From Bdellovibrio sp. (GTDB taxonomy: Bacteria > Bdellovibrionota > Bdellovibrionia > Bdellovibrionales > Bdellovibrionaceae): a DNA stretch of 64,000 nucleotides. Shown one piece after another: positions 1-64,000 of the stretch (its first letter is position 1; every line of letters starts with the position of its first letter). Where the stretch lies: assembly GCA_014376435.1 (NCBI GenBank), contig JACMRL010000025.1, positions 186,001 to 250,000 on the forward strand. Direction: 5' to 3'. A program made the position numbers and the translations under genes. The notes beneath the pieces were generated by a model. That model did not search any database and was not told the DNA's origin. It saw only the letters and a program-made list of their open reading frames with translations.

Positions 1-1
1 T

Positions 2-1237
2 GCAGACGAAGCTTACTACTATGTTTGGTCTTTGCATCCTCAACTAAGTTATTTTGATCATCCACCCATGGTAAGTTGGTTTGTTTCGTTAGGTAATTTC
101 TTTTTTCCATTTCACAACACATTTTCTTTGCGTTCATTTTTTGTTTTTGCCAGCACCCTAACTATGATGAGCTGGATTTTGATTCTAAAACGTAAACAAT
201 GTGCAATACGCAATATTGAATATTTTCTTATTTTATTAGTTTTAAATCCACTACTAGGGCCTGGATCGATCGTCGCTACACCCGATGTGCCATTAGTTCT
301 TTTTTGGAGTTTAAGCTATTTGTATTTCTTAGACGTTATGGAAAAAAGGTCTTCGTTGGCCTACAGCTTATTGGGTGTAAGTTTGGGCTTAGGTTTTTGT
401 TCTAAGTATCACATCGTTATTTTTGTTTTTTCTGGTTTGGTTTATTTAATTTGGTCAAAAGAGTATAAAAAACTAATTCCGGGAAAAATTTTACTCACGT
501 TTTTGTTTGGATTTTTATTCTCGTTGCCCGTTATTTACTGGAATTATCAGAATGATTGGGCATCTTTCCACTTTCAACTTAAACATGGCTTAGGAAAAAC
601 TTACTACGATTGGACTTGGACCGCGGGTTTTATTGTAGCACAAATGTTTATTCTAAATCCTTTTTTGGTCGGGCCATTGTTTCAGAAAAACAGCCCTCGA
701 ACAGATCAAGTATTCGGTTTAAGTCAAATTTTCTTTTTTCTAACAAGCTCATTTAAAGCCGTTGTGGAAGCAAATTGGCCGATAACTTCACATTTACACA
801 GCACAAGCTATGTTACACAGTCTATGCCAGAAAAAAAATTCAAATGGGCTTTAGGCTATTGGGTCGCAATGTATTTAATTTTTATTACTATTTTTCTTTT
901 GCCCCAAGCTCAGGTTTTGCTTAAAAATCAAATCAACGCTGATCATCTAGATGAAATTATTCCCATAGTTGAAAATTACAAACCTTTGTATGGCCCAAAC
1001 TATCAGATTTCATCTTTGCTAACTTGGATCACTGGTACTCAGATTTATAAATTAAAAGGTTTAACCCGCATTGATTTTTTTGACTCACTCCCAGAATCAA
1101 TGCCAAAGACAAGACAGTTCTATGTTTTGAAACACATAACATCGTGGTGGCCAGACCATTTTCCAAAAATTAAAACCGAACTATTACAAAGTTTTGAAAA
1201 ACAACAGCTTGAACTTTATTTGGTGACCTATGAATAG
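2..1237 (+). CDS. GT39-family (ArnT/PMT-like) membrane glycosyltransferase, 5' end outside window
   Basis: The reading frame is already open at the window edge and encodes D-E-A-Y-Y-Y-V-W followed by HPQLSYFDHPPMV, the conserved first periplasmic loop of GT-C fold family 39 transferases, where the Asp-Glu pair carries the catalytic acid. A start within the window would lie downstream of that motif, so the gene is partial. The rest is very hydrophobic with multiple membrane segments (for example FLILLVLNPLLGPG, LLTFLFGFLFSLPVIYW) and a short periplasmic C-terminus. The family moves a sugar from a polyprenyl-phosphate donor to lipid A, protein or another envelope acceptor; the acceptor here is unknown. 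The next gene starts within the last 8 bases, so the two are probably co-translated. Confidence 0.85.
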   Translation, partial: ADEAYYYVWSLHPQLSYFDHPPMVSWFVSLGNFFFPFHNTFSLRSFFVFASTLTMMSWILILKRKQCAIRNIEYFLILLVLNPLLGPGSIVATPDVPLVLFWSLSYLYFLDVMEKRSSLAYSLLGVSLGLGFCSKYHIVIFVFSGLVYLIWSKEYKKLIPGKILLTFLFGFLFSLPVIYWNYQNDWASFHFQLKHGLGKTYYDWTWTAGFIVAQMFILNPFLVGPLFQKNSPRTDQVFGLSQIFFFLTSSFKAVVEANWPITSHLHSTSYVTQSMPEKKFKWALGYWVAMYLIFITIFLLPQAQVLLKNQINADHLDEIIPIVENYKPLYGPNYQISSLLTWITGTQIYKLKGLTRIDFFDSLPESMPKTRQFYVLKHITSWWPDHFPKIKTELLQSFEKQQLELYLVTYE

Positions 1238-2435
1238 AGTTTTCGCTTCATTTGCTTTTTTATTAATTAGTTATTTTATATATGGATTTTATATCTCACA
1301 ATTTGAATTTGATTTTGTACCTCGCAAGGTTAAGACGACGGATTTTTATTATGATTATCGCTTAGCAATGAACATACACAGTAATCTTTCGATTGGATCT
1401 GAGCCCTTAAGTATTATTTTATCCGAAGCAAAACTTGCTCAAAACAAGTTTATTTTAATGACGGATTTGAATCCTTACTTAAAAATTCCTGATGATAGCT
1501 ATTTACAAAATATTGGCGTTCTTCAGGGTGCAAAATACGGATATAAAGATTCGCGGCTGATTTATTTTTCAACCTCAGAAAAAAACTTAGGTTTACGTAA
1601 AGGCGAGTCTCAGCTGCAACTTTCTGATTTATTGTCTCAATCTGCCGAGCGAAATAATTCTTCGCTATTGGTTTTAGCCCACCCATTTAAATCTGGATTT
1701 AATTGGTCTGGCGAGATTCCAGAGGGTTTAGACGGCGTTGAAATCGCAAATTTGAAAAGTATGTCTCAGCGCTCGTGGGATTATTCAAAAATATCCACGC
1801 TTTGGAGCTTACTGCTTTATCCTTTCAATCCGAAGCTAGCTTTAATTAGGCTTTTTCAAGAACCCACTGATGAGCTTATTTTATTCGACCAAGTTTCGCA
1901 GAAAAGAAAGTTTGTAGCTTTTCAAGGAGCAGAAGCATCGGCACGTGCCATTCCTTTAACTGATTGGTTAATTAAATTTCCGAGCTATGAGCGTTCTTTA
2001 AGTATTGCTTCAAACCATTTACTTTTGACGTCAGAGTTAAGTGGAAATATCACTAGCGACCGTAAAAAGATTTTGGAAGCTTTGAAAAATGGCCAATTCT
2101 ATATTTGTTTTGACGCCTTGGGCGATCCAAAAGGTTTCGAAGCCTACTTATACGATGAAAATACGCAGAAGAAATTCTCGATCGGTTCACGTGTATCTAG
2201 TTCGCAAAATTCAAAATTGTACTTTAAATTACCCTCTGAACCGACTTCATACTATGAAGTAACTTTGATAAAAAATGGCTCGCGCATTGATACCTTAAAT
2301 ACATTTGAAGGTTTGTTTTCATTAACGGGCCCGGGAACTTATCGGATTCAAGTTCGCATTAGTCCTCGATTACCATTGCCCGATGCAATTAAATGGCTGA
2401 GTTGGATTTATACGAATAATTTTTATTTGGATTAG
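1230..2435 (+). CDS. PHP-like metallophosphoesterase-fold protein with degenerate metal site
   Basis: A 401-residue protein with one N-terminal membrane anchor (VFASFAFLLISYFIYGFYI). From about residue 47 it resembles the first PHP motif, but reads N-I-H-S-N-L-S-I-G-S instead of H-x-H; the next motif reads T-D-L-N instead of T-D-H. A later L-A-H-P motif is retained. Loss of at least two metal-binding histidines suggests a non-catalytic or altered site. The C-terminal 100 residues look like a beta-sandwich (YYEVTLIKNGSRID). It overlaps the upstream glycosyltransferase by 8 bases and probably works with it in the envelope. The fold call is by motif resemblance only. Confidence 0.5.
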   Translation: MNRVFASFAFLLISYFIYGFYISQFEFDFVPRKVKTTDFYYDYRLAMNIHSNLSIGSEPLSIILSEAKLAQNKFILMTDLNPYLKIPDDSYLQNIGVLQGAKYGYKDSRLIYFSTSEKNLGLRKGESQLQLSDLLSQSAERNNSSLLVLAHPFKSGFNWSGEIPEGLDGVEIANLKSMSQRSWDYSKISTLWSLLLYPFNPKLALIRLFQEPTDELILFDQVSQKRKFVAFQGAEASARAIPLTDWLIKFPSYERSLSIASNHLLLTSELSGNITSDRKKILEALKNGQFYICFDALGDPKGFEAYLYDENTQKKFSIGSRVSSSQNSKLYFKLPSEPTSYYEVTLIKNGSRIDTLNTFEGLFSLTGPGTYRIQVRISPRLPLPDAIKWLSWIYTNNFYLD

Positions 2436-2734
2436 TCTTCATCTGGGATTTCTATTACTGCTGAGCCCGTAATTTCGGTCTGACACGCCAATCTTTCATT
2501 AAATAAAAAATCTCGTTCGGTGGCTCGTTCAATTTCTAATTCGCTGCGGGGACTAAAATTTTCGACTCCTTCGCGTACAAAAAAGCGGCATGTCGTGCAA
2601 GTTCCATTACCTCCACATGATTGCGCAATGCTGACTTTTTTTGCATTTAAAAAATCGAGTACGTTCACGCTCTCTTTGAAGTTCAGCGTTAACAAATTTC
2701 CTAAAATAGTGAGTGTTTTTGTTGAATCAGTCAC
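2432..2734 (-). CDS. 2Fe-2S ferredoxin (adrenodoxin/plant type)
   Basis: A 100-residue single-domain protein with the cluster pattern C40-x5-C46-x2-C49-x34-C84 (SCGGNGTCTTC, then LACQ), which ligates a [2Fe-2S] cluster in the beta-grasp ferredoxin family. It is a soluble cytoplasmic electron carrier; its partner cannot be told from sequence. Its 3' end overlaps the convergent PHP-like gene by 4 bases, and its start codon lies 23 bases from the start of the divergent exonuclease gene, so the promoter of each probably lies inside the other. Confidence 0.88.
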   Translation of the reverse strand: MTDSTKTLTILGNLLTLNFKESVNVLDFLNAKKVSIAQSCGGNGTCTTCRFFVREGVENFSPRSELEIERATERDFLFNERLACQTEITGSAVIEIPDED

Positions 2735-2750
2735 ATTTTGTTTGTATCAA
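2722..2750 (+). promoter_or_regulatory. Candidate sigma70-type promoter for the DnaQ-like exonuclease
   Basis: TTGAAT (2722-2727) and TATCAA (2745-2750) are separated by 17 bases. The predicted transcript start, about 7 bases downstream, coincides with the ATG at 2758, and there is no Shine-Dalgarno sequence, so the mRNA may be leaderless. The elements lie inside the divergent ferredoxin gene. Found by eye. Confidence 0.35.
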
Positions 2751-2757
2751 ATTTAAT

Positions 2758-3372
2758 ATGAAATTCATAGCTTTTGACTTAGAAACAACCGGAACTGTCC
2801 CCGGAGTCGATCAGATCGTTGAAATCGGAGCCGTTCGTTTTAATGACGAAGGCAACGTAGACGGCGTGTTTGCGACCTTAATCAATCCATTAAAATCAAT
2901 TCCACCGGGCGCTACAGCGGTCAACGGAATCACTGATCAGATGGTTCAAGGCAAACCCCTCATTGAAACAATCTTGGCTTCTTTTGCAGAATTCTGCGGA
3001 GATCACGTTATGGTTGCCCACAACGCACCATTCGATTGCCAGTTTTTAACAGCCGATATCAAAAAGCACGAAGCGCCAGCTCCACGCGGATTACTATTAG
3101 ATACATTACCAATCAGCCGAAAAGTATTTCCCGGAATGCCCAATTACAAATTAGGCACGCTGGTTCAGCATTTAAAAATCAATTCAACCGGTTTTCACCG
3201 TGCGGAAGAAGATGCGACTTATTGTGGTCAGGTTTTTATCGAACTTGTAAAAAGAATATCAATCGGTGGTAAGCCGCCGCAACTTGAGAACTTAGTCGCG
3301 CTAACTGGAAAACCTGCATTACATTTTCCACAAATCGAACGCCAACCAAAACAAATGGGTTTCACGTTCTAG
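2758..3372 (+). CDS. DEDDh 3'-5' exonuclease, DnaQ/PolC-exonuclease type
   Basis: A 204-residue exonuclease of the DnaQ superfamily. ExoI is FDLETTG (D7, E9), ExoII is AHNAPFD (D93), and ExoIII is HRAEEDA (H147, D152), giving all five metal and catalytic residues. The family removes 3' nucleotides in proofreading or DNA/RNA trimming. It is a stand-alone domain, shorter than E. coli epsilon (243 aa), and lacks an obvious polymerase-binding tail, so it may be either a proofreading subunit or a repair exonuclease. I chose ATG 2758 because the exonuclease fold starts there (MKFIAFDLE); an in-frame start at 2713 would add 15 unrelated residues. The 3' end lies one base from the convergent nadE gene. 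Confidence 0.85.
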   Translation: MKFIAFDLETTGTVPGVDQIVEIGAVRFNDEGNVDGVFATLINPLKSIPPGATAVNGITDQMVQGKPLIETILASFAEFCGDHVMVAHNAPFDCQFLTADIKKHEAPAPRGLLLDTLPISRKVFPGMPNYKLGTLVQHLKINSTGFHRAEEDATYCGQVFIELVKRISIGGKPPQLENLVALTGKPALHFPQIERQPKQMGFTF

Positions 3373-3373
3373 A

Positions 3374-5005
3374 TTAAATTTCTTGAGCTTTGTGTGCGAT
3401 TGGATAACGACGTCCACGACCAAATGAATGCTCAGAAACTTTTAAAATCGGCGGAGCCTGCCAACGCTTAAATTCGGTTTTCATTAATTGTGGTAAAAGC
3501 CATTTATCCGTTTTGGTTTTAGCACGACCGCGCAATTCCACCATATTTTTAACGGCCTGATCTAGTAGATCATACTCTGGCAAGCTGTCTTGGTCTTTTT
3601 GATTGAGACGAAGTTCGGCTGAAGGCGGGCGATCAATAATTCTCTGCGGAATAATTTCGTATTCTAAATTGTAGTGCTTTGAAAGTTCGTATACCTGTTT
3701 TTTGGTTAAATCGCCGATGGGCGCAAGCCCGCCGCACATATCACCGTGTAAGGTTGCGTACCCCGTTGCGTACTCTGATTTATTACCTGTCGTAATTAAC
3801 ATACTCTGATTTAAATTTGAGTAAGCCATTAAAAATAGTCCACGTAAACGTGATTGTAAATTTTCATGCATCAGCTGAAATTGATCCACCTTGAATTCTT
3901 TATCTAAAACAGCTTTGATTTTTTCAAAACTTGATTGAATTGATATGGTTTGAAAATCAACCCGTAAGTTTTTTGCAAGCTTTTGGGCTAAATCAAAACT
4001 TTCCTGATGGTTAAATTCCGTAGGTAATGCAAAAAATTTTACTTTGTCAGCCCCTAAAGCATCGACCGCTAAACAAGCTACCAATGCCGAATCAATTCCG
4101 CCGGACAAACCTAAATGAACTTTGCATAAGCCTGATTTAGACATGAAGTCTTTAATCCCCAGTATAAGTGCTTTTCTAAGTTGTTCATTTACACTTTCTT
4201 TTTTAGTTCCCTTGTCGGCATTCCAGTCTTTTAATGTATCAGATTCAAAAATATTTAAATCTTCTTCGAACGAGCGACATTTGAACTGAACTACACCCTT
4301 GGCATCTACAACAAAGCTTTGCCCATCATAGATAATCTCATCTTGAGCTCCGACCATATTGACGTAAGCCACCGGCGCTTTAAAATATTTCGCTGTTTTG
4401 CTTACGACATATTCGCGTTGTTTAAACTTACCTTCGAAAAAAGGAGAAGCACTCATGTTAATAACTAGATCTATTTTTTTCTTCGCTACAGACTGAAGTG
4501 GATTTTCTTTATAGATTGAACGTTTGTCTTTAGTTTCCCAAGCCCAGATGTCTTCACAGATGGTTAAGAAAAAATTCTGCCCTTTAATTTTAAAGTAATT
4601 ATTTTTCACGCTACCTTTTTCAATAAAGCGTGCCTCATCAAATACATCTCCGGTTGGCAGAAGCTCTTTATGAAAAGTTTTAACTATCTTATTTTTTTTA
4701 CATAAAAAAACTGCGTTGTAATACGGACGCCCTTTTTTGCTTTTATTACGTTCAAATCCGCCAACTAATACAAATATATCTTTAGGAATTTTTATGACTA
4801 GGTCTTTAAGCTCTGACATTTGTTTCTCAACTAAAACATCGCGCTCTAGCAAATCGAATGGATGATATCCAAACAAGTTTGCTTCCGGAAAAATAACTAG
4901 TTCGGCTTTTTTCTCTTTAGCTCGTTGAACGAAATCTAATATTTTTTCTTTATTTTTTTTAAAATCGGCTAAAATAGAATTAGTTTGGGCTAGGGCAATT
5001 CTCAT
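3374..5005 (-). CDS. nadE: Glutamine-dependent NAD+ synthetase
   Basis: A 543-residue two-domain enzyme that makes NAD+ from deamido-NAD+ using ATP and glutamine. The N-terminal nitrilase-type glutaminase domain has the catalytic triad E41 (FPEANLFG), K113 (HKELLPTGD) and C150 (TICEDIW). The C-terminal synthetase domain has the ATP-pyrophosphatase P-loop SGGIDS at 301-306, then KQVYELSKH and the closing RRYPIAHK. Length matches the bacterial glutamine-dependent form. It starts 26 bases inside the upstream DUF2203 gene, indicating translational coupling. Another NAD gene, nadD, lies at 11.4-12.4 kb on the same strand. Confidence 0.96.
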   Translation of the reverse strand: MRIALAQTNSILADFKKNKEKILDFVQRAKEKKAELVIFPEANLFGYHPFDLLERDVLVEKQMSELKDLVIKIPKDIFVLVGGFERNKSKKGRPYYNAVFLCKKNKIVKTFHKELLPTGDVFDEARFIEKGSVKNNYFKIKGQNFFLTICEDIWAWETKDKRSIYKENPLQSVAKKKIDLVINMSASPFFEGKFKQREYVVSKTAKYFKAPVAYVNMVGAQDEIIYDGQSFVVDAKGVVQFKCRSFEEDLNIFESDTLKDWNADKGTKKESVNEQLRKALILGIKDFMSKSGLCKVHLGLSGGIDSALVACLAVDALGADKVKFFALPTEFNHQESFDLAQKLAKNLRVDFQTISIQSSFEKIKAVLDKEFKVDQFQLMHENLQSRLRGLFLMAYSNLNQSMLITTGNKSEYATGYATLHGDMCGGLAPIGDLTKKQVYELSKHYNLEYEIIPQRIIDRPPSAELRLNQKDQDSLPEYDLLDQAVKNMVELRGRAKTKTDKWLLPQLMKTEFKRWQAPPILKVSEHSFGRGRRYPIAHKAQEI

Positions 5006-5381
5006 GTGATTCCTCGTTAGAGGAGATTAGAATACGCCCAGTAAAGCCATCTTGGTAGCCATGTTTGTGTAAAATTTTAACTTCTGGAAACTTCCAGCAA
5101 TAGTAGCCTGTGCCGTTATCGAAGTCAGCCAGCCAAAGACCCTTTGGCTTCGCGCCAAGTCTTTCTAGTTTATTTTGCCACTTATCTATCAGATGATTAA
5201 TTTGATCTTGGATTTCTAAAGCACGTGAAGATTTTTTATCCGGTAAGGCTTCAATGCATGCCATTAAATATTTAGCTTCACGAGCCGCTTCTTCAGTTAA
5301 ACGGTAAACCAACGGCAAAAGCTCTTGAGCTTGTTCTAAAGAAAAGTGACGACCTTGCTGACGATTTATGATTTCAACCAA
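4980..5381 (-). CDS. DUF2203 family protein
   Basis: A small protein of about 133 residues matching my knowledge of DUF2203: FSLEQAQELLPLVYRL at the N-terminus, a helical middle, then LGAKPKGLWLADFDNGTGYYCWKFPE and a C-terminal GFTGR. The function is unknown. I prefer the TTG at 5381 because a GAGG lies 6 bases upstream; a TTG at 5393 would add four residues and has no clear Shine-Dalgarno. Its end overlaps nadE by 26 bases, so the two are probably one transcript. Confidence 0.7.
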   Translation of the reverse strand: MVEIINRQQGRHFSLEQAQELLPLVYRLTEEAAREAKYLMACIEALPDKKSSRALEIQDQINHLIDKWQNKLERLGAKPKGLWLADFDNGTGYYCWKFPEVKILHKHGYQDGFTGRILISSNEESHENCPSPN

Positions 5382-5498
5382 AACGAACCTCAATTCAATG
5401 GCCTGTTATATTTTTAAAAGGTTTGAAGATTCAATCAGCAATTTTCGTTTTGTAAGTTATTTAGATCGCGCATGGCGTTGGTTTTAGGAAGAGCTTAA

Positions 5499-6455
5499 CT
5501 ATTGATCTTTTGAATTTGAGTAATTCATTATCTGACCGCCAAACAGAATGAAGATCAAAATGACAATTCCTGCAATAATTAGCCACTTAAACATGTAGCC
5601 AAAACTGAAGCCTTCCTCTTCAGAATCAGCTACGGTCGTTTTTGGTGCGGGAGGTGTAAAAGTTTTTTTATAAGTTTTGAAACGATAACCTTCATCGGAC
5701 TTACTGAACACTTTTGACGTTAGTGTTTGCGCTGGTTTTCTTATACTTTTTTCAATTTCTTCATTCATTCTTCCGGAAACTCCACGGTACGCAGGGCGTG
5801 CATACGAAACACGAGACGAGTTTCTTTCATTACGTCCGCCAGCACGTTTTTCCGCACCATCTTCACCTTCACCATCTTTAAGGACTCTAACCTTGCTAGA
5901 GGTTACTAACGAAGCTCCGTCGGCCGTACCAAAACCCGAATCAGCACGTGAAACGGGATTTCCAGCCAAATTGCCTGAGCTGCTTTGTCGGCCACCGCTG
6001 CGGCCACTTCGGGCGGCTGCAGCTTTTTCAGCAGCTGAGGCTTTGCTGTCTGAATCTGAGTTGGTGCCATTCTTACCGGCATTCGATGTAGAATTTTTAG
6101 TATCACTACCTGCGCCTTTTGAACTACCACCGGTTTTTGCCTGAACGCCGTCACCCAGATTAAAGTTTTCAAACTTCGCATCACAAGTACGACCACCGCC
6201 GGCTCCGCCCTTGTGTGATTTTAAACTTTCATTTTCAACACCCAAGCTAGGCAATTCACCGTACTCCATCAAACAAACAATATAGTCGCCCATGTAGCGA
6301 TCCATGAATTGCGAAAGTGGAGTAAACATTTTTTTCGATAATAAAACTAAACTGACGGTAACTACTAAAATCAATAAATACTCAACCACGGATTGACCGC
6401 GCTCATTTCGGATTGATTTCAGACCCAGACAGGGCGAATTTGACTCTTGTTTCAC
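5499..6455 (-). CDS. Flp/TadE-like pilin-type protein with Ser/Gly-rich linker and C-terminal membrane segment
   Basis: With the GTG at 6455 as start, this is a 318-residue protein. Its leader of about 18 residues ends in R-N-E-R-G, followed by Q-S-V-V-E-Y and a hydrophobic stretch (LLILVVTVSLVLL). This is the arrangement of Flp/TadE pseudopilins, cleaved after Gly. A long low-complexity region rich in Ser, Gly, Ala and Lys follows, then a second membrane helix near the C-terminus (WLIIAGIVILIFILFGG). Flp pilins lack such a tail, so this may be an assembly factor or anchor. The longer in-frame start at 6599 would overlap the divergent TPR gene, which argues against it. No other tad genes flank it; the CpaF ATPase at 36 kb could be a distant partner. 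Confidence 0.55.
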   Translation of the reverse strand: MKQESNSPCLGLKSIRNERGQSVVEYLLILVVTVSLVLLSKKMFTPLSQFMDRYMGDYIVCLMEYGELPSLGVENESLKSHKGGAGGGRTCDAKFENFNLGDGVQAKTGGSSKGAGSDTKNSTSNAGKNGTNSDSDSKASAAEKAAAARSGRSGGRQSSSGNLAGNPVSRADSGFGTADGASLVTSSKVRVLKDGEGEDGAEKRAGGRNERNSSRVSYARPAYRGVSGRMNEEIEKSIRKPAQTLTSKVFSKSDEGYRFKTYKKTFTPPAPKTTVADSEEEGFSFGYMFKWLIIAGIVILIFILFGGQIMNYSNSKDQ

Positions 6456-6501
6456 ACTGAAACTTATCGGATGATTAAGACTGAAACGATATAAGGGTGT
6501 T

Positions 6502-7626
6502 ATGCATAAAATCATTTTCTTTAGTGTGCATTTTCTTTTTTGTCTCAATGTGAGTCGTGCACAAACTAATCCGCAAACTCCATCGCAACCAGCCACCACA
6601 AGCCCTACCTCCTCTGCATTGACTACGCCTCCGCCAGTAGTGACACCGGTGACTTCGGCAGCTGGCGATACGCTTGGACCAGTTAAATCACAACCGGGTA
6701 AATACGAAGAGTATCAATCAGTTTGTCGTTACAATCATTTTGATAATGTTTTTTTCTTGAGCGAAGATCTAAAAAATAAAAGAGTCAAGCTTCTACAAGA
6801 TAAAATTACAACGGGCAAAGATGTGAATCGCTTTAGACTCCGCCTGTTCAAAGAGTTTATCGATCAGCATAAAGATAAAGAGGCTCAGACTGTTTATGGT
6901 AATCTTAAGAAATCAAAACTAAATGATGTTGAAAATAATTTAGCTGACGGATATTTGCTTTTTATGGAAATGAAACTTAAAAAAGCGCAGACTAGTTTAG
7001 AAAAAGTAATCACCGCCGAGCCTAAAAATATAGAAGCCTATAAATTTTTAGCAGAAATCTACAAAGAACAAAAAAATTATTTTGAAGCGGCTCAAATTTA
7101 TCAAGACTTAAATAAGCAAAATTCTGGTGGTTATTACGAACAGCTTTGTGAAATTCTAATTATTGATTCTCATCACGCAGACGGAGAAAAAGCCTGTAGC
7201 AAGGCCGTGGTTGAAAAACCTGCCAGTCCTTATCCTTTGATTTATTTGGGCATTTCGATGCGTGAAAAAGATATTTTAAAGGATGCTTACGAATACTTTA
7301 AAGAATCTTTAACCGTAAAAGAAACTGAAATGGGCCTGACTTGTTTGGCCGAACTTTATTTTATGGAGAATAAATTTCCGTTAGCAATTTTAAATTTTAA
7401 AAAGAGCATCGACATTTCACCGCAGTCAACTCGTGCCTTGATCGGCTTGGCATGGTCGCAATTAAAAAATAAAAGCACCGACGAGTCTTTAGAAACTTTT
7501 AAGAAAATTTGCACGCTTGATCGAAAATTAGTTGTTGAGATAAGAAAGGCGTATAAAGTTTTAAACGCACAAACATCGCCTGATGCTAAAAAGTTCGCTG
7601 AGCAGATTCAGCATTGTAATCCCTAA
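6502..7626 (+). CDS. Secreted or periplasmic TPR-repeat protein
   Basis: A 374-residue protein with a signal peptide (MHKIIFFSVHFLFCLNVSRAQ, probable cleavage after the last Ala), a Thr/Pro/Ser-rich linker to about residue 65, then helical repeats of TPR character, for example AYKFLAEIYKEQKNYFEAAQ and ALIGLAWSQLKNKSTDESLE. Such proteins scaffold complexes; the partner is unknown. AAGGG lies 5 bases before the ATG, and TATAAG at 6490-6495 is a candidate -10 element. It is divergent from the pilin-like gene with 46 bases between starts, so the two may share a control region. It converges on the BMC-like gene with no gap. Confidence 0.75.
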   Translation: MHKIIFFSVHFLFCLNVSRAQTNPQTPSQPATTSPTSSALTTPPPVVTPVTSAAGDTLGPVKSQPGKYEEYQSVCRYNHFDNVFFLSEDLKNKRVKLLQDKITTGKDVNRFRLRLFKEFIDQHKDKEAQTVYGNLKKSKLNDVENNLADGYLLFMEMKLKKAQTSLEKVITAEPKNIEAYKFLAEIYKEQKNYFEAAQIYQDLNKQNSGGYYEQLCEILIIDSHHADGEKACSKAVVEKPASPYPLIYLGISMREKDILKDAYEYFKESLTVKETEMGLTCLAELYFMENKFPLAILNFKKSIDISPQSTRALIGLAWSQLKNKSTDESLETFKKICTLDRKLVVEIRKAYKVLNAQTSPDAKKFAEQIQHCNP

Positions 7627-8166
7627 TTATTGAACGATATCAAAGTAATTTTTTAAAACGGGAGTCATATTTGGAATTAAAGTGCTTTTAAAATTTTTAT
7701 TTTTTTCAGAAAAATCAATCAATGCTTCTAAACGATTTAAAGTTGCCGTAAGAATCGCGTTGCTTGGAAAAGTCCGAACAACCCTAAAATCTAAAAGCGA
7801 AATAGAGCTTTTTAAAAGCTGATCTGCCGCCGCCATCGCTTCAGAAATGTGCGGCGACTCTAAAACTAGAATGTTTTGACTGGTAGAAACTGAGGTTTGA
7901 CTTAAATAAGTTTTTAAAAGATCGACGTGAGCGTCTTCGATAACGGCCATACAAATCACAGATTGGCCCCACTGAGACGTAATTTCTACTTTTAAAACTT
8001 GCGCCGCCATCGGCTCTTTTGTTGCCAAAATAACTAAGGCGGCTGATCCCACCGGACTAACTTCGAAGCACTTCACGTCTTGGTCATCGCAAAATTGATT
8101 TACTATCGCTAGCGCGCTGCCGTACGAAGAAAGATCTATAACTACCAAGCTCTGGTACCTAGTCAA
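7627..8166 (-). CDS. Protein of two tandem BMC-like repeats
   Basis: A 179-residue protein with two alignable halves. The first begins Q-S-L-V-V-I-D-L-S-S and continues GSALAIVNQ...VKCFEVSPVGSAALVILA; the second begins Q-N-I-L-V-L-E-S-P-H and continues SEAMAAADQLLKSSISLLDFRV. This pattern, a beta strand, an Ala-rich helix with A-A-D, then V-x-L-hydrophobic strands, resembles bacterial microcompartment shell (BMC) domains, and two tandem copies would resemble BMC-T trimer proteins. No other shell or enzyme genes are nearby, so a compartment is unlikely. It overlaps rimO by 8 bases and is the last gene of the lolA-rimO transcript. Function unknown; the fold is an inference. Confidence 0.45.
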   Translation of the reverse strand: MTRYQSLVVIDLSSYGSALAIVNQFCDDQDVKCFEVSPVGSAALVILATKEPMAAQVLKVEITSQWGQSVICMAVIEDAHVDLLKTYLSQTSVSTSQNILVLESPHISEAMAAADQLLKSSISLLDFRVVRTFPSNAILTATLNRLEALIDFSEKNKNFKSTLIPNMTPVLKNYFDIVQ

Positions 8167-9529
8167 CGATCTCTCCGATCAAGTCGTATTCCATACTTTC
8201 CGTTACTAACACTTTTACGAAAGTTCCAATTTTGGCTTGGCCGTCATTGATCAACACAACTCCGTCGATTTCTGGAGCTTGAGTTGAAGTTCTACCTTGC
8301 AAAAGTAAATCGGTTTCATCACTGAGGCCCTCCACGACTACTTCGATTGTTTTACCAATGAAAGCGCGGTGCTTATCTCGGGAAATATTTTGCTGAACTT
8401 CCATGATGGCGTCATGACGTCTTTGTTTAGTTTCGTTATCAACTTGTTCGATCATTTTTCCGCCCGGAGTTCCTTCCTCTGGCGAATACTGAAAGCAACC
8501 AACGCGATCAAACTTTTGTTCAGCGATAAATTTCAATAATTCTTCAAAACTTTCTTCAGTTTCGCCCGGAAAACCCACGATGAATTGGGTTCTGATAACT
8601 GCTTCAGGAATTTCGCGACGAATATTTGTTAGAACTTCGCTAATTTCTTCACGAGTCATTTTGCGGTTCATTTTTTTAAGCACCTCGTTATTTACGTGCT
8701 GTAATGGCATATCAAAGTATTTAACAAACTTATCGTTTGTTTTAATTAATTCGATCATTTCTGGAGTGATTCCGTCCGGATAAAGATAAAGCATCCGGAT
8801 CCATTTGATTCCATCAACTTCAGCCAACGCGCGCAATAACTCGACCGGAGTTTCTTTTACCATTGGATCTTTGCGTTTTAAATCTAAACCGTAATCCGTG
8901 AAGTCATGGCTAATGATGATTAATTCTTTAACTCCACCGGCCGCTAGAAGTTTAGCTTCACTAACAATGTTATCTATTTTTCGAGATTGTAAATTACCAC
9001 GAATTAACGGAATTGCGCAAAATGCACAACGCTTCATGCAACCTTCGGAAATTTTCAAATACGCACGATGCGTTGGTTGCGAATTTACACGTGGAGTAGT
9101 TTCTTCTTGTAAGTAGGTGGGTAAATTAAAGAAGGTTCTTTTCTTTTCACCCAGCGCGTGGTTTTTAAGAATTTTTCCGATGTTTTGAAATTCGCCCGAT
9201 CCTACAAATAGATCAGCCTCGGGCAATCCGTCAGCTAGGTCGTCTTTATAACGCTGAGTTAAGCAACCCGCGACCACAATTTTTTTAATCTTACCTTGTT
9301 CTTTTAACTGCGCCATATCCAAAATACGCTGAATCGATTCTTTTTTAGAATCTTCAATAAAGCCGCAAGTATTAACTACCACCGTATCGGCGTCTTCAGC
9401 CTCGCCCACGACTTGATATCCGTCTTTCATCAAAGTTCCGGCCATGATTTCACTATCAACCAGATTTTTAGGACAACCTAAGCTAATAAAGTGAACTTTC
9501 TTAGGCGCTGTTTCGATCGTTGTTTTCAT
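8159..9529 (-). CDS. rimO: Ribosomal protein S12 (Asp89) methylthiotransferase
   Basis: A 456-residue radical-SAM enzyme that methylthiolates an aspartate of ribosomal protein S12. It has the N-terminal UPF0004 domain with cysteines C19 (SLGCPKNLVDSE), C55 and C89 for one [4Fe-4S] cluster, the radical SAM motif C164-x3-C168-x2-C171 (GCMKRCAFC) followed by AIPLIRG, and a C-terminal TRAM domain. HFISLGCPKNLVDSE and the AIPLIRG tail distinguish RimO from MiaB. It overlaps lolA by 4 bases and the next gene by 8, so translation is probably coupled. Confidence 0.95.
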   Translation of the reverse strand: MKTTIETAPKKVHFISLGCPKNLVDSEIMAGTLMKDGYQVVGEAEDADTVVVNTCGFIEDSKKESIQRILDMAQLKEQGKIKKIVVAGCLTQRYKDDLADGLPEADLFVGSGEFQNIGKILKNHALGEKKRTFFNLPTYLQEETTPRVNSQPTHRAYLKISEGCMKRCAFCAIPLIRGNLQSRKIDNIVSEAKLLAAGGVKELIIISHDFTDYGLDLKRKDPMVKETPVELLRALAEVDGIKWIRMLYLYPDGITPEMIELIKTNDKFVKYFDMPLQHVNNEVLKKMNRKMTREEISEVLTNIRREIPEAVIRTQFIVGFPGETEESFEELLKFIAEQKFDRVGCFQYSPEEGTPGGKMIEQVDNETKQRRHDAIMEVQQNISRDKHRAFIGKTIEVVVEGLSDETDLLLQGRTSTQAPEIDGVVLINDGQAKIGTFVKVLVTESMEYDLIGEIVD

Positions 9530-10170
9530 TCTGGTATAACCTCATCAGATGGTTTTGGCTCGAATTCAAAAGTAGACTGCGGATTTTTTTTATTGGGTTT
9601 AAAATTGCTAAGTTCAAGAGTTGTTTTCGTATCAACGTCATCCACAAAAATAATTGAATCGATTCGTTTTTCCTTTTTATTAATAACCAAAGAAAAGCTT
9701 TTAAGATTTTTTTGTGGAGGTTCTAAACTGACAATTAAAGAGCCGTCTTCCTCTTTTTCAGAAATAACTTTAAATTCTTTCAAAAAACTTTTTGTGTTAG
9801 AAAAAAGTTTAAGTAAGCCTTCGATTAAAACTGGCTTATTTTTGCTAAGAATAGTTACTTTTCTTTTACCCTCTTTATCAAAGTCTTGGTCCGGATGCTC
9901 GACAAGAGTAATTTTTTTATCTTTGTAAAAAAATTCAGTTTTAACATCACCTTCTAAAATTAAATAAATTTTTCCGGCCGCGTACTTCATCGTACCTTGG
10001 CTAGTTGATTTAGAGCCCAGCGTGATTTTTTCATCGATTTTTTTAATTTGAACTTCTAGCGCAGAAGACTTTGAATATTTCTCCAAAATCTTAGTTAATT
10101 GCGCGCTAGCAAAAGCAACCGGACCAAGAAATGACATCGCTAACAGGCCTAGAATAAATAAAAATTTCAT
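9526..10170 (-). CDS. lolA: Outer-membrane lipoprotein carrier protein LolA
   Basis: A 214-residue periplasmic protein with a signal peptide (FILGLLAMSFLGPVAFASA) and the LolA half-barrel pattern: an N-terminal helix, then strands such as GTMKYAAGKIYLILEGDVKTEFFYKDKKITLVEHPDQD. LolA accepts lipoproteins from LolCDE and hands them to the outer membrane. The family call rests on overall pattern, as LolA has few invariant motifs. It ends within the start of rimO (4-base overlap). A second LolA-like domain occurs in this window as the C-terminus of the RND protein at 25.5-28.5 kb. Confidence 0.8.
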   Translation of the reverse strand: MKFLFILGLLAMSFLGPVAFASAQLTKILEKYSKSSALEVQIKKIDEKITLGSKSTSQGTMKYAAGKIYLILEGDVKTEFFYKDKKITLVEHPDQDFDKEGKRKVTILSKNKPVLIEGLLKLFSNTKSFLKEFKVISEKEEDGSLIVSLEPPQKNLKSFSLVINKKEKRIDSIIFVDDVDTKTTLELSNFKPNKKNPQSTFEFEPKPSDEVIPE

Positions 10171-10206
10171 GCCTTTTTTATAGCAAAAATAGACTCTAAC
10201 AACAAG

Positions 10207-10869
10207 CTATGTCTGAATAGCCGCTGGTCTGAAAAATAGTGTCACCAGCAAGGATTGGTTTTTGTTTTGAAGCGCCTGCCGTGAGCGTTTATAGGTAAAG
10301 CCCGTGGTCATAATATCGTCGACATAAATCAGTTTCAGGTTAGAGGTCTCGTTTTTTGTAAATAGTTCAAGCCTTTGGATATCGCTAACGTTTGTTGATT
10401 GCCGCCTTTCCTTTGCGGATTTTGACTTTTGCGGCTGCGCTAGTGGCGACTTATAAAGCGCATTGAGCACCGGCAAACCTAAGATTTTCGAAAGATTTTT
10501 TGCAAAAATATTTGCGTGTACAGAATTACTTTTTGATCCTGGCAACGGCACAAGTGCGTCGTATTGTGAAATATCGACTTGGTCACACAATAAATTTGCA
10601 AAAAGTCTCGAATAAAATAACCAAGCTTGCGGACAGCGATTTGATTTAAACCGGTAAACCATCTCAGAAATCAGATCACTTTCTCCTGGGAACCACTCGA
10701 TTAGAAAAGCGTGCTCAGACTGCTCAGAAATTTTTTTTACGTTTAACAACAGCCTGGGTTCAATGTATTGCGTGAAACAAAATTTGCAGTATAGATGCGT
10801 TTCTACATAGAAAGATCCGCAGTAAAGACATACGGGATTATAGATAAATTGTCTGACGGCGCTGAGCAT
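10207..10869 (-). CDS. ComF-family phosphoribosyltransferase-like protein
   Basis: With ATG 10869 the protein is 220 residues long. It has an N-terminal four-cysteine zinc-finger pattern, C14-x2-C17 and C28-x2-C31 (CLYC, CKFC), then ALVPLPGSK and the PRPP-binding loop YVDDIMTTGFT near the C-terminus. This is the ComF/GntX arrangement. Homologues take part in DNA uptake or use; the reaction is not established. A TTG at 10896 would add nine residues, but homologues begin close to the zinc finger as here. It lies between rlmH and lolA. Confidence 0.85.
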   Translation of the reverse strand: MLSAVRQFIYNPVCLYCGSFYVETHLYCKFCFTQYIEPRLLLNVKKISEQSEHAFLIEWFPGESDLISEMVYRFKSNRCPQAWLFYSRLFANLLCDQVDISQYDALVPLPGSKSNSVHANIFAKNLSKILGLPVLNALYKSPLAQPQKSKSAKERRQSTNVSDIQRLELFTKNETSNLKLIYVDDIMTTGFTYKRSRQALQNKNQSLLVTLFFRPAAIQT

Positions 10870-10922
10870 GCCTTCGGACTTGCAAAGTACAAGCAAGGTT
10901 CAGTTATCGTAGCTATTTTCTG

Positions 10923-11393
10923 TTAGACGTTGTGATACGGAATTCGGTTAATGATTGTTAGGGATCGATAAAATTGCTCGAGCAACATAACTTCGGCTAC
11001 TAAGTGATTCATTGTCATATCTGAAAGACAAATATTCAGTTGGCTACGTTTTTTTATGGCGTCACTAACACCAAACGCACCGCCGATTATAAAAACTCCG
11101 CGCTTTTTTCCAGATTCGATTGTTTTAGATATTTGTTTGGAAAACTCGATTGAGTCAAATTTTTTACCCTTTTCGTCTAACAAAATAATAAAATCGTCAG
11201 CGTTAATTTTTTCAAGTAAAACTTTTTCTTCAAATTTTTTTTTGGATTCAGCGTCTTCACGATCAACGCTTATGGTTTTAAGTCTGACCACGTCTAATTG
11301 CGTGAAAGGTTTTATTTTTTTTAAGTAAAGTTCCGTGGCTTCCTCAAACCAAGGCTCTTTAGCTGTTTTAAAATCAAAAAGTGTCCACTTCAC
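10923..11393 (-). CDS. rlmH: 23S rRNA (pseudouridine1915-N3)-methyltransferase
   Basis: A 156-residue SPOUT methyltransferase that methylates pseudouridine 1915 in helix 69 of assembled 70S ribosomes using S-adenosylmethionine. The knot region is visible: LLDEKGKKFDSIEFS, then FIIGGAFGVSDAIKKR, LSDMTMNHLVAEVMLLEQFYRSLTIINRIPYHN. The length is typical. The terminal residue is Val rather than the usual Lys after Y-H-N. It follows the nadD-rsfS fusion by 8 bases, giving two ribosome-related activities (RlmH and RsfS) in adjacent genes. Confidence 0.95.
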   Translation of the reverse strand: MKWTLFDFKTAKEPWFEEATELYLKKIKPFTQLDVVRLKTISVDREDAESKKKFEEKVLLEKINADDFIILLDEKGKKFDSIEFSKQISKTIESGKKRGVFIIGGAFGVSDAIKKRSQLNICLSDMTMNHLVAEVMLLEQFYRSLTIINRIPYHNV

Positions 11394-11401
11394 GGAAGTA
11401 T

Positions 11402-12421
11402 TTACGGCTTGATTGAGTGATCAACTAATTTAAGTTCAACGCCATCTTTCCAAAGATCTTCTAAACGATACTCTTGGCGAACGAAGTCGTAAAATACGTG
11501 AACTAGTAAAGCCCCGTAATCAACAACAACCCAACGGCCTTCATCAACGCCTTCGACCGCTAGCGGGTAAAGGTTGAATTCGTCTTTCACAGCTTTAACT
11601 AAATTTTCAGCCATTGAAGACGTGTGACGAGTACTCGTCCCTGAAGCGATTAAAGCAATATCACAGGTTGTTGATACGCCTTCTAGGTTAAAACCTTTTA
11701 CTGCAATCGCTTTTTTATCAAAAAGAATTTGCGCACAGAAATCAGCAAATTTAGTAAAATCAGAAATCTTACTGTTCGTTTTTTTATAAAGGTTATTGGC
11801 TTTAATGTAACTTTCTACTGAAAGCGGAATGTACTTTTCCGCCGGTCTACCAAGGCGTAGTTTTTTTCTTAATTCAGATGAAGAAATGTCTAAATCATCT
11901 AACGTGATAAATTCAACTGAACGACCCGTGGTTAATTCAAGCGTACCGAAGTCGCTTTCGGCGACTAGTTTGCTTAAATAATCTGGCCACTCTTCTTCGG
12001 TTTCAGGAATTTGGTAACCCGGACGAGTTGTGACAACGATATTTACTAGCTCCAGTATTTTTTTATAATCTTTCCACTCAGATAAATTTTCGAAATTATC
12101 TGCGCCGATGATCAAATAAAGCTCGTTTGATTTGTGCGTCTTTAATAGTTCGTTGATTGTATCGATGGTGAAGCTTTTTCCACCGCGTTTTAATTCAATG
12201 TCATTAACACTAAATTGTTTTCCATAAGTACTGAAAGCTAAGCGAGCCATCTCAGAACGATGTTCATTTGACGGACCATCCATTGGAATTTTTAGTGGAT
12301 TTTGATTGTTGGGAATAATGTGGATTTGGTCAAAACCCATTTTTTTTTGTACAGTTGTTAAACTGTTGACGTGACCATTGTGTGGAGGATTAAAACTTCC
12401 GCCAAAAATACCTATTTTCAT
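11402..12421 (-). CDS. nadD: NadD-RsfS fusion: nicotinate-nucleotide adenylyltransferase plus ribosomal silencing factor
   Basis: One 339-residue protein holding two domains that are usually separate genes. Residues 1 to about 213 are NadD: GIFGGSFNPPHNGH with the H14-x-x-H17 nucleotidyltransferase motif, then ISSSELR at 179-185 and the terminal SVESYI. It adenylates nicotinate mononucleotide. Residues about 219-339 are RsfS (RsfA/YbeB): IAVKGFNLEGVSTTCDIALIASGTSTRH, WVVVDYGALLVHVF and YRLEDLW. RsfS binds L14 and blocks subunit joining. No stop or frame change separates the parts. It overlaps obgE by 4 bases. Separate nadD and rsfS genes are neighbours in many bacteria, which explains the fusion. 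Confidence 0.93.
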   Translation of the reverse strand: MKIGIFGGSFNPPHNGHVNSLTTVQKKMGFDQIHIIPNNQNPLKIPMDGPSNEHRSEMARLAFSTYGKQFSVNDIELKRGGKSFTIDTINELLKTHKSNELYLIIGADNFENLSEWKDYKKILELVNIVVTTRPGYQIPETEEEWPDYLSKLVAESDFGTLELTTGRSVEFITLDDLDISSSELRKKLRLGRPAEKYIPLSVESYIKANNLYKKTNSKISDFTKFADFCAQILFDKKAIAVKGFNLEGVSTTCDIALIASGTSTRHTSSMAENLVKAVKDEFNLYPLAVEGVDEGRWVVVDYGALLVHVFYDFVRQEYRLEDLWKDGVELKLVDHSIKP

Positions 12422-13461
12422 ATTTCTTCCGCTTCTTCTTTAGCTTTGATGATTTTATCAGCTAAATAAACTAAAAATTCTTGCATGTTTTTTCCGGTGA
12501 CGGCTGAAACAGTGAAAACTTCTACGTCATATTTCTTTTTAAATGTTTGTTTAATTTTTTCAGCTTGTTCTTTTGAAAGTAAATCAATTTTGTTTAATAC
12601 AACGATTTGCTCACGCGCTAACAGAGGAAAAAATCCGTCTTTATCTTTATTCATCTCATCATACATTTTTAATTCGTACTGGATGTCTTCGTAATCTTGA
12701 ATTGGCTCGCGGCCGTTCATTCCTGATACATCGACCATGTGTATGAATAAACTGGTACGCTCAATATGTTTTAAGAATAAAATTCCTAAGCCCACGCCTA
12801 GATGCGCGCCCTTGATCAAACCTGGAATATCGGCCACCACGAAATTACTGTAGTCTCCCACTTTAACAACGCCCAGCTGCGGTGTTAAAGTTGTAAATGG
12901 ATATTCTGCAATTTTCGGTTTCGCTGCAGAAATACGTGAGATCAAAGTTGATTTACCCGCGTTCGGAAATCCGATGATTCCCACGTCAGCAATTAATTTT
13001 AATTCTAAAATAATTTCTAAAGTTTCGCCTTCTTCTCCGGGTTGTGCATATTCAGGAGCTTGGTTAACGCTATTTTTAAAAAATGCATTACCTTTTCCGC
13101 CACGACCACCTTTTAAAACCGTTACCTCATTCATACCGGCTAAATCATAAACGATTTCTCCTTCACGAGTACGAATCACGGCGCCCTTAGGAACAACGAC
13201 GATTAAATCTTCACCGTCAGAGCCTGAACAATCCACGCTTGCTCCGGCCTGTCCGTTTTGAGCGGCGTATTTGCGATGTGGTTTGTAATCAACTAAGGAA
13301 TTTACGTGCTTCGACGTTTTAAAAATAACGTTGCCACCTTTTCCGCCGTTACCACCATCTGGCCCACCGCGGGGTGCAAACGATTCTCTGCGGAAACTGA
13401 CTGAACCTGGGCCACCATGTCCCGATGCAATCGTAATCAATACTTCATCAACAAATTTCAT
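12418..13461 (-). CDS. obgE: Obg-family GTPase
   Basis: An essential GTPase acting in late 50S assembly and growth control. The glycine-rich Obg fold comes first (SFRRESFAPRGGPDGGNGG, GGRGGKGNAFFKN), then the G domain with G1 GFPNAGKS, PFTTLTPQLGVV, DIPGLIKGAHLG and NKID. There is no long C-terminal extension. I prefer ATG 13461, which gives the canonical MKFVDEV start (347 aa); ATG 13473 adds four residues. It follows a terminator behind rpmA and overlaps nadD-rsfS by 4 bases, beginning the operon obgE-nadD/rsfS-rlmH-comF-lolA-rimO. Confidence 0.95.
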   Translation of the reverse strand: MKFVDEVLITIASGHGGPGSVSFRRESFAPRGGPDGGNGGKGGNVIFKTSKHVNSLVDYKPHRKYAAQNGQAGASVDCSGSDGEDLIVVVPKGAVIRTREGEIVYDLAGMNEVTVLKGGRGGKGNAFFKNSVNQAPEYAQPGEEGETLEIILELKLIADVGIIGFPNAGKSTLISRISAAKPKIAEYPFTTLTPQLGVVKVGDYSNFVVADIPGLIKGAHLGVGLGILFLKHIERTSLFIHMVDVSGMNGREPIQDYEDIQYELKMYDEMNKDKDGFFPLLAREQIVVLNKIDLLSKEQAEKIKQTFKKKYDVEVFTVSAVTGKNMQEFLVYLADKIIKAKEEAEEI

Positions 13462-13498
13462 AAAATCTTTCATCCAAAAAATAGCTAATCACAAAATA

Positions 13499-13522
13499 AA
13501 AGGAGCCTTTGTGGGCTCCTTT
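13499..13522 (-). terminator. Rho-independent terminator behind rplU-rpmA
   Basis: Nine-base perfect arms (AAAGGAGCC at 13499-13507 and GGCTCCTTT at 13514-13522) flank a 6-base loop. On the minus strand the stem is followed by a T-rich tract (TTTATTTTG). It sits between rpmA and obgE and would end or attenuate the ribosomal-protein transcript. Confidence 0.8.
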
Positions 13523-13567
13523 CACTATTAGCTGTCTATATTAACTAATTAGAAAATTAAATTAGTT

Positions 13568-13828
13568 CTACGCTGTTTTAGGGTAAACGCTAATTTTAAA
13601 TTTTTCTTTCGAAAATCTTTCAAACTTAACAAGACCTTCGATGACTGCATAAATCGTGTGATCACGGCCCATTTTAACATTGTTACCCATGTGGAATTTT
13701 GTTCCGCGTTGGCGAACGATGATTGTTCCTGATTTTACTAACTGTCCGCCAAAACGCTTCACGCCTAATCTCTTCGACTGCGAATCGCGACCATTCTTGG
13801 TACTACCACCAGCTTTTTTACTTGCCAT
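13568..13828 (-). CDS. rpmA: 50S ribosomal protein L27
   Basis: An 86-residue L27 with the typical start [24 protein letters not shown] and [18 protein letters not shown]. The N-terminus, which reaches the peptidyl-transferase centre, begins directly with M-A-S-K-K-A-G-G and has no cleavable extension of the Firmicutes type. It follows rplU by 44 bases, the near-universal L21-L27 pair, and is followed by a strong terminator. Confidence 0.97.
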
Positions 13829-13872
13829 TACATACTCCGTTTAAAAGTTTATTAGAAAATTACCTGTTAAAA

Positions 13873-14448
13873 TTACTTAGTCTTCTTAGCTGTCTTTTTA
13901 GGAGCCGCGGCTTTTTTTACTGAACGCTTAGAGGCAGCTTTTTTAGGAGCAGCTTTCTTCGCAACTACTTTTTTAGGAGCAGCTTTTTTAACAGTTGTTT
14001 TAACTTCAGCTGGAATATCGCCATCACGAGCCGTTACGCGAGCTACACGGTCAGCCATTTTTTGTTCGATACGCTGAGTACGCTCTAGAGCCATGTCTTT
14101 AACAACTGGTTTAGCATCAGACTTAGTTTTAGAACCATCTGGTGAAGTGATACCAAGGATAAAAACTTCCGTGAAATGTTGTTTGTGAGTTCCGAATTTT
14201 CTGTAACCTTGACGACGTTTCTTTTTGAAAACGATAATCTTACGGCCACGTGCTTGCTTCGTAACAACTGCAGTTACGGAAGCGTTTTTTACTAATGGAG
14301 CGCCAACGTGAGCTTTATCTCCACCGATCATAAGAACTTCCGCAAACGTAAATTCAGCACCAAGATCTTGATCAATTTTATCAATTTGTAATACATCGCC
14401 GGCTTGAACTTTATACTGTTTGCCGCCCGTTTTGATAATCGCGTACAT
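13873..14448 (-). CDS. rplU: 50S ribosomal protein L21 with long Lys/Ala-rich tail
   Basis: Residues 1 to about 103 are normal L21 (MYAIIKTGGKQYKVQAGD, KKRRQGYRKFGTHKQHFTEV), which binds 23S rRNA. A further 88 residues follow, ending in repeats of the type A-A-P-K-K-V-V-A-K-K-A, resembling histone-H1-like or PAKKAA tails. L21 is normally about 103 aa, so the tail nearly doubles it. It is in frame, without a stop. It leads the rplU-rpmA transcript; a 144-base region separates it from the divergent Fic-like gene. Confidence 0.95.
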   Translation of the reverse strand: MYAIIKTGGKQYKVQAGDVLQIDKIDQDLGAEFTFAEVLMIGGDKAHVGAPLVKNASVTAVVTKQARGRKIIVFKKKRRQGYRKFGTHKQHFTEVFILGITSPDGSKTKSDAKPVVKDMALERTQRIEQKMADRVARVTARDGDIPAEVKTTVKKAAPKKVVAKKAAPKKAASKRSVKKAAAPKKTAKKTK

Positions 14449-14506
14449 TTTACCCTCGCTTTATAGCTTTTCTCTAGCGTTAATATCTTCTTAAACAAGA
14501 TCTGTT

Positions 14507-14536
14507 TAAATGCCATTGCCGTGCTACCTCTGTCAA
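14507..14536 (-). promoter_or_regulatory. Candidate promoter of rplU-rpmA
   Basis: On the minus strand a consensus -35 TTGACA (14536-14531) is followed after 18 bases by CATTTA (14512-14507), a weak -10. This leaves a leader of about 50 bases that could carry an L21 autoregulatory structure, though I do not see one. Found by eye. Confidence 0.35.
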
Positions 14537-14575
14537 AGACATTCCTAAAAGGCTGGCTATTCACTGCAAAATCCG

Positions 14576-14604
14576 TATAATTGGGTTATATTATGACCCA
14601 ATTA
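14576..14604 (+). promoter_or_regulatory. Promoter -10 and operator-like inverted repeat spanning the start of the Fic-like gene
   Basis: A perfect -10 hexamer TATAAT occupies 14576-14581. Overlapping it is a perfect inverted repeat with arms TAATTGGGT (14578-14586) and ACCCAATTA (14596-14604) and a 9-base spacer. The second arm begins immediately after the ATG at 14593-14595, so the repeat covers the predicted transcript start and the start codon. I found no good -35 or ribosome site. Binding by an HTH dimer here would block transcription, and the gene it precedes encodes a HTH domain. Confidence 0.55.
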
Positions 14605-15435
14605 ATCTGGCAAAGTCCTCAATGGCCGGCTTTCAGCTGGCAAAGCTCGGTTCTATTAGAACTTTTAGTTAAGGTGAGGTTCGCCCACGGAAAGCTCTTG
14701 GCCTTCGCTCCGCTGATCGAAGCTCAGCGAGGAGATATTCTTTTAATCGATTCTTTGGATCGTGATCTGACCAAGGATCGCTTAGTCGAATTGTTTGGCG
14801 AATTTCGTGAATCTAATTTACGTAATTCTGGGCCTCCGGCGGAAAATTTGAATGCGGAACTTAAAAAGTTTTTGGCTTGGTTTAATGAACCACCCGTTGG
14901 CTTAGATGGAGTGCTTCGTGCTGGAATCGCATTTTTTTGGTTTCTAGTTATTTACCCTTTCGAAGAAAACAATGAAGAAATCGCGCGCGAAATTTGCGAG
15001 CTGGCTTTAGCTCAGGATGAAAAATTGGCGATTCGACTTTATGATTTACCCGCGCAGCTAGAAGCGAATTTGGGAGAGTATCAAAAAGTTCTTGCACAGA
15101 GTTTTCGTGGTGATAGTGATATAACTGATTTTTTAATATTTTTTTTAGATTTACTTTTGAAAGCGCTTGGCTCGGCCGCCGAACCAGCCGCGCAGTTACT
15201 TAAAGTTTTTCAGTATTGGAAAAATAAAACTCACTTGGAACTGAATGCGCGACAGCGTCAGCTGATCGATTTTCTGTTAAGCAAATCAGATTCTTCCATC
15301 AGTAATCGTGAATACGTCGAGCATTACAAAATTAGTCGCGAATCTGCGAAGCGAGATTTGAAAGATCTTGAGAAGCTGAATCTAATTACGCTTGGAGCAG
15401 GGCGCGGGCGCTCTGTAACTTACACTCTTAAATAA
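14593..15435 (+). CDS. Fic-fold protein with inactivated active site and C-terminal winged HTH
   Basis: A 280-residue protein laid out like class II/III Fic AMP-transferases. The N-terminus is DUF4172-like (IWQSPQWPAFSWQ). The Fic core follows (AGIAFFWFLVI), and a C-terminal winged HTH spans about 216-278 (ISNREYVEHYKISRESAKRDLKDLEKLNLI). The catalytic motif H-P-F-x-x-G-N-G-R-x-x-R reads Y121-P-F-E-E-N-N-E-E-I-A-R132: the catalytic His is Tyr, and the phosphate-binding G-N-G-R is N-N-E-E. AMP transfer should be impossible, so I infer a DNA-binding regulator built on a dead Fic domain. An inverted repeat covers its start. ATG 14593 matches the family start; TTG 14581 is the alternative. Divergent from rplU. 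Confidence 0.75.
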   Translation: MTQLIWQSPQWPAFSWQSSVLLELLVKVRFAHGKLLAFAPLIEAQRGDILLIDSLDRDLTKDRLVELFGEFRESNLRNSGPPAENLNAELKKFLAWFNEPPVGLDGVLRAGIAFFWFLVIYPFEENNEEIAREICELALAQDEKLAIRLYDLPAQLEANLGEYQKVLAQSFRGDSDITDFLIFFLDLLLKALGSAAEPAAQLLKVFQYWKNKTHLELNARQRQLIDFLLSKSDSSISNREYVEHYKISRESAKRDLKDLEKLNLITLGAGRGRSVTYTLK

Positions 15436-15469
15436 GCATAAAGCTTTATAACTAGCCTATGAGGCCAGC

Positions 15470-15665
15470 ATGGGGCAGACAAAAATCGTGGTCGGATTTT
15501 CGGAACTCAAAGACTTGTTCATCCGAACTTTTAAAATTGAGTGAAAAAGAAATTCGTCCAAGAGGAAAAGGAAATGATCTTCTGGTTGTTCAAGAAGCAT
15601 TGAATCAGAAAAATTTACCTGACTTTTTGAATCAGGCATTTGTGTTGTACGGCTTTTTTCGCTAG
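15470..15665 (+). pseudogene. Possible frameshifted small gene
   Basis: GAGG 5 bases upstream favours the ATG at 15470, but that frame (MGQTKIVVGFSELKDLFIRTFKIE) stops at 15544. A second frame, open from 15459 to 15665, continues with sequence of protein character (LSEKEIRPRGKGNDLLVVQEALNQ...). Joining the two needs a one-base shift near 15536, giving about 65 residues. It could be a broken gene, a sequencing slip or two unrelated frames. I recognise no family. It lies between the Fic-like gene and rng. Confidence 0.3.
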
Positions 15666-15674
15666 TCAAAGGTC

Positions 15675-17207
15675 TTAGACTTTTTCGCTGAAAATTTCGT
15701 ATTGTTCTGTGTGGTATGAAGGTTCGATTTTAAATGCGATCGAGCGGCCAATTTTCTTTTCTAAGGCCTCTAGCGCTTCTGATTCACTTTCGTAAACCCA
15801 GTCGACGATTTCGGCGTGACAGTGAATAATCACGCCAGGTTTTTGTGCGCGGTCTCCAAGGCTTACTTCGCGTTCTAATTCGCGGAAGATTTCGTTCGCG
15901 ATGGTGTTTTTACGTTTAATGTAGCCTTTGCCATCGCAGTAGGAGCATGGCTGACAAAGTGTCTTAACTAAACTTGGACGAATTCTTTTTCTAGTCATTT
16001 CCACTAGACCTAACTCTGACATCGACATAACGTTGGTGCGGCTGCGATCTTTTTTTAATTCTTCTTCTAAGGCTTGCATCACTTGTTCACGGTGCACGGC
16101 TTTTTCCATATCGATGAAATCGATGATAATGATCCCGCCGACGTTACGCACACGAAGTTGATGGGCGATCTCTTTTACCGCTTCTAAATTTGTTTTTAAA
16201 ATTGTGTCTTCTAAATCTTTTTTGCCGACGTAGCGGCCGGTATTAACGTCGACGACGACTAATGCTTCAGCCTCATCAAGTACAATATATCCGCCCGACT
16301 TTAACCAAACTTTTCTTTCGATCGCACGCGAAATTTCTAAATCAATGTCGTATAAATCGAACAGCGGTTTGCGCTCTTCATATAAAATAATGTTCTGGCG
16401 ATATTTTGGCATTAATTGCGTTACGAACTTAGTTACTTTTTTATAAACTTCGACGTCATCAACCCATACCGTTGTTACTTGTTCGCTCATCAAATCGCGT
16501 AAGGCGCGAAGCTCTACATCTAGTTCGGCGTGCACTAAACCTGCGGTTTTCTTTTTCTCGTAATTTTTTTGAATTTCTTTTCCTAAGCGATCTAAGTAAT
16601 CAATGTCGGCACGTAGTGATTCTTCGCTAGCGCCCTCAGACGCGGTACGCACGATGACTCCACCGGTTGGATTAATTTTTTGAATGATCTTTTTTAAGCG
16701 CTCTTTTTCGTTCTCATTTTCGATTTTTCTTGAGATGCCTGTGTGTTTTACGTATGGCATGTAAACGATTCCGCGACCCGGTAATGAAACGTGCGTTGTG
16801 ATGCGCGCGCCTTTAGTTCCTAGTGGATCTTTCGCCACCTGAACCATTAAATGTTGGCCTTCTTTAATGAGATCTTGAATCGGAGTTTTAATTTCGCGAG
16901 ATGGGCGAGAGTTTTCCGATTCGTTTTCGGTATTTGGATTTTCTTTTTCATCTTCTTCTTCGAAGAACTCTTTTCCTTCTTCGGTCAGAATATCGCCTAC
17001 GTATAAAAAGGCCGCTTTATCTAAACCAATATCAACGAACGCGGCTTGCATACCCGGAAGTACGCGAGTAACGACTCCGCGATGAACGGTACCAACCAGC
17101 GTGGGGGAAGTTTTACGCTCGATTTTAAGGTCCATGAGGGTTCCGGCCTCGACGTAAGCCACGCGAGTTTCTTGGGGACGAACGTTAATTAGAATTTCTG
17201 CAGCCAT
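15675..17207 (-). CDS. rng: Ribonuclease E/G family endoribonuclease (RNase G type)
   Basis: A 510-residue single-strand endoribonuclease for rRNA maturation and mRNA decay. It has MAAEILINVRPQETRVAYVEAG, an S1 RNA-binding domain (about 37-125) with an acidic Asn/Glu-rich insertion, GVIVRTASEGAS in the 5'-sensor region, metal-binding VVDVNTG and IIIIDFIDM, and the zinc-link C-Q-P-C. It lacks the long RNase E scaffold tail, so RNase G size. The start at 17207 has GGGGG five bases upstream; ATG 17219 would put the start within the ribosome site. Divergent from pilT. Confidence 0.92.
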   Translation of the reverse strand: MAAEILINVRPQETRVAYVEAGTLMDLKIERKTSPTLVGTVHRGVVTRVLPGMQAAFVDIGLDKAAFLYVGDILTEEGKEFFEEEDEKENPNTENESENSRPSREIKTPIQDLIKEGQHLMVQVAKDPLGTKGARITTHVSLPGRGIVYMPYVKHTGISRKIENENEKERLKKIIQKINPTGGVIVRTASEGASEESLRADIDYLDRLGKEIQKNYEKKKTAGLVHAELDVELRALRDLMSEQVTTVWVDDVEVYKKVTKFVTQLMPKYRQNIILYEERKPLFDLYDIDLEISRAIERKVWLKSGGYIVLDEAEALVVVDVNTGRYVGKKDLEDTILKTNLEAVKEIAHQLRVRNVGGIIIIDFIDMEKAVHREQVMQALEEELKKDRSRTNVMSMSELGLVEMTRKRIRPSLVKTLCQPCSYCDGKGYIKRKNTIANEIFRELEREVSLGDRAQKPGVIIHCHAEIVDWVYESESEALEALEKKIGRSIAFKIEPSYHTEQYEIFSEKV

Positions 17208-17326
17208 AATAACCCCCATAGAACTGGATCTAGACTATCCGCCTGTTTAAAATCTCCTCAGTCATACCGAAGAATAGATTGATAAGCAAATCTCGCTTTA
17301 GTGAGACTTATAACTGGAGAACGCAA

Positions 17327-18403
17327 ATGGCAACTATAGACGATCTTTTTAGACTGATGGTTGAACAAAAAGCCTCTGATTTACACTTAACCAGTGGTGC
17401 GCCTCCATTTTTACGACTTCACGGCAACATGGTGCCGCTGAATTATCGACATCTTAGCAGCCAAGACGTGCAGGGTCTTATCTTTGAAATTCTAAATGAA
17501 AAACAAAAAAAATCTTTCGTTGAAAAATGGGAGTTGGATTTTGCTTACGTTGTCGAAGGAATTGGACGTTTTCGTTGCAACATCTTTATGCAAAGAAAAG
17601 GTTTAGGCGCAGTTTTCAGAACAATTCCTGAGAAAATTAAAACCGCGCAAGAGCTTAACTTACCTTCTTCAATTATTGATTTAATTGATTGCGATCGCGG
17701 TTTGATTTTAGTTACCGGCCCGACGGGTTCGGGTAAATCAACGACTTTGGCAGCGATGATTCAACACATCAACGCAACTCGTGAAGCGCATATCTTAACG
17801 GTTGAAGATCCGATCGAATTCGTACATCCAAATTTAAAATCTTTAGTTAATCAGCGTGAAGTTGGTTCACATACAAAAACTTTTGGTAATGCACTAAAAG
17901 CGGCGTTGCGCGAAGATCCAGATATTATTCTAGTGGGTGAGCTTCGTGATTTAGAAACAATTTCATTGGCGCTCACGGCTGCTGAAACAGGCCACTTAGT
18001 TTTTGCAACTTTACATACAAGTTCTGCGGCAAAAACGATTGATCGTATTATTGATGTATTTCCGTCAGGTCAACAAGGTCAAATTCGTACGATGTTAGCA
18101 GAATCAATACGCGGGGTGGTTGCTCAAACATTATTTTCAAGAGCAGACGGACAAGGTCGCGTGGCTGCTTTTGAAATTATGAAGGGTACAAAAGCCATTG
18201 CGAATTTAATTCGCGAAGGAAAGATCCATCAAATTCCATCTATTATTCAAACCAGTGCCGCACAAGGTATGGTTTTATATGAAAAGTATGTCGAAGATCT
18301 TGTAAAAAAAGGTCTGGTCTCTCAAGCCGATGCGAAATCTTTCTTGGGTAAAGATGATGTTGGTGGAGGTTCACCACTTGCGGCAACTAAAAGGGCATCT
18401 TAG
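17327..18403 (+). CDS. pilT: Type IV pilus retraction ATPase
   Basis: A 358-residue hexameric ATPase that depolymerises type IV pili. It shows the N-terminal signature KASDLHLTSGAPPFLRLHG, Walker A GPTGSGKST at 131-139, Asp box VEDPIEFVH, Walker B DIILVGE (about 199-205), His box TGHLVFATLHTSSA, and the retraction motif LAESIRGVVAQ. The AIRNLIRE-type motif is present as AIANLIREGKIHQ. I chose ATG 17327, with GGAG upstream; an in-frame start at 17279 would add 16 unrelated residues. Type IV pili are needed for prey entry in Bdellovibrio (literature), but the sequence cannot show that role here. No other pil genes flank it. Confidence 0.95.
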   Translation: MATIDDLFRLMVEQKASDLHLTSGAPPFLRLHGNMVPLNYRHLSSQDVQGLIFEILNEKQKKSFVEKWELDFAYVVEGIGRFRCNIFMQRKGLGAVFRTIPEKIKTAQELNLPSSIIDLIDCDRGLILVTGPTGSGKSTTLAAMIQHINATREAHILTVEDPIEFVHPNLKSLVNQREVGSHTKTFGNALKAALREDPDIILVGELRDLETISLALTAAETGHLVFATLHTSSAAKTIDRIIDVFPSGQQGQIRTMLAESIRGVVAQTLFSRADGQGRVAAFEIMKGTKAIANLIREGKIHQIPSIIQTSAAQGMVLYEKYVEDLVKKGLVSQADAKSFLGKDDVGGGSPLAATKRAS

Positions 18404-18441
18404 CCTTTGGTTCATTAAGTCAAAGATTGCTTGAATAAGTA

Positions 18442-18472
18442 AAAAGCCTTAGCTTTGAAAGCTATGGCTTTT
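18442..18472 (+). terminator. Long hairpin behind pilT that contains the deoC start codon
   Basis: Arms 18442-18456 and 18458-18472 pair over 15 positions with one T/T mismatch (AAAAGCC-T-TAGCTTT against AAAGCTA-T-GGCTTTT), followed by a TTTTACTTTTG tract. It resembles an intrinsic terminator for pilT, but the only ATG start of deoC (18464) lies in its 3' arm. Confidence 0.55.
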
Positions 18473-19159
18473 ACTTTTGAATCTAGCAATCCACAGACTT
18501 TAGCGGCTTTTATAGATCACACGCTATTAAAGCCTGAAGCAACTAAACAAAATATTCGTAAGCTTTGTGAAGAGGCTTTACAAAACCACTTCTACGCAGT
18601 TTGCGTAAATTCTTGGATGATCGCTTCTTGTTGCGATATTTTAAAAAATACAAAAATTAATGTGGCCAGCGTAGTTGGATTTCCTTTAGGCGCCGTTGAA
18701 TCTTCGCTTAAAGCTATAGAAACTACGCGCGCGCTCAATCTAGGCGCCGACGAAATTGATATGGTTTTAAATATTGGCGCACTAAAAGCACAAGAATATT
18801 CTTACGTTGAAAAAGAAATTCACGCGGTGGTGCGTGCCGCTGAAGGGAAAATTGTAAAAGTTATTTTTGAAAACTGTCTGCTAACTGATGAAGAAAAAAA
18901 GAAAGCTTGCGAGCTTAGCTTAAACGCCGGAGCACACTTTGTAAAAAGTTCGACTGGTTTTAGCACGGGCGGGGCAACGCTTGAAGATATTAAATTAATG
19001 AAAGCGGCGGTTGGCAATAAGGCCCAAGTTAAAGCCAGTGGCGGCATTCGTGATTACCAAACCGCAGTACAAATGATTGAGGCCGGAGCTACCCGTTTAG
19101 GAACAAGCTCGGGAGTTTCATTGGTGAAGGGCGAAAATGCTACCAGCCGAAATTATTAA
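18464..19159 (+). CDS. deoC: Deoxyribose-phosphate aldolase
   Basis: A 231-residue class I aldolase that splits 2-deoxyribose 5-phosphate to acetaldehyde and glyceraldehyde 3-phosphate. It has FIDHTLLKPEATKQNI, CVNSWMI, VVGFPLGA, the Schiff-base lysine in FVKSSTGFSTGGAT, and VKASGGIRDY. The start is ATG 18464 or TTG 18455; both lie inside a stable hairpin and neither has a clear ribosome site, so translation may be structure-controlled. It overlaps the downstream phosphorylase by 23 bases, first gene of a nucleoside catabolic operon. Confidence 0.94.
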   Translation: MAFTFESSNPQTLAAFIDHTLLKPEATKQNIRKLCEEALQNHFYAVCVNSWMIASCCDILKNTKINVASVVGFPLGAVESSLKAIETTRALNLGADEIDMVLNIGALKAQEYSYVEKEIHAVVRAAEGKIVKVIFENCLLTDEEKKKACELSLNAGAHFVKSSTGFSTGGATLEDIKLMKAAVGNKAQVKASGGIRDYQTAVQMIEAGATRLGTSSGVSLVKGENATSRNY

Positions 19160-20450
19160 GAAAAAAAGAAATAAACTTGAACTAACCAAAGAAGAAATTG
19201 AATTCTTTATTTTATCTTATACTCGTCATCAAATTCCCGATTATCAAATGTCGGCTTTATTGATGGCGATCTATTTTAACGGTATGAGCAACGCTGAAAC
19301 CGTTGCATTAACGCGGACGATGTTACATTCGGGCGTGGTGGTTGATACCAGTTCGATACCGGGTTTTAAAGTTGATAAACATTCTACCGGCGGCGTGGGT
19401 GATAAAACTAGTTTGATTTTAGGGCCAATCGTTGCGGCCGCGGGTTTATATGTACCGATGATTTCGGGACGCGGCTTGGGCCATACGGGCGGAACTTTAG
19501 ATAAGTTAGAAAGCATTCCCGGATTTAATACTCAGCAAACTTTAGAGCGTTTCGTTGAATTGACTAAAAAAATTGGAACATGTTTTATCGGACAGACAAA
19601 AGAAATTTGTCCGGCCGATAAAAAAATCTACGCACTTCGCGATGTGACGGCTACGGTTGAAAGTTTACCGTTAATTTGCGCCAGCATTATGTCAAAAAAA
19701 ATGGCCGAAGGAATTGATGGCTTAGTGCTTGATGTAAAATTTGGTAGCGGCGCATTTATGAAAACGGCTGATGATGCACGTAAGTTAGCAAATGCGTTAA
19801 TGGATATCGCAAAAAGTTATAATAAAAAAGTTATTTCGGTTATCTCATCGATGAATCAACCCTTGGGTCGTTTCAGTGGAAATGCTTTAGAAGTTTTTGA
19901 ATGCATTGAGATTATGAAAAATAAAAGTTTTAGGAGCGCGGCGGGAAAAGACCTTTACGCCGATACGCGCGAATTATCGCTGCAGCTTTCTGCGCACATG
20001 ATTCACTTAACTGGAAAAACAACTTCGATTGACGAAGCGTATGCCTTAGCAAAAAAAGTTTTAGAGTCTGGCGCGGCTTTGAAAAAATTCGAAGAGCTGT
20101 GCGCTGAACAGTCTGGAAATCTTTCTGCTTTACCAATGCCTAAAGAAAAAGTTGATCTGCATGCGACTGTCGGCGGATTTTTAGCGTCTTACGACGTAGA
20201 AAAAATTGGCCTAGCCGGAATTATTTTGCGCGCTGGTCGAATGATTACAGAAGATAAAATTCATCCAACCTCAGGAATTGAATTTCATGTGCAAATCGGT
20301 GATTCCATTAAAGCGGGCGATTTAATTTATACGATTCACGGTGACGAGTCTCATCACTTTGCAAGTGCTTATCAAATGCTACACAATTCATTTGAAATTT
20401 CCTTGCAAAAGCCTAGTGAGCACGTTTTGATTAAAGAAGTACTGGGGTAA
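19137..20450 (+). CDS. deoA: Pyrimidine-nucleoside / thymidine phosphorylase
   Basis: A 437-residue enzyme cleaving thymidine, deoxyuridine or uridine with phosphate to base and (deoxy)ribose 1-phosphate. It has the family signature SGRGLGHTGGTLDKLESIPG, KHSTGGVGDKTSLILGP for phosphate binding, and MSKKMAEGIDGLVLDVKFGSGAFM. Deciding between strict thymidine phosphorylase (DeoA) and broad Pdp needs alignment. AAGGG precedes the ATG. Its product feeds DeoC after mutase action; I see no deoB here. It is followed by punA after 4 bases. Confidence 0.92.
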   Translation: MLPAEIIKKKRNKLELTKEEIEFFILSYTRHQIPDYQMSALLMAIYFNGMSNAETVALTRTMLHSGVVVDTSSIPGFKVDKHSTGGVGDKTSLILGPIVAAAGLYVPMISGRGLGHTGGTLDKLESIPGFNTQQTLERFVELTKKIGTCFIGQTKEICPADKKIYALRDVTATVESLPLICASIMSKKMAEGIDGLVLDVKFGSGAFMKTADDARKLANALMDIAKSYNKKVISVISSMNQPLGRFSGNALEVFECIEIMKNKSFRSAAGKDLYADTRELSLQLSAHMIHLTGKTTSIDEAYALAKKVLESGAALKKFEELCAEQSGNLSALPMPKEKVDLHATVGGFLASYDVEKIGLAGIILRAGRMITEDKIHPTSGIEFHVQIGDSIKAGDLIYTIHGDESHHFASAYQMLHNSFEISLQKPSEHVLIKEVLG

Positions 20451-20454
20451 CTAA

Positions 20455-21273
20455 ATGACTGTAATCGAAAAACTAACCGAGACCGTGGGCTTTCTAAAAT
20501 CAAGAACTAAAATGAAACCACGTATTGGTGTTATTTTAGGTTCAGGCTTAGGTCACTTCGTACAGCATATGGAAGTTGAATTAACTTTACCTTTCGGCGA
20601 TATTCCAAATTTTATTCCTCCAACGGTGGATGGCCACTCTGGGAATTTAATTTTCGGTAAAATCGGCGACGTTAACTTAGTCGTCTTACAAGGCCGCCTT
20701 CACTACTACGAAGGTCATCCAATGGAAACAGTTGTATTCCCCGCGCGTGTAATGGCTTTATTAGGAATTGAAATTTTAGTTGTTACAAATTCGGCTGGTG
20801 GTTACGGCGAAGGCATGAATGCCGGTGATTTTATGATTATTGAAGATCATATTAATTTAATGGGTACAAATCCATTAATGGGTCCGAACGTAAAAGAGTT
20901 AGGTCCGCGATTTCCAGATATGACTGAAGCTTATGACCGCGAATTAATTATTATTGCCGAAAGAATTTTTAGATCACAAAAAACATTTTTCCATAAAGGA
21001 ATTTACGTTGGCGTAACCGGCCCCACTTATGAAACTCCTTCAGAAATTAAAATGTTTAAATCAATCGGTGGTAAAGCTGTTGGCATGTCGACGGTTCCGG
21101 AAGTTATTGCGGCGAACCATCTTGGTATTCGCGTAACGGCTGTATCTTGTATTACAAACTTAGCCGCGGGTGTTTCGCAAAATAAACTAACCCACGCAGA
21201 AGTGACAGAGACCGCAAAAAAAGTAGAGCAAAAATTTTGTTCTTTTTTGACGGAATTTGTCGCGAAAATTTAG
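20455..21273 (+). CDS. punA: Purine-nucleoside phosphorylase (trimeric type)
   Basis: A 272-residue enzyme that phosphorolyses inosine, guanosine and their deoxy forms. It has VILGSGLGHFV (phosphate site), LQGRLHYYEGH, VTNSAGGYG, DHINLMGTNPL, GVYVGVTGPTYETPSEI-like sequence (here IYVGVTGPTYETPSE) and AVGMSTVPEVIAANH. These match the low-molecular-mass PunA/PNP-I family, not hexameric DeoD. A GGGG ribosome site lies 7 bases before the ATG. With deoC and deoA it converts nucleosides from degraded nucleic acid, useful to a predator or scavenger (inference). Confidence 0.94.
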   Translation: MTVIEKLTETVGFLKSRTKMKPRIGVILGSGLGHFVQHMEVELTLPFGDIPNFIPPTVDGHSGNLIFGKIGDVNLVVLQGRLHYYEGHPMETVVFPARVMALLGIEILVVTNSAGGYGEGMNAGDFMIIEDHINLMGTNPLMGPNVKELGPRFPDMTEAYDRELIIIAERIFRSQKTFFHKGIYVGVTGPTYETPSEIKMFKSIGGKAVGMSTVPEVIAANHLGIRVTAVSCITNLAAGVSQNKLTHAEVTETAKKVEQKFCSFLTEFVAKI

Positions 21274-21295
21274 TTTTGATTAACCTTTATCTGAG

Positions 21296-21328
21296 CCGCT
21301 TCCAGAGCGGTTTCTAGACGATCGTCTA
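21296..21328 (+). terminator. Weak terminator-like stem and adjoining 14-bp palindrome behind punA
   Basis: CCGCT (21296-21300) and AGCGG (21306-21310) form a short stem with a TTTCT tail. Immediately after it, TAGACGATCGTCTA (21315-21328) is a perfect 14-bp palindrome of operator or site-specific-recognition size. The first may end the nucleoside operon; the role of the second is unknown. Confidence 0.35.
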
Positions 21329-21388
21329 AATGTAAATTCTACTCGCCATGGTTCCCCGACAGGCGTCCTCGACCTCTTCTCGACTCAT

Positions 21389-21465
21389 TATAATACGTTT
21401 TCGATCCGATCTACTAACCAGAGCAAGGTCATTGATGGGTCTTATGACAAGGCCAGGATGGCCTT
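21389..21465 (+). promoter_or_regulatory. Candidate -10 element and 5'-leader hairpin of the subtilase gene
   Basis: TATAAT lies at 21389-21394 but without a convincing -35. In the leader, AAGGCCA (21449-21455) and TGGCCTT (21459-21465) form a perfect 7-bp stem with a 3-base loop, shortly before the AGGGAG ribosome site. Both were found by eye. Confidence 0.3.
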
Positions 21466-21481
21466 CCAACAGGGAGTTCGC

Positions 21482-22765
21482 ATGGATGCGATTCGTTTAT
21501 CTGGTTTACTTGTAATTGGATTTTTTGCCGCAGCCTGCAGTCAGAATAAAACTTCTGAATCTGTTTTTCCTAATCAAAACACGGCTTCAGCATCGTGCGG
21601 AAAACAAGCCAGCCAAAATCGTTTCATCGTTCAATGGGAAGATGGAAGATTTACGGTTGAAACAGATTCATCACCTGATCAATTCAGACACGGATTTGTT
21701 AAAAATAATTTAGCTTATATTAAACATGTCGATCACGATTATCGTATTCAATTAACTCCGCAGCAAAACTTAAGTATAGAGGGCGAAGCTGCACCAGCCG
21801 CGTCTGATTTAAATTGGGGACCAGCAGCAATTCAAGCAGATGCATTGTGGAGTCAAAATATTAAAGGTGATGGCATCATCGTGGCCGTCGTCGACGGAAT
21901 GGTTGATGTGTCGCAAGCACAATTACAAGCTAACATCGCCACGAATCCGGGCGAAATAGCGGGCAACGGGGTTGATGATGATAACAACGGTTTTATCGAT
22001 GACTATCAAGGCATTAAAGTTAACACCGAAGAAAACGTTCCATCACGCAATCAGCACGGAACACATGTAGCTGGAATTATCGCCGCTGATTCAACTCAAG
22101 GACCTGTTCAAGGCATTGCTCCGAGAGCAAAAATTCTTCCTGCACAATTTATTGGGAATGAACCAACAAATGGTCAAGGCGCTAGCGGATCAATCGGCGA
22201 TGCGATCATCGCCATGAACTATGCAGCCAGCCGCGGAGCTAAAATTATTAACATGAGCTGGGGGGTTGGACCTTGCGTACAACTTCCGAACTTACAAGCG
22301 TCGTTACAACAACTTTCCAATCAAGGAATTTTATTGGTTACGGCGGCCGGTAACGGAGATAGTCGTGGTGTGGGTTACAATGTGGACATCTACCCAACTT
22401 ACCCTTCTGCATATAACCTACTAAATCAAATTAACGTGGCGGCCTCGACAATTTCAGACAGCATGGTTGGTTTTTCAAATTATGGTATGGTGAGTGTTCA
22501 TATTGCGGCTCCGGGAGTAAATATTTATTCAACCGTGCCAAATAATGGAGTGGCTTCAATGAGTGGTACGAGTATGGCTTCACCGATGACAGCTGGGGCG
22601 GCGGCATTATTGTGGAGCGCGATACCTAGCGCATCCGCTACACAAATTAAACAAGCTATCGTAAAAGGTGTTGATGTTTTTCCAGGCCGCTTTGAAGTAT
22701 CAAGCAAAGGCCGTTTAAATGTAAGCAAGGCTTACACTGAATTGAAAAAATTGACCGGACACTAA
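21482..22765 (+). CDS. Subtilisin-family (S8) serine protease, predicted lipoprotein
   Basis: A 427-residue secreted protease. The signal peptide ends in a lipobox-like A-A-A-C (C19), so the enzyme is probably tethered to a membrane. The catalytic triad is D138 (VAVVDGM), H192 (QHGTHVAGII) and S364 (SGTSMASPM), with oxyanion Asn N291 (AAGNGD). A short pro-region precedes the domain, and the DDDNNGFIDD stretch may bind calcium. ATG 21482 has AGGGAG five bases upstream; ATG 21458 falls in a leader hairpin. The outer-membrane protein gene follows after 5 bases, so they are probably co-expressed. Substrate unknown. Confidence 0.93.
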   Translation: MDAIRLSGLLVIGFFAAACSQNKTSESVFPNQNTASASCGKQASQNRFIVQWEDGRFTVETDSSPDQFRHGFVKNNLAYIKHVDHDYRIQLTPQQNLSIEGEAAPAASDLNWGPAAIQADALWSQNIKGDGIIVAVVDGMVDVSQAQLQANIATNPGEIAGNGVDDDNNGFIDDYQGIKVNTEENVPSRNQHGTHVAGIIAADSTQGPVQGIAPRAKILPAQFIGNEPTNGQGASGSIGDAIIAMNYAASRGAKIINMSWGVGPCVQLPNLQASLQQLSNQGILLVTAAGNGDSRGVGYNVDIYPTYPSAYNLLNQINVAASTISDSMVGFSNYGMVSVHIAAPGVNIYSTVPNNGVASMSGTSMASPMTAGAAALLWSAIPSASATQIKQAIVKGVDVFPGRFEVSSKGRLNVSKAYTELKKLTGH

Positions 22766-22770
22766 GTGTA

Positions 22771-24057
22771 GTGAAAACCAGCCGAACCACCGCCTTCATT
22801 CTAATTTTTATTTTAGGTTTCTTTGCGCAAGCGAATGAAATCTTTTTTTCTTTATCGACTGAACTACAAAGTTTTTATTTGAATCCACAAAATAGCGCTA
22901 ATTTGTTTGGACGCGTCGAGCTGCAGAGTAAGGGTGATTATCAACTTTTTCCAAGCTTGAAATTTAAGATTGATGCCTCGGTAAACTCTACGTTTTTAAA
23001 TAAACAAGAAAAGTCTCAGCCGGTACTTTTTAATCCTAAACAGTTTGGCTTTAATTATTCAAATTCATTGTTAGAACTTCAGCTGGGTGGTTTTACGGTT
23101 ACTCCCGACGGTGCCGATCTAAATAATATTTTCGATGTTGTGCATGGAAAAGATTATCGAAACCCTTTTAATTCGAAATCGATTGGGTCTATTGGATTAC
23201 TTTCAACGTTTTCAATGGAGCCCTTTACGGTAAAGTTATTTTATATTCCTAAGAATACGAAGTCTTTGCTGCCTGATTTAGATTCTCCGTGGTGGCCCCA
23301 CACCGAAACCTTGCCAATTCGCAATTCTAGCGGAACTTTTTACGTGACTGATAAGATGAGCTACGTTTACAAAAGCGAAAATAATTACGAAAAACCTTTT
23401 GATAATAACTTTGGCGCTAGTGTTAAAAGTTCTTTTTCACATTTCGATTTTTATCTTTTTTACTTTTCGGGTGCGAATCAAATGCCAAAGGTTTCGGCGG
23501 ATTTTAATATTGATGTAACATCATTTAATCCACTAATTGGCAGCATTAAACCGCCCGTTGAACTTAATTTGAACTGGTATCGGTCTGACCATGCCGGGGC
23601 AGGCGTTACGGCCGTTGTCTACGATTGGATTGGTAAAGTATTCTGCAAGCAACAAACGGATTACTTAATTCAAAAAGAATACTCGCCCGCCTGTACATTT
23701 TCGCTCGAGAATAGTTTTCCAATTGGTTCGGCTTCTGTACATTACTTTTTACAGAATAACCGCGTCTGGAGACAAAGTGATGTCGCTAGCGAACTTGAAA
23801 CCTTATTAGGATTTTTTGAAAAATCGACCGCGTTAGGTTATTTAGTGGATATGAGTTCAAATGGTTTGGTCTCTGGCGCTTTTGTTTACAACGAGAGAAA
23901 CCCATCGTGGTTAGCTAATTTGGGATATGAATATAGATTTACTGATCAGTTTAGAGCAAAATTAAATCTAAATCAGATTTTTTCTACTCAAGATATAATT
24001 GGTAAAGCTTACGACAAAGCTGACAACGCTTCAATTCAAATAACTTACGATTTTTAG
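22771..24057 (+). CDS. Predicted outer-membrane beta-barrel protein
   Basis: A 428-residue protein with a signal peptide (FILIFILGFFAQA) and alternating hydrophobic/polar strands typical of a barrel, ending in Y-D-F, a terminal aromatic as recognised by the BAM complex. No family motif is clear to me; the pattern recalls porin-like proteins next to RND/LolA-like genes in other bacteria. The start is GTG 22771 with a weak ribosome site. It follows the subtilase by 5 bases and overlaps the convergent secreted-protein gene by 4 bases. Confidence 0.6.
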   Translation: MKTSRTTAFILIFILGFFAQANEIFFSLSTELQSFYLNPQNSANLFGRVELQSKGDYQLFPSLKFKIDASVNSTFLNKQEKSQPVLFNPKQFGFNYSNSLLELQLGGFTVTPDGADLNNIFDVVHGKDYRNPFNSKSIGSIGLLSTFSMEPFTVKLFYIPKNTKSLLPDLDSPWWPHTETLPIRNSSGTFYVTDKMSYVYKSENNYEKPFDNNFGASVKSSFSHFDFYLFYFSGANQMPKVSADFNIDVTSFNPLIGSIKPPVELNLNWYRSDHAGAGVTAVVYDWIGKVFCKQQTDYLIQKEYSPACTFSLENSFPIGSASVHYFLQNNRVWRQSDVASELETLLGFFEKSTALGYLVDMSSNGLVSGAFVYNERNPSWLANLGYEYRFTDQFRAKLNLNQIFSTQDIIGKAYDKADNASIQITYDF

Positions 24058-25463
24058 TTAAGACCGATCAATACAACATCACTGCCAATTTGCTTTATTG
24101 TCGAATTCTTTTTAAATAAACTAAAATCTTCACGCTTACTAAGATCTAAAACTGTCGATTTTAATAAGTCTTGCAGTGGGGTTTTTATTAAACCCGTCGA
24201 AATACGGCTTGAGCGCCCTGACCAACTTGTAAACTGAGGATCTTGCGTAGCACTTAAAGCTAAAACTTCGGCTTTTGAGCTTAGTGGGCTGACTGCAAGC
24301 TGCGAAGAAAAATAAGCTAGGTTATGGCCTTCGCCCGAGGCCCAAGAACTTAATTTTAAATTCATATCTAGTGTGTTTAGATCTTTAATCTGAACATTTT
24401 CAATTCTATTTTGAATTTGTAGGTCAAAACACTTATTTAGACTTTTTAAAGCTGGCCAAGCAAAAAATTGTGAAAAGCGTGAACAGGTTATCTTTGTAAG
24501 ACCGCCGTACTTTAAAGATGAAATTGTGTTCTTCGTTAAGACATTATTTAAATTATTTTTAACTAATTCTTCTACGCTTGATTTTTTTATCAACATACTG
24601 GGAATCAGTGATTGACCCAATGCGACTAATTCGCTTGATTGGAAAGAGTTTGCGGCCGTCTCGCTTGCGTAAACCCATAAATTATTTTGTTCATCGATTT
24701 TATGTTTTTGCTCGGGTTTTAAATTATAGTCTATCGAAACTTTTGCTAATTCAGACGCAATTTTTTCGTTAATTAAGTTATTAATTTTTGAATTCACTAC
24801 TTTTTTTAAAGTTTCTAAAGCAAAACTTTGTTGAATGAATGCTTTGATTTGATTTCTTAACTCATTATCAAATCCAGCTACTTCATTGCAACCGATTAAT
24901 TCCGTTGCTACAACGGTTGTGGATAGGTCCCAATCTAAATGAATGACTGAGGCTAAACTCTGTTGAACTACAATCTGCGCTGCGATTGGGTTTTCATTAT
25001 GCAGACCAATCTTTAGCTGCTGACATTGCATATTTAGGCGTAACGTCGCCCAACCAAAACCCATATCTTTTTTAATCGTAATCAGAAGATTTATATTTTG
25101 GGAAACCACCACAGCGTCTTTAAGCTGAAGGCCTAGATTTAAGGTTTGTGAATCTGCACTTTGCAAAGATTTAGTAATAACGCTTCCGCTAAAATCGACT
25201 CGATTTGAGACAACCTGGATACTTCCGTCTGCTGTTTGCATCTGGTAGCTTGGTAGACTTTCTTGAAACGGCATGTTTTGGCTAGTGAATGACTGTCGTA
25301 GCTGAGAAATAATTTTGCTAAATGGTATAAATACAATCGCGTCGATTTTGGCAGGTAAAACAGTGGTCTGCGCATGGAGATCTGGACTCAGCACCGTCGC
25401 TAAAATTGCCGAAATAATAACTGTGTTAAGAAAAAATTTTTTCAACTTTATACCTAAGCTCAT
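24054..25463 (-). CDS. Secreted protein of unknown function, possibly lipid-binding (TULIP-like)
   Basis: With ATG 25463 the protein has 469 residues and a signal peptide (FFLNTVIISAILATVLSPDLHAQ). It is rich in beta strands, with long amphipathic helices such as NELRNQIKAFIQQSFALETLKKVVNSK split by strands and one pair of cysteines per half. This recalls BPI/SMP-like (TULIP) lipid-binding proteins, but I have no decisive motif, so this is conjecture. It is divergent from the RND-LolA fusion with 64 bases between starts. An in-frame start at 25556 would overlap that gene and place 31 residues before the signal peptide. Confidence 0.4.
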   Translation of the reverse strand: MSLGIKLKKFFLNTVIISAILATVLSPDLHAQTTVLPAKIDAIVFIPFSKIISQLRQSFTSQNMPFQESLPSYQMQTADGSIQVVSNRVDFSGSVITKSLQSADSQTLNLGLQLKDAVVVSQNINLLITIKKDMGFGWATLRLNMQCQQLKIGLHNENPIAAQIVVQQSLASVIHLDWDLSTTVVATELIGCNEVAGFDNELRNQIKAFIQQSFALETLKKVVNSKINNLINEKIASELAKVSIDYNLKPEQKHKIDEQNNLWVYASETAANSFQSSELVALGQSLIPSMLIKKSSVEELVKNNLNNVLTKNTISSLKYGGLTKITCSRFSQFFAWPALKSLNKCFDLQIQNRIENVQIKDLNTLDMNLKLSSWASGEGHNLAYFSSQLAVSPLSSKAEVLALSATQDPQFTSWSGRSSRISTGLIKTPLQDLLKSTVLDLSKREDFSLFKKNSTIKQIGSDVVLIGLN

Positions 25464-25527
25464 ATCTAAACTTTTCGGAGACTTTGGTCTGGAACTAAAT
25501 AGAAAAGCCGGACGTTTCTCTAGTGAA

Positions 25528-28482
25528 ATGACTTTAAAAGATTCTAAAACTGTCATTGTTTTTAACAGAACGGTGGCGGCGCTTTGTGTTTTACTTTTTT
25601 TGTTTGGAGCTTATACAAGTTTACAAACAAAAACAGAATTCTCTTTAAAACAATTTTATCCTTCAGACCATCCACTACTTCTAGAAGAAGAAAAAATTGC
25701 TCAGCTTTTTAAAATCGAGAAAAACTTGTCCGTGATCGTTCTATTGCAAACGAAAGATAAGACGAGCTGGTTAGAAAACAAAAACTTCAATGATTTAAAT
25801 AATTTAACGACGGCTTTTCAAAAAAATGAAAAATTAAAATCTGCTATTTCAATCGCGAATTTGCAAGGTGCCCAGGACTCTGGTGAACAACTTGATGTAG
25901 GCCCGCTGTTCGAAAATTTAGCTGCCGATAAAAGAAAATCGATCGCCAATAGTCATCCGTTCGTAAAACCTCATTTGCTTGCCCGGAACGAATCTTCCAC
26001 CCTATTAGTATTAAATCTTTTGCCGACGTCGCCTTTAGAAGTTAACAAGTACACGGAAAGCTTAAAAGATTATTTTAAGACTGAATTCGCTGGATATGAC
26101 GTTAGCATTGGCGGGCTAAGTGTTTTACAAGCAGACATGAGTTACCTTTTGAAAAAAGAGCTTTTTCGCTCGGTCTTTATTGGTTTAATTCTTTTTATAC
26201 TTGGTTTATTAGTAATTTATAAAAAACCGATTGCGGTATTTTCAGTTTTAACCACACTCGTTTTTGTTAACGTGGTCATTTTAGGATTTTTAGCCTGGTT
26301 TAAAATTCCGTTAAACGTTTTACTTTCAACGCTACCCGTTTTAATTTCGTTACAAGTTATTTCACTCGTTATTCATATTCAGGGACATCATAATAAATCA
26401 ACCCGAATTTGGCTTACCTACCAAGATTTGTTTTGGGAAAATTTATTAGCCGTTTTAATTTCTGGAGTAGGATTTTTATTTTTAAAAACCTCATCTTCTC
26501 AACTGATTCAAAACTATGGCGTGATTGTAGCCCTTTCTTCTTTTGCGGCTTGGTTTTTAACTCATTTAGTTTATTGGCCCGTGTCTTCAGTTTTTTCCAA
26601 TACTTATTTTAGAAGCTGGCTTGTTCGTCCCGCTTATTGGTCACTCTGGTCGCTACGTCATCGTAAAAAAGTATTAGTTTCTGGATTATTCGTTTTTTTT
26701 CTGGGCGGCTACAGTATTACAAAAGTAAATTGGAATGCGCGGGCGTTGGATGATCTGCCTGAACATCAAAATACGCGCAAAACAACTGAGTTTATGGATA
26801 AAAATTTTGGTGGTACGATGGATATGAACTTTGTAGTTCACCGTCCAAAAAAGAAAAATGATTGGAATCATGCCCGTAGCATTAAAAAATTAGATCTTGC
26901 GTTAAATAAAATTAAACAGATTACCGCCGTTGGCTCGGTTCTTTCGGTGAACGATTTTTACAAGTCTTTAGCGAACCCGAATCAGCAAAAAAATCGGCTG
27001 CCGGCTTCAAATGCAGATGTTTCTGAAAAGAATTTTTTGTTCTCTTTAGGTCAACAGAATCCAATTGAATCTCATGTTTCTAAAGATAAAAAAGATTTAT
27101 TAATCAAAGTTCGTTACCAAGATGTACCTTCTGACCAAATACAAAAAACCACCTTACAAATTGTGTCGGTTTTGAAAAAATATTTTCCCGAAGCTAATGT
27201 AACTAGTTCGGGTTTTGCCGAGCAGTTTCACACGATGAATCAAGAAATTTCTAAAGACTTAGTTTTTAATTTTTGGCACGCGATTGTGTTGGCTGGCTTG
27301 ATTTTAGTTATCGCGTTTAAGTCATGGCGTTTTGCTATTCTTGCCTGTCTACCAAATTTATTGCCGCCCTTGGTATTAATGATTTGGCTCAATTACCAAC
27401 AAGTTTCCTTAAAACCAACTGTTGCTATTATTTTTTCGATTGCGATCGGTTTGGCTTTTGCAAATACTGTTTATGTTATTGGCCGAATTATTAAATTACA
27501 AAAAATGCGTCCAAATGCAAAAAACTATCTGCCGCTGAAGCGCGCCCTGCTTGAAGAAGGCAATCCTTGCTTGCTAGCTACGTTACTAATTGTTTTAGGT
27601 TTTGTAGTTTTCTTATTTTCGTATTTCGGAGTTAACCGCTTGTTCGGCCAGTATATGATTCTTTCTGTCGTAACCGCACTCATAGGAGACTTGATATTTA
27701 TGCCTAGTTTTTTACAACAATTTAAAAAATATTTCATCTCGGCTACGATTTTATTTTTTGTTTTTCCAAATGTTTCCGAAGCACAAACCACGGCGGTTGA
27801 GATTTTAAAGAAATCACAGTCGATGTTAAGTTCAAAAGATGATAGCGCGACGATCAAAATGAAAATTATCGAAGCCGATGGTTCAAGTAAAGACCGCGAA
27901 CTAACTTTTAAAAGAAAATTTGCAGATAAAAAAAATCAAACCATCGTTAAAATATTAAGGCCGACAGACCAGCGCGGAGCGGGCTTTCTGAATGTGGTCG
28001 ATGACGGATCTGAACAACAGTGGATTTATTTACCAAGCTCTAAACAGGTGCGTCGATTTGTGTCTAAAAACAAACAAGAAGGCGTGCTGGGTTCAGAGCT
28101 AAGTCCGCAAGATCTAGATTTAGCGACGATTCAGTCATCCACTGCAAAGTTGCTAAAAAAAGAGAAATCAGGCGCGTCAGAAGTAGCCCTGATTGAAGTA
28201 ACGTCGAAAGCGAATCAAACTGCATATAGTAAAGCGATTGTCTGGGTTCATCTAGGCCAATTTGTTCCGCTACGTATCGATTTTTATGATGCTAAAGGAC
28301 AAGTTCAGAAACGAATCGACTTTCAGAACTACGTTAAAATCAATCAGGTGCAAAGAGCACAAAAAGTTGTCATTAAAAATATGAAAAATAAGCGCTCGAC
28401 CGAGCTGTCGCTTTCTAGCATGAAAGTAAATTCTGGACTAAAAGACGATGTCTTTACTCAACGCGCCCTCTCGAAAGACTAA
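25528..28482 (+). CDS. RND/MMPL-family permease fused to a LolA-like lipoprotein-sorting domain
   Basis: A 984-residue protein. Residues 1 to about 735 are an RND exporter: a first membrane helix (AALCVLLFLFGAYTSL), a periplasmic loop, a helix bundle (FIGLILFILGLLVIY, VLTTLVFVNVVIL), then the second half repeating this plan (FWHAIVLAGLILVIAF, IIFSIAIGLAFANTVYVIG). After MPSFLQQFKK comes a signal-peptide-like helix (YFISATILFFVFPNVSEAQ) and, from about 752, a domain like Outer membrane lipoprotein-sorting proteins (AVEILKKSQSMLSSKDD, GSEQQWIYLPSSKQVRRF, GSELSPQDLDLATI). These are usually two adjacent genes. It probably moves lipids or lipoproteins out of the inner membrane. Start ATG 25528. 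Confidence 0.8.
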   Translation: MTLKDSKTVIVFNRTVAALCVLLFLFGAYTSLQTKTEFSLKQFYPSDHPLLLEEEKIAQLFKIEKNLSVIVLLQTKDKTSWLENKNFNDLNNLTTAFQKNEKLKSAISIANLQGAQDSGEQLDVGPLFENLAADKRKSIANSHPFVKPHLLARNESSTLLVLNLLPTSPLEVNKYTESLKDYFKTEFAGYDVSIGGLSVLQADMSYLLKKELFRSVFIGLILFILGLLVIYKKPIAVFSVLTTLVFVNVVILGFLAWFKIPLNVLLSTLPVLISLQVISLVIHIQGHHNKSTRIWLTYQDLFWENLLAVLISGVGFLFLKTSSSQLIQNYGVIVALSSFAAWFLTHLVYWPVSSVFSNTYFRSWLVRPAYWSLWSLRHRKKVLVSGLFVFFLGGYSITKVNWNARALDDLPEHQNTRKTTEFMDKNFGGTMDMNFVVHRPKKKNDWNHARSIKKLDLALNKIKQITAVGSVLSVNDFYKSLANPNQQKNRLPASNADVSEKNFLFSLGQQNPIESHVSKDKKDLLIKVRYQDVPSDQIQKTTLQIVSVLKKYFPEANVTSSGFAEQFHTMNQEISKDLVFNFWHAIVLAGLILVIAFKSWRFAILACLPNLLPPLVLMIWLNYQQVSLKPTVAIIFSIAIGLAFANTVYVIGRIIKLQKMRPNAKNYLPLKRALLEEGNPCLLATLLIVLGFVVFLFSYFGVNRLFGQYMILSVVTALIGDLIFMPSFLQQFKKYFISATILFFVFPNVSEAQTTAVEILKKSQSMLSSKDDSATIKMKIIEADGSSKDRELTFKRKFADKKNQTIVKILRPTDQRGAGFLNVVDDGSEQQWIYLPSSKQVRRFVSKNKQEGVLGSELSPQDLDLATIQSSTAKLLKKEKSGASEVALIEVTSKANQTAYSKAIVWVHLGQFVPLRIDFYDAKGQVQKRIDFQNYVKINQVQRAQKVVIKNMKNKRSTELSLSSMKVNSGLKDDVFTQRALSKD

Positions 28483-28486
28483 TTTC

Positions 28487-28515
28487 TTGTTGATCAACTA
28501 ACACCTGGCTAGAAT
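28487..28515 (+). promoter_or_regulatory. Candidate sigma70-type promoter of asnS
   Basis: TTGTTG (28487-28492) and TAGAAT (28510-28515) are separated by 17 bases, predicting a 5' leader of about 20 bases with an AAGGG ribosome site. A 10-bp palindrome GTTGATCAAC (28489-28498) overlaps the -35 and could be an operator. Confidence 0.5.
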
Positions 28516-28543
28516 TGACTCTTTATTACGGGAAGGGTCACCT

Positions 28544-29833
28544 ATGCGCATTTATGTTAGTGATTTAAAAGATCATGTCGGACAAACCATCGAACTAAAA
28601 GGTTGGGCTTACCAAACACGCTCATCTGGAAAAGTTAAATTTTTAGAACTACGTGACGGCACAGGAATTATTTCTTGTGTCTTCTTCCAAACAGACTGCG
28701 GCCCGGAAAATTTTATTAATTTTGATCAGATTACTCAAGAATCTTCGGTTGCGGTCACTGGCACAATTCGCCAACATCCAAAACAACCTAATGTTTTTGA
28801 AATGGGCGTAAAATCTTTTGAGATTTTAGGTAAAGCAGAAAATTATCCAATTACCCCAAAAGAACACGGAACTGATTTCTTAATGGATCACCGCCATCTG
28901 TGGATTCGTTCAAAACGCCAACACGCAATTTTAAAAATTCGTCACGAAATTATCATGGCAATCAGAGATTTCTTTGATGGTCGCGGTTTCACCTTAACCG
29001 ATGCGCCGATTTTTACTCCGGCCGCCTGCGAAGGAACTTCAAATCTTTTCGAAACGAAATATTTTGATGATAAGATGTATTTATCACAATCCGGTCAGCT
29101 TTACATGGAAGCTACGGCGCGTGCATTCGGGAAAGTTTATTGCTTTGGTCCTACATTCCGCGCCGAGAAATCAAAAACTCGCCGTCACTTAATTGAATTC
29201 TGGATGGTTGAGCCTGAGGTAGCTTTCAATGATATGTACGACAATATGGATTTGGCTGAGCAATTTACTGAATACATCGTTCAGCGTGTTTTAAAAAATC
29301 GTCCGGATGAATTAAAAACTTTAGAGCGCGACATTTCAAAGTTAGAGCCGATTAAGGGTGCGTTCCCGCGTCTACATTACAAAGAAGCGGCTGAGATTAT
29401 TAAAAAAGAAAATCCAGAATTTATGATCGGTGACGACTTCGGCGCCCTTGATGAAACAATCGTTTCATCTAAATTTGATAAACCAGTTTTCGTACATCAC
29501 TACCCGCAAGCGATTAAAGCTTTCTATATGAAAGAAGATCCAAAAGAGCTCGGCTACGCGATGGGTTGCGATATGTTAGCAACCGAAGGTTACGGAGAAT
29601 TAATTGGTGGCGGTCAGCGTGAAGAAAGCGTTGAAACTTTAATTAAGCGAATTAAAGAACACAAATTAGATCAAAAAGATTTCGAATGGTATTTAGATAT
29701 TCGCCGTTATGGTTCTACACCAAGCTCGGGCTTCGGTTTAGGATTAGAGCGCGCAGTTGCGTGGATTTGCGGATTGCCACACATTCGTGAAACCGGTGCG
29801 TTCCCTCGGCTATACGGTCGTTCATACCCATAA
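28544..29833 (+). CDS. asnS: Asparagine-tRNA ligase
   Basis: A 429-residue class IIb aminoacyl-tRNA synthetase charging tRNA-Asn. The N-terminal OB-fold anticodon-binding domain ([26 protein letters not shown]) is followed by class II motif 1 ([17 protein letters not shown]), motif 2 ([25 protein letters not shown]) and motif 3 ([15 protein letters not shown]). HRHLWIRS and the end [10 protein letters not shown] favour AsnRS over AspRS. It is slightly shorter than E. coli AsnS (466 aa). The acyl-CoA carboxylase operon begins 21 bases downstream, so the two may share a transcript. Confidence 0.94.
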
Positions 29834-29854
29834 TTATATTTTTAGGAGTCACTA

Positions 29855-31411
29855 ATGACTGAGATGATGCAGAAGAAAATTGACGAGTTAGAAAAACGCA
29901 ACGAAAAAGCCCTGGCCGGCGGCGGAGCTGATAAATTAGCGAAGCATAAACAAGGCGGTCGTTTGACAGCGCGCGAGCGTGTTGAAGTTTTAATGGATCC
30001 GGGAAGTTTTGTTGAGATGGATCGTTTTGTTACTCACCGTTCTACAAACTTCGGAATGGAAAAAACAAAAACTCCGGGTGATGGAATTATCACGGGCTAT
30101 GGTCGCATCAACGGAAAATTAGTTTACGTCTCTTCACAAGATTTTACTGTCATCGGCGGGTCGATGTCTCGCACCCAAGCAAATAAAATTTGCAAGGTGA
30201 TGGATTTAGCGATTAAGAACGGCGCGCCGTTTGTTTCGATTAATGATTCCGGTGGTGCGCGTATTCAAGAAGGGATCGAATCTTTGGGTGGCTACGCAGA
30301 TATTTTTTCTCGCAATGTTCTGGGTTCAGGCGTGATTCCACAAATCACGGCGATCATGGGGCCTTGCGCGGGTGGAGCAGTTTATTCTCCTTCAATTACT
30401 GATTTCGTTTTTATGGTTGAGAATACAAGTTATATGTTTGTGACCGGCCCTGATGTGATCAAAGCTGTGACTCACGAAGAAGTAACTAAAGAAGAATTGG
30501 GCGGGGCCGCAACTCACGCGCAAAAATCTGGTGTCGCCCATTTTACTGCGAAAGATGATAAACATTGTTTATTATTGATCCGTGAATTGATGAGCTTTTT
30601 ACCTTCAAATAATTTAGATGATGCCGCGGTTTTAGCGACGAAAGATCGCCCGGATCGTATCAATGAATCTTTAAACTCATTAATTCCGGACAGCCCTAAA
30701 AAACCTTACGATATGCTTCAGTTAATTTCTGAAATCGTGGATGAAGGTTATTTTTTAGAAATTCACAAACAGTTCGCCGCAAATATTATTGTCGGCTTCG
30801 CCCGTTTCAACGGAAGACCCGTCGGTATCGTTGCAAATCAACCCCAAGTATTAGCGGGTTGCTTAAATATCGAAGCTTCTAGAAAAGCGGCGCGCTTTAT
30901 TCGTTTTTGTGATGCATTTAATATTCCAATCGTTTCAATCGTCGACGTGCCGGGCTTCTTGCCGGGTAAAGATCAGGAGTGGAACGGTATCATTACTCAC
31001 GGAGCTAAATTACTTTACGCTTACGCGGAAGCAACCGTTCCAAAAGTAACTTTGATTACGCGCAAAGCTTACGGCGGCGCTTACATCGTTATGGGTTCTA
31101 AGCTTTTACGCAGTGATATTAACTTAGCCTACCCGACTGCAGAAATTGCGGTGATGGGTGCTGATGGTGCAGTTAACATTATTCACCGTGAAGCAATCTC
31201 AAAAGCAAAAGACCCCGCGGCAGAGCGCGCCCGCTTAACGGCTGAGTACGAAGAGATGTTCAGTAACCCCTACGTATCGGCTGAACTTGGTTACACCGAT
31301 GAAGTCATCGAACCCGCTTTAACTCGTAAAAGAATCATTGATTCGCTAGAGATGTTGAAAAATAAACGCGATATCATTCCGCCGAAAAAACACGGGAATA
31401 TACCACTATGA
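29855..31411 (+). CDS. Acyl-CoA carboxylase beta (carboxyltransferase) subunit, propionyl-CoA carboxylase type
   Basis: A 518-residue carboxyltransferase of the PccB/MmdA family that moves carboxyl from biotin to propionyl- or acetyl-CoA. It has [19 protein letters not shown], the oxyanion/CoA motif [30 protein letters not shown], and [11 protein letters not shown] in the C-terminal domain. The next gene, the biotin carboxylase, overlaps by 4 bases and the biotinyl carrier follows, forming a full enzyme set. Propionyl-CoA and acetyl-CoA specificity cannot be told apart reliably by eye. Decarboxylase use with a sodium pump is unlikely, as no pump genes flank it. Confidence 0.9.
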
Positions 31412-32916
31412 TAACTCCTCCGTTTAAAAAAATCTTAATTGCGAACCGCGGTGAAATTGCGATTCGTATTACGCGTGCGTGTCGTGAATTAGGTATTGGC
31501 TCCGTGGCTGTATTTAGTGACGCCGACCGCGACAGTCTTCACGTTTTCTTGGCCGATGAGGCTTATCACATCGGGCCTAGCCCCTCGAAAGAAAGTTATT
31601 TAAACTATCGTAAAATTATCGAAGTAGCCAAACAAGCTGGCGTGGATGCAATTCATCCGGGCTATGGTTTCTTATCGGAAAATCCAATTTTTGTACGCGC
31701 TTGCAAAGAAGCGGGAATTGTTTTTATCGGCCCTACTCCAGAAAATATGGAAGCGATGGGAGATAAGCTTTCTGCGAAGGCGTTAATGAAAAAAGCGGGA
31801 GTTCCATTGGTTCCCGGTAGCGAAGGCGGGGTTGAAACCGTTGAGGAAGCTCAAATCGTTGCAAAAAAAATTGGTTATCCGGTTATCATTAAAGCTACGG
31901 CAGGTGGCGGTGGTAAAGGTATGCGCGTTGTTCGTGCCGATGAAGAATTAGAAAGCGCTTTCCGCGCCTGTCGATCAGAAGGTCAAAACTATTTCGCAAA
32001 TCCAACTGTTTACATGGAAAAATTTATTAATGACCCCAAACATATTGAAATTCAAGTTTTCGGTGATACGCACGGTAACGTAGTTCACTTATTCGAACGT
32101 GAATGTTCGGTTCAGCGCCGTCATCAAAAAATTATCGAAGAATCTCCGTCTCCATCGGTTCCAAATGATGTTCGTATTAAAATGGGCGAGGCCGCGGTTG
32201 AAGCCGCAAAATCAATTAACTATGTCGGTGCCGGAACAATTGAATTTATTTTCGATAATAAAACTAAAGAGTTTTTCTTTATGGAGATGAACACTCGTTT
32301 ACAGGTTGAACATCCCATAACGGAACTTGTAACCGGCTATGATTTAGTTAAAGAACAAATTTGGGTGGCTAAAGGTAAGCCTTTAAGTTTCAAACAATCT
32401 GAGATTAAACAAAAAGGTCATGCGATCGAAGCGCGTATTTGTGCCGAAGATCCGGTTACTTATAAACCGAATCCAGGTAAGATCCGCGCCTGTCGCCATC
32501 CACAAGGGCCTTTCTTGCGTATTGATTCTTACGCTTACCCCGGTTACGAAGTGCCAATCTATTACGATCCAATGATTGCGAAAGTAATTACTTATGGTGA
32601 TACGCGCGAGGAAGCGATTGATCGCATGCAGCGCGCCTTAACTGAGTTCGTATTAACCGGTATTAAAACAAATATTGTTTTACACAAATCGATATTAAAA
32701 CATCCAAAATTTTTAGATGGTTCTTACACAACTCAATTTATCGAAAAAAATTTCGAAGTACTTGAGCCTGAATTATTTAAAGATATTGATGACCCCGTGT
32801 TTTTAATTTCGGCGGCGATTACGGCTTACCAAGATCGTCAGTCTAAAGATGTTCGCCGACTTAACGTGGCTTCTAACTGGCGTCGTACGGGACGTAAATT
32901 ACAACTACGTACGTAG
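31408..32916 (+). CDS. Biotin carboxylase subunit of acyl-CoA carboxylase
   Basis: A 502-residue ATP-grasp enzyme that carboxylates biotin with bicarbonate and ATP. Visible motifs are [33 protein letters not shown], the ATP lid [33 protein letters not shown], and [14 protein letters not shown] with catalytic residues. It has about 50 residues more than AccC of E. coli, at the C-terminus, but no biotinyl domain; that is encoded by the next gene. It overlaps the beta subunit by 4 bases (ATGA). Confidence 0.93.
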
Positions 32917-32934
32917 TCAAAGAAGGAATTTAAT

Positions 32935-33465
32935 ATGTATTTTGAAGCTGAACTACGAGGCAAAAAATATAAAGTTGACGTGACCGAGGGTCGCCATAAC
33001 TGGAAAGTTTCTTTGCAACAAGAAGATAACGAATGGAAACATTACGATATCTCTAAAAATGATTTTAAAAGCGCGGAAGAATACATCAGCTTTCTTTTCG
33101 AAGGTAAGTCGTACTTAGTCGACGTACTTGGGCAAGACACTGAATACACGGTTTTTACGCGTAATTCATTCCGTACGATCAAAATTTTTAATGACGAAAT
33201 GTTATTACATGAATCATTGAAAAAAGGCGGCGGTTTCGGTTCAGACGCGCAGCTAAAGGCCGGCATGCCCGGCAAAGTAATCGAAATTTTCGTTAAGGTG
33301 GGCGATGAAGTGAAATCGGGCAAACCTTTATTGATTATGGAAGCCATGAAAATGGAAAATGAAATGCGCGCGGCCAGCGATGTAAAAATTAAAGAAATCT
33401 GCATCAAGCAAGGTGATTCAGTTGAATCAGGCGCTATTCTTATTAAATTTGAGGCCGTTAAATAG
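32935..33465 (+). CDS. Biotinyl carrier protein of acyl-CoA carboxylase
   Basis: A 176-residue protein whose C-terminal domain (about 105-176) is a biotinyl domain: AGMPGKVIEIFVKVGDEVKSGKPLL, then E-A-M-K-M with biotinylated K139. The N-terminal 100 residues are a beta-rich region resembling the BT linker domain of propionyl-CoA carboxylase alpha subunits, which docks the carrier to the beta subunit. A separate carrier subunit, rather than the usual fusion to the carboxylase, is a variant arrangement. Third gene of the operon. Confidence 0.9.
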   Translation: MYFEAELRGKKYKVDVTEGRHNWKVSLQQEDNEWKHYDISKNDFKSAEEYISFLFEGKSYLVDVLGQDTEYTVFTRNSFRTIKIFNDEMLLHESLKKGGGFGSDAQLKAGMPGKVIEIFVKVGDEVKSGKPLLIMEAMKMENEMRAASDVKIKEICIKQGDSVESGAILIKFEAVK

Positions 33466-34280
33466 TGAAGGCCTTCCTGTGGGTCGTAAGCGGTTGGTTT
33501 TTGTTTTCATGCTCTAAGCTAGAAACAGGATTACAGCTGGCTCCAAGGATTGTTAGTAACCGCATTGATGATGCCTTTGATTATAAATCAGGTAAGTTAT
33601 CGGCGCTTCGTAAACAAATCGATACGGATATTCAGTCGTACAAAAAAGGTTTGGCCTTACGCTTAATCAGTCACATTGACGTTATTCTAGAACTTTCAAA
33701 AAAAGATAAAATCACCTCGGCAGAAATTAAAACTTTTATCGACAGCGCTAAAGAAACTCAAGAAGACATCATTTTACATTTTCAAAGTTCTTTTGAGTCT
33801 GCCCTGTCTGATTTAAGTGAAAAACAAATCAGTCATTTTAAAAAGTATTCTGATAAAAAAATTGATTCTGATTTGGAAGACTCAGATGACAAAAAAGATT
33901 TTTTGAATGATCGAAAAAAATCAATTCTTAAAACTTATGGTTATTTTTTCGATGATTTAACAGACTTACAAAAAAAGCTGGTTGAAGAATTTGTTAACCA
34001 ACACTACGCCTACTTTGTAGAACGCATAAAAATAAGAAAACAGTTCTCTGATCATTTTCATTTAAAACTGGTGGCTAATGAGCCAGCAACCCAATTTGCG
34101 ATGAACTATTATGCCGGCAATACGAAACAGTTTAGCTCGGGCCTAATAAAATTCTACATGGATGATTTTTATAAATTTCAAGCTGATTTTTGGAATATGA
34201 CGCCAGAAAAAGAGCGTATTAATCTTAGAAAAAATATTAATTCTTATAAAGATCAACTGAAGAAAATTGCGGGAATTTAG
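33465..34280 (+). CDS. DUF6279-like lipoprotein
   Basis: A 271-residue predicted lipoprotein: a short signal peptide ends in F-S-C (C16) followed by S-K-L-E. The rest is helical and highly charged, with residues such as RIVSNRIDDAFDYKSGKLSALRKQID at the N-terminus. This recalls DUF6279, a family of unknown function starting with a C-x-x-L motif and a helix near a W/Y-rich segment, but I am not certain. The GTG start overlaps the stop of the biotinyl-carrier gene by one base, so it belongs to that transcript. It overlaps the convergent tatC gene by 4 bases. Confidence 0.55.
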   Translation: MKAFLWVVSGWFLFSCSKLETGLQLAPRIVSNRIDDAFDYKSGKLSALRKQIDTDIQSYKKGLALRLISHIDVILELSKKDKITSAEIKTFIDSAKETQEDIILHFQSSFESALSDLSEKQISHFKKYSDKKIDSDLEDSDDKKDFLNDRKKSILKTYGYFFDDLTDLQKKLVEEFVNQHYAYFVERIKIRKQFSDHFHLKLVANEPATQFAMNYYAGNTKQFSSGLIKFYMDDFYKFQADFWNMTPEKERINLRKNINSYKDQLKKIAGI

Positions 34281-35038
34281 CTTTCTTGCTGGCGTGCTTT
34301 ACGTCTTTCGAAAAGACCTACCACAATAATTGAAATTTCATACAGTACCCACAGCGGAACCAGTAGAAGCACCATGCTAAGCGCATCCGGCGGGGCCGCA
34401 ATCGCAGACACCACGGCAATCGTTACCACGGCGATTCTTCTTTTCTCTTTTAGAAAACGCTGACTTAATACACCAATCATTCCTAGAAAAGAAATAATCA
34501 CCGGCATTTCAAATGCTAAACCAAAAATAAGCGCCGTTTGGGTAAAGAAACCTAAGTAGTGATCAATCGTAATCATGGGTTTATCGACTGAGCCACCAAA
34601 GTTCATTAAAAATTTAAAGGCCATCGGTAAAACAACGTAATAGCTAAAGGCCACGCCCATTGTAAATTGGAACGTTCCAAAAAAAACAAATCCCGCGGCA
34701 ATTTTTTTCTCGTTTTTGTATAAAGCCGGAGAAATAAATTTCCAAAGATGATATAGCCAAAATGGCGCAGAAATTAAAGCTCCACATACAAATGAAATTT
34801 TAATGTGGGCCATAAATTTATCAATCGGCGCCGTGAAAACCAAACCGCCGTTTGGTAAGTAAGGTTGAATGGGGCCCCGAATAAAATCAAATAACTTTTC
34901 ACTAAAGCCCCAACAAAAACACATACCGACGAATACACCCAGTGCCGCACGCACAATACGATAGCGTAATTCGCTGATGTGATCGATCAACGTCATGCTT
35001 TTTTCTTCGTCTTGTGAACTGAGTAGGTTCTCACTCAT
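34277..35038 (-). CDS. tatC: Twin-arginine translocase subunit TatC
   Basis: A 253-residue inner-membrane protein with six predicted helices, the receptor for twin-arginine signal peptides. It has HISELRYRIVRAALGVFVG at the N-terminus, FTAPIDKFMAHIKISFV, PFWLYHLWKFISPALYKNEKK and FGLAFEMPVIISFLGMIGV. The 3' end overlaps the DUF6279-like gene by 4 bases, and the start overlaps tatA by 8 bases. Confidence 0.94.
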   Translation of the reverse strand: MSENLLSSQDEEKSMTLIDHISELRYRIVRAALGVFVGMCFCWGFSEKLFDFIRGPIQPYLPNGGLVFTAPIDKFMAHIKISFVCGALISAPFWLYHLWKFISPALYKNEKKIAAGFVFFGTFQFTMGVAFSYYVVLPMAFKFLMNFGGSVDKPMITIDHYLGFFTQTALIFGLAFEMPVIISFLGMIGVLSQRFLKEKRRIAVVTIAVVSAIAAPPDALSMVLLLVPLWVLYEISIIVVGLFERRKARQQES

Positions 35039-35315
35039 TTGGCTTTTTTTCTTCTGCTACATGTTCCTGAACTGGCTGATCTACTGGCTTATCTACTGTG
35101 TTTTCAGCTGTTGGCTTTGTCTCGGGAGCTTTGTATTTCATTAAATCTTCCGGCTTTAGCATAGCCTCTTGCTTTAAATCATCCCATGCGCCGGAAGTGC
35201 TTCGACGAATATCATTAAACAACCGAGCGATTTGCTTAGCAAATTCGGGCAATTTGTCTGGCGGTATAACGACTAGCGCGATCAGCGCTAAGATAATCAT
35301 ATGCGAAAAGCTCAT
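35031..35315 (-). CDS. TatA/TatB-family twin-arginine translocase component
   Basis: A 94-residue protein with one N-terminal membrane helix (MIILALIALVVIPP), the D-K-L-P-E hinge, and an amphipathic helix (FAKQIARLFNDIRRSTSGAWDDL), then a charged Pro/Glu/Lys-rich tail. These are the TatA/B features; the E-in-helix signature separating TatA and TatB is not clear. The usual F-G turn is replaced by I-P-P. It is coupled to tatC by 8 bases. Another TatA-family gene would be expected elsewhere if this is TatB. Confidence 0.85.
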   Translation of the reverse strand: MSFSHMIILALIALVVIPPDKLPEFAKQIARLFNDIRRSTSGAWDDLKQEAMLKPEDLMKYKAPETKPTAENTVDKPVDQPVQEHVAEEKKPNE

Positions 35316-35329
35316 CAGTAATTTTTAAC

Positions 35330-35938
35330 TTAGGCTTTCGACAGTTTCAATCGTTCTTTTGGTAAAGTAACTACCCCAAGCTCGGTCAATTTCTCGCGGG
35401 CCAGTTCAGACCCTGTGCGCAAATAGCGGTCATACAGCCTTAAAACATTTTGATCGCCTTGGATTTGTGATTTTTCGCTAATGTAATTTAAAACCTCAAC
35501 GTATTCTAAAAATCTTTTCGAAAAAATATCAAACACGGCCGAAACCGTATCTTGCCTAGTCCAACTAGATAAATTGGAATATGCGGCCGAGCCAATTTCT
35601 GCATAGTAATCAATATCAACTATTTTTCTTTGAAACGAATCCGCAAAAAATCCGGTTAAGTATAAAGAGCGGTCCGCTACGGTTCGCATCATTTCACGGT
35701 TACGTGGAGCACCGGCATTCATGGCCTGTAGATACATTTCTGCAAATGTATCTACAGGCTTTGTCGTACTGTCTTCCAATAATGGCCGATGTAAATTTTT
35801 TGAGTCTAAATAGAATTTTAGAAGATGAACTAAATAAGCTTCAACTTGAGGTTGCGTTTTAACCTGTCGCTCTTGGCAGGCTTCTTTTACAACTTCGGCG
35901 AAATGTTCTTCGGGAGAGATAAACACAAAAGATTTCAT
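35330..35938 (-). CDS. Conserved-looking helical protein of unknown function
   Basis: A 202-residue soluble, mainly helical protein without signal peptide or membrane segment. I do not recognise a family. Segments include FVFISPEEHFAEVVKEAC and SLYLTGFFADSFQRKIVDIDYYAEIGSAAY. It lies upstream of tatA on the same strand with 14 bases between them, so it may be co-transcribed with tatAC. The coding sequence includes a perfect 16-bp inverted repeat at 35724-35759 (see the repeat entry), encoding KPVDTFAEMYLQA. Confidence 0.7.
   Translation of the reverse strand: MKSFVFISPEEHFAEVVKEACQERQVKTQPQVEAYLVHLLKFYLDSKNLHRPLLEDSTTKPVDTFAEMYLQAMNAGAPRNREMMRTVADRSLYLTGFFADSFQRKIVDIDYYAEIGSAAYSNLSSWTRQDTVSAVFDIFSKRFLEYVEVLNYISEKSQIQGDQNVLRLYDRYLRTGSELAREKLTELGVVTLPKERLKLSKA
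35724..35759. repeat. Perfect 16-bp inverted repeat with 4-base loop inside a coding sequence
   Basis: Arms 35724-35739 and 35744-35759 are exact reverse complements (GCCTGTAGATACATTT and its complement) around CTGC. Both arms are translated in the unknown gene at 35330-35938. No T-tract follows on either strand, so it is not a standard terminator. Confidence 0.9.
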
Positions 35939-36080
35939 TTTGAGACACCTCTGTTGCCTTACTTCTATTTTATCGGCTTTTTCTAATATCTGCTTAAAAA
36001 AAAGTTCGACAAAGGTGTTAGTTTCGACTTAGGCCCAGTTTATCTCTGTATTTTACCCTACAGTCAGCCGATAAATTCGT

Positions 36081-37130
36081 ATGCAAATTGATTATGGTCC
36101 TCTTAAAACTTTACTCGAATCTGAAGACATCAGCGAGCTGATGATCAATTCTTGGAGCCGAATCTTTGTAGAACACAAGGGAATGTTAGTTGAAACATCC
36201 GTCCGCTTTGTAGATCAGCGCCAATTTGAAGAACTTATTTATTCGATTTTGAAAAATGATAATAAAAATATAAATTCAGGTTATTGCTTCGACGGTGTTC
36301 TACCTTCTGGTTATCGCTACAATATTACTTTGCCGCCGATGTCGCCGAAGGGATCTACCCTAACCATTCGAAAATTCTCTGCTAAAAATTTTTCTTTAGA
36401 TGATTTAGTAAAATCTAAATTTATGACCGAAAAAGTTTCGCATTTTTTAAAAGCTGCGGTCGAGGGGCGACTAAGTATTGTTATTTCGGGTGGAACTGGT
36501 AGCGGTAAGACTGCTTTTTTGAATACTTTAGGATCCATGATTTCACCAGACGAGCGCATCGTCAGTATCGAAGATGTGGCGGAGCTAAAGTTAAATCATC
36601 CAAACTGGTTAGCTCTGCAAAGCGTGCGTGAAGGGTCTTTACCGATTACTTCACGCGATTGTTTAATTAATTCATTACGCATGCGTCCTGATCGGATTAT
36701 CGTGGGCGAGTGCCGTCGTGACGAAACATTTGAGATGCTACAGGCAATGAACACCGGCCACGATGGTTCAATGACAACCATTCACGGTAACTCTCCGATT
36801 GATTGTCTAAGTCGAATGGAATCTTTAGTGCAATTCTGCGGTGTGGATTTGCCTCTGAAACAAGTGCGCTATCAGATGTCACAGGCGATTGATTTAATTA
36901 TTCAGATTCGTAGACGCGCCGACGGACAGCGTGAAATTACCGATATTTGGGAAATTACCGGGATGAGCAACGATATTATTTCTAGATCGGCGATTTTTGA
37001 AAAGAGTAAAGCTGGAGAACTTGTGTTAACCGGCTACGTACCCGAGATCTTACAAAAAATTAATCTAGCCAGACCTTTGTTGCATTCTTCATTTTTCGAA
37101 CCTAAAGCCGTTGTAAAAAAATCGGCTTAA
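36081..37130 (+). CDS. CpaF/TadA-like secretion ATPase
   Basis: A 349-residue type II/IV secretion ATPase. It has ISELMINSWSRIFVEHKG at the N-terminus, Walker A GGTGSGKT at 137-144, SIEDVAEL, Walker B RPDRIIVGE (about 202-210), and the His box NTGHDGSMTTIHGN. This is the CpaF/TadA subfamily that powers Tad (Flp) pili or related systems, but it is compact, lacking most of the N-terminal domain before the ATPase core. No tad assembly genes sit beside it; a pilin-like gene at 5.5-6.5 kb may be a distant partner. The 3' end overlaps a convergent gene by 4 bases. Confidence 0.9.
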   Translation: MQIDYGPLKTLLESEDISELMINSWSRIFVEHKGMLVETSVRFVDQRQFEELIYSILKNDNKNINSGYCFDGVLPSGYRYNITLPPMSPKGSTLTIRKFSAKNFSLDDLVKSKFMTEKVSHFLKAAVEGRLSIVISGGTGSGKTAFLNTLGSMISPDERIVSIEDVAELKLNHPNWLALQSVREGSLPITSRDCLINSLRMRPDRIIVGECRRDETFEMLQAMNTGHDGSMTTIHGNSPIDCLSRMESLVQFCGVDLPLKQVRYQMSQAIDLIIQIRRRADGQREITDIWEITGMSNDIISRSAIFEKSKAGELVLTGYVPEILQKINLARPLLHSSFFEPKAVVKKSA

Positions 37131-38101
37131 TTGTGTTTGATGTCGTTTCCAGAAAGTTTTAAGTCAGATGAAATGCGGTCTCTGAAACGAGCTGCATCTT
37201 TTTGAAATTCTTTTTGAATCACGCCTGTGAACGAAAGCTTATCGTTATTCCATTGAAAATCAGAACCGTATAATAAAATCCAGTCGGCGCTTTCTTTGAT
37301 GATGTAAATCGCCGTACTGCCCGCGATTTGATTTGTAATACGCTTATCACCACCAAACTCTGCGTTATCTGGATTCGAATTTAAATCAACGATTGCTACA
37401 AAAACTAATTGAAAAGCGTCGGTTGATTTAGCCATTGCATCCGCACGGTAAAAAGAAGTTACGCATCTCCAGCCAAGCAGCTGGCGGCATTTTTTTAATA
37501 CGTAGTTTTTTGCAAGTGAAAACGGGGCCGCAGCTTCGGGTGGCAGATGAGAAGTATCAGTACCAACGCGAGTTTTAATTGCGCCTAAAGTTAAGTTTTG
37601 CGCTGTTTCGTACTCATATACATAGTCACTTGTTTTTGCTGAACGTTTATATGATGTTAAAATATTTGTAACGGCCGAAACTGTTACGGAAGAATTTTTC
37701 TTTGGAATTAACAACACCGACCGAGAAGTCGCAGCACTTGGGTTGCCATCGGTAAAAGTAACGTAGGCGCCACCCGATTTTACAACATTCGGCTCGATCG
37801 TATTTAATGCTTGCATAACTGCCGTTGATTTATCGGCTTCTTTTGCACCCTTGAATGCGGCAATAATTAAATCTATTTCACTAGCAATTTGCTTGTTAAC
37901 AGCTTGAGTACGGTCTGATTTATTTTTGCTTGTATCTAAACTTAAGTCTGGAGCTAATAATTTATTATATAAAGCATCGTTTCCGTTTGTACGTTCATTC
38001 AAAACTTTTGCAATTTGGCTGGCTTCTGGGGTTGCTGAAAATGCATTCGAAGCAAGGATTAAGAAAGGTGCCGCAAACAATAAAATAATCTTATTACTCA
38101 T
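37127..38101 (-). CDS. Secreted protein of unknown function
   Basis: A 324-residue protein with a signal peptide (IILLFAAPFLILASNAFSA). I recognise no domain. Two cysteines around a W (KKCRQLLGWRC) may form a disulphide. The middle has beta-rich segments (GAYVTFTDGNPSAATSRSVLLIP), and the end is charged. On the minus strand a candidate promoter is TAGACA and TACTAA 17 bases apart, at about 38150-38178. Its end overlaps cpaF by 4 bases, convergent. Confidence 0.65.
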   Translation of the reverse strand: MSNKIILLFAAPFLILASNAFSATPEASQIAKVLNERTNGNDALYNKLLAPDLSLDTSKNKSDRTQAVNKQIASEIDLIIAAFKGAKEADKSTAVMQALNTIEPNVVKSGGAYVTFTDGNPSAATSRSVLLIPKKNSSVTVSAVTNILTSYKRSAKTSDYVYEYETAQNLTLGAIKTRVGTDTSHLPPEAAAPFSLAKNYVLKKCRQLLGWRCVTSFYRADAMAKSTDAFQLVFVAIVDLNSNPDNAEFGGDKRITNQIAGSTAIYIIKESADWILLYGSDFQWNNDKLSFTGVIQKEFQKDAARFRDRISSDLKLSGNDIKHN

Positions 38102-38199
38102 ATATAGTCCCTTAAACGCTAAACGTTTTTGCTTAAATTGAAGCTGTTTAGTATAAAAAGGGACGTAATTTGTCTATGTTTAGTTAATTCATGTAGTTC

Positions 38200-40800
38200 T
38201 TACAGACGTTTTCCTACAATGCTAACGACATATGGTTTTGTGAATAAAGACTCTGAAAGTTGGATAATTTTCTCCCGAGTAACTTTTTGGTATTCCAAAG
38301 CAACGTGAAGACTTTGGTTGTAGTCATTTCCGTAAACTTCATCGAACACCAATAAGTTGCAAAGCGCTGACTTTCTTTGAAGACCGATATCGTGTTGGCC
38401 AATCAAATAGCGCTTGGCCCGGTCTAATTCGTCTATCGATACTTTTTCGGTAATTAGTTTTTTGAATTCGATCTGAAACATATCAATCGCTTTTTCAACT
38501 TTTTCTGGAGAACAAGCAATGTATCCGCCGAAATAACCGGTTTCTAAAGATTCCATTTTCAACGGTGATACGGAATACGCTAATGAATTTTTATCGCGTA
38601 GCTCATAGAATAAACGCCCACCCTGTCCAGCTAAAATGGCTTGGATGGCTTGTAGTGTAAAACGATCTGGATCAGTTAAGCTAAGGCCGCGCCATCCGAT
38701 GATAACGTGAGACTGCTCTTTATCTTTTTCTAAAAATTCTTTTTTAATTTCATTTAATGGCGGTAAGGCGTGGGCGCCAGGCGCTTTGCCTATTTTAGTC
38801 ATTCGCTTTTCAAGTTGGTTGATTTTATTCAACCATTCTTTTTTATTAAAATCTCCAACCACTGAAATAGTTAGATTTTCTGGGTTTAAAACTTGTTCTT
38901 TAAGTTGGATAATTTCATTGCGACCAATGTTTTCTAAAGTTTTTAAAGTACCCACTGAATCATAAGCTAGGGGGTGATCCCCGTACATAGACTTCATAAA
39001 CTGACGAACACATAAAGTTGAAGGATGATCTTCTTTAGATTTAATCTGTTGAACCATAACTGATTTCTCACGCGCAATGATTTCATTCGTGAACGGAGAT
39101 TCAGTCATCGTCTCTAGTGCTAAGTTCAATGCCTTGTCTTCAAAAGCCGTCATGTAATCTAAAGAAAAACCAAATGTATTTTTTCCTGTAAACGGAGAAA
39201 GACCCATTGCTAGCTCTTCAATCGACTTTAGCAATTCAGCTTCGTTTTTATCTTTTGTTCCACTCATCCAACTGCGCGTTGCTAAATCTGAAAGACCCAT
39301 TGTTTCTGGAGTTTCCAACCTTGCGCCGCCGCGAAAAACAAATTTTGATGAGACCGTTGGGATATCGTCCATTTGTTTAAATAAAACTTTTATTCCCGAT
39401 TTTAGTACAATTTTTTCAACGTCTTGATCACGACTGTTATTCTTCGCCGTCATCGTTAATTTAGGAATCAATACTTTTTTCTGTTTGGCTAAGGCTGCCT
39501 TCTTAGTGAAAACCGTTTTTTTCCATATTGCTGGTAAGGTTTGCAGCTTTTTTTCTGAGGCCGCTTTATCCGCGGCACCCAAAAACGAAGCGCTTAGTTG
39601 ATCGATCTTTAAATATTTCTTTGCGGCTTTTTGCACATCTTGCGGAGTAATTTTATTAACGGCCGCTAAATATTTTTTATGCGCGTTCGCATCTCCTAAA
39701 TAAAACTCTTGGCCGCCCGCCTTGCTGGCTAAACCGTCTACCGTTTCAATCGAATAAAACTGTTCAGAAGAAATTGAAATACGCGCACGTTTAATTTCAT
39801 CCCACATTGGTGGGTTGTTTTGAATAAAGTCGATCTGTTTAAAAATTTCTTCTGTAACCGTCGCGAATTTTTCGTCTTGGTAGTGCGCAGAAATTGCAAA
39901 AATACCCTGATCTTGTGGGTTGTAGTTAAACGCGGAAATCGAATTAACAATCGCATTTTCTAAACGAAGTTTTTTTACCAATGCCGAACTATCGCCCTGG
40001 CCTAACGTCATCGCTAATATATCTAGCGCGGGAACATCTTTGCTTTTTACATTCGGAGCCTTAAAAGTTAAATGTAAATGCTGATCTTGAATTTTGTACT
40101 TCTCGGCCTTGAACTGAAACTTTTTTTGTTTAGGTTCTTGGCTACGCTTTACTTTTTTTAACTTGTACGGAACAAATCCCGCGAAATATTTTTGTACTTT
40201 TTGTTTCATCTCTAGAATTTCAAAATCTCCAGAAACAACTAAGAACATGTTTGAAGGTACATACCGCGATTGATAAAATTGTTTGATTTTTTTAGCTGAC
40301 CACGAGCGAACATTTTTTTCGTATCCAATGACCGGCAATCCGTACGGATGCTTTTTAAAAGCCGAAGAAAACATGACTTGCGAAGATCTGCGGCCCGGAG
40401 AATCTTGACCCATTTTAATTTCTTCACATACAACTTCACGCTCGCTGTCGATTTCATCTGGAATAAAAGTTGGGTAACCCATCATTTGGCTGACTGTATC
40501 AAGAGCAACGTCCGAAAAACTATTTGAAATCGTCACGTAAAAAACTGTTTGATCAAATGACGTATACGCATTCAGTTCGCCGCCCGATGCTTCCACTAAG
40601 TTTGCGATCTCGCCGACTTTGAACTTATCGGTTCCTTTAAAAACTAAATGTTCAATAAAGTGACTGATACCCTCTTCGCCTTTTTTCTCGTCGGCGCTTC
40701 CGGTTTTTACCCACATCTGCACGCTGACCACCGGCGACTTTTTGCTTTGGATAAATAAGACTTTCATTTTGTTTTTCAGTTGATATTTTATCTGCTTCAT
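38200..40800 (-). CDS. M16-family (pitrilysin-type) zinc metallopeptidase, two-domain form
   Basis: An 866-residue protein made of two M16 halves. The N-terminal half carries the inverted zinc motif H47-F-I-E-H51 and the distal Glu at about 127 (EREVVCEE). The C-terminal half has the same fold (GLSDLATRSW, LFYELRDKNSLAYSVSPL) but lacks the zinc motif, as is normal for this arrangement (PqqL/YmxG-like). M16 enzymes degrade peptides in a closed chamber. No signal peptide is visible, so it is probably cytoplasmic. An AAAGGA ribosome site lies 7 bases before the ATG. It is divergent from hemW, with 13 bases between start codons. Confidence 0.92.
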   Translation of the reverse strand: MKQIKYQLKNKMKVLFIQSKKSPVVSVQMWVKTGSADEKKGEEGISHFIEHLVFKGTDKFKVGEIANLVEASGGELNAYTSFDQTVFYVTISNSFSDVALDTVSQMMGYPTFIPDEIDSEREVVCEEIKMGQDSPGRRSSQVMFSSAFKKHPYGLPVIGYEKNVRSWSAKKIKQFYQSRYVPSNMFLVVSGDFEILEMKQKVQKYFAGFVPYKLKKVKRSQEPKQKKFQFKAEKYKIQDQHLHLTFKAPNVKSKDVPALDILAMTLGQGDSSALVKKLRLENAIVNSISAFNYNPQDQGIFAISAHYQDEKFATVTEEIFKQIDFIQNNPPMWDEIKRARISISSEQFYSIETVDGLASKAGGQEFYLGDANAHKKYLAAVNKITPQDVQKAAKKYLKIDQLSASFLGAADKAASEKKLQTLPAIWKKTVFTKKAALAKQKKVLIPKLTMTAKNNSRDQDVEKIVLKSGIKVLFKQMDDIPTVSSKFVFRGGARLETPETMGLSDLATRSWMSGTKDKNEAELLKSIEELAMGLSPFTGKNTFGFSLDYMTAFEDKALNLALETMTESPFTNEIIAREKSVMVQQIKSKEDHPSTLCVRQFMKSMYGDHPLAYDSVGTLKTLENIGRNEIIQLKEQVLNPENLTISVVGDFNKKEWLNKINQLEKRMTKIGKAPGAHALPPLNEIKKEFLEKDKEQSHVIIGWRGLSLTDPDRFTLQAIQAILAGQGGRLFYELRDKNSLAYSVSPLKMESLETGYFGGYIACSPEKVEKAIDMFQIEFKKLITEKVSIDELDRAKRYLIGQHDIGLQRKSALCNLLVFDEVYGNDYNQSLHVALEYQKVTREKIIQLSESLFTKPYVVSIVGKRL

Positions 40801-40807
40801 CTATAAG
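40780..40807 (+). promoter_or_regulatory. Candidate promoter of hemW predicting a leaderless transcript
   Basis: TTGATA (40780-40785) and TATAAG (40802-40807) are separated by 16 bases, mostly inside the divergent M16 gene start. The predicted transcription start (about 40814) coincides with the hemW ATG, and no ribosome site precedes that ATG. A similar layout precedes the exonuclease at 2758. Confidence 0.45.
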
Positions 40808-40813
40808 TCCTTT

Positions 40814-41965
40814 ATGTCTGATTTAGGTGTGTATATCCATATTCCGTATTGCCTTCAGCGCTGCACCTACTGTGACTTCGCCACTTACGTTCATACCGAA
40901 ATTCGCCCACCTCAAGATTATGTCTCTTTGGTTAAAAAAGAAATTTCCGATAAGAAAAATCTATTTGTACCACGAGAGCTTAAAACCATCTACTTCGGAG
41001 GCGGCACACCTAGCCTTATTCAAGCTGAGCTTATTGTAGATCTGATTTCAGAACTGTCCAAGTTTGGATACACAACTGGACCTCAAACCGAAATCACAAT
41101 CGAGATCAACCCGGCGACAGTTGATGAGCGAAAACTTGAGATTTACCTAAAAGCTGGAATCAATCGTTTCAGTGTGGGTGCACAAACTTTTTCAGATCGT
41201 CTTTTAAAAATGGTACACCGTGAACATAACGCCGATCAAACCAGACAAACTTTAGCCTTGCTTAGAAAATATAATTTAAATTTTTCATTCGATTTGTTGT
41301 TTGCGCTACCAACGCAAACATTAGCCGAGCTTCGCTACGACATTGATGTCGCGGTAGAACTCGGTTCGAAACATATCTCGCCCTATTGTTTAACGGTTCC
41401 TGAGGCGCACCCGCTCTCAAAAAACCGTCCTTTGGAAGATGAACAAGTTCAAATGTTTCAAATGATTCACGAAGCCTTAGTTAAAAATGGCCAGCATCGT
41501 TACGAAATTTCTAACTATGCACAGCCAGGTTTTGAATCTCAACATAACTTACTTTATTGGACAGACCGTCAGTATTGGGGCCTAGGTTTAAGCGCGCATT
41601 CTTATTCTAAATTAAGCGAGTGGGGCAGCCGATTCTGGAATCCAAATTCGCTTGAAATTTACGCGCAGCAAGTTTTAGGTAATGCGCAGCAAAATGATTC
41701 ACAAATTGAAGTTCTTGAAAAGCATCAGGCACTTACAGACTTTTGTCATACATCACTTCGTTTAAGTGCAGGTTTGTCTGTGGATAAGTTGGTGAATAAG
41801 TTTGGAGCCACTACAGCCGAGCGCGTGCGCGATTTAGTAACGCCAATGATAAAACACGATTTACTACATCTAGTGAGTGATGCTTATTGCCTCACTGAAA
41901 AAGGTATTCTAGTCAGTAATCAAGTCTTCGAAAAATTCACATTTCTAAAGTCAGATTTAGCTTAG
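40814..41965 (+). CDS. hemW: Radical-SAM heme chaperone HemW
   Basis: A 383-residue radical-SAM protein with the motif C13-x3-C17-x2-C20 (YCLQRCTYCDF), GGGTPSLIQ, INPATVDERKL, GINRFSVGAQTF and YEISNYAQPGFESQHN. These match HemW (formerly labelled oxygen-independent coproporphyrinogen III oxidase, HemN-like), which inserts heme into partner proteins; the true HemN signature of an additional Cys (CNVC) is absent. No Shine-Dalgarno precedes the ATG. A 75-base gap follows before grpE. Confidence 0.9.
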   Translation: MSDLGVYIHIPYCLQRCTYCDFATYVHTEIRPPQDYVSLVKKEISDKKNLFVPRELKTIYFGGGTPSLIQAELIVDLISELSKFGYTTGPQTEITIEINPATVDERKLEIYLKAGINRFSVGAQTFSDRLLKMVHREHNADQTRQTLALLRKYNLNFSFDLLFALPTQTLAELRYDIDVAVELGSKHISPYCLTVPEAHPLSKNRPLEDEQVQMFQMIHEALVKNGQHRYEISNYAQPGFESQHNLLYWTDRQYWGLGLSAHSYSKLSEWGSRFWNPNSLEIYAQQVLGNAQQNDSQIEVLEKHQALTDFCHTSLRLSAGLSVDKLVNKFGATTAERVRDLVTPMIKHDLLHLVSDAYCLTEKGILVSNQVFEKFTFLKSDLA

Positions 41966-41985
41966 ATATTTTAGGCCTGGGCGCA

Positions 41986-42018
41986 TTGACATTTTCAAAG
42001 TAAACCTCAATGTATATA
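41986..42018 (+). promoter_or_regulatory. Candidate promoter upstream of grpE
   Basis: A consensus TTGACA (41986-41991) is followed by TGTATATATT (42011-42020), with TGTATA as -10 at 19 bases or TATATA further along. Spacing is long for sigma70. No CIRCE element is visible. GGGAG precedes the grpE ATG. Confidence 0.35.
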
Positions 42019-42040
42019 TTGAATTATTTGGGAGAAAAAA

Positions 42041-42571
42041 ATGTCAAATACTGAAGATAAAAAAGCCCCGGAAGCTGCCGCCGTCGATGGTGCACCAAAA
42101 TCTGAGCTAGAAATTGCGCTGGAAGATGCGGCAAAATGGAAAAATGATTTTCTTTACCTCAAAGCTGAGTTCGAAAATTTTAAACGTAACTCAATTAAAG
42201 AACGCTCTGATTTATTAAAATTCGGCGCCGAAAGAATTGCCCGCGATATTTTAGAAGTAATGGATAATTTTGAACGCGCACTCGATGTGAAATTAACTTC
42301 GGAAACAATGCAGACTTTTAAAGTGGGCGTTGAAATGACGGCCAAAGAATTAAAAGAAACTTTGGCCAAGCATGGAATTCAAGAAGTTCCTAGTGAGGGC
42401 CAAGCTTTTAATCCTTTACAGCACGAGGCAATTAGCTCTGAACTCACGAACGCAGTACCAAATGGACACATTGCTCGCGTTTTCAAAAAACCTTACAAAC
42501 TGCATGATAAAATTATTCGCACGGGCCAAGTGGTCGTAGCAACTTCTGCAATTCCTCAGGGGGAAGCTTAG
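42041..42571 (+). CDS. grpE: GrpE nucleotide-exchange factor for DnaK
   Basis: A 176-residue co-chaperone that releases ADP from DnaK. It has the long N-terminal helix ([25 protein letters not shown]) and the beta-wing with [21 protein letters not shown], and ends [26 protein letters not shown], the canonical close of GrpE. dnaJ-like follows two bases later; dnaK is not in the window. Confidence 0.93.
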
Positions 42572-42573
42572 TC

Positions 42574-43569
42574 GTGGCTAAAAAAGATTTTTATCAACTG
42601 CTGGGTGTTGCGCGCACAGCAACTCAAGATGAAATTAAAAAATCATATCGTAAATTGGCGATGCAATATCATCCTGATAAAAATCCTGGCGATAAAAAAG
42701 CCGAAGATAAGTTTAAAGAATTCTCTGAAGCTTATGAAACATTGAGCGATGAAAAAAAACGTCAAACTTACGATCAATTCGGTCACGCCGGTCCGGGTGG
42801 AAACCCATTCGGCGCGGGCGGATTTGGTGGCGCGGGTCGCGGCTCTGCTGGCGGCGCGGGCGGACAAGATAATTTTCAAGATATTTTCGGTGATGTCTTT
42901 GGCGACATCTTTGGTGGCCAAGCCGGCCGTGGCGGCACATACACAAGTGGTCGTCAGCGCGGCGGACCTCGCGCACCCGTTCGTGGTTCTGATTTACGTT
43001 ACACTCTTTCGGTTTCTTTTGAAGAAGCCGGCACTGGTTGCGAAAAAATGGTCAGCTTCATGCGCCAAGTGGGACCTAAAGATGAATCTGCAAAACTCTC
43101 GGTGACAGTTCCTGCGGGAGTTAAGGAAGGTCAACGTCTGAAACTTTCTGGTGAAGGCGATAAGCCTGCGTCGGGAACGGCCGGTGATCTTTACGTGATT
43201 ATCGATTTACAAGATCATATTCTTTTCAAACGTGAAGAGTTCGATGTGATTTTAGACTTACCCGTTTCTTACACCGACGCAATCTTAGGAGCTACGGCAG
43301 AAATTCCAACCTTGTTTGGAAAAGTAGAAATTAAAATTCCGACGGGAACTCATTCGGGACAAGCTTTTCGTTTAAAAGGAAAAGGGTTTCCTAAATTAGG
43401 CGCAACCGGCAGTGGCGATATGTTAGTTCGCGTAGTCGTCGATACGCCTGATAAAGTTAATTCGCGACAAAAAGAAATTTTAGAAGAGCTTCAGCGCTAT
43501 AACGAAGCCACGCCGCTAGTAAAAAATTACCAAGACAAATTACAAACTGTTTTACGAGGTAGAAAATGA
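42574..43569 (+). CDS. DnaJ-family co-chaperone without zinc-finger (CbpA-like, type II)
   Basis: A 331-residue protein with a J-domain (residues 1-70, HPD at 33-35), a Gly/Phe-rich region (about 75-130), and two C-terminal substrate-binding domains ([54 protein letters not shown]). The zinc-finger of DnaJ (four C-x-x-C-x-G-x-G) is absent, so this is CbpA-like. It follows grpE by 2 bases and starts GTG. The LpoA-like gene overlaps by 4 bases, forming one operon. A full DnaJ may exist elsewhere. Confidence 0.92.
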
Positions 43570-45251
43570 TTCGTATTTTATTGTTGACCTCGCTTTTTTT
43601 TATTTTTTCTTGCAGCAGCAAACCGATTCAAATTCCGACCAGTCGCAAAGCGCCCGCTCCGCACTCGACACGTGCACAGCCGGCACAAATAAATAAAGTT
43701 TTAGAAACCGTCGTCGCTGACCCGGGCTTAACGGCGCCGCCTCAAGCCGAAACTTCTAAAGCACCCTTTGCAGCTTCTCAAGCTCCGCAAGAATTAACAG
43801 ATTATTTAATTGCTTTGAAAACACCAAATATTCCGAAAAAAAATGCGGCCGATATCATTGACAACCATTTAACTAAATCACAACTTGAAAATGCGGCGGC
43901 TGATGTGCAGTTACAGACTTATCGCCCACAAATTTTGTGGCGCCTCGCGAATCTAGCGCAAAAAGAAAATAAAACAGATCAAGCCGTTGAATACTACCAA
44001 TCTTTAGCGACACAATTTCCACAACATTTTTTAGCAGCGCAGTCTCAGCAATTAGCTGCTCTACTGCAAGCTTCTGAAACAACGGATGCAAAAGTGATCG
44101 GCGCAATTCTTCCTTTAACTGGAAAAAATGCAAACGTGGGACAACATGCTTTAAATGCTTTGCGTATGGGCTTAGGTTTAAATAAGACCGAAAGCCGTTA
44201 TCGTTTAGCCGTCTACGATACGCAAAGTTTGCCAGAATCGGCGGGCTTAGGCGTCGATAAGTTGGTTCGTGATGATAAAGTGATCGCTTTAATTGGTGGT
44301 TTGTCTTCAAAAGAAGCAACGGGCATTGCCCAGCGCGCGGAATTTTTGAATCTTCCTTTTATCGCTCTTTCGCAAAAATCTGGTTTAACAAATATCGGCG
44401 AATTTATTTTCAGAAATTCTTTAACTCCCGAAATGCAAGTCGACCAGCTGGTGCAGTACGCTTACGATAAACTAGGTGCGCGTCGCTTTGCAGTTCTTTA
44501 TCCGAATGATTCTTACGGCGTCGAGTTTTCAAATATTTACTGGGATCATGTGTTAGCGCGTAACGCCCAAGTTGTAGCGGCACAAACTTATGATCCCAAA
44601 GAAAATGATTTTACCAACGTAATTAAAAAATTAGTTGGAACTTATTATCCAGAAGCCCGTCCCGATGAATACCGCGATCGTATGAAAGAATTACGTTTGG
44701 CAAAAAAAGATCGCGCTGAAAAAAATAAAAACAAAAAGAACTCTCGCGAACATGAGACTGAAGAGAATGTTTTAAGTCCCATCGTCGACTTTGATGTTTT
44801 ATTTTTACCTGATAGCGGAAAATCTTTAGGCCAAGTGATGGCGTTTATGAAGGTGAATGATGTGCCAAAATTAACTTACTTAGGAACTAACATTTGGAAT
44901 ACGCCAGACATCGTAAAAAGAACTGGTACTCAAGCTGATGGAATTTTCTTTGTCGATGCGGTGGATTTGAATGATACCAGAATGCGCGAAACTGATTTTT
45001 TCAAAGAATACGTGGCTCAATATAACGAAGAACCCACTCTGATTGAAATGCAGGCGTTCGAGTCTGCAAAGATTATTCGCGATGTGACCTCGTCAGGCGC
45101 TACCACAAGGGATTCTGTGGCTTCACGTCTGCGCAGCCTTGGCAGAAGCCCGGGTATTACGGGAGAGCTTAGAATGTCAAATTTGCGCGAATTAGAGCGC
45201 CCCGTACATGTTTTATCATTGGATAAAGGAATTATAAAAAAAATTGAATAG
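43566..45251 (+). CDS. LpoA/penicillin-binding-protein-activator-like or periplasmic-binding lipoprotein
   Basis: A 561-residue lipoprotein: signal peptide with C16 (IFSCSSKP), a Pro/Thr-rich linker, helical repeats ([21 protein letters not shown]) and, from about residue 178, a type I periplasmic-binding fold ([48 protein letters not shown]). This is the architecture of LpoA-type activators of penicillin-binding proteins. A charged insert (about 377-401, K/E/R-rich) interrupts the second lobe. Such proteins act in the periplasm on peptidoglycan synthesis. The operon context, behind grpE-dnaJ, gives no clue to the partner. Confidence 0.7.
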
Positions 45252-45344
45252 TTGTTAACCGATTTTTTTACCAGAAACGTCTTAAGACCCAAGAAAGGCT
45301 AGCATCACGCTAACCTAGATTAAGGTCTGTAACAGGAGGTTTCC

Positions 45345-45716
45345 ATGGATCTAATTAAAGCATGCAAGGAAAAGTTACTAAGAACCAAAAGCGATTTGAT
45401 GAATCGTGCCAAACAAGCGGCCGATCATTTCAACCAAATCGATAAAGCTAGCGGAGATGAGATCGATCAGTCTGCTGCGCATCAAGAAGAACACACTTTT
45501 TTAATCAATCAGACCCGAATCAAAAATCAATTACTAGAAATTGAATACGCGCTAGGCCGCATGGAAAAAGGTTCTTACGGAATCTGCGAAGAAACCGCAG
45601 AGAAAATTGAAACTGATCGTTTGCTAGCATTGCCTTGGACACGATTGAGTATTGAAGGGGCGGAAATGCGTGAAACTGCTCAGAAAAAATACTCTATGAC
45701 GAATCATGTTCGATGA
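45345..45716 (+). CDS. DksA/TraR-family protein with degenerate zinc finger
   Basis: A 123-residue protein with a coiled-coil and a tip motif DEIDQS similar to D-x-x-D-x-A. In the C-terminal zinc-finger only C81 is kept: positions 84, 102 and 105 are T, S and G instead of Cys (CEET...LSIEG). Loss of the metal recalls zinc-independent DksA2 of Pseudomonas. The family binds the RNA polymerase secondary channel and alters ppGpp response. A consensus AGGAGG ribosome site precedes the ATG. A hairpin overlaps its stop codon. A second, intact family member lies immediately downstream. Confidence 0.8.
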   Translation: MDLIKACKEKLLRTKSDLMNRAKQAADHFNQIDKASGDEIDQSAAHQEEHTFLINQTRIKNQLLEIEYALGRMEKGSYGICEETAEKIETDRLLALPWTRLSIEGAEMRETAQKKYSMTNHVR

Positions 45717-45723
45717 TTCGTCA
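45697..45723 (+). repeat. Perfect 11-bp inverted repeat over the stop codon of the first DksA-like gene
   Basis: TGACGAATCAT (45697-45707) and ATGATTCGTCA (45713-45723) flank a 5-base loop and contain the TGA stop (45714-45716). A T-tract follows only about 12 bases later (CTTTTTTT), so terminator strength is doubtful. Confidence 0.7.
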
Positions 45724-45814
45724 CGCAAACCTAAATCTTTTTTTGGTGACATAAATCTGAGCTCGGCTAATTATCCCTGAAACTTTTGGAAACTTTTATC
45801 TAGGGGGGAATTAG

Positions 45815-46189
45815 ATGAACAGCGCCGAAGTACTTAGCTCAGATTTAGATTTAGTTAGGAGATCTCTTTTAGTACAAAAGAGCGAAATTCTTAATAAACA
45901 CATGGAATTTAAAAATTTACAGCACTCATCTGCCAAGGCAACAGATGAGGCCGATGCGGTTGTTCAAGACTTACAAGATAATTTAAATATTCAATTACAC
46001 GAAAGAGATCAGTTCTCTTTATTACTCATCGATAAAGCTTTGTCTAAATTCGCTGACGGGACCTATGGCCTGTGCGAATGTTGCGCCGACGTTATTGATG
46101 TACGCCGCTTAAAAGCGCGCCCCTTAGCCACTCTGTGCATTGCGTGCATGGAAGACCAAGAAGCACCCGGTAAACATCTTTTCCAATAA
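45815..46189 (+). CDS. DksA/TraR-family zinc-finger protein
   Basis: A 124-residue family member with all four zinc ligands: C87/C90 (CECC) and C108/C111 (CIAC), and a tip motif DEADAV in the coiled coil. A strong GGGGGG ribosome site lies before the ATG. It has a paralogue upstream without zinc ligands. Canonical DksA is about 150 aa, so this may be a shorter TraR/DksA-type regulator. lon follows after 138 bases. Confidence 0.85.
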   Translation: MNSAEVLSSDLDLVRRSLLVQKSEILNKHMEFKNLQHSSAKATDEADAVVQDLQDNLNIQLHERDQFSLLLIDKALSKFADGTYGLCECCADVIDVRRLKARPLATLCIACMEDQEAPGKHLFQ

Positions 46190-46215
46190 GACTTTAGACT
46201 CATTGGAAGAGTGTT

Positions 46216-46233
46216 ACTGACACGGATGTCAGT
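46216..46233 (+). terminator. Terminator-like hairpin behind the second DksA-like gene
   Basis: ACTGACA (46216-46222) and TGTCAGT (46227-46233) form a perfect 7-bp stem with a 4-base loop, followed by CTTGATTTTCATTTCTT. The tail is T-rich but interrupted. Confidence 0.45.
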
Positions 46234-46327
46234 CTTGATTTTCATTTCTTAACAAAACCAGACTTCAAATAGCTCAAGCGTTCTAGAGAACACTCCGAAT
46301 AATCTCACAAGGAAACAGGAGCAACTC

Positions 46328-48739
46328 ATGACATTTGATAATCAGGCAGTAGAAATTCCTCAAACATTACCCATGTTACCAGTACGCGATATCGTCGTAT
46401 TTCCATACATGATCATTCCCTTATTTGTGGGCAGAGAAAGTTCAATCCGTTCGGTTGAAGAAGCTTTGGCAAAAAATCGCCTCATCTTCTTAGCGTCACA
46501 AAAAGATATCGCGGAAGAAAATCCTTCTGCAGACAGCATCTACGAAATTGGTACCATCGCAAAAATTATGCGTATGAGAAAATTATCTGATGGCCGAGTT
46601 AAAATTTTAATTCAAGGTGAGGCCAAAGGCCGCATCAAATCTTTTACCAAAACTTCTGGCAGCTTCGAAGTTGTGGTTGAAAAAGTAGAAGACATTTTAC
46701 CAGCGGCTAGCTTGCCTGAAGTTGAAGCCTTGGTACGTACGGCTAAAGAGTGCATCGAAAAAACGATCGCTTTAGGTAAAGCACTTTCTCCGGATATTTT
46801 ATTAGTATTAGACGATGTTACTGATGCCGGGCGTATTGCCGATTTAATCGCAAGCAATATGGGTTTAAAAGTTCAAGACGCGCAACGCGTTTTAGAAACA
46901 ATCGATGCAAAAGAAAGACTTTTAATCGTTTGCCAACTTTTACAAGCTGAACTTGAAGTTTTACAAGCTCAAGCAAAAATCCGCGGATCCAGCCGTGGCG
47001 AAGATCAAAAAAACTCACGCGAGAATTTTTTACGTGAACAAATGAAAGCTATAAAAAGTGAACTTGGCGATAGCCAAGATGCAAAGTCTGAAGAGATGGA
47101 CGAGCTTAAAAATAAAGTAATCGCGGCGGGAATGCCGGCAGCCATCGAAGCAGAATCTTTAAAACAATTATCGCGTTTAGAAAGAATGCACCCCGACGCT
47201 TCAGAAGCGACGATGGTTCGTACTTACCTAGACTGGATGGTTGATCTTCCTTGGAGCAAACAATCAGAAGATATTATTGATATTAAACAGGCGAAACAAA
47301 TTCTTGATGACGATCACTATGATCTGCAAAAAGCAAAAGACCGCGTATTAGAATTTTTAGCCGTAAGAAAATTAAAAGCGACGATGAAGGGTCCAATCCT
47401 TTGTTTCAGCGGCCCTCCCGGGGTCGGCAAAACTTCTCTTGGTAGATCAATCGCAAAAGCAATGGGTCGTGAGTATTTCCGTATCGCTCTTGGCGGCGTA
47501 AAAGATGAAGCCGAGATTCGCGGCCACAGAAGAACTTACGTTGGCGCAATGCCGGGTAAAATAATTCAAGCTTTACGCCAAGCAAAAACTAGAAATCCAG
47601 TTATCGTATTAGATGAAATCGATAAAATGGCTTCTGACTTTAAAGGTGATCCATCTTCAGCGATGCTTGAGGTGTTAGATCCAGAACAAAATTCAACTTT
47701 TCGTGATAACTACTTAAACGTCGATTTCGATTTATCGAATGTATTATTTATCGCGACGGCAAACGTAGTTGAAAATATTCCGGCGGCACTACGTGACCGT
47801 ATGGAAATGATCAGCATCCCTGGTTACACTGAAAATGATAAATTATTAATTACTAAAAAACATTTGATCGATCGTCAGGTTGAAGCAAATGGAATCACTT
47901 CTGAAAACATTAAGTTTACAGATGAAGGTATCAAGTTCTTAATCGCGGGCTACACCCGTGAAGCCGGTCTTCGTAACCTTGAGCGCGAAGTTGGCTCGGT
48001 TTGCCGTAAGGTTGCAAAACGCATCGTGATGGATGGCGCAACTTATCTCGAAATTAACGCGACCACGGTTCCAGAGCTTTTAGGCCCACCACGTTTTATG
48101 CGTGAAGATAAAATGCTTGAATCAAACATCGGTGTTGTTCAAGGTTTAGCTTGGACTCAAGCCGGCGGCGAAGTTCTATTAATTGAAGCATTAAAAATGA
48201 AGGGCAAAGGCAGCATGATGTTAACGGGCCAGTTAGGCGACGTTATGAAAGAATCTGCTCACGCCGCAATGTCATATGCAAAAGCGCACATGGAAGAATT
48301 AAGTATTCCAGCTGAGTTTTTCGATAAGTTTGATGTGCACGTGCATTTGCCAGCGGGCGCAATCCCTAAAGATGGACCTTCCGCAGGTATCACATTAACA
48401 ACGGCATTAGTTAGCTTGATGACTGACACGCCGGTAAGAAATGATATTGCGATGACCGGCGAAGTTACATTACAAGGTCGTGTGTTACCCGTTGGTGGAA
48501 TTCGTGAAAAATGTTTAGCGGCTTTAAACTTAGGGATTACAAATATCATCATCCCTTACGCAAACGCTAAAGATTTAGAAGATATTCCGGCGGTATTTAA
48601 AGAAAAAATTAATTTCATCTTAGCTGAAAACCTAGATGAAGTATTTGCGGTTGCTTTTGAAAAGTCAGATAAATTTAAAAAGTCTGGCGCAAACAAAAAT
48701 CCAGCGAAGAAGCAAAAAACTTCTTCTGCCGCCGCCTAA
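46328..48739 (+). CDS. lon: Lon ATP-dependent protease
   Basis: An 803-residue AAA+ protease that degrades damaged and regulatory proteins. It has the LAN domain ([23 protein letters not shown]), Walker A GPPGVGKT, Walker [11 protein letters not shown], and a proteolytic Ser-Lys dyad S685 (KDGPSAGI) and K728 ([11 protein letters not shown]), with the same 43-residue spacing as E. coli S679/K722. The C-terminal tail is Lys/Ala-rich. The 138-base upstream region has no clear heat-shock promoter that I can see. A strong terminator follows. Confidence 0.97.
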
Positions 48740-48796
48740 TAACCACAGACTGCGCCCCCCCTCCCAAACAGCGAGGCGCATAAACTGTTTCCTTAT

Positions 48797-48828
48797 AAAC
48801 CCAACAACTAACCTTGTTGGGTTTTTTT
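48797..48828 (+). terminator. Rho-independent terminator of lon
   Basis: AAACCCAACAA (48797-48807) and TTGTTGGGTTT (48814-48824) form an 11-bp perfect stem with a 6-base loop, running into seven T residues (48822-48828). Confidence 0.88.
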
Positions 48829-48866
48829 ATTATGTGATCGCTGACATACAAAATGCGTGTCTCAAT

Positions 48867-48908
48867 ATGAGAATTTTTCAACTGGACTCAATTTCTCATT
48901 TTGAAAAA
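48867..48908 (+). promoter_or_regulatory. Interleaved complementary segments in the leader of the next secreted-protein gene
   Basis: ATGAGAA (48867-48873) is complementary to TTCTCAT (48893-48899), and TTTTTCAA (48874-48881) to TTGAAAAA (48901-48908). The order A, B, A', B' cannot nest, so the two stems would be alternatives or a pseudoknot. A GAGG ribosome site lies 15 bases further. The role is conjecture. Confidence 0.3.
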
Positions 48909-48931
48909 CCGATTAAGATTTTGAGGTACGA

Positions 48932-50818
48932 ATGAAATTTTTTATTTTTTTACTAAGTATGTTCATGGTTACTAATGCTTTCGCGGCGAATTACGATTAC
49001 AAAAAGTATTGGGAGCACGAAGAACTAAAAGCTGCAAACGTGCAACTTTCTTTCTATACAAAGAACAGCCCCGTTGCTAAATTAAAAAATATCGCAACTA
49101 TGACCATCTCGAAAGATAATAAAGAGTCTTTTGATAGCGTCTTAGGAACTTTCAAAAGATCGCTGGGTACAACGAAATGGGCCGTTCAAACGGTTGATGG
49201 CCTTGATATTCACGAATCTTTTGAACCACATAGCAATGCTTTATACCGCTTAGCTTTCAATAAAAAAACAAATCAGTACTCAATCGGATCTGTAAAGTTA
49301 CGTTTTTTATTACCAAGTTATTTAGAGCTTCATCAATTACAAGTTGAAAAGTTAACTGGTTCACCGACTAGAAAAACAGCTTCGTTGCTTTACGAAATTT
49401 TTATTCCCAAAGTTCAGGCAGATATTAAGAGCATTCTGAGCTCGGTCGGGGGCGCTTTAACTAAAGATTTAAACTTGGCCGGGGGCGCTTTTACTAAAGA
49501 TTTAAATACCAGTATCAAAACGGGTGCGATGGAAATTCGCGCGGGTGGATCAGATATTCGGGCCGGTCTAGACAACGCCGCTGTTTCGGGGCGCGAATTA
49601 AGTTCAACCGCTAGAGATTTGTTGAGTCCAAAAAGTGTCGCAAAACTAACCGCGATTACTGCTTTAACAGCTGCCGCAGTAAATTGTTTAACAACTTATG
49701 CCGCGCAAGGAACTTGGGAGCTCATGAAGCGTGCTTATTATGAGGTCAAAGGCGAATTTCCTACTGAAGAAAAAGAAGAACGCATTAAAAGCTTCGAAGC
49801 TTCTTTGAAGTCTTTCAAAAAACTATCTCCAGAGATGGAAGGGCTTGAAACAAAGTTAACGGTCTATGCGAATACTGTTTCAACGATATCTAATTTGCCA
49901 GCGGAAACTTCGCTCGCACAAATTGATGCTGATATTGCGAAATTAAAACAGTCTCAAACAGAAGCCGCGGTCGCGCTGGAGGGCTGTGGAGATTGCACCA
50001 AAAAAAGAGTTCTTGAAATTAAGCAGCTTGAAGAAATGAAACAAATTATTAAAGAGGCTGGCGGAACTGTAGCGAGTGCGCAAAAACTTTCATGTGAAAA
50101 ACTTGATCAAAGTTTTGAAGCATGGACAGATGCGGAATCTCAGCTAACGATCGCTCGTGCAAGCATCGTTCGTGATGCGCGTGTCTTCATGGGTTTAGTA
50201 AGCAGCACAGCACAGCCTGAACTTGTCATGCAGGAGCAAAGAAAACAGAACAATTCGTGCGCTAATCCGCTAGAAAGCCGAATTTCAAAAATTACTCCGG
50301 ACGATAAAGATTTTTGTGAGAACAACCCTCGCTCAAATCGTACCGTATGTGAAAATATTCGTTACATTCAAAAAGATTTTGCTTCTTGTAATGTAGCGGC
50401 GAGCGCAAAAATCAGCGATAGCACTCTATCAAAATTAGCTAAAAACGCGGCTAATTTTAATGAAAAGATTTCTGATCTTTCTAAAGAATTATCAACTGCT
50501 GATTGTGTTGAAGCAAAAAACGGCGCGTGCACGACGCCTGGACCTTACGAGCAAATTCAAGCAAGTATCGAATCTAAGTTGCGCGCCACCTACAAACAGT
50601 GTCCGGACCGTGAGTTTGCAAAAAGTATTGCTCGTGGGGAAAGCTCAGTAAAAGCGTTAGAAGATGCGGTTGCAGCTAAAAACGTAGCAAAGTCGGAGAC
50701 GAGTATGCCATCGCAAATACCAAAGTTATTTTCTGAATTATTTTCAAAAATTAAAAGCGCGGCCAGCGCACAGCGCGCAGCTAGCAGTTATCAAAACACG
50801 GCTATCGTAGGCAATTAA
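48932..50818 (+). CDS. Large secreted protein of unknown function
   Basis: A 628-residue protein with a signal peptide (IFLLSMFMVTNAFAA). I recognise no family. Around residues 170-190 it has two copies of G-G-A-(L/F)-T-K-D-L-N with 11-residue spacing, then a hydrophobic stretch (LTAITALTAAAVNCLTTYAA). The second half is helical, coiled-coil-like and rich in cysteines (CGDC, SCANPL, FCENN, TVCENI, DCVEAKNGACTTP), suggesting disulphides in the periplasm. Composition alone does not indicate a role. GAGG lies before the ATG. The HTH gene lies convergent 8 bases downstream. Confidence 0.65.
   Translation: MKFFIFLLSMFMVTNAFAANYDYKKYWEHEELKAANVQLSFYTKNSPVAKLKNIATMTISKDNKESFDSVLGTFKRSLGTTKWAVQTVDGLDIHESFEPHSNALYRLAFNKKTNQYSIGSVKLRFLLPSYLELHQLQVEKLTGSPTRKTASLLYEIFIPKVQADIKSILSSVGGALTKDLNLAGGAFTKDLNTSIKTGAMEIRAGGSDIRAGLDNAAVSGRELSSTARDLLSPKSVAKLTAITALTAAAVNCLTTYAAQGTWELMKRAYYEVKGEFPTEEKEERIKSFEASLKSFKKLSPEMEGLETKLTVYANTVSTISNLPAETSLAQIDADIAKLKQSQTEAAVALEGCGDCTKKRVLEIKQLEEMKQIIKEAGGTVASAQKLSCEKLDQSFEAWTDAESQLTIARASIVRDARVFMGLVSSTAQPELVMQEQRKQNNSCANPLESRISKITPDDKDFCENNPRSNRTVCENIRYIQKDFASCNVAASAKISDSTLSKLAKNAANFNEKISDLSKELSTADCVEAKNGACTTPGPYEQIQASIESKLRATYKQCPDREFAKSIARGESSVKALEDAVAAKNVAKSETSMPSQIPKLFSELFSKIKSAASAQRAASSYQNTAIVGN
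49448..49506 (+). repeat. Two-copy 33-base tandem repeat within the secreted protein gene
   Basis: Copies begin at 49448 and 49481, with one mismatch across 26 bases (GGGGGCGCTTTAACTAAAG and GGGGGCGCTTTTACTAAAG, then ATTTAAA in both). They encode the G-G-A-x-T-K-D-L-N repeats. A recent duplication is likely. Confidence 0.75.
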
Positions 50819-50826
50819 TTTTAACT

Positions 50827-51231
50827 TTAGTTTCTGAGACGAGTATTTTCAGACTCAAGAACCTTAACTAGGGTCTTGATGTCTGCAAGCTCTTGACGCA
50901 GACCTTGGATCTGCGTTTCTTTTTCTTGAAGAACTTGCGTGTAAGCTTTCTTCAAATCCGTTAAAAGGCGGTTTGCCGCCGTAATCACAGATTCACCCGC
51001 ATCTTGTTGCTGCGTATTTTGTGTATGTAAAGATGCCGATTTGGGCTGAACGTCACTTCTTAGGGAGGGGCGATGTTCATCGGCACTTTCATCTTCCATA
51101 ATCATATACTTACCTTCATCAAACCGATATTGGATATCCTCGGCCTTAATGCGGCGGCGAAGTGTAGAGATACTCACTTGATGCTTAATTGAGTATTCAG
51201 CTAGTGGCAGCCAACTTTGTGTTGTTGTCAT
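50827..51231 (-). CDS. Small HTH DNA-binding protein with C-terminal coiled coil
   Basis: A 134-residue protein. The N-terminus (SWLPLAEYSIKHQVSISTLRRRIKAEDIQYRFDEGKYMI) looks like a MerR/excisionase-type winged HTH. The C-terminal 60 residues (ITAANRLLTDLKKAYTQVLQEKETQIQGLRQELADIKTL) form a coiled coil, so it is probably a dimer or higher. There is no ligand-binding domain. GAGGTG lies 6 bases before ATG 51231, favouring that over GTG 51240, which overlaps the ribosome site. Function unknown. Confidence 0.75.
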   Translation of the reverse strand: MTTTQSWLPLAEYSIKHQVSISTLRRRIKAEDIQYRFDEGKYMIMEDESADEHRPSLRSDVQPKSASLHTQNTQQQDAGESVITAANRLLTDLKKAYTQVLQEKETQIQGLRQELADIKTLVKVLESENTRLRN

Positions 51232-51382
51232 CTTGTTCACCTCGACTACTCAAAGCCTAGCATAGGCGAAAGCCTTGTCAAATAGGGATTTCAGCTTAGC
51301 CCTTGGTCTTGGTTAGTCAGAGTATGCGTGCATATTTTGGGGTTTATCTAAGGTTTTTTTCATGGTTAACTAGACTTAGATC

Positions 51383-52588
51383 ATGAATATCCAATCGAAA
51401 AAGAAAATAGCGTTAGTTTTAAGTGGTGGCGGAGTAAAAGCGGCTGCCTATCATATTGGCGTTTGCTTAGCCTTAAAAGAAAAAGGATTTGTCTTTGCTG
51501 GAGGGTCTAAAGAGTGGGTTCAGCAAAAATATCCAACCGATAAGCCAGATAAAAGTCCCACAATTCGTTTGTACGTGGGGTCTAGTGCGGGTTCTTTTAT
51601 CGCTTCAATCTTGGCTTCGGGTCGGTCTTTAGAATCTTTAATTACTGCATTTCAAGTGGGTCTTGGGGACTCACCTTTTTATGATCTTCCAAAAGAAGAA
51701 CATCTAAAACCCGTCGGTTACCGCCATGTTTTTAATTTAAATTCAAAACGCATGTTGAGCTGGCTACCAGAAAGTCTTTTGCAAAAATCACTTTTAACCG
51801 GTGGTCTAGAAGTTCTATTAAAGAAAGGCTTCAAATTAAACGGTCTTTTTAATACAAACGGAATTGAAAGGTATTTACGTAAATATGTTTTGGATGAAAA
51901 TGAGTTCTCACGATTAGGGGTCGAACTTTACGTGATTGCGACCCAGCTAAACCACTCTCGCAAAACGATCTTTGGACCCTTTTTAGAAAGTACTAAAAAC
52001 GAAACAACCAATTTTATTGGTTACTCGAAAATATCTGAATCGGTCGCGGCCTCTAGCTCTTTACCGCCCGCTTTTGCTCCTTACCCGATTAAAAGACCCG
52101 ATGGAAAAGATATTTATCATTATGACGGTGAAATTCGCGATACTCTAAGTACTCACGTGGCCGCCGACCATGGTGCCGATTTAATTATTGCTTCGTATTC
52201 AATGCAGCCTTATCACTATTCTCCAGAAATTGGATCATTACACACTTACGGAATGCCGACGATTATCAATCAGGCTTTATATCAAGTGCTGGAGCAGAAA
52301 GTTGCGAAGCACATTCTTTTTCAAAAACAGAAAAAAGATACTTACTTAGCCGTGAAAAAATCATGTGAAGACTTAAATCTTTCAGTCGATGCGAAAAATA
52401 AAATATTAAAAAAAATGCGAGACGGTTTAGCCTTTAAGCCCGAGGTTGATTATATTTATATTTCACCCCGCGCACAAAATTACGAAATGTTTTTTGCCGA
52501 TCACTTTTCACTTAATCCACAGATCTTAGAGAAGATTTTGCGAATCGGATTTAAATCAGGATTACAAGTTCTGCGCGAGCATTGTTGA
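51383..52588 (+). CDS. Patatin-like phospholipase
   Basis: A 401-residue patatin-family lipid acyl hydrolase. It has the oxyanion motif S-G-G-G-V-K-A-A-A (14-22), nucleophile G-S-S67-A-G in LYVGSSAGS, and the catalytic aspartate D247 in YDGEIRD, forming the Ser-Asp dyad. No signal peptide or membrane segment is visible, so it is cytoplasmic or exported by an unrecognised route. It could degrade phospholipids of its own or of prey; the sequence cannot tell. A bidirectional terminator separates it from nuoN. No clear ribosome site precedes the ATG. Confidence 0.9.
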   Translation: MNIQSKKKIALVLSGGGVKAAAYHIGVCLALKEKGFVFAGGSKEWVQQKYPTDKPDKSPTIRLYVGSSAGSFIASILASGRSLESLITAFQVGLGDSPFYDLPKEEHLKPVGYRHVFNLNSKRMLSWLPESLLQKSLLTGGLEVLLKKGFKLNGLFNTNGIERYLRKYVLDENEFSRLGVELYVIATQLNHSRKTIFGPFLESTKNETTNFIGYSKISESVAASSSLPPAFAPYPIKRPDGKDIYHYDGEIRDTLSTHVAADHGADLIIASYSMQPYHYSPEIGSLHTYGMPTIINQALYQVLEQKVAKHILFQKQKKDTYLAVKKSCEDLNLSVDAKNKILKKMRDGLAFKPEVDYIYISPRAQNYEMFFADHFSLNPQILEKILRIGFKSGLQVLREHC

Positions 52589-52603
52589 TTGTCATTTGCC
52601 AAA

Positions 52604-52632
52604 AAAGAAGGGCTCAACAGGAGCCCCTTCTT
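52604..52632. terminator. Bidirectional terminator between the patatin gene and nuoN
   Basis: GAAGGG-CTC and GAGCCCCTTC pair with one bulged base. A-rich and T-rich flanks lie on both sides (AAAAAA before, TTATT after), between two convergent genes, as is common for shared terminators. Confidence 0.75.
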
Positions 52633-52653
52633 ATTCGAATTTAATCATCTAAA

Positions 52654-54108
52654 TTACATCAAGCTGTTTTCGATCATATTAAACAGTGGCCCTGAAGCTA
52701 AACCTAATACGATAATCAGCAAAGCAGAAATAACAATCGCAACGGTTGTTCCGAAATGTTTTTCATCTGAAACATCGCAATCACCGTCACGCATGTACAT
52801 AACGACGATGGGGCGTAAGTAGTAGTAAACACCGATCGCTGAGTTTAAAACTCCCCATAGTGCTAACCATAATAAGCCTTCGCTTACGGCGGCGCTAAAT
52901 AAATAGAACTTGCCAAAAAATCCTAGTAAAGGGGGAATACCCGCTAACGAAAGTAAGAAAATTGTTAAACAGAAAGCCAACAGAGGTTGCTTTTTTGCAA
53001 AACCTGCTAAGTCATCCGTTTGAATAGCCGACCCTTCGTTCTTTTCAATTAAGCTTACAATCGCAAACGCTCCGAAAGTCATCAGCGAGTACGCTAGCAA
53101 ATAAAACACCACACTCGATGCGCCAAATGCAGAATTCTGACTGATGCCCGCCGTTATGACGCCCACTAAGATATAACCCGAGTGAGAAATCGATGAATAC
53201 GCGAGTGTGCGCTTTAAGTTTGTTTGAACCAATGCCGCCACGTTCCCGATTGTCATCGTGATAACCGCAAACCACTGCAGAACTAAAAATAAATTTTCAG
53301 ATCCGATTAATGGCTTCGTCGCAATGACTCTTAAGAACGCCGCAAATGAAACCGTTTTTACGGCTGTTGCCATAAACGAAGTAACCGGAGTTGGTGCGCC
53401 CTGGTAAACGTCTGGAGTCCACGCATGGAACGGGGCAATCGAAACTTTAAAACAAAAGCCTAAAGTTATGAAGCTGATACCAAACATGAAAACTTTATTT
53501 GTTTTAATTAAAACCGCTGCGTTTTCCATTAAGTCTAAAATATTAACGGTGCCGGCGCTGCCGAATACAAATGAAACTCCGTACAAGAAAATCGCTGATG
53601 CAAAAGATCCTAAAACGAAATACTTGATTGCCGCTTCTTTTGAAATTTTTTGTTCGTGAGACATGGCAATCATTAGATATAAAGACAATGACATCAGCTC
53701 TAAACCAATAAAAACGGTAATCAGATCAACCGCAGAAACTAAAATCAACATTCCAACGATTGAATTCATCGCTAAGAAAATAAGTTCTGAAAATTGTAAG
53801 CCGCGTGTCGCCGGATTTTCGTACATCAGAACCATGGCTCCGCCAGCTGAAATCACCGCGATTAAACCCATCCACTGCGTTAATCCATCGAATACTAATT
53901 GCCCGTTAAAAGCGGTTTTGCCTGATCCACCAAAAACAATTAATAGACCTGCCGCTAAAAATAAACCAATCAACGAAATAATAATTGTCGAAGTTGGGCT
54001 TTGTTCCACATTCCCGCGCAATACCTTTATTGATAAGGGAATAAGGCTGAAAAGAAACAGCGCAATCATCGGAGAAACTAATAAAATATCTGCCAACATT
54101 GTATTCAT
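52654..54108 (-). CDS. nuoN: NADH-quinone oxidoreductase subunit N
   Basis: A 484-residue antiporter-like subunit of the complex I membrane arm with about 14 helices. It has LFLAMNSIVGMLILVSAVDLITVFIGLELMSLSLYLMIA-type sequence, the conserved FKVSIAPFHAWTPDVYQGAPTPVTSF, and LAYSSISHSGYI and AGIPPLLGFFGKFYLF. AGGAG lies 7 bases before the ATG. Last gene of the nuo cluster on the minus strand. Confidence 0.95.
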   Translation of the reverse strand: MNTMLADILLVSPMIALFLFSLIPLSIKVLRGNVEQSPTSTIIISLIGLFLAAGLLIVFGGSGKTAFNGQLVFDGLTQWMGLIAVISAGGAMVLMYENPATRGLQFSELIFLAMNSIVGMLILVSAVDLITVFIGLELMSLSLYLMIAMSHEQKISKEAAIKYFVLGSFASAIFLYGVSFVFGSAGTVNILDLMENAAVLIKTNKVFMFGISFITLGFCFKVSIAPFHAWTPDVYQGAPTPVTSFMATAVKTVSFAAFLRVIATKPLIGSENLFLVLQWFAVITMTIGNVAALVQTNLKRTLAYSSISHSGYILVGVITAGISQNSAFGASSVVFYLLAYSLMTFGAFAIVSLIEKNEGSAIQTDDLAGFAKKQPLLAFCLTIFLLSLAGIPPLLGFFGKFYLFSAAVSEGLLWLALWGVLNSAIGVYYYLRPIVVMYMRDGDCDVSDEKHFGTTVAIVISALLIIVLGLASGPLFNMIENSLM

Positions 54109-54109
54109 A

Positions 54110-55648
54110 CTATTTCTCCTGAGCCTGAGCTTGATTAGGGCTTAACGGAATCGAGTAATCCATTTTATTTTTAACTAAGTAATCAACACTCGCTTTAGAA
54201 AAATCCATAAAGTGATTCGGAAAAATGCCCATCCAGAAAATCATAATAATTAACGGAACTAAAACTACAACTTCGCGAACTGATAAATCAAGCAAGGGAT
54301 GATGATCTTCTTTAACTAATTCGCCCTTGGGTCCGAAGAATACGCGCTTAACCATCCACAACATATATGCGGCACCAAGCACAACACCCGTTACAGCAAA
54401 AGCCGCAACAACCGGAGAATAGCTGTACGCGCCTAATAGAATTAAAAACTCACCGACGAAACCATTTGTTAGCGGTACCGCAATCGATGACATCGTTACG
54501 ATGACAAACGCGATCGTGAAATAAGGCATCACGCCGGCTAAACCACCGTATTTAGAAATTTCACGTGAATGTGTTCTTTCGTAAATCATGCCTATCAACA
54601 AGAAAAGTGCGCCCGTTGAAATACCGTGATTCAACATTTGGTACAAAGCACCGTTCACGCCGTATGCGTTCATCACAAATAAACCGATTAAGATATAACC
54701 CATGTGCGATACTGAAGAATACGCCACCAGTTTTTTAACATCCGGCTGAACCATCGCCACCAATGCTCCGTAAATAATTCCGATCACCCCAAGCGCTATA
54801 AAAATCCAAGCATAGTGTTCGGCCGCTTCCGGAAATAATGGAATCACCCATCTTAGAAAGCAGTAAGTTCCCATTTTTAACATTACACCCGCAAGCACCA
54901 CCGAACCAGGCGTCGGCGCTTCCACGTGGGCGTCTGGTAACCAAGTGTGTAACGGAAACACCGGAACTTTAATTGCAAACGCTACGGCGAAAGCAAAAAA
55001 TAATAAAGTTTGTGGAGTTAAAAATTCTCCCGCAACAAACGGAATATTTAATTTATAAAAATCTAGTAAACTAGCACTGATGTATCCGCCCGTTACTTCT
55101 GGAGTTAAACGCATCATAAAGATAATCGCTAACAGCATTAGCATTGAGCCCGACATCGTATAAATGAAGAATTTTAAAGTTGCGTAAATACGTCTAGATC
55201 CGCCCCAGATGCCCACGATGAAATACATCGGTACTAATGAAAGCTCCCAAAATACATAGAATAAGATCGCATCCATCGATAAAAAAGAGCCCAACATCGC
55301 CGCCTGAAGAACAAAAAGTGCCGCGTGAAATCCTTTAACTTGTTTATCGATTGAGTTCCAAGATCCTAAGATAATAATCGGAACTAAAAACGTAGTGAGC
55401 ATAACTAACATCACAGAAATTCCGTCGATTCCTAAAAAGTAAGAAATTCCGAAACGTTGAATCCAAGCGGTTTGTTCAACCATTTGTAATGCCGCCGTCG
55501 AAGAATCAAACTTTTGTAACATTCCTAAAGACAGAACAAATTCGATCAGTGAAAAACCTAGCGCCAAGTGGCGCACGGTATTTTTTTGTGGCCAAAAGGC
55601 CATCACGATCGCAAAAACTATTGGTAAGAAAATAAGTGCTGATAACAT
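54110..55648 (-). CDS. nuoM: NADH-quinone oxidoreductase subunit M
   Basis: A 512-residue antiporter-like subunit of complex I. It has YFLGIDGISVMLVMLTTFLVP, FWELSLVPMYFIVGIWGG, the conserved FPLHTWLPDAHVEAPTPGSVVLAGVMLKMGTY, and VAYSSVSHMGYI. A short polar C-terminus (NQAQAQEK) follows the last helix. GAGG precedes the ATG. One base separates its stop from nuoN. Confidence 0.95.
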   Translation of the reverse strand: MLSALIFLPIVFAIVMAFWPQKNTVRHLALGFSLIEFVLSLGMLQKFDSSTAALQMVEQTAWIQRFGISYFLGIDGISVMLVMLTTFLVPIIILGSWNSIDKQVKGFHAALFVLQAAMLGSFLSMDAILFYVFWELSLVPMYFIVGIWGGSRRIYATLKFFIYTMSGSMLMLLAIIFMMRLTPEVTGGYISASLLDFYKLNIPFVAGEFLTPQTLLFFAFAVAFAIKVPVFPLHTWLPDAHVEAPTPGSVVLAGVMLKMGTYCFLRWVIPLFPEAAEHYAWIFIALGVIGIIYGALVAMVQPDVKKLVAYSSVSHMGYILIGLFVMNAYGVNGALYQMLNHGISTGALFLLIGMIYERTHSREISKYGGLAGVMPYFTIAFVIVTMSSIAVPLTNGFVGEFLILLGAYSYSPVVAAFAVTGVVLGAAYMLWMVKRVFFGPKGELVKEDHHPLLDLSVREVVVLVPLIIMIFWMGIFPNHFMDFSKASVDYLVKNKMDYSIPLSPNQAQAQEK

Positions 55649-55651
55649 AGA

Positions 55652-57595
55652 TTACCTCATTAATACGAATGAAAGCGCAACGACCACACCAATTCCAATG
55701 TACATCGCATACTGTTGCATGTTTCCAGTTTGCAATGATTTTACAAAAGAGCCTCCGCCGCGAACTAAATCAGTTACTTTATAAGTAGCTTTATCGATGA
55801 CGTTTACATCGACATAGTACCAAAGATTTTTACTGCCTTCGATCAACGGATTAATAATTCCTGCTGAATAAGCTTCATCAACTAAGTATTTTTTATTTAC
55901 TAATTGATAAACCGGCCCGAAAGCCTTGGCTACTTTATCTGAAGCGCCTTCTTTTTTTGTATACATAATGTAAGCCGTTAACGCCGAGATTGCCGCTAAA
56001 CCAACTGATATTCCCATCAATGACCACTCAAGCATTGTTTCATCGTGATGGGCGCCCTCAACCACCGTTGGTAATTTGCGAATCACTGGCTCCAACCAGT
56101 GTTCCCAGAAATTGGGAATATGCCCGATTTGTTCAGAGATCACGTGCGGAATTCCAACCCAACCACCAACCACGGAAAGAATCGCTAAAACAATTAAAGG
56201 AACTGTCATTAACCAAGGGCTTTCATGCGGATGAACACTTTTATCCACGCGCGATTTTCCCCAGAAAGTTAACGCCATCAAACGAGTCATATAAAACGCC
56301 GTTAAAACCGCACCCAAAACTCCCGCCGCCCATAATAAAATATGACCTTGAGAAGACGAGAACGCTTTCCATAAAATTTCATCTTTAGAAAAGAAACCTG
56401 CAAATGGCGGCATCCCGATAATTGCTAACCAACCTAAAAAGAAAGTTGCGTGCGTAATCGGTAAGTATTTTCTTAAGCCGCCCATTTTGCGAATGTCTTG
56501 TTCTTCGTGCATCGCATGAATCACTGAACCCGAACCTAAGAACATCAACGCTTTAAAAAATGCGTGCGTCATTAAGTGAAACATTCCCGCACCGAAAGCG
56601 CCAACACCCACGGCTAAAAACATATAACCAAGTTGCGAAACCGTTGAGTAAGCTAAAACTTTTTTAATATCAAATTGAGTAAGACCGATTGTTGCCGCCA
56701 TTACTGCCGTCGCCGCACCAACAATCGCGATTACCATCATTGTATTTGGTGCAACAATAAATAGTCCGTTTAAACGAACGATCATGTAAATACCCGCGGT
56801 AACCATGGTCGCCGCATGGATTAAAGCAGAAACCGGAGTCGGGCCCGCCATCGCATCTGGTAACCAAACATAAAGCGGAATCTGCGCTGACTTACCTGTA
56901 GCGCCAATGAATAGCATCATCGTTCCTAAAGTAACCGCACCCAGCCAGCTGGATTCAGCAATCGTTGGAGCTAACATATTTAATTCATGCATATTCAAAG
57001 TTCCGAAAGTCATGAATAAAATAAACATGCCAATAATGAATGCCGCATCACCAATACGATTCGTGATAAATGCTTTCATGCCGGCCGCAGCTTTTGCAGA
57101 ATCATTAAACCAAAAACCAATCAGTAAGTAAGAGCAAAGACCAACGCCTTCCCAGCCCACGAACATGGTTAATAGTGAATCTCCTAAAACTAGGATCAAC
57201 ATATTAAAAATAAATAGATTTAAATACGCGAAGTATTTCGTTACGCCTTTATCATGATGCATATATCCAATAGAGAATAAATGAATCAATGCTCCCACGC
57301 CCGTGATGATTAAAATCATGATCGAGCTGATTTGATCGACGGCGAAGCCCGCATTGATTTTAAATTTATCGACCGCGATCCATTCAAAAAAATTCGCTGT
57401 AATACGACGCGCTTCTGGCGGAAGATCAACTAAGTTTAAAAATAATAATACCGAACAAATAAAAGAGATTAATACCGCAATGGTTGCGATCGAACCTGCT
57501 AATACATAATTCGTACTGCGAAAACGAACACCGTTTAAGAAAAACCCAATCAGTGGACTTAGTAATAATATGGCGATCAACGCTTGCTGATTCAT
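55652..57595 (-). CDS. nuoL: NADH-quinone oxidoreductase subunit L
   Basis: A 647-residue subunit with the antiporter core and the C-terminal lateral helix. It has GFAVDQISSIMILIITGVGALIHLFSIGYMHHD, FVGWEGVGLCSYLLIGFW, PLYVWLPDAMAGPTPVSALIHAATMVTAG, and LAYSTVSQLGYM. It contributes to proton translocation. A gap of three bases separates it from nuoM. Confidence 0.96.
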   Translation of the reverse strand: MNQQALIAILLLSPLIGFFLNGVRFRSTNYVLAGSIATIAVLISFICSVLLFLNLVDLPPEARRITANFFEWIAVDKFKINAGFAVDQISSIMILIITGVGALIHLFSIGYMHHDKGVTKYFAYLNLFIFNMLILVLGDSLLTMFVGWEGVGLCSYLLIGFWFNDSAKAAAGMKAFITNRIGDAAFIIGMFILFMTFGTLNMHELNMLAPTIAESSWLGAVTLGTMMLFIGATGKSAQIPLYVWLPDAMAGPTPVSALIHAATMVTAGIYMIVRLNGLFIVAPNTMMVIAIVGAATAVMAATIGLTQFDIKKVLAYSTVSQLGYMFLAVGVGAFGAGMFHLMTHAFFKALMFLGSGSVIHAMHEEQDIRKMGGLRKYLPITHATFFLGWLAIIGMPPFAGFFSKDEILWKAFSSSQGHILLWAAGVLGAVLTAFYMTRLMALTFWGKSRVDKSVHPHESPWLMTVPLIVLAILSVVGGWVGIPHVISEQIGHIPNFWEHWLEPVIRKLPTVVEGAHHDETMLEWSLMGISVGLAAISALTAYIMYTKKEGASDKVAKAFGPVYQLVNKKYLVDEAYSAGIINPLIEGSKNLWYYVDVNVIDKATYKVTDLVRGGGSFVKSLQTGNMQQYAMYIGIGVVVALSFVLMR

Positions 57596-57597
57596 GG

Positions 57598-57924
57598 CTA
57601 TCCCTTCAAGTGCTCGAAGAAACGAATGTTAACTTCTTTAAAACGTTTAAAAATAGAAACGGCCAATGCTAAGCCAACGGCTGCTTCAGCCGCCGCAATC
57701 GTCATCACAAAGAAAACCATAATTTGGCCTTCAACTTTTCCTGAGTAATAAGAAAATGTAACAAAGCTGATATTAACTGCGTTTAACATTAATTCGATCG
57801 ACATTAATAAAACGATTAAATTACGTCTTAATAAAACACCCGCCATGCCGATCGAGAATAAAATCGCTGATAGCACTAAATAGTGTTCAGCACCGATTGT
57901 AGTAATCATATTAGTCTCTGGCAT
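57598..57924 (-). CDS. nuoK: NADH-quinone oxidoreductase subunit K
   Basis: A 108-residue subunit with three helices ([60 protein letters not shown]) including membrane Glu residues. ATG 57924 has AAAGGGGG 5 bases upstream and overlaps nuoJ by 14 bases; ATG 57909 would start at MITTIG just after the nuoJ stop. Confidence 0.94.
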
Positions 57925-58456
57925 GTGTGCCCCCTTTGCTGCGCGATAAAGCTACGGTGCCAACGGCAATTACTAAAAGTAAAACGCCGAGTGCTTCAAA
58001 TCCGAAAATATTTTTTAAGAACAGGGCTTCCGAAAGGCCACGAGTCGTATCAACTACTCCGCCCGCCGCCGCTGCCGAAATCACTTCATCGCTAGAGCGT
58101 CCCGCAATCGTTAATCCGATTGTTACTGCGCCGACGATTAAGCCTGACAAGATTCCAACCGAAGCAATTTTTAAAGCGCCCGTTGCGCGACCGCGAGTAA
58201 AAGCTTGTAGCTCATGTTTTAAATCGAAAAGCATCAGCACCATAACGAAAAGAACCATCACGGCCCCGGCATAAACGATGATTTGCACGCCCGCCAAGAA
58301 GTACGCCTGTAGAGTTACAAAAATCGCGGCTACGCTGATCATTGTCATCGCCAAACATAAAGCTGAATAAATCGGGTTGGCCATCAAAACCACGGCTAAT
58401 CCGCTTATTACAGTTATCAGAGCTAAAAACCAAAATAGAAAAACATCTGCAGTCAT
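57911..58456 (-). CDS. nuoJ: NADH-quinone oxidoreductase subunit J
   Basis: A 181-residue membrane subunit of complex I. It has [54 protein letters not shown] sequence, the NuoJ signature [11 protein letters not shown], and five predicted helices. Its stop is within the start region of nuoK. No nuoI lies between nuoH and nuoJ, unlike E. coli. Confidence 0.94.
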
Positions 58457-58466
58457 TTTATCTCCC

Positions 58467-59609
58467 CTAACTAATCACAAAGTAAGATGTTACGAAAATA
58501 ACGATGGCCGTAACGATCGTATTTCCCAAGGCCCACGGAAGCATTGTCTTCCAACCTAAATCCATTAATTGATCGTAACGGAAACGCGGAAGCGTCCAAC
58601 GAACATGAATGAAGATCCATAAGAAAATTGCGAATTTAATATTGTAAGAAAGAAAGTGCAAAACCACATTCATTACGTTTGCGATTTGTTCGCTGCCGAC
58701 TAGGCCGTAACACCAGTTGTAAACTTCTTGTGGAGTGAAATTCCAAATACTGTAGCCACCAAAGAAAAATGTCGCCATTAAGCCTGAAGCGATCATCATG
58801 TGGCCGTATTCACCAATGAAAAACATCAGCATTTTAAAGCCGCCGTATTCAGTATGAAAACCGGCAACTAATTCAGCCTCGCCCTCGGCCAGGTCGAAAG
58901 GTAAACGATTTGATTCCGCAAACGTGGCCGAGAAAAATAAAATCATTCCTAGTGGTTGATAAAAAATTCCCCAGTTCGGCAACCACGAGGCCGCTACGGT
59001 ATAGCCAAATGCCGAAAAGTGATAAATGCCTTGTTGCGCATGAATCATTTCAGTCAGATTAAAGGTTCCGTAAAGTAAAATAATTCCTACGATTGAAAGG
59101 CCTAAAGCTAATTCGTATGAAATAATTTGCGCGGAAGCACGCAAGGCCCCCATCAGCGAGAACTTGCTTCCCGATCCCCAGCCCGCCATTAAAATGGTGT
59201 AGGCCGCCAAAGACGAAATACCTAAAATGAAAACGATACCAACGTTAATTTCGTAACCTTGAATTAAGAAAGTGTAGTCGCCCACTTTTAAAGGAACCGA
59301 CATGGGAATTGCTGCGTAAGCGACGGCTGCGGGGATTAAGGCAAAAACCGGCGCCATGTAAAACATGATGCGATTTCCTTTTTCCGGAGCAAAATCTTCT
59401 TTCGTTAAAAACTTAACTGCATCGGCAAGTAATTGAACTAAGCCTAGCGGGCCAACGCGGTTTGGACCAAAGCGGTTTTGAATAAATGCCGAACCACGAC
59501 GCTCAAGCCATACAAGAATTGGTACCGCTTGAACCATCAATAAAAATACAGCCAATAACTTTATGGTATTAATTACGATTTCAAAAGTTGTGTTACCCAT
59601 TGATGTCAT
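58467..59609 (-). CDS. nuoH: NADH-quinone oxidoreductase subunit H
   Basis: A 380-residue subunit at the quinone-binding interface. It has VWLERRGSAFIQNRFGPNRVGPLGLVQLLADAVKFLTKEDF, SAYTILMAGWGS, RASAQIISYELALGLS, FAESNRLPFDLAEGEAELVAGFHTEYGG, and FLWIFIHVRWTLPRFRYDQLM. All typical NuoH motifs are intact. It follows nuoA by 3 bases, so nuoB-G are missing between them. Confidence 0.96.
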   Translation of the reverse strand: MTSMGNTTFEIVINTIKLLAVFLLMVQAVPILVWLERRGSAFIQNRFGPNRVGPLGLVQLLADAVKFLTKEDFAPEKGNRIMFYMAPVFALIPAAVAYAAIPMSVPLKVGDYTFLIQGYEINVGIVFILGISSLAAYTILMAGWGSGSKFSLMGALRASAQIISYELALGLSIVGIILLYGTFNLTEMIHAQQGIYHFSAFGYTVAASWLPNWGIFYQPLGMILFFSATFAESNRLPFDLAEGEAELVAGFHTEYGGFKMLMFFIGEYGHMMIASGLMATFFFGGYSIWNFTPQEVYNWCYGLVGSEQIANVMNVVLHFLSYNIKFAIFLWIFIHVRWTLPRFRYDQLMDLGWKTMLPWALGNTIVTAIVIFVTSYFVIS

Positions 59610-59612
59610 GAT

Positions 59613-59984
59613 TTAGTCCCACTCCAATGCTTTAGATTTAATTTCCCACCAAAGACCAAAGATAAAGATTAAAAGAAAAACCATCATTGATCCAAAAACT
59701 AAAAGACCGGATCCCGTGGCTAAAAAGTGGCGGAAGTTAACGGCCCACGGGTACATGAAAATAATTTCGATATCGAAAAGAATAAAAAGAATTGCGGTTA
59801 AGTAGAACTTAACTGAAATTTTTGTATCTTTCTTTTCTTCTACCGGAAGACCGCATTCGTAAACATCGAATTTAGCTTGGCTGGTTTTTTTTGCTTTTCC
59901 GCCCGTCCATCTGGCTAAATAAATTAGACTGGTTCCAAAGGCTGCGATAAATAATGTGATGAAAATGACTCCGCCTATTGGCAT
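59613..59984 (-). CDS. nuoA: NADH-quinone oxidoreductase subunit A
   Basis: A 123-residue, three-helix subunit. It has KFDVYECGLPVEE, FYLTAILFILFDIEIIFMYPWAV and a terminal GLWWEIKSKALEWD. It leads a minus-strand operon nuoA-H-J-K-L-M-N. GAGGAG precedes the ATG and a candidate promoter lies 52 bases upstream. It is divergent from mfd. Confidence 0.95.
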   Translation of the reverse strand: MPIGGVIFITLFIAAFGTSLIYLARWTGGKAKKTSQAKFDVYECGLPVEEKKDTKISVKFYLTAILFILFDIEIIFMYPWAVNFRHFLATGSGLLVFGSMMVFLLIFIFGLWWEIKSKALEWD

Positions 59985-60035
59985 GTATGCTCCTCACTGA
60001 TGTAAACTTTTTTTTCATTTTTTTTCAATTACTTA

Positions 60036-60064
60036 CTTATACAAAGCTCGGCAATAAAAACCAA
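60036..60064 (-). promoter_or_regulatory. Candidate promoter of the nuo operon
   Basis: On the minus strand TTGGTT (60064-60059) and TATAAG (60041-60036) are 17 bases apart, giving a leader of about 45 bases. The surrounding 150-base region is A/T-rich, and TCAATTACTT occurs twice (60025-60034 and 60072-60081). Confidence 0.45.
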
Positions 60065-60137
60065 TAAAAAATCAATTACTTGATCGCTAAGACACAGGGC
60101 AAACATGCGCCAAGAAATTACGAAATGAAGTGACCTT

Positions 60138-63100
60138 GTGGATGGATTAACGCAGAATCCGAATCGTTCTATGAAATGGCAAACTACGCAGACCCGACTT
60201 GAAGATTTTTTACTCCGCGGCTTTGAAAAAGATCGCTCGCTTTTTAATATTGTGGGTTCATCGTCATTAGCGGCATCATCTTATCTTTTGTCTCAATCTT
60301 TATCCAAAGAAATTAACAACTTACCTAGGCTGGTGGTTGTCTCTAGTTTAGAGCAAGCGCTTGCTTTTGAACAACATTTAAGCTTTTTTTCGAATCGTTT
60401 TCAATGTCATATTTTGCGGCCGTATGATGTTTCACCTTTTTCGGGATTAACCCCGTCGCCAGTCGTTCGATTTTCCAGAACGCGTTTTTTATATCGAGCC
60501 GCCCACGCACAAAAAAGTGACATCTTTATTGCGCCGATTTCGGCACTGCTGCAGCTGTCTGTTCCTTTCTTTAATTTTTCGAAACGAAGTCAGCTTTTAA
60601 AACAAGGTGATGAATTGCCAACAAATTTGGCGGAGTATTTTAATTCCTTGGGTTATCAATCAACTCCGTTAGTTGAAGATATCGGTCAATACAGTTTACG
60701 CGGCGGCATTGTTGATGTTTTTTCTCCGGCCGAAACTCATCCGGTGCGCTTAGAGCTTTTTGGCGATCAAGTTGAATCTATGCGTACATTTTCTTTAGTT
60801 GATCAACGCAGTTTAGCCGAAGTGAATGTTTTAAATATTGTTCCCGCATACGAAATTGATTTCACGGATGAAAATGTTGAATCCGTTATTAAAAATTTTC
60901 GCCAGAGTTTAAAAGAGCGCCCGGTTCCGCATAGCGAAGTAGAAGAGGTCGTTCGCAGCATCTCTTTAAAAAATTATTTTCCGGGCAGCGAATATTTACT
61001 TTCAAATACTTATGCCCAACTAGAGTCTCCGCTTGATCATTTTAGTTCAGCTTTAAATATTTTCATGCTGGATCCGTCTGAAGTATCGCGCGCTTCCGAT
61101 GAATACTACCAAGAGTTAACAACTGATTCGCGGGCACAAAATCATCACGTTTTTCACCCTGATCTGACGAAAAATTTTATTTCTTATGAAAAATTTGTCT
61201 GGCCTGAAGAATCGCGCTTTTTTCAATTCTCCCGCTTAGCATTTTTAGAAGATGCCTTGCCTAATGAAGAGCGTATTGAATATAATTCGCTTCCGTTGTC
61301 TGAGTTTTCGCAATTAGCGCAAAACTTAATGCCCGTTTCGGATGCCTGGATTGAGGCCGCCCAACCACGATTAAAAAAATGGTTAGAAACTGGTTACAAA
61401 ATTTTCGTGTCGGCTAAAAATCAAACTCAAATTGATCGTTTGAAAATGCTTTTACAAAAAATGAATTTTTCATTTCACGTGGCGGCTAGTGATGATTATT
61501 TATGGGATACCTGGCTGGAAAACCCATCTGAAATCACAATTATCCCGCGCGTGATACCCGAAACTATTCTTTTTACCGAAGAAAAAATTATATTTCTTCG
61601 CACCGATGACTTTTTCGGGCGAAAACAGCGTGCCAATGCGCAAAACGCGTACGAACAGTTTTCTACGAAAGCGAAAAGCCTAGCATTCGGTGATTTAAAG
61701 CCCACTGACTTAGTGGTCCACGTTAAACACGGTATTGGTGTTTACGAAGGCCTTAAAATTATGAATATCGGCGGAGTTGAAACCGAATACATTCAGATCG
61801 CCTACAAAGATAAAGATAAGCTGTACCTGCCGGTGTACCGCGTGGGCCAATTACAAAAATTTTCTGGAGCTGGGCAAACCTCTGTACTCGACAAACTAGG
61901 TGGCGTTGGTTGGGAAAAAACAAAAATTAAAGTGAAAGCTCACTTGCGTGATATCGCCGCTGAACTTTTACAATTATATGCAAAACGAAACGAAATCACC
62001 CGCGATCCGCTGCTTTTTGATGAATTAGCTTATCATCAATTCGAAAAAGGTTTTCCGTTTGATGAAACCGATGATCAGTTAAAGGCCATCAACGATATTC
62101 AAAAAGACTTCCACAATGAAAAGCCGATGGATCGTTTGGTTTGCGGCGATGTGGGTTTCGGTAAAACCGAGGTTTCCATGCGGGCAGCTTTTCAGGTTGT
62201 GCAAAATAAAAAACAGGTCGGTGTTTTAGCTCCAACCACCGTATTAACTTTTCAACATTTAGAAACATTTAAAAGGCGCTTTGAGGGCTGGAATTTTCAA
62301 ATCCGCTCGTTAAATCGTTTTGTTTCTCCGGCTGAGCAGAAAAAAACTTTAGCTGAACTAAAAGAAGGTAAAGTTGATATCTTGATCGGTACGCATCGTT
62401 TACTAAGTAAAGACGTGGTTTTTAAAGATCTTGGCCTATTAATCGTCGATGAAGAACAAAAGTTCGGCGTAACTCACAAAGAAAAAATTAAAAAGTTTAA
62501 AGTGGACATCGATACTTTAACTTTATCTGCCACTCCGATTCCCAGAACCTTAAACATGAGCTTCACTGGTATGCGTGATCTTTCAATTATTAATACCGCG
62601 CCCGTTGATCGTTTACCGACTAGAACATTTATTTCTAAGTTTGATCCTGAATTAATCCGCAAGGGTATCCAGTCTGAAATTGCTCGTGGTGGACAGGTTT
62701 ATTTCATTCATAACCGTGTACAAAGTATTTACGGTATCGCGGATCAGTTACGTCAGATTGTTCCCGACGCCCGAATGAAAGTAGCCCACGGCCAGATGAA
62801 CGAAGAAGATTTAGAACACGCCATGATTTCATTTTTCAATCACGAAATTGACGTGCTTATTTGTACTTCGATTGTCGAATCCGGTATGGATGTGCCGCGC
62901 GCGAATACGATGTTTATCGATCAAGCGCATATGTTTGGCTTATCACAGCTTTATCAATTGCGTGGCCGCGTAGGACGCAGTAAAGCGCGTGCTTTTTGTT
63001 ATTTATTATTACCTAAAGACAAACGCATCGAAAAGGATGCGCAAGAGCGTTTAAAGATTATTCAAGATAACTCAGCACTGGGCTCAGGCATCCGTATCGC

Positions 63101-63680
63101 CCAATATGATTTAGAACTTCGCGGAGCAGGAAATATTTTAGGTGATAGTCAATCCGGACACGTTAATTCAGTCGGCTACGAATTATATATGGATTTATTA
63201 AATGAGGCCCTAGCCGAAGCGAAAGGCGAGCCCATGATTGATCGCGAACTTGATCCAGAAATTAACTTACGTGTGCCCGCACTTATTCCTGATTCATATA
63301 TCGCGGATATTCGCATTCGTTTAAGTTATTACAAGGCCTTGGCTGATATTTCCTCGCAAGAAGATTTAGATCGCATCGAAGATGACCTAAAAGATCAGTT
63401 CGGAGATATTCCCGAGCCGGTTATCAATTTGATGGGGCTGATGTTAATTCGCAAACAATGCAAAGATTTAGGCGTGCGTGACATCAGTGCGGGCTTAAAA
63501 AATATTTCCTTAATCTTTACTGAACGCACCAGATTAAAACCTGAAACCGCAATTCAATTAGCCATGCGAGAAAATAAAAAGTATTCAATCACTCCTGATC
63601 AACGCCTTAATATCCGCTTAAATAATATTACCTGGTCAAGCGTCTATGAAGAGCTTAATTATCTTTTAACTCTGATTTGA
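60138..63680 (+). CDS. mfd: Transcription-repair coupling factor
   Basis: An 1180-residue SF2 translocase that removes stalled RNA polymerase at DNA damage and recruits UvrA. It has an N-terminal UvrB-like region (LRGGIVDVFSPAETHPVRLELFGDQVESM), the RNA-polymerase-interacting domain (DLVVHVKHGIGVYEGL), Walker A GDVGFGKTEV (about 669-678), DEEQ box (about 770), motif VI QLRGRVGRSKARAFCYLL, and the C-terminal D7. Slightly longer than E. coli Mfd (1148). Start GTG 60138 gives the typical extension; ATG 60171 is the alternative. The ribosome site is weak. Confidence 0.95.
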   Translation: MDGLTQNPNRSMKWQTTQTRLEDFLLRGFEKDRSLFNIVGSSSLAASSYLLSQSLSKEINNLPRLVVVSSLEQALAFEQHLSFFSNRFQCHILRPYDVSPFSGLTPSPVVRFSRTRFLYRAAHAQKSDIFIAPISALLQLSVPFFNFSKRSQLLKQGDELPTNLAEYFNSLGYQSTPLVEDIGQYSLRGGIVDVFSPAETHPVRLELFGDQVESMRTFSLVDQRSLAEVNVLNIVPAYEIDFTDENVESVIKNFRQSLKERPVPHSEVEEVVRSISLKNYFPGSEYLLSNTYAQLESPLDHFSSALNIFMLDPSEVSRASDEYYQELTTDSRAQNHHVFHPDLTKNFISYEKFVWPEESRFFQFSRLAFLEDALPNEERIEYNSLPLSEFSQLAQNLMPVSDAWIEAAQPRLKKWLETGYKIFVSAKNQTQIDRLKMLLQKMNFSFHVAASDDYLWDTWLENPSEITIIPRVIPETILFTEEKIIFLRTDDFFGRKQRANAQNAYEQFSTKAKSLAFGDLKPTDLVVHVKHGIGVYEGLKIMNIGGVETEYIQIAYKDKDKLYLPVYRVGQLQKFSGAGQTSVLDKLGGVGWEKTKIKVKAHLRDIAAELLQLYAKRNEITRDPLLFDELAYHQFEKGFPFDETDDQLKAINDIQKDFHNEKPMDRLVCGDVGFGKTEVSMRAAFQVVQNKKQVGVLAPTTVLTFQHLETFKRRFEGWNFQIRSLNRFVSPAEQKKTLAELKEGKVDILIGTHRLLSKDVVFKDLGLLIVDEEQKFGVTHKEKIKKFKVDIDTLTLSATPIPRTLNMSFTGMRDLSIINTAPVDRLPTRTFISKFDPELIRKGIQSEIARGGQVYFIHNRVQSIYGIADQLRQIVPDARMKVAHGQMNEEDLEHAMISFFNHEIDVLICTSIVESGMDVPRANTMFIDQAHMFGLSQLYQLRGRVGRSKARAFCYLLLPKDKRIEKDAQERLKIIQDNSALGSGIRIAQYDLELRGAGNILGDSQSGHVNSVGYELYMDLLNEALAEAKGEPMIDRELDPEINLRVPALIPDSYIADIRIRLSYYKALADISSQEDLDRIEDDLKDQFGDIPEPVINLMGLMLIRKQCKDLGVRDISAGLKNISLIFTERTRLKPETAIQLAMRENKKYSITPDQRLNIRLNNITWSSVYEELNYLLTLI

Positions 63681-63731
63681 TAAGTCCTGTTTATCCCTAT
63701 CTGTGAATGTCGATGAGGCATTTTTCCCACT

Positions 63732-63785
63732 AAACAATTTAAAGCTTCCTCAGCTGTCGGTTGTTTGCTTTTAAACTGTTTTTTT
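63732..63785 (+). terminator. Possible terminator behind mfd
   Basis: TAAACAATTTAAAGC (from 63731) pairs imperfectly with GCTTTTAAACTGTTT (ending 63781), with a loop of about 22 bases. It runs into a T-tract (63779-63785). The stem has mismatches. A palindrome AAAAGGCCTTTT follows at 63795-63806. Confidence 0.4.
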
Positions 63786-63857
63786 GCTTCGAACAAAAGG
63801 CCTTTTCTTTGCAATCATGATTGTTAAATACAAATGAACTTTTTAAAGGAGAATTAC

Positions 63858-64000
63858 ATGTTTAACACAAATGACAAAGACCTTTCTCAAGCACCCGAAA
63901 TACGCGAAGAAAGCTTAGGAAAAATTGAAAGACTTTTGAAAGTTATCAAGGCCGGTATGTTAACTACCATTAATTCAAAACAAGAACTTTGCAGCCGTCC
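63858..64000 (+). CDS. Pyridoxamine-phosphate-oxidase-like (general stress protein 26-type) protein, truncated by window end
   Basis: AAAGGAG 6 bases before the ATG marks the start. The 47 visible residues include LLKVIKAGMLTTINSKQELCSRP, which resembles the first strand pair of the FMN-binding split barrel in general stress protein 26 and PNPOx-like proteins (A-M-L-T-T, S-R-P). The rest lies outside the window. Substrate is unknown. Confidence 0.65.
   Translation, partial: MFNTNDKDLSQAPEIREESLGKIERLLKVIKAGMLTTINSKQELCSR

Follow-up and report, generated by a model that had tools for sequence, protein, structure and literature searches.

Two class II Fic proteins form the background to the locus described here. 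CbFic2 (PDB 8CIL) combines a DUF4172 domain with a winged helix-turn-helix (wHTH), an architecture like that of our protein, and its description places the dimer interface on the DUF4172 helix (PMC10628234). CccR of Yersinia pseudotuberculosis is at once a toxin and an autorepressor. According to the report on CccR (PMC9755527), the protein represses the promoter of its own gene by way of inverted repeats close to the -35 and -10 elements, and repression is lost once dimerisation is broken; a mutant, CccR-H192A, still represses, also when delivered from neighbouring cells. A catalytically dead DUF4172-Fic repressor was not found in the open-access literature by title or abstract start.

We studied such a gene in a 64,000-nucleotide stretch of Bdellovibrio sp. 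DNA (the window). Its ORF occupies positions 14593..15435 of the plus strand, exactly the bounds of the original prediction, and encodes 280 aa with 0 internal stops; it was assigned to a catalytically dead DUF4172-Fic-wHTH protein from the ORF, domain matches and a structure model. The Pfam DUF4172 domain matched residues 5-61 (14605..14775, plus strand) with 32.4 bits against a cut-off of 25. The Fic and HTH_DeoR profiles scored slightly below their cut-offs (23.9 vs 24 and 20.9 vs 21, respectively), and in a six-frame search the Fic stretch reached 25.9, above the cut-off. The Fic motif at residues 121-132 (14953..14988, plus strand), located by sequence and alignment, reads YPFEENNEEIAR, compared with HP[FY]xDGNGRxxR in aligned intact relatives and HPFDDGNGRIGR in CbFic2: the catalytic His and the GNGR loop are lost, as had been claimed. 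Inspection of the 280-aa sequence disclosed no intact Fic motif elsewhere, a point on which the original prediction depended.

CbFic2 was the nearest solved structure by sequence (8CIL, E 1.3e-38). In the alignment, residues 3-47 of CbFic2 correspond to 1-45 of the window protein and residues 164-369 to 76-279, so that nearly 90 residues are absent between the two blocks. At this shortened junction (residues 46-82; 14728..14838, plus strand) the alignment places two blocks of the canonical relatives, mostly ~365-380 aa long, that the window protein lacks: the inhibitory-helix segment, (S/T)xxxE(G/N), and an MQVVSG-type segment, the flap. The structure model predicted a Fic fold, matching that of CbFic2, and a C-terminal wHTH, so the fold proposed at the outset does appear. 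Of the three parts then described as intact, the DUF4172 N-terminus and the wHTH stood, and the Fic fold proved to have lost two blocks. The protein is a Fic-family relative that has lost its catalytic His and GNGR loop as well as the flap and the inhibitory helix. Alignment and model further located a helix at residues 18-36 (14644..14700, plus strand), equivalent to the DUF4172 helix given as the CbFic2 dimer interface in PMC10628234, and the wHTH recognition helix, S-R-E-S-A-K-R-D-L (15334..15360, plus strand). The window genome encodes two further Fic proteins with an intact HPFADGNGRTSR motif (L001, 1270-2406, minus strand; L002, 637-1869, plus strand); both have hydrophobic signal-like N-termini and are possibly exported.

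A search for inverted repeats revealed a palindrome over the start codon that the original prediction had missed, TAATTGGGTTA-TATTA-TGACCCAATTA (14578..14604, without strand), a predicted operator whose arms differ by one mismatch. The left half-site, H2, spans 14578-14588 and the right one, H3, spans 14594-14604, inside the gene start (ATGACCCAATTA, coding for M-T-Q-L). When the window was shuffled 100 times, the pattern derived from this palindrome gave no match. A -10-like TATAAT (14576..14581, plus strand), visible in the sequence as well as in the alignment, overlaps H2; a consensus promoter scan listed no promoter at 14576-14581, which we count against the repressor reading. The gene is divergent from rplU (bL21, named by eye; 13873..14448, minus strand) in 7 of the 14 genomes of the genus, with a gap of 124-156 bp (measured in G002 from an alternative start). 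Alignment of this intergenic region in the seven genomes showed half-sites like TGACCCAATTA in alternating orientation, arranged as H1-N7-H2-N5-H3. Because H3 lies within the start codon, the protein begins M-T in six of the seven and M-N in G001. The upstream half-site H1 was kept in G002, G008, G012 and G001, with changes in G005, and was eroded or lost in the window and G007; what is left of the operator in G001 is degenerate, its arms matching at no more than 6/11 positions. Inverted repeats at the protein's own putative promoter, a feature of the CccR type, are thus present at 14578-14604 and conserved at the gene starts of other species.

We consider it probable that the 280-aa protein is a dimeric repressor that likely binds the start-codon palindrome and likely shuts off its own transcription. 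It would dimerise through the DUF4172 helix, its wHTH would contact the palindrome at 14578-14604, and binding would block the promoter that overlaps the operator, from which a transcript with almost no leader is predicted. Since TATAAT extends into H2 and the start codon lies within H3, a bound dimer would cover both promoter and start.

The divergent arrangement and the short gap are also what would be expected if the protein controlled the rplU-rpmA-obgE operon through the shared intergenic region, self-repression being a by-product. The -35-like box of rplU (plus-strand TGTCAA in six genomes, GGTCAA in G001), however, ends 41-64 bp from H2 in all seven (41 bp in the window); subtraction gives a distance of 34-46 bp to H1 in the genomes that retain it, so the box does not overlap the operator. 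Moreover, the box is present in G003 and G010, which have no such gene there, and the operator is found away from rplU in G006, G011 and the intact relatives. Control of rplU is disfavoured by the lack of overlap and by the separate occurrence of box and operator, and we regard it as distinctly improbable. The rplU-rne interval is itself variable, since its content differs among genomes: rplU directly adjoins an rne-like gene in G003 and G010, and in G004, G009, G013, G006 and G011 the interval holds a different gene, whose product looks like an ATPase from its first residues. In five genomes of the genus (L073, L074, L075, L077 and L078) the dead Fic is replaced by a protein of 366-376 aa whose start is P-loop-like, marking a small site of variation next to a ribosomal operon. 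No downstream partner gene was conserved between genomes at E 1e-3 except within the sister pairs G005/G012 and G006/G011. A small HTH-like protein and a nucleotidyltransferase-like protein (names by eye), possibly a toxin-antitoxin pair, follow the dead Fic of G002 (L038, 9918-11167).

The operator was then sought in other genomes. A scan of the genus with the H2-N5-H3 pattern (up to three mismatches, reversed pattern as control) matched the gene start in nine genomes and two weak sites elsewhere (in G013 and G010:C18), with 0 matches for the reversed pattern; where the gene sits elsewhere (G006, G010 and G011), the operator accompanies it. Among 66 genomes of the family there were 16 operator sites in 15 genomes (reversed-pattern control, 0), 15 of them at the start of a DUF4172-Fic gene, although that of G073 is cut off by the contig end. 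The sixteenth, in G065, is an orphan stretch of 68 bp (L106, 4900-4967) that shares 90% identity with the promoter and operator of the G062 Fic gene but has no Fic gene behind it; it is likely a deletion scar. The operator was present in 14 of the 18 family genomes with a DUF4172 match. As for the other four, the G001 operator is degenerate, and G032, G035 and G083 (L048, L049 and L150) combine another helix with the half-site TGCGGAGAT[T/A]A.

Exact operator palindromes were also seen on contigs classed as viral: L172 (9437-9465), L173 (675-701; three half-sites, spaced N5 and N6) and L174 (4719-4745; a full N5-N7-N5 array of four half-sites). The exact scans of viral contigs returned 0, 1 and 2 contigs, with no Fic match within the available stretches; these palindromes may be decoys, scars or misclassified host DNA.

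Recognition helix and half-site were compared across 51 loci, of which 45 were distinct once repeats had been taken out. The comparison did not include L106, L110 and L111, which have no gene, or L050-L054 and L057, which are further copies or lack upstream DNA. Nine of the 45 were dropped, either because no helix was recognised (L045, L107, L157, L159, L160 and L166) or because the arms matched at fewer than 8 of 11 positions (L041, L149 and L151). Helix and half-site covaried in all 36 usable loci, a count that is not a probability, since the first loci were already known when we framed the rule and related rows are not independent. All 19 loci with an AKRD helix had TGACC[C/T]; of the 17 without K in the helix, 13 had TGCGG[A/T], and TGAAGC, TGAGGC, TGAGCC and TGGGCC occurred once each. 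L041 (G001), with its AKRD helix and degenerate operator, counts against a perfect rule. In an earlier version of the analysis, which covered 38 loci and missed seven that the later run recovered, arms matching at 9 or more of 11 positions were found in 34 of 38 loci at N5 and likewise at N7, compared with ~1 in base-shuffled stretches; other odd spacings (N1, N3, N9 and N11) were also raised, at 23-31 of 38, because the arms of a single palindrome can be shifted. The same array occurs in L055 (Oligoflexales), and an alternating N7/N5 array with other half-sites in L056 (Thiohalocapsa) and L058 (Alloalcanivorax), both gammaproteobacteria. The array and the helix/half-site pairing offer a route to predicting the binding sites of many uncharacterised DUF4172-Fic proteins from sequence.

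The original prediction had named DNA binding as one of two possible roles. This half now has strong sequence evidence: the palindromic operator accompanies the gene and varies in step with the recognition helix, the reading frames of dead orthologues are open, and the model shows a Fic domain with a wHTH. We also searched for further targets. The exact half-site TGACCCAATTA occurs once in the window genome, at the dead Fic gene, so that no regulon is visible, although in a draft that is ~91% complete a target may be missing. Half-sites with at most one mismatch lay at 48 places (its own included) vs 57 for the reversed control; given this lack of enrichment we set the idea of a regulon in the window genome aside. 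Palindromes of other spacing in the 14 genomes gave three sites away from Fic genes (G007:C35, G004:C16 and G001:C57) vs four in the reversed controls. A repressor whose single visible target is itself has no obvious benefit, which counts against our reading, and self-repression alone cannot explain the selection described below.

Two protein searches, one of which scored only the 7995 candidates with most words in common, yielded 23 short motif-less proteins of 247-322 aa, the window protein counted; the dead orthologues that had been proposed as a check do exist, with open frames. A full-length protein, P0052, has His replaced by Tyr in an otherwise normal motif (YPFDDGNGRMAR); it lies on another branch, keeps the inhibitory helix and is perhaps a first step on the same path. 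In a 76-row tree, 26 dead rows (G001 among them) fell on one side of a branch with 100/99 support, and the pair G006/G011 (HPFDDGNQRVAS and RPFDDGNQRVAS, both without the inhibitory helix) was placed among the intact proteins. Since G006 retains the motif His, we only infer that it is dead. The tree excluded P0003, P0007, P0057, P0061 and P0069-P0073, and also the genome entries G000 and G007, which are the same proteins as P0001 and P0003; three of the excluded rows (P0057, P0061 and P0069) are fragmentary proteins whose motif is intact. It required three label changes, likewise in 5-95% of the bootstrap trees; on that count G006/G011 and P0052 would each have lost function separately, but the starred branches force only two. 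A single clade of 27 dead rows, from a test that additionally excluded P0028, P0052 and G029, was not rejected (p-AU 0.23). The tree favours a second, independent origin of the dead form, which would have argued strongly for the repressor reading. With one clade not rejected, we stop short of proposing two origins for the shortened form and hold that reading with slightly less confidence.

We compared 25 dead with 47 intact rows, without P0003, P0007, P0028, P0052, G006 and G011. The inhibitory glutamate was present in 47/47 intact rows, and its column consisted mostly of gaps among the dead ones. The P and N of the motif were kept in at least 90% of the dead rows (G001 has lost the N); at the His position S was commonest (64%). 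Because intact rows were selected by HP[FY]xxGNGR, their H, G and R columns are invariant by construction, and the independent result concerns the inhibitory-helix and flap columns only; the motif table, based partly on gapped rows, served for motif letters and not for counts. The retained P and N, together with conservation of residues 1-45 and the Fic core between close orthologues, could indicate a different chemistry or ligand binding in a remodelled pocket, with the operator only setting the level of the protein. The dead proteins have, however, lost the flap and the inhibitory glutamate along with the motif His, and His is replaced by differing residues (S, Y, Q, E and L) across dead members, so that a pocket role seems unlikely.

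Divergence between close orthologues was informative on the remaining alternatives. Complete loss of function could be read from the missing catalytic parts, from the half-site gone from the window operator and from G065, where only promoter and operator of such a gene remain: the gene would then be a decaying pseudogene with a leftover operator. Against this, the 26 dead proteins group together behind a strongly supported branch, all eight coding sequences examined have an open frame with no internal stop, and the pair G000-G007 gave dN 0.28 and dS 1.69 (near saturation), or dN/dS ~0.17; dS was saturated for G005-G012. The recognition helix SRESAKRDL is identical in both pairs and unchanged in most dead members. 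We find decay very hard to credit. Identity in the G000-G007 and G005-G012 pairs was 89% and 92% over the first 45 (40) residues and 50% and 71% over the wHTH, which, apart from the recognition helix, is the fastest-changing domain, a further point against the repressor reading. The tightest part is therefore the N-terminal helix and not the whole wHTH, which speaks against a simple wHTH-only story. G001 (L041, 3815-4702, minus strand), a dead member adjoining the split from the intact proteins, has the altered helix NREAAKRDL and degenerate half-sites, which points either to a joint drift of the two or to loss.

Residues 1-45 being the best conserved part, and the equivalent helix forming the CbFic2 dimer interface according to PMC10628234, the protein might instead pair through this helix with intact Fic proteins and restrain them as a dominant-negative partner at the protein level. 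Yet a second DUF4172 match was found in 0/9 dead-gene genomes of the genus, and we give this proposal only a slim chance. Under the repressor reading, a benefit could come from genes that arrive from outside: the dead Fic may be a domesticated immunity repressor that silences intact Fic toxin genes with the same operator on their entry into the cell. If so, it would resemble the repressor of a resident prophage blocking a second phage. This idea, which we hold as a speculation with the balance against it, needs patchy intact genes with the same operator, and such genes occur in G010, G027, G029, G062, G079 and probably, as the cut-off gene, in G073. Intact DUF4172-Fic genes were found in 0/9 dead-gene genomes of the genus vs 1/5 others (G010), counts that are uninformative on immunity. 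Relatives of the G029 Fic were detected in 995 of 72,556 plasmid records (489 covering 80%, all below 60% identity) and, without any case of 80% coverage, in 25 of 50,697 phage records, which weakly suggests patchy spread.

Among the known systems, CbFic2 has AMPylase and deAMPylase activity and carries HPFDDGNGRIGR and TSAIEG, both of which the window protein lacks. CccR shares with the window protein the inverted repeats at its own promoter, which is putative here, and the C-terminal wHTH, and serves as a precedent for self-repression, but CccR is an intact toxin whereas here the enzyme parts are lost, and the CccR site is AGATAATCAT-N26-ATGATAATCT, unlike the 11-bp half-sites arrayed here at N7 and N5 spacing. 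Within the same family, the intact DUF4172-Fic-wHTH genes of G010, G027, G029, G062 and G079 have, as here, an AKRD-type helix and a TGACCCAATTA or TGACCCGATTA operator; they differ in carrying the HP[FY]xDGNGR motif and the inhibitory helix, and in having the start codon outside the operator instead of inside it. A self-repressing Fic protein was thus already known in CccR, and what is new is a predicted one that has shed the enzyme. Toxin and repressor are united in one Fic protein in CccR, and here evolution appears to have split them, with the enzyme discarded and the predicted repressor and its operator retained, so that the role of the DNA-binding end of Fic proteins becomes testable apart from the enzyme.
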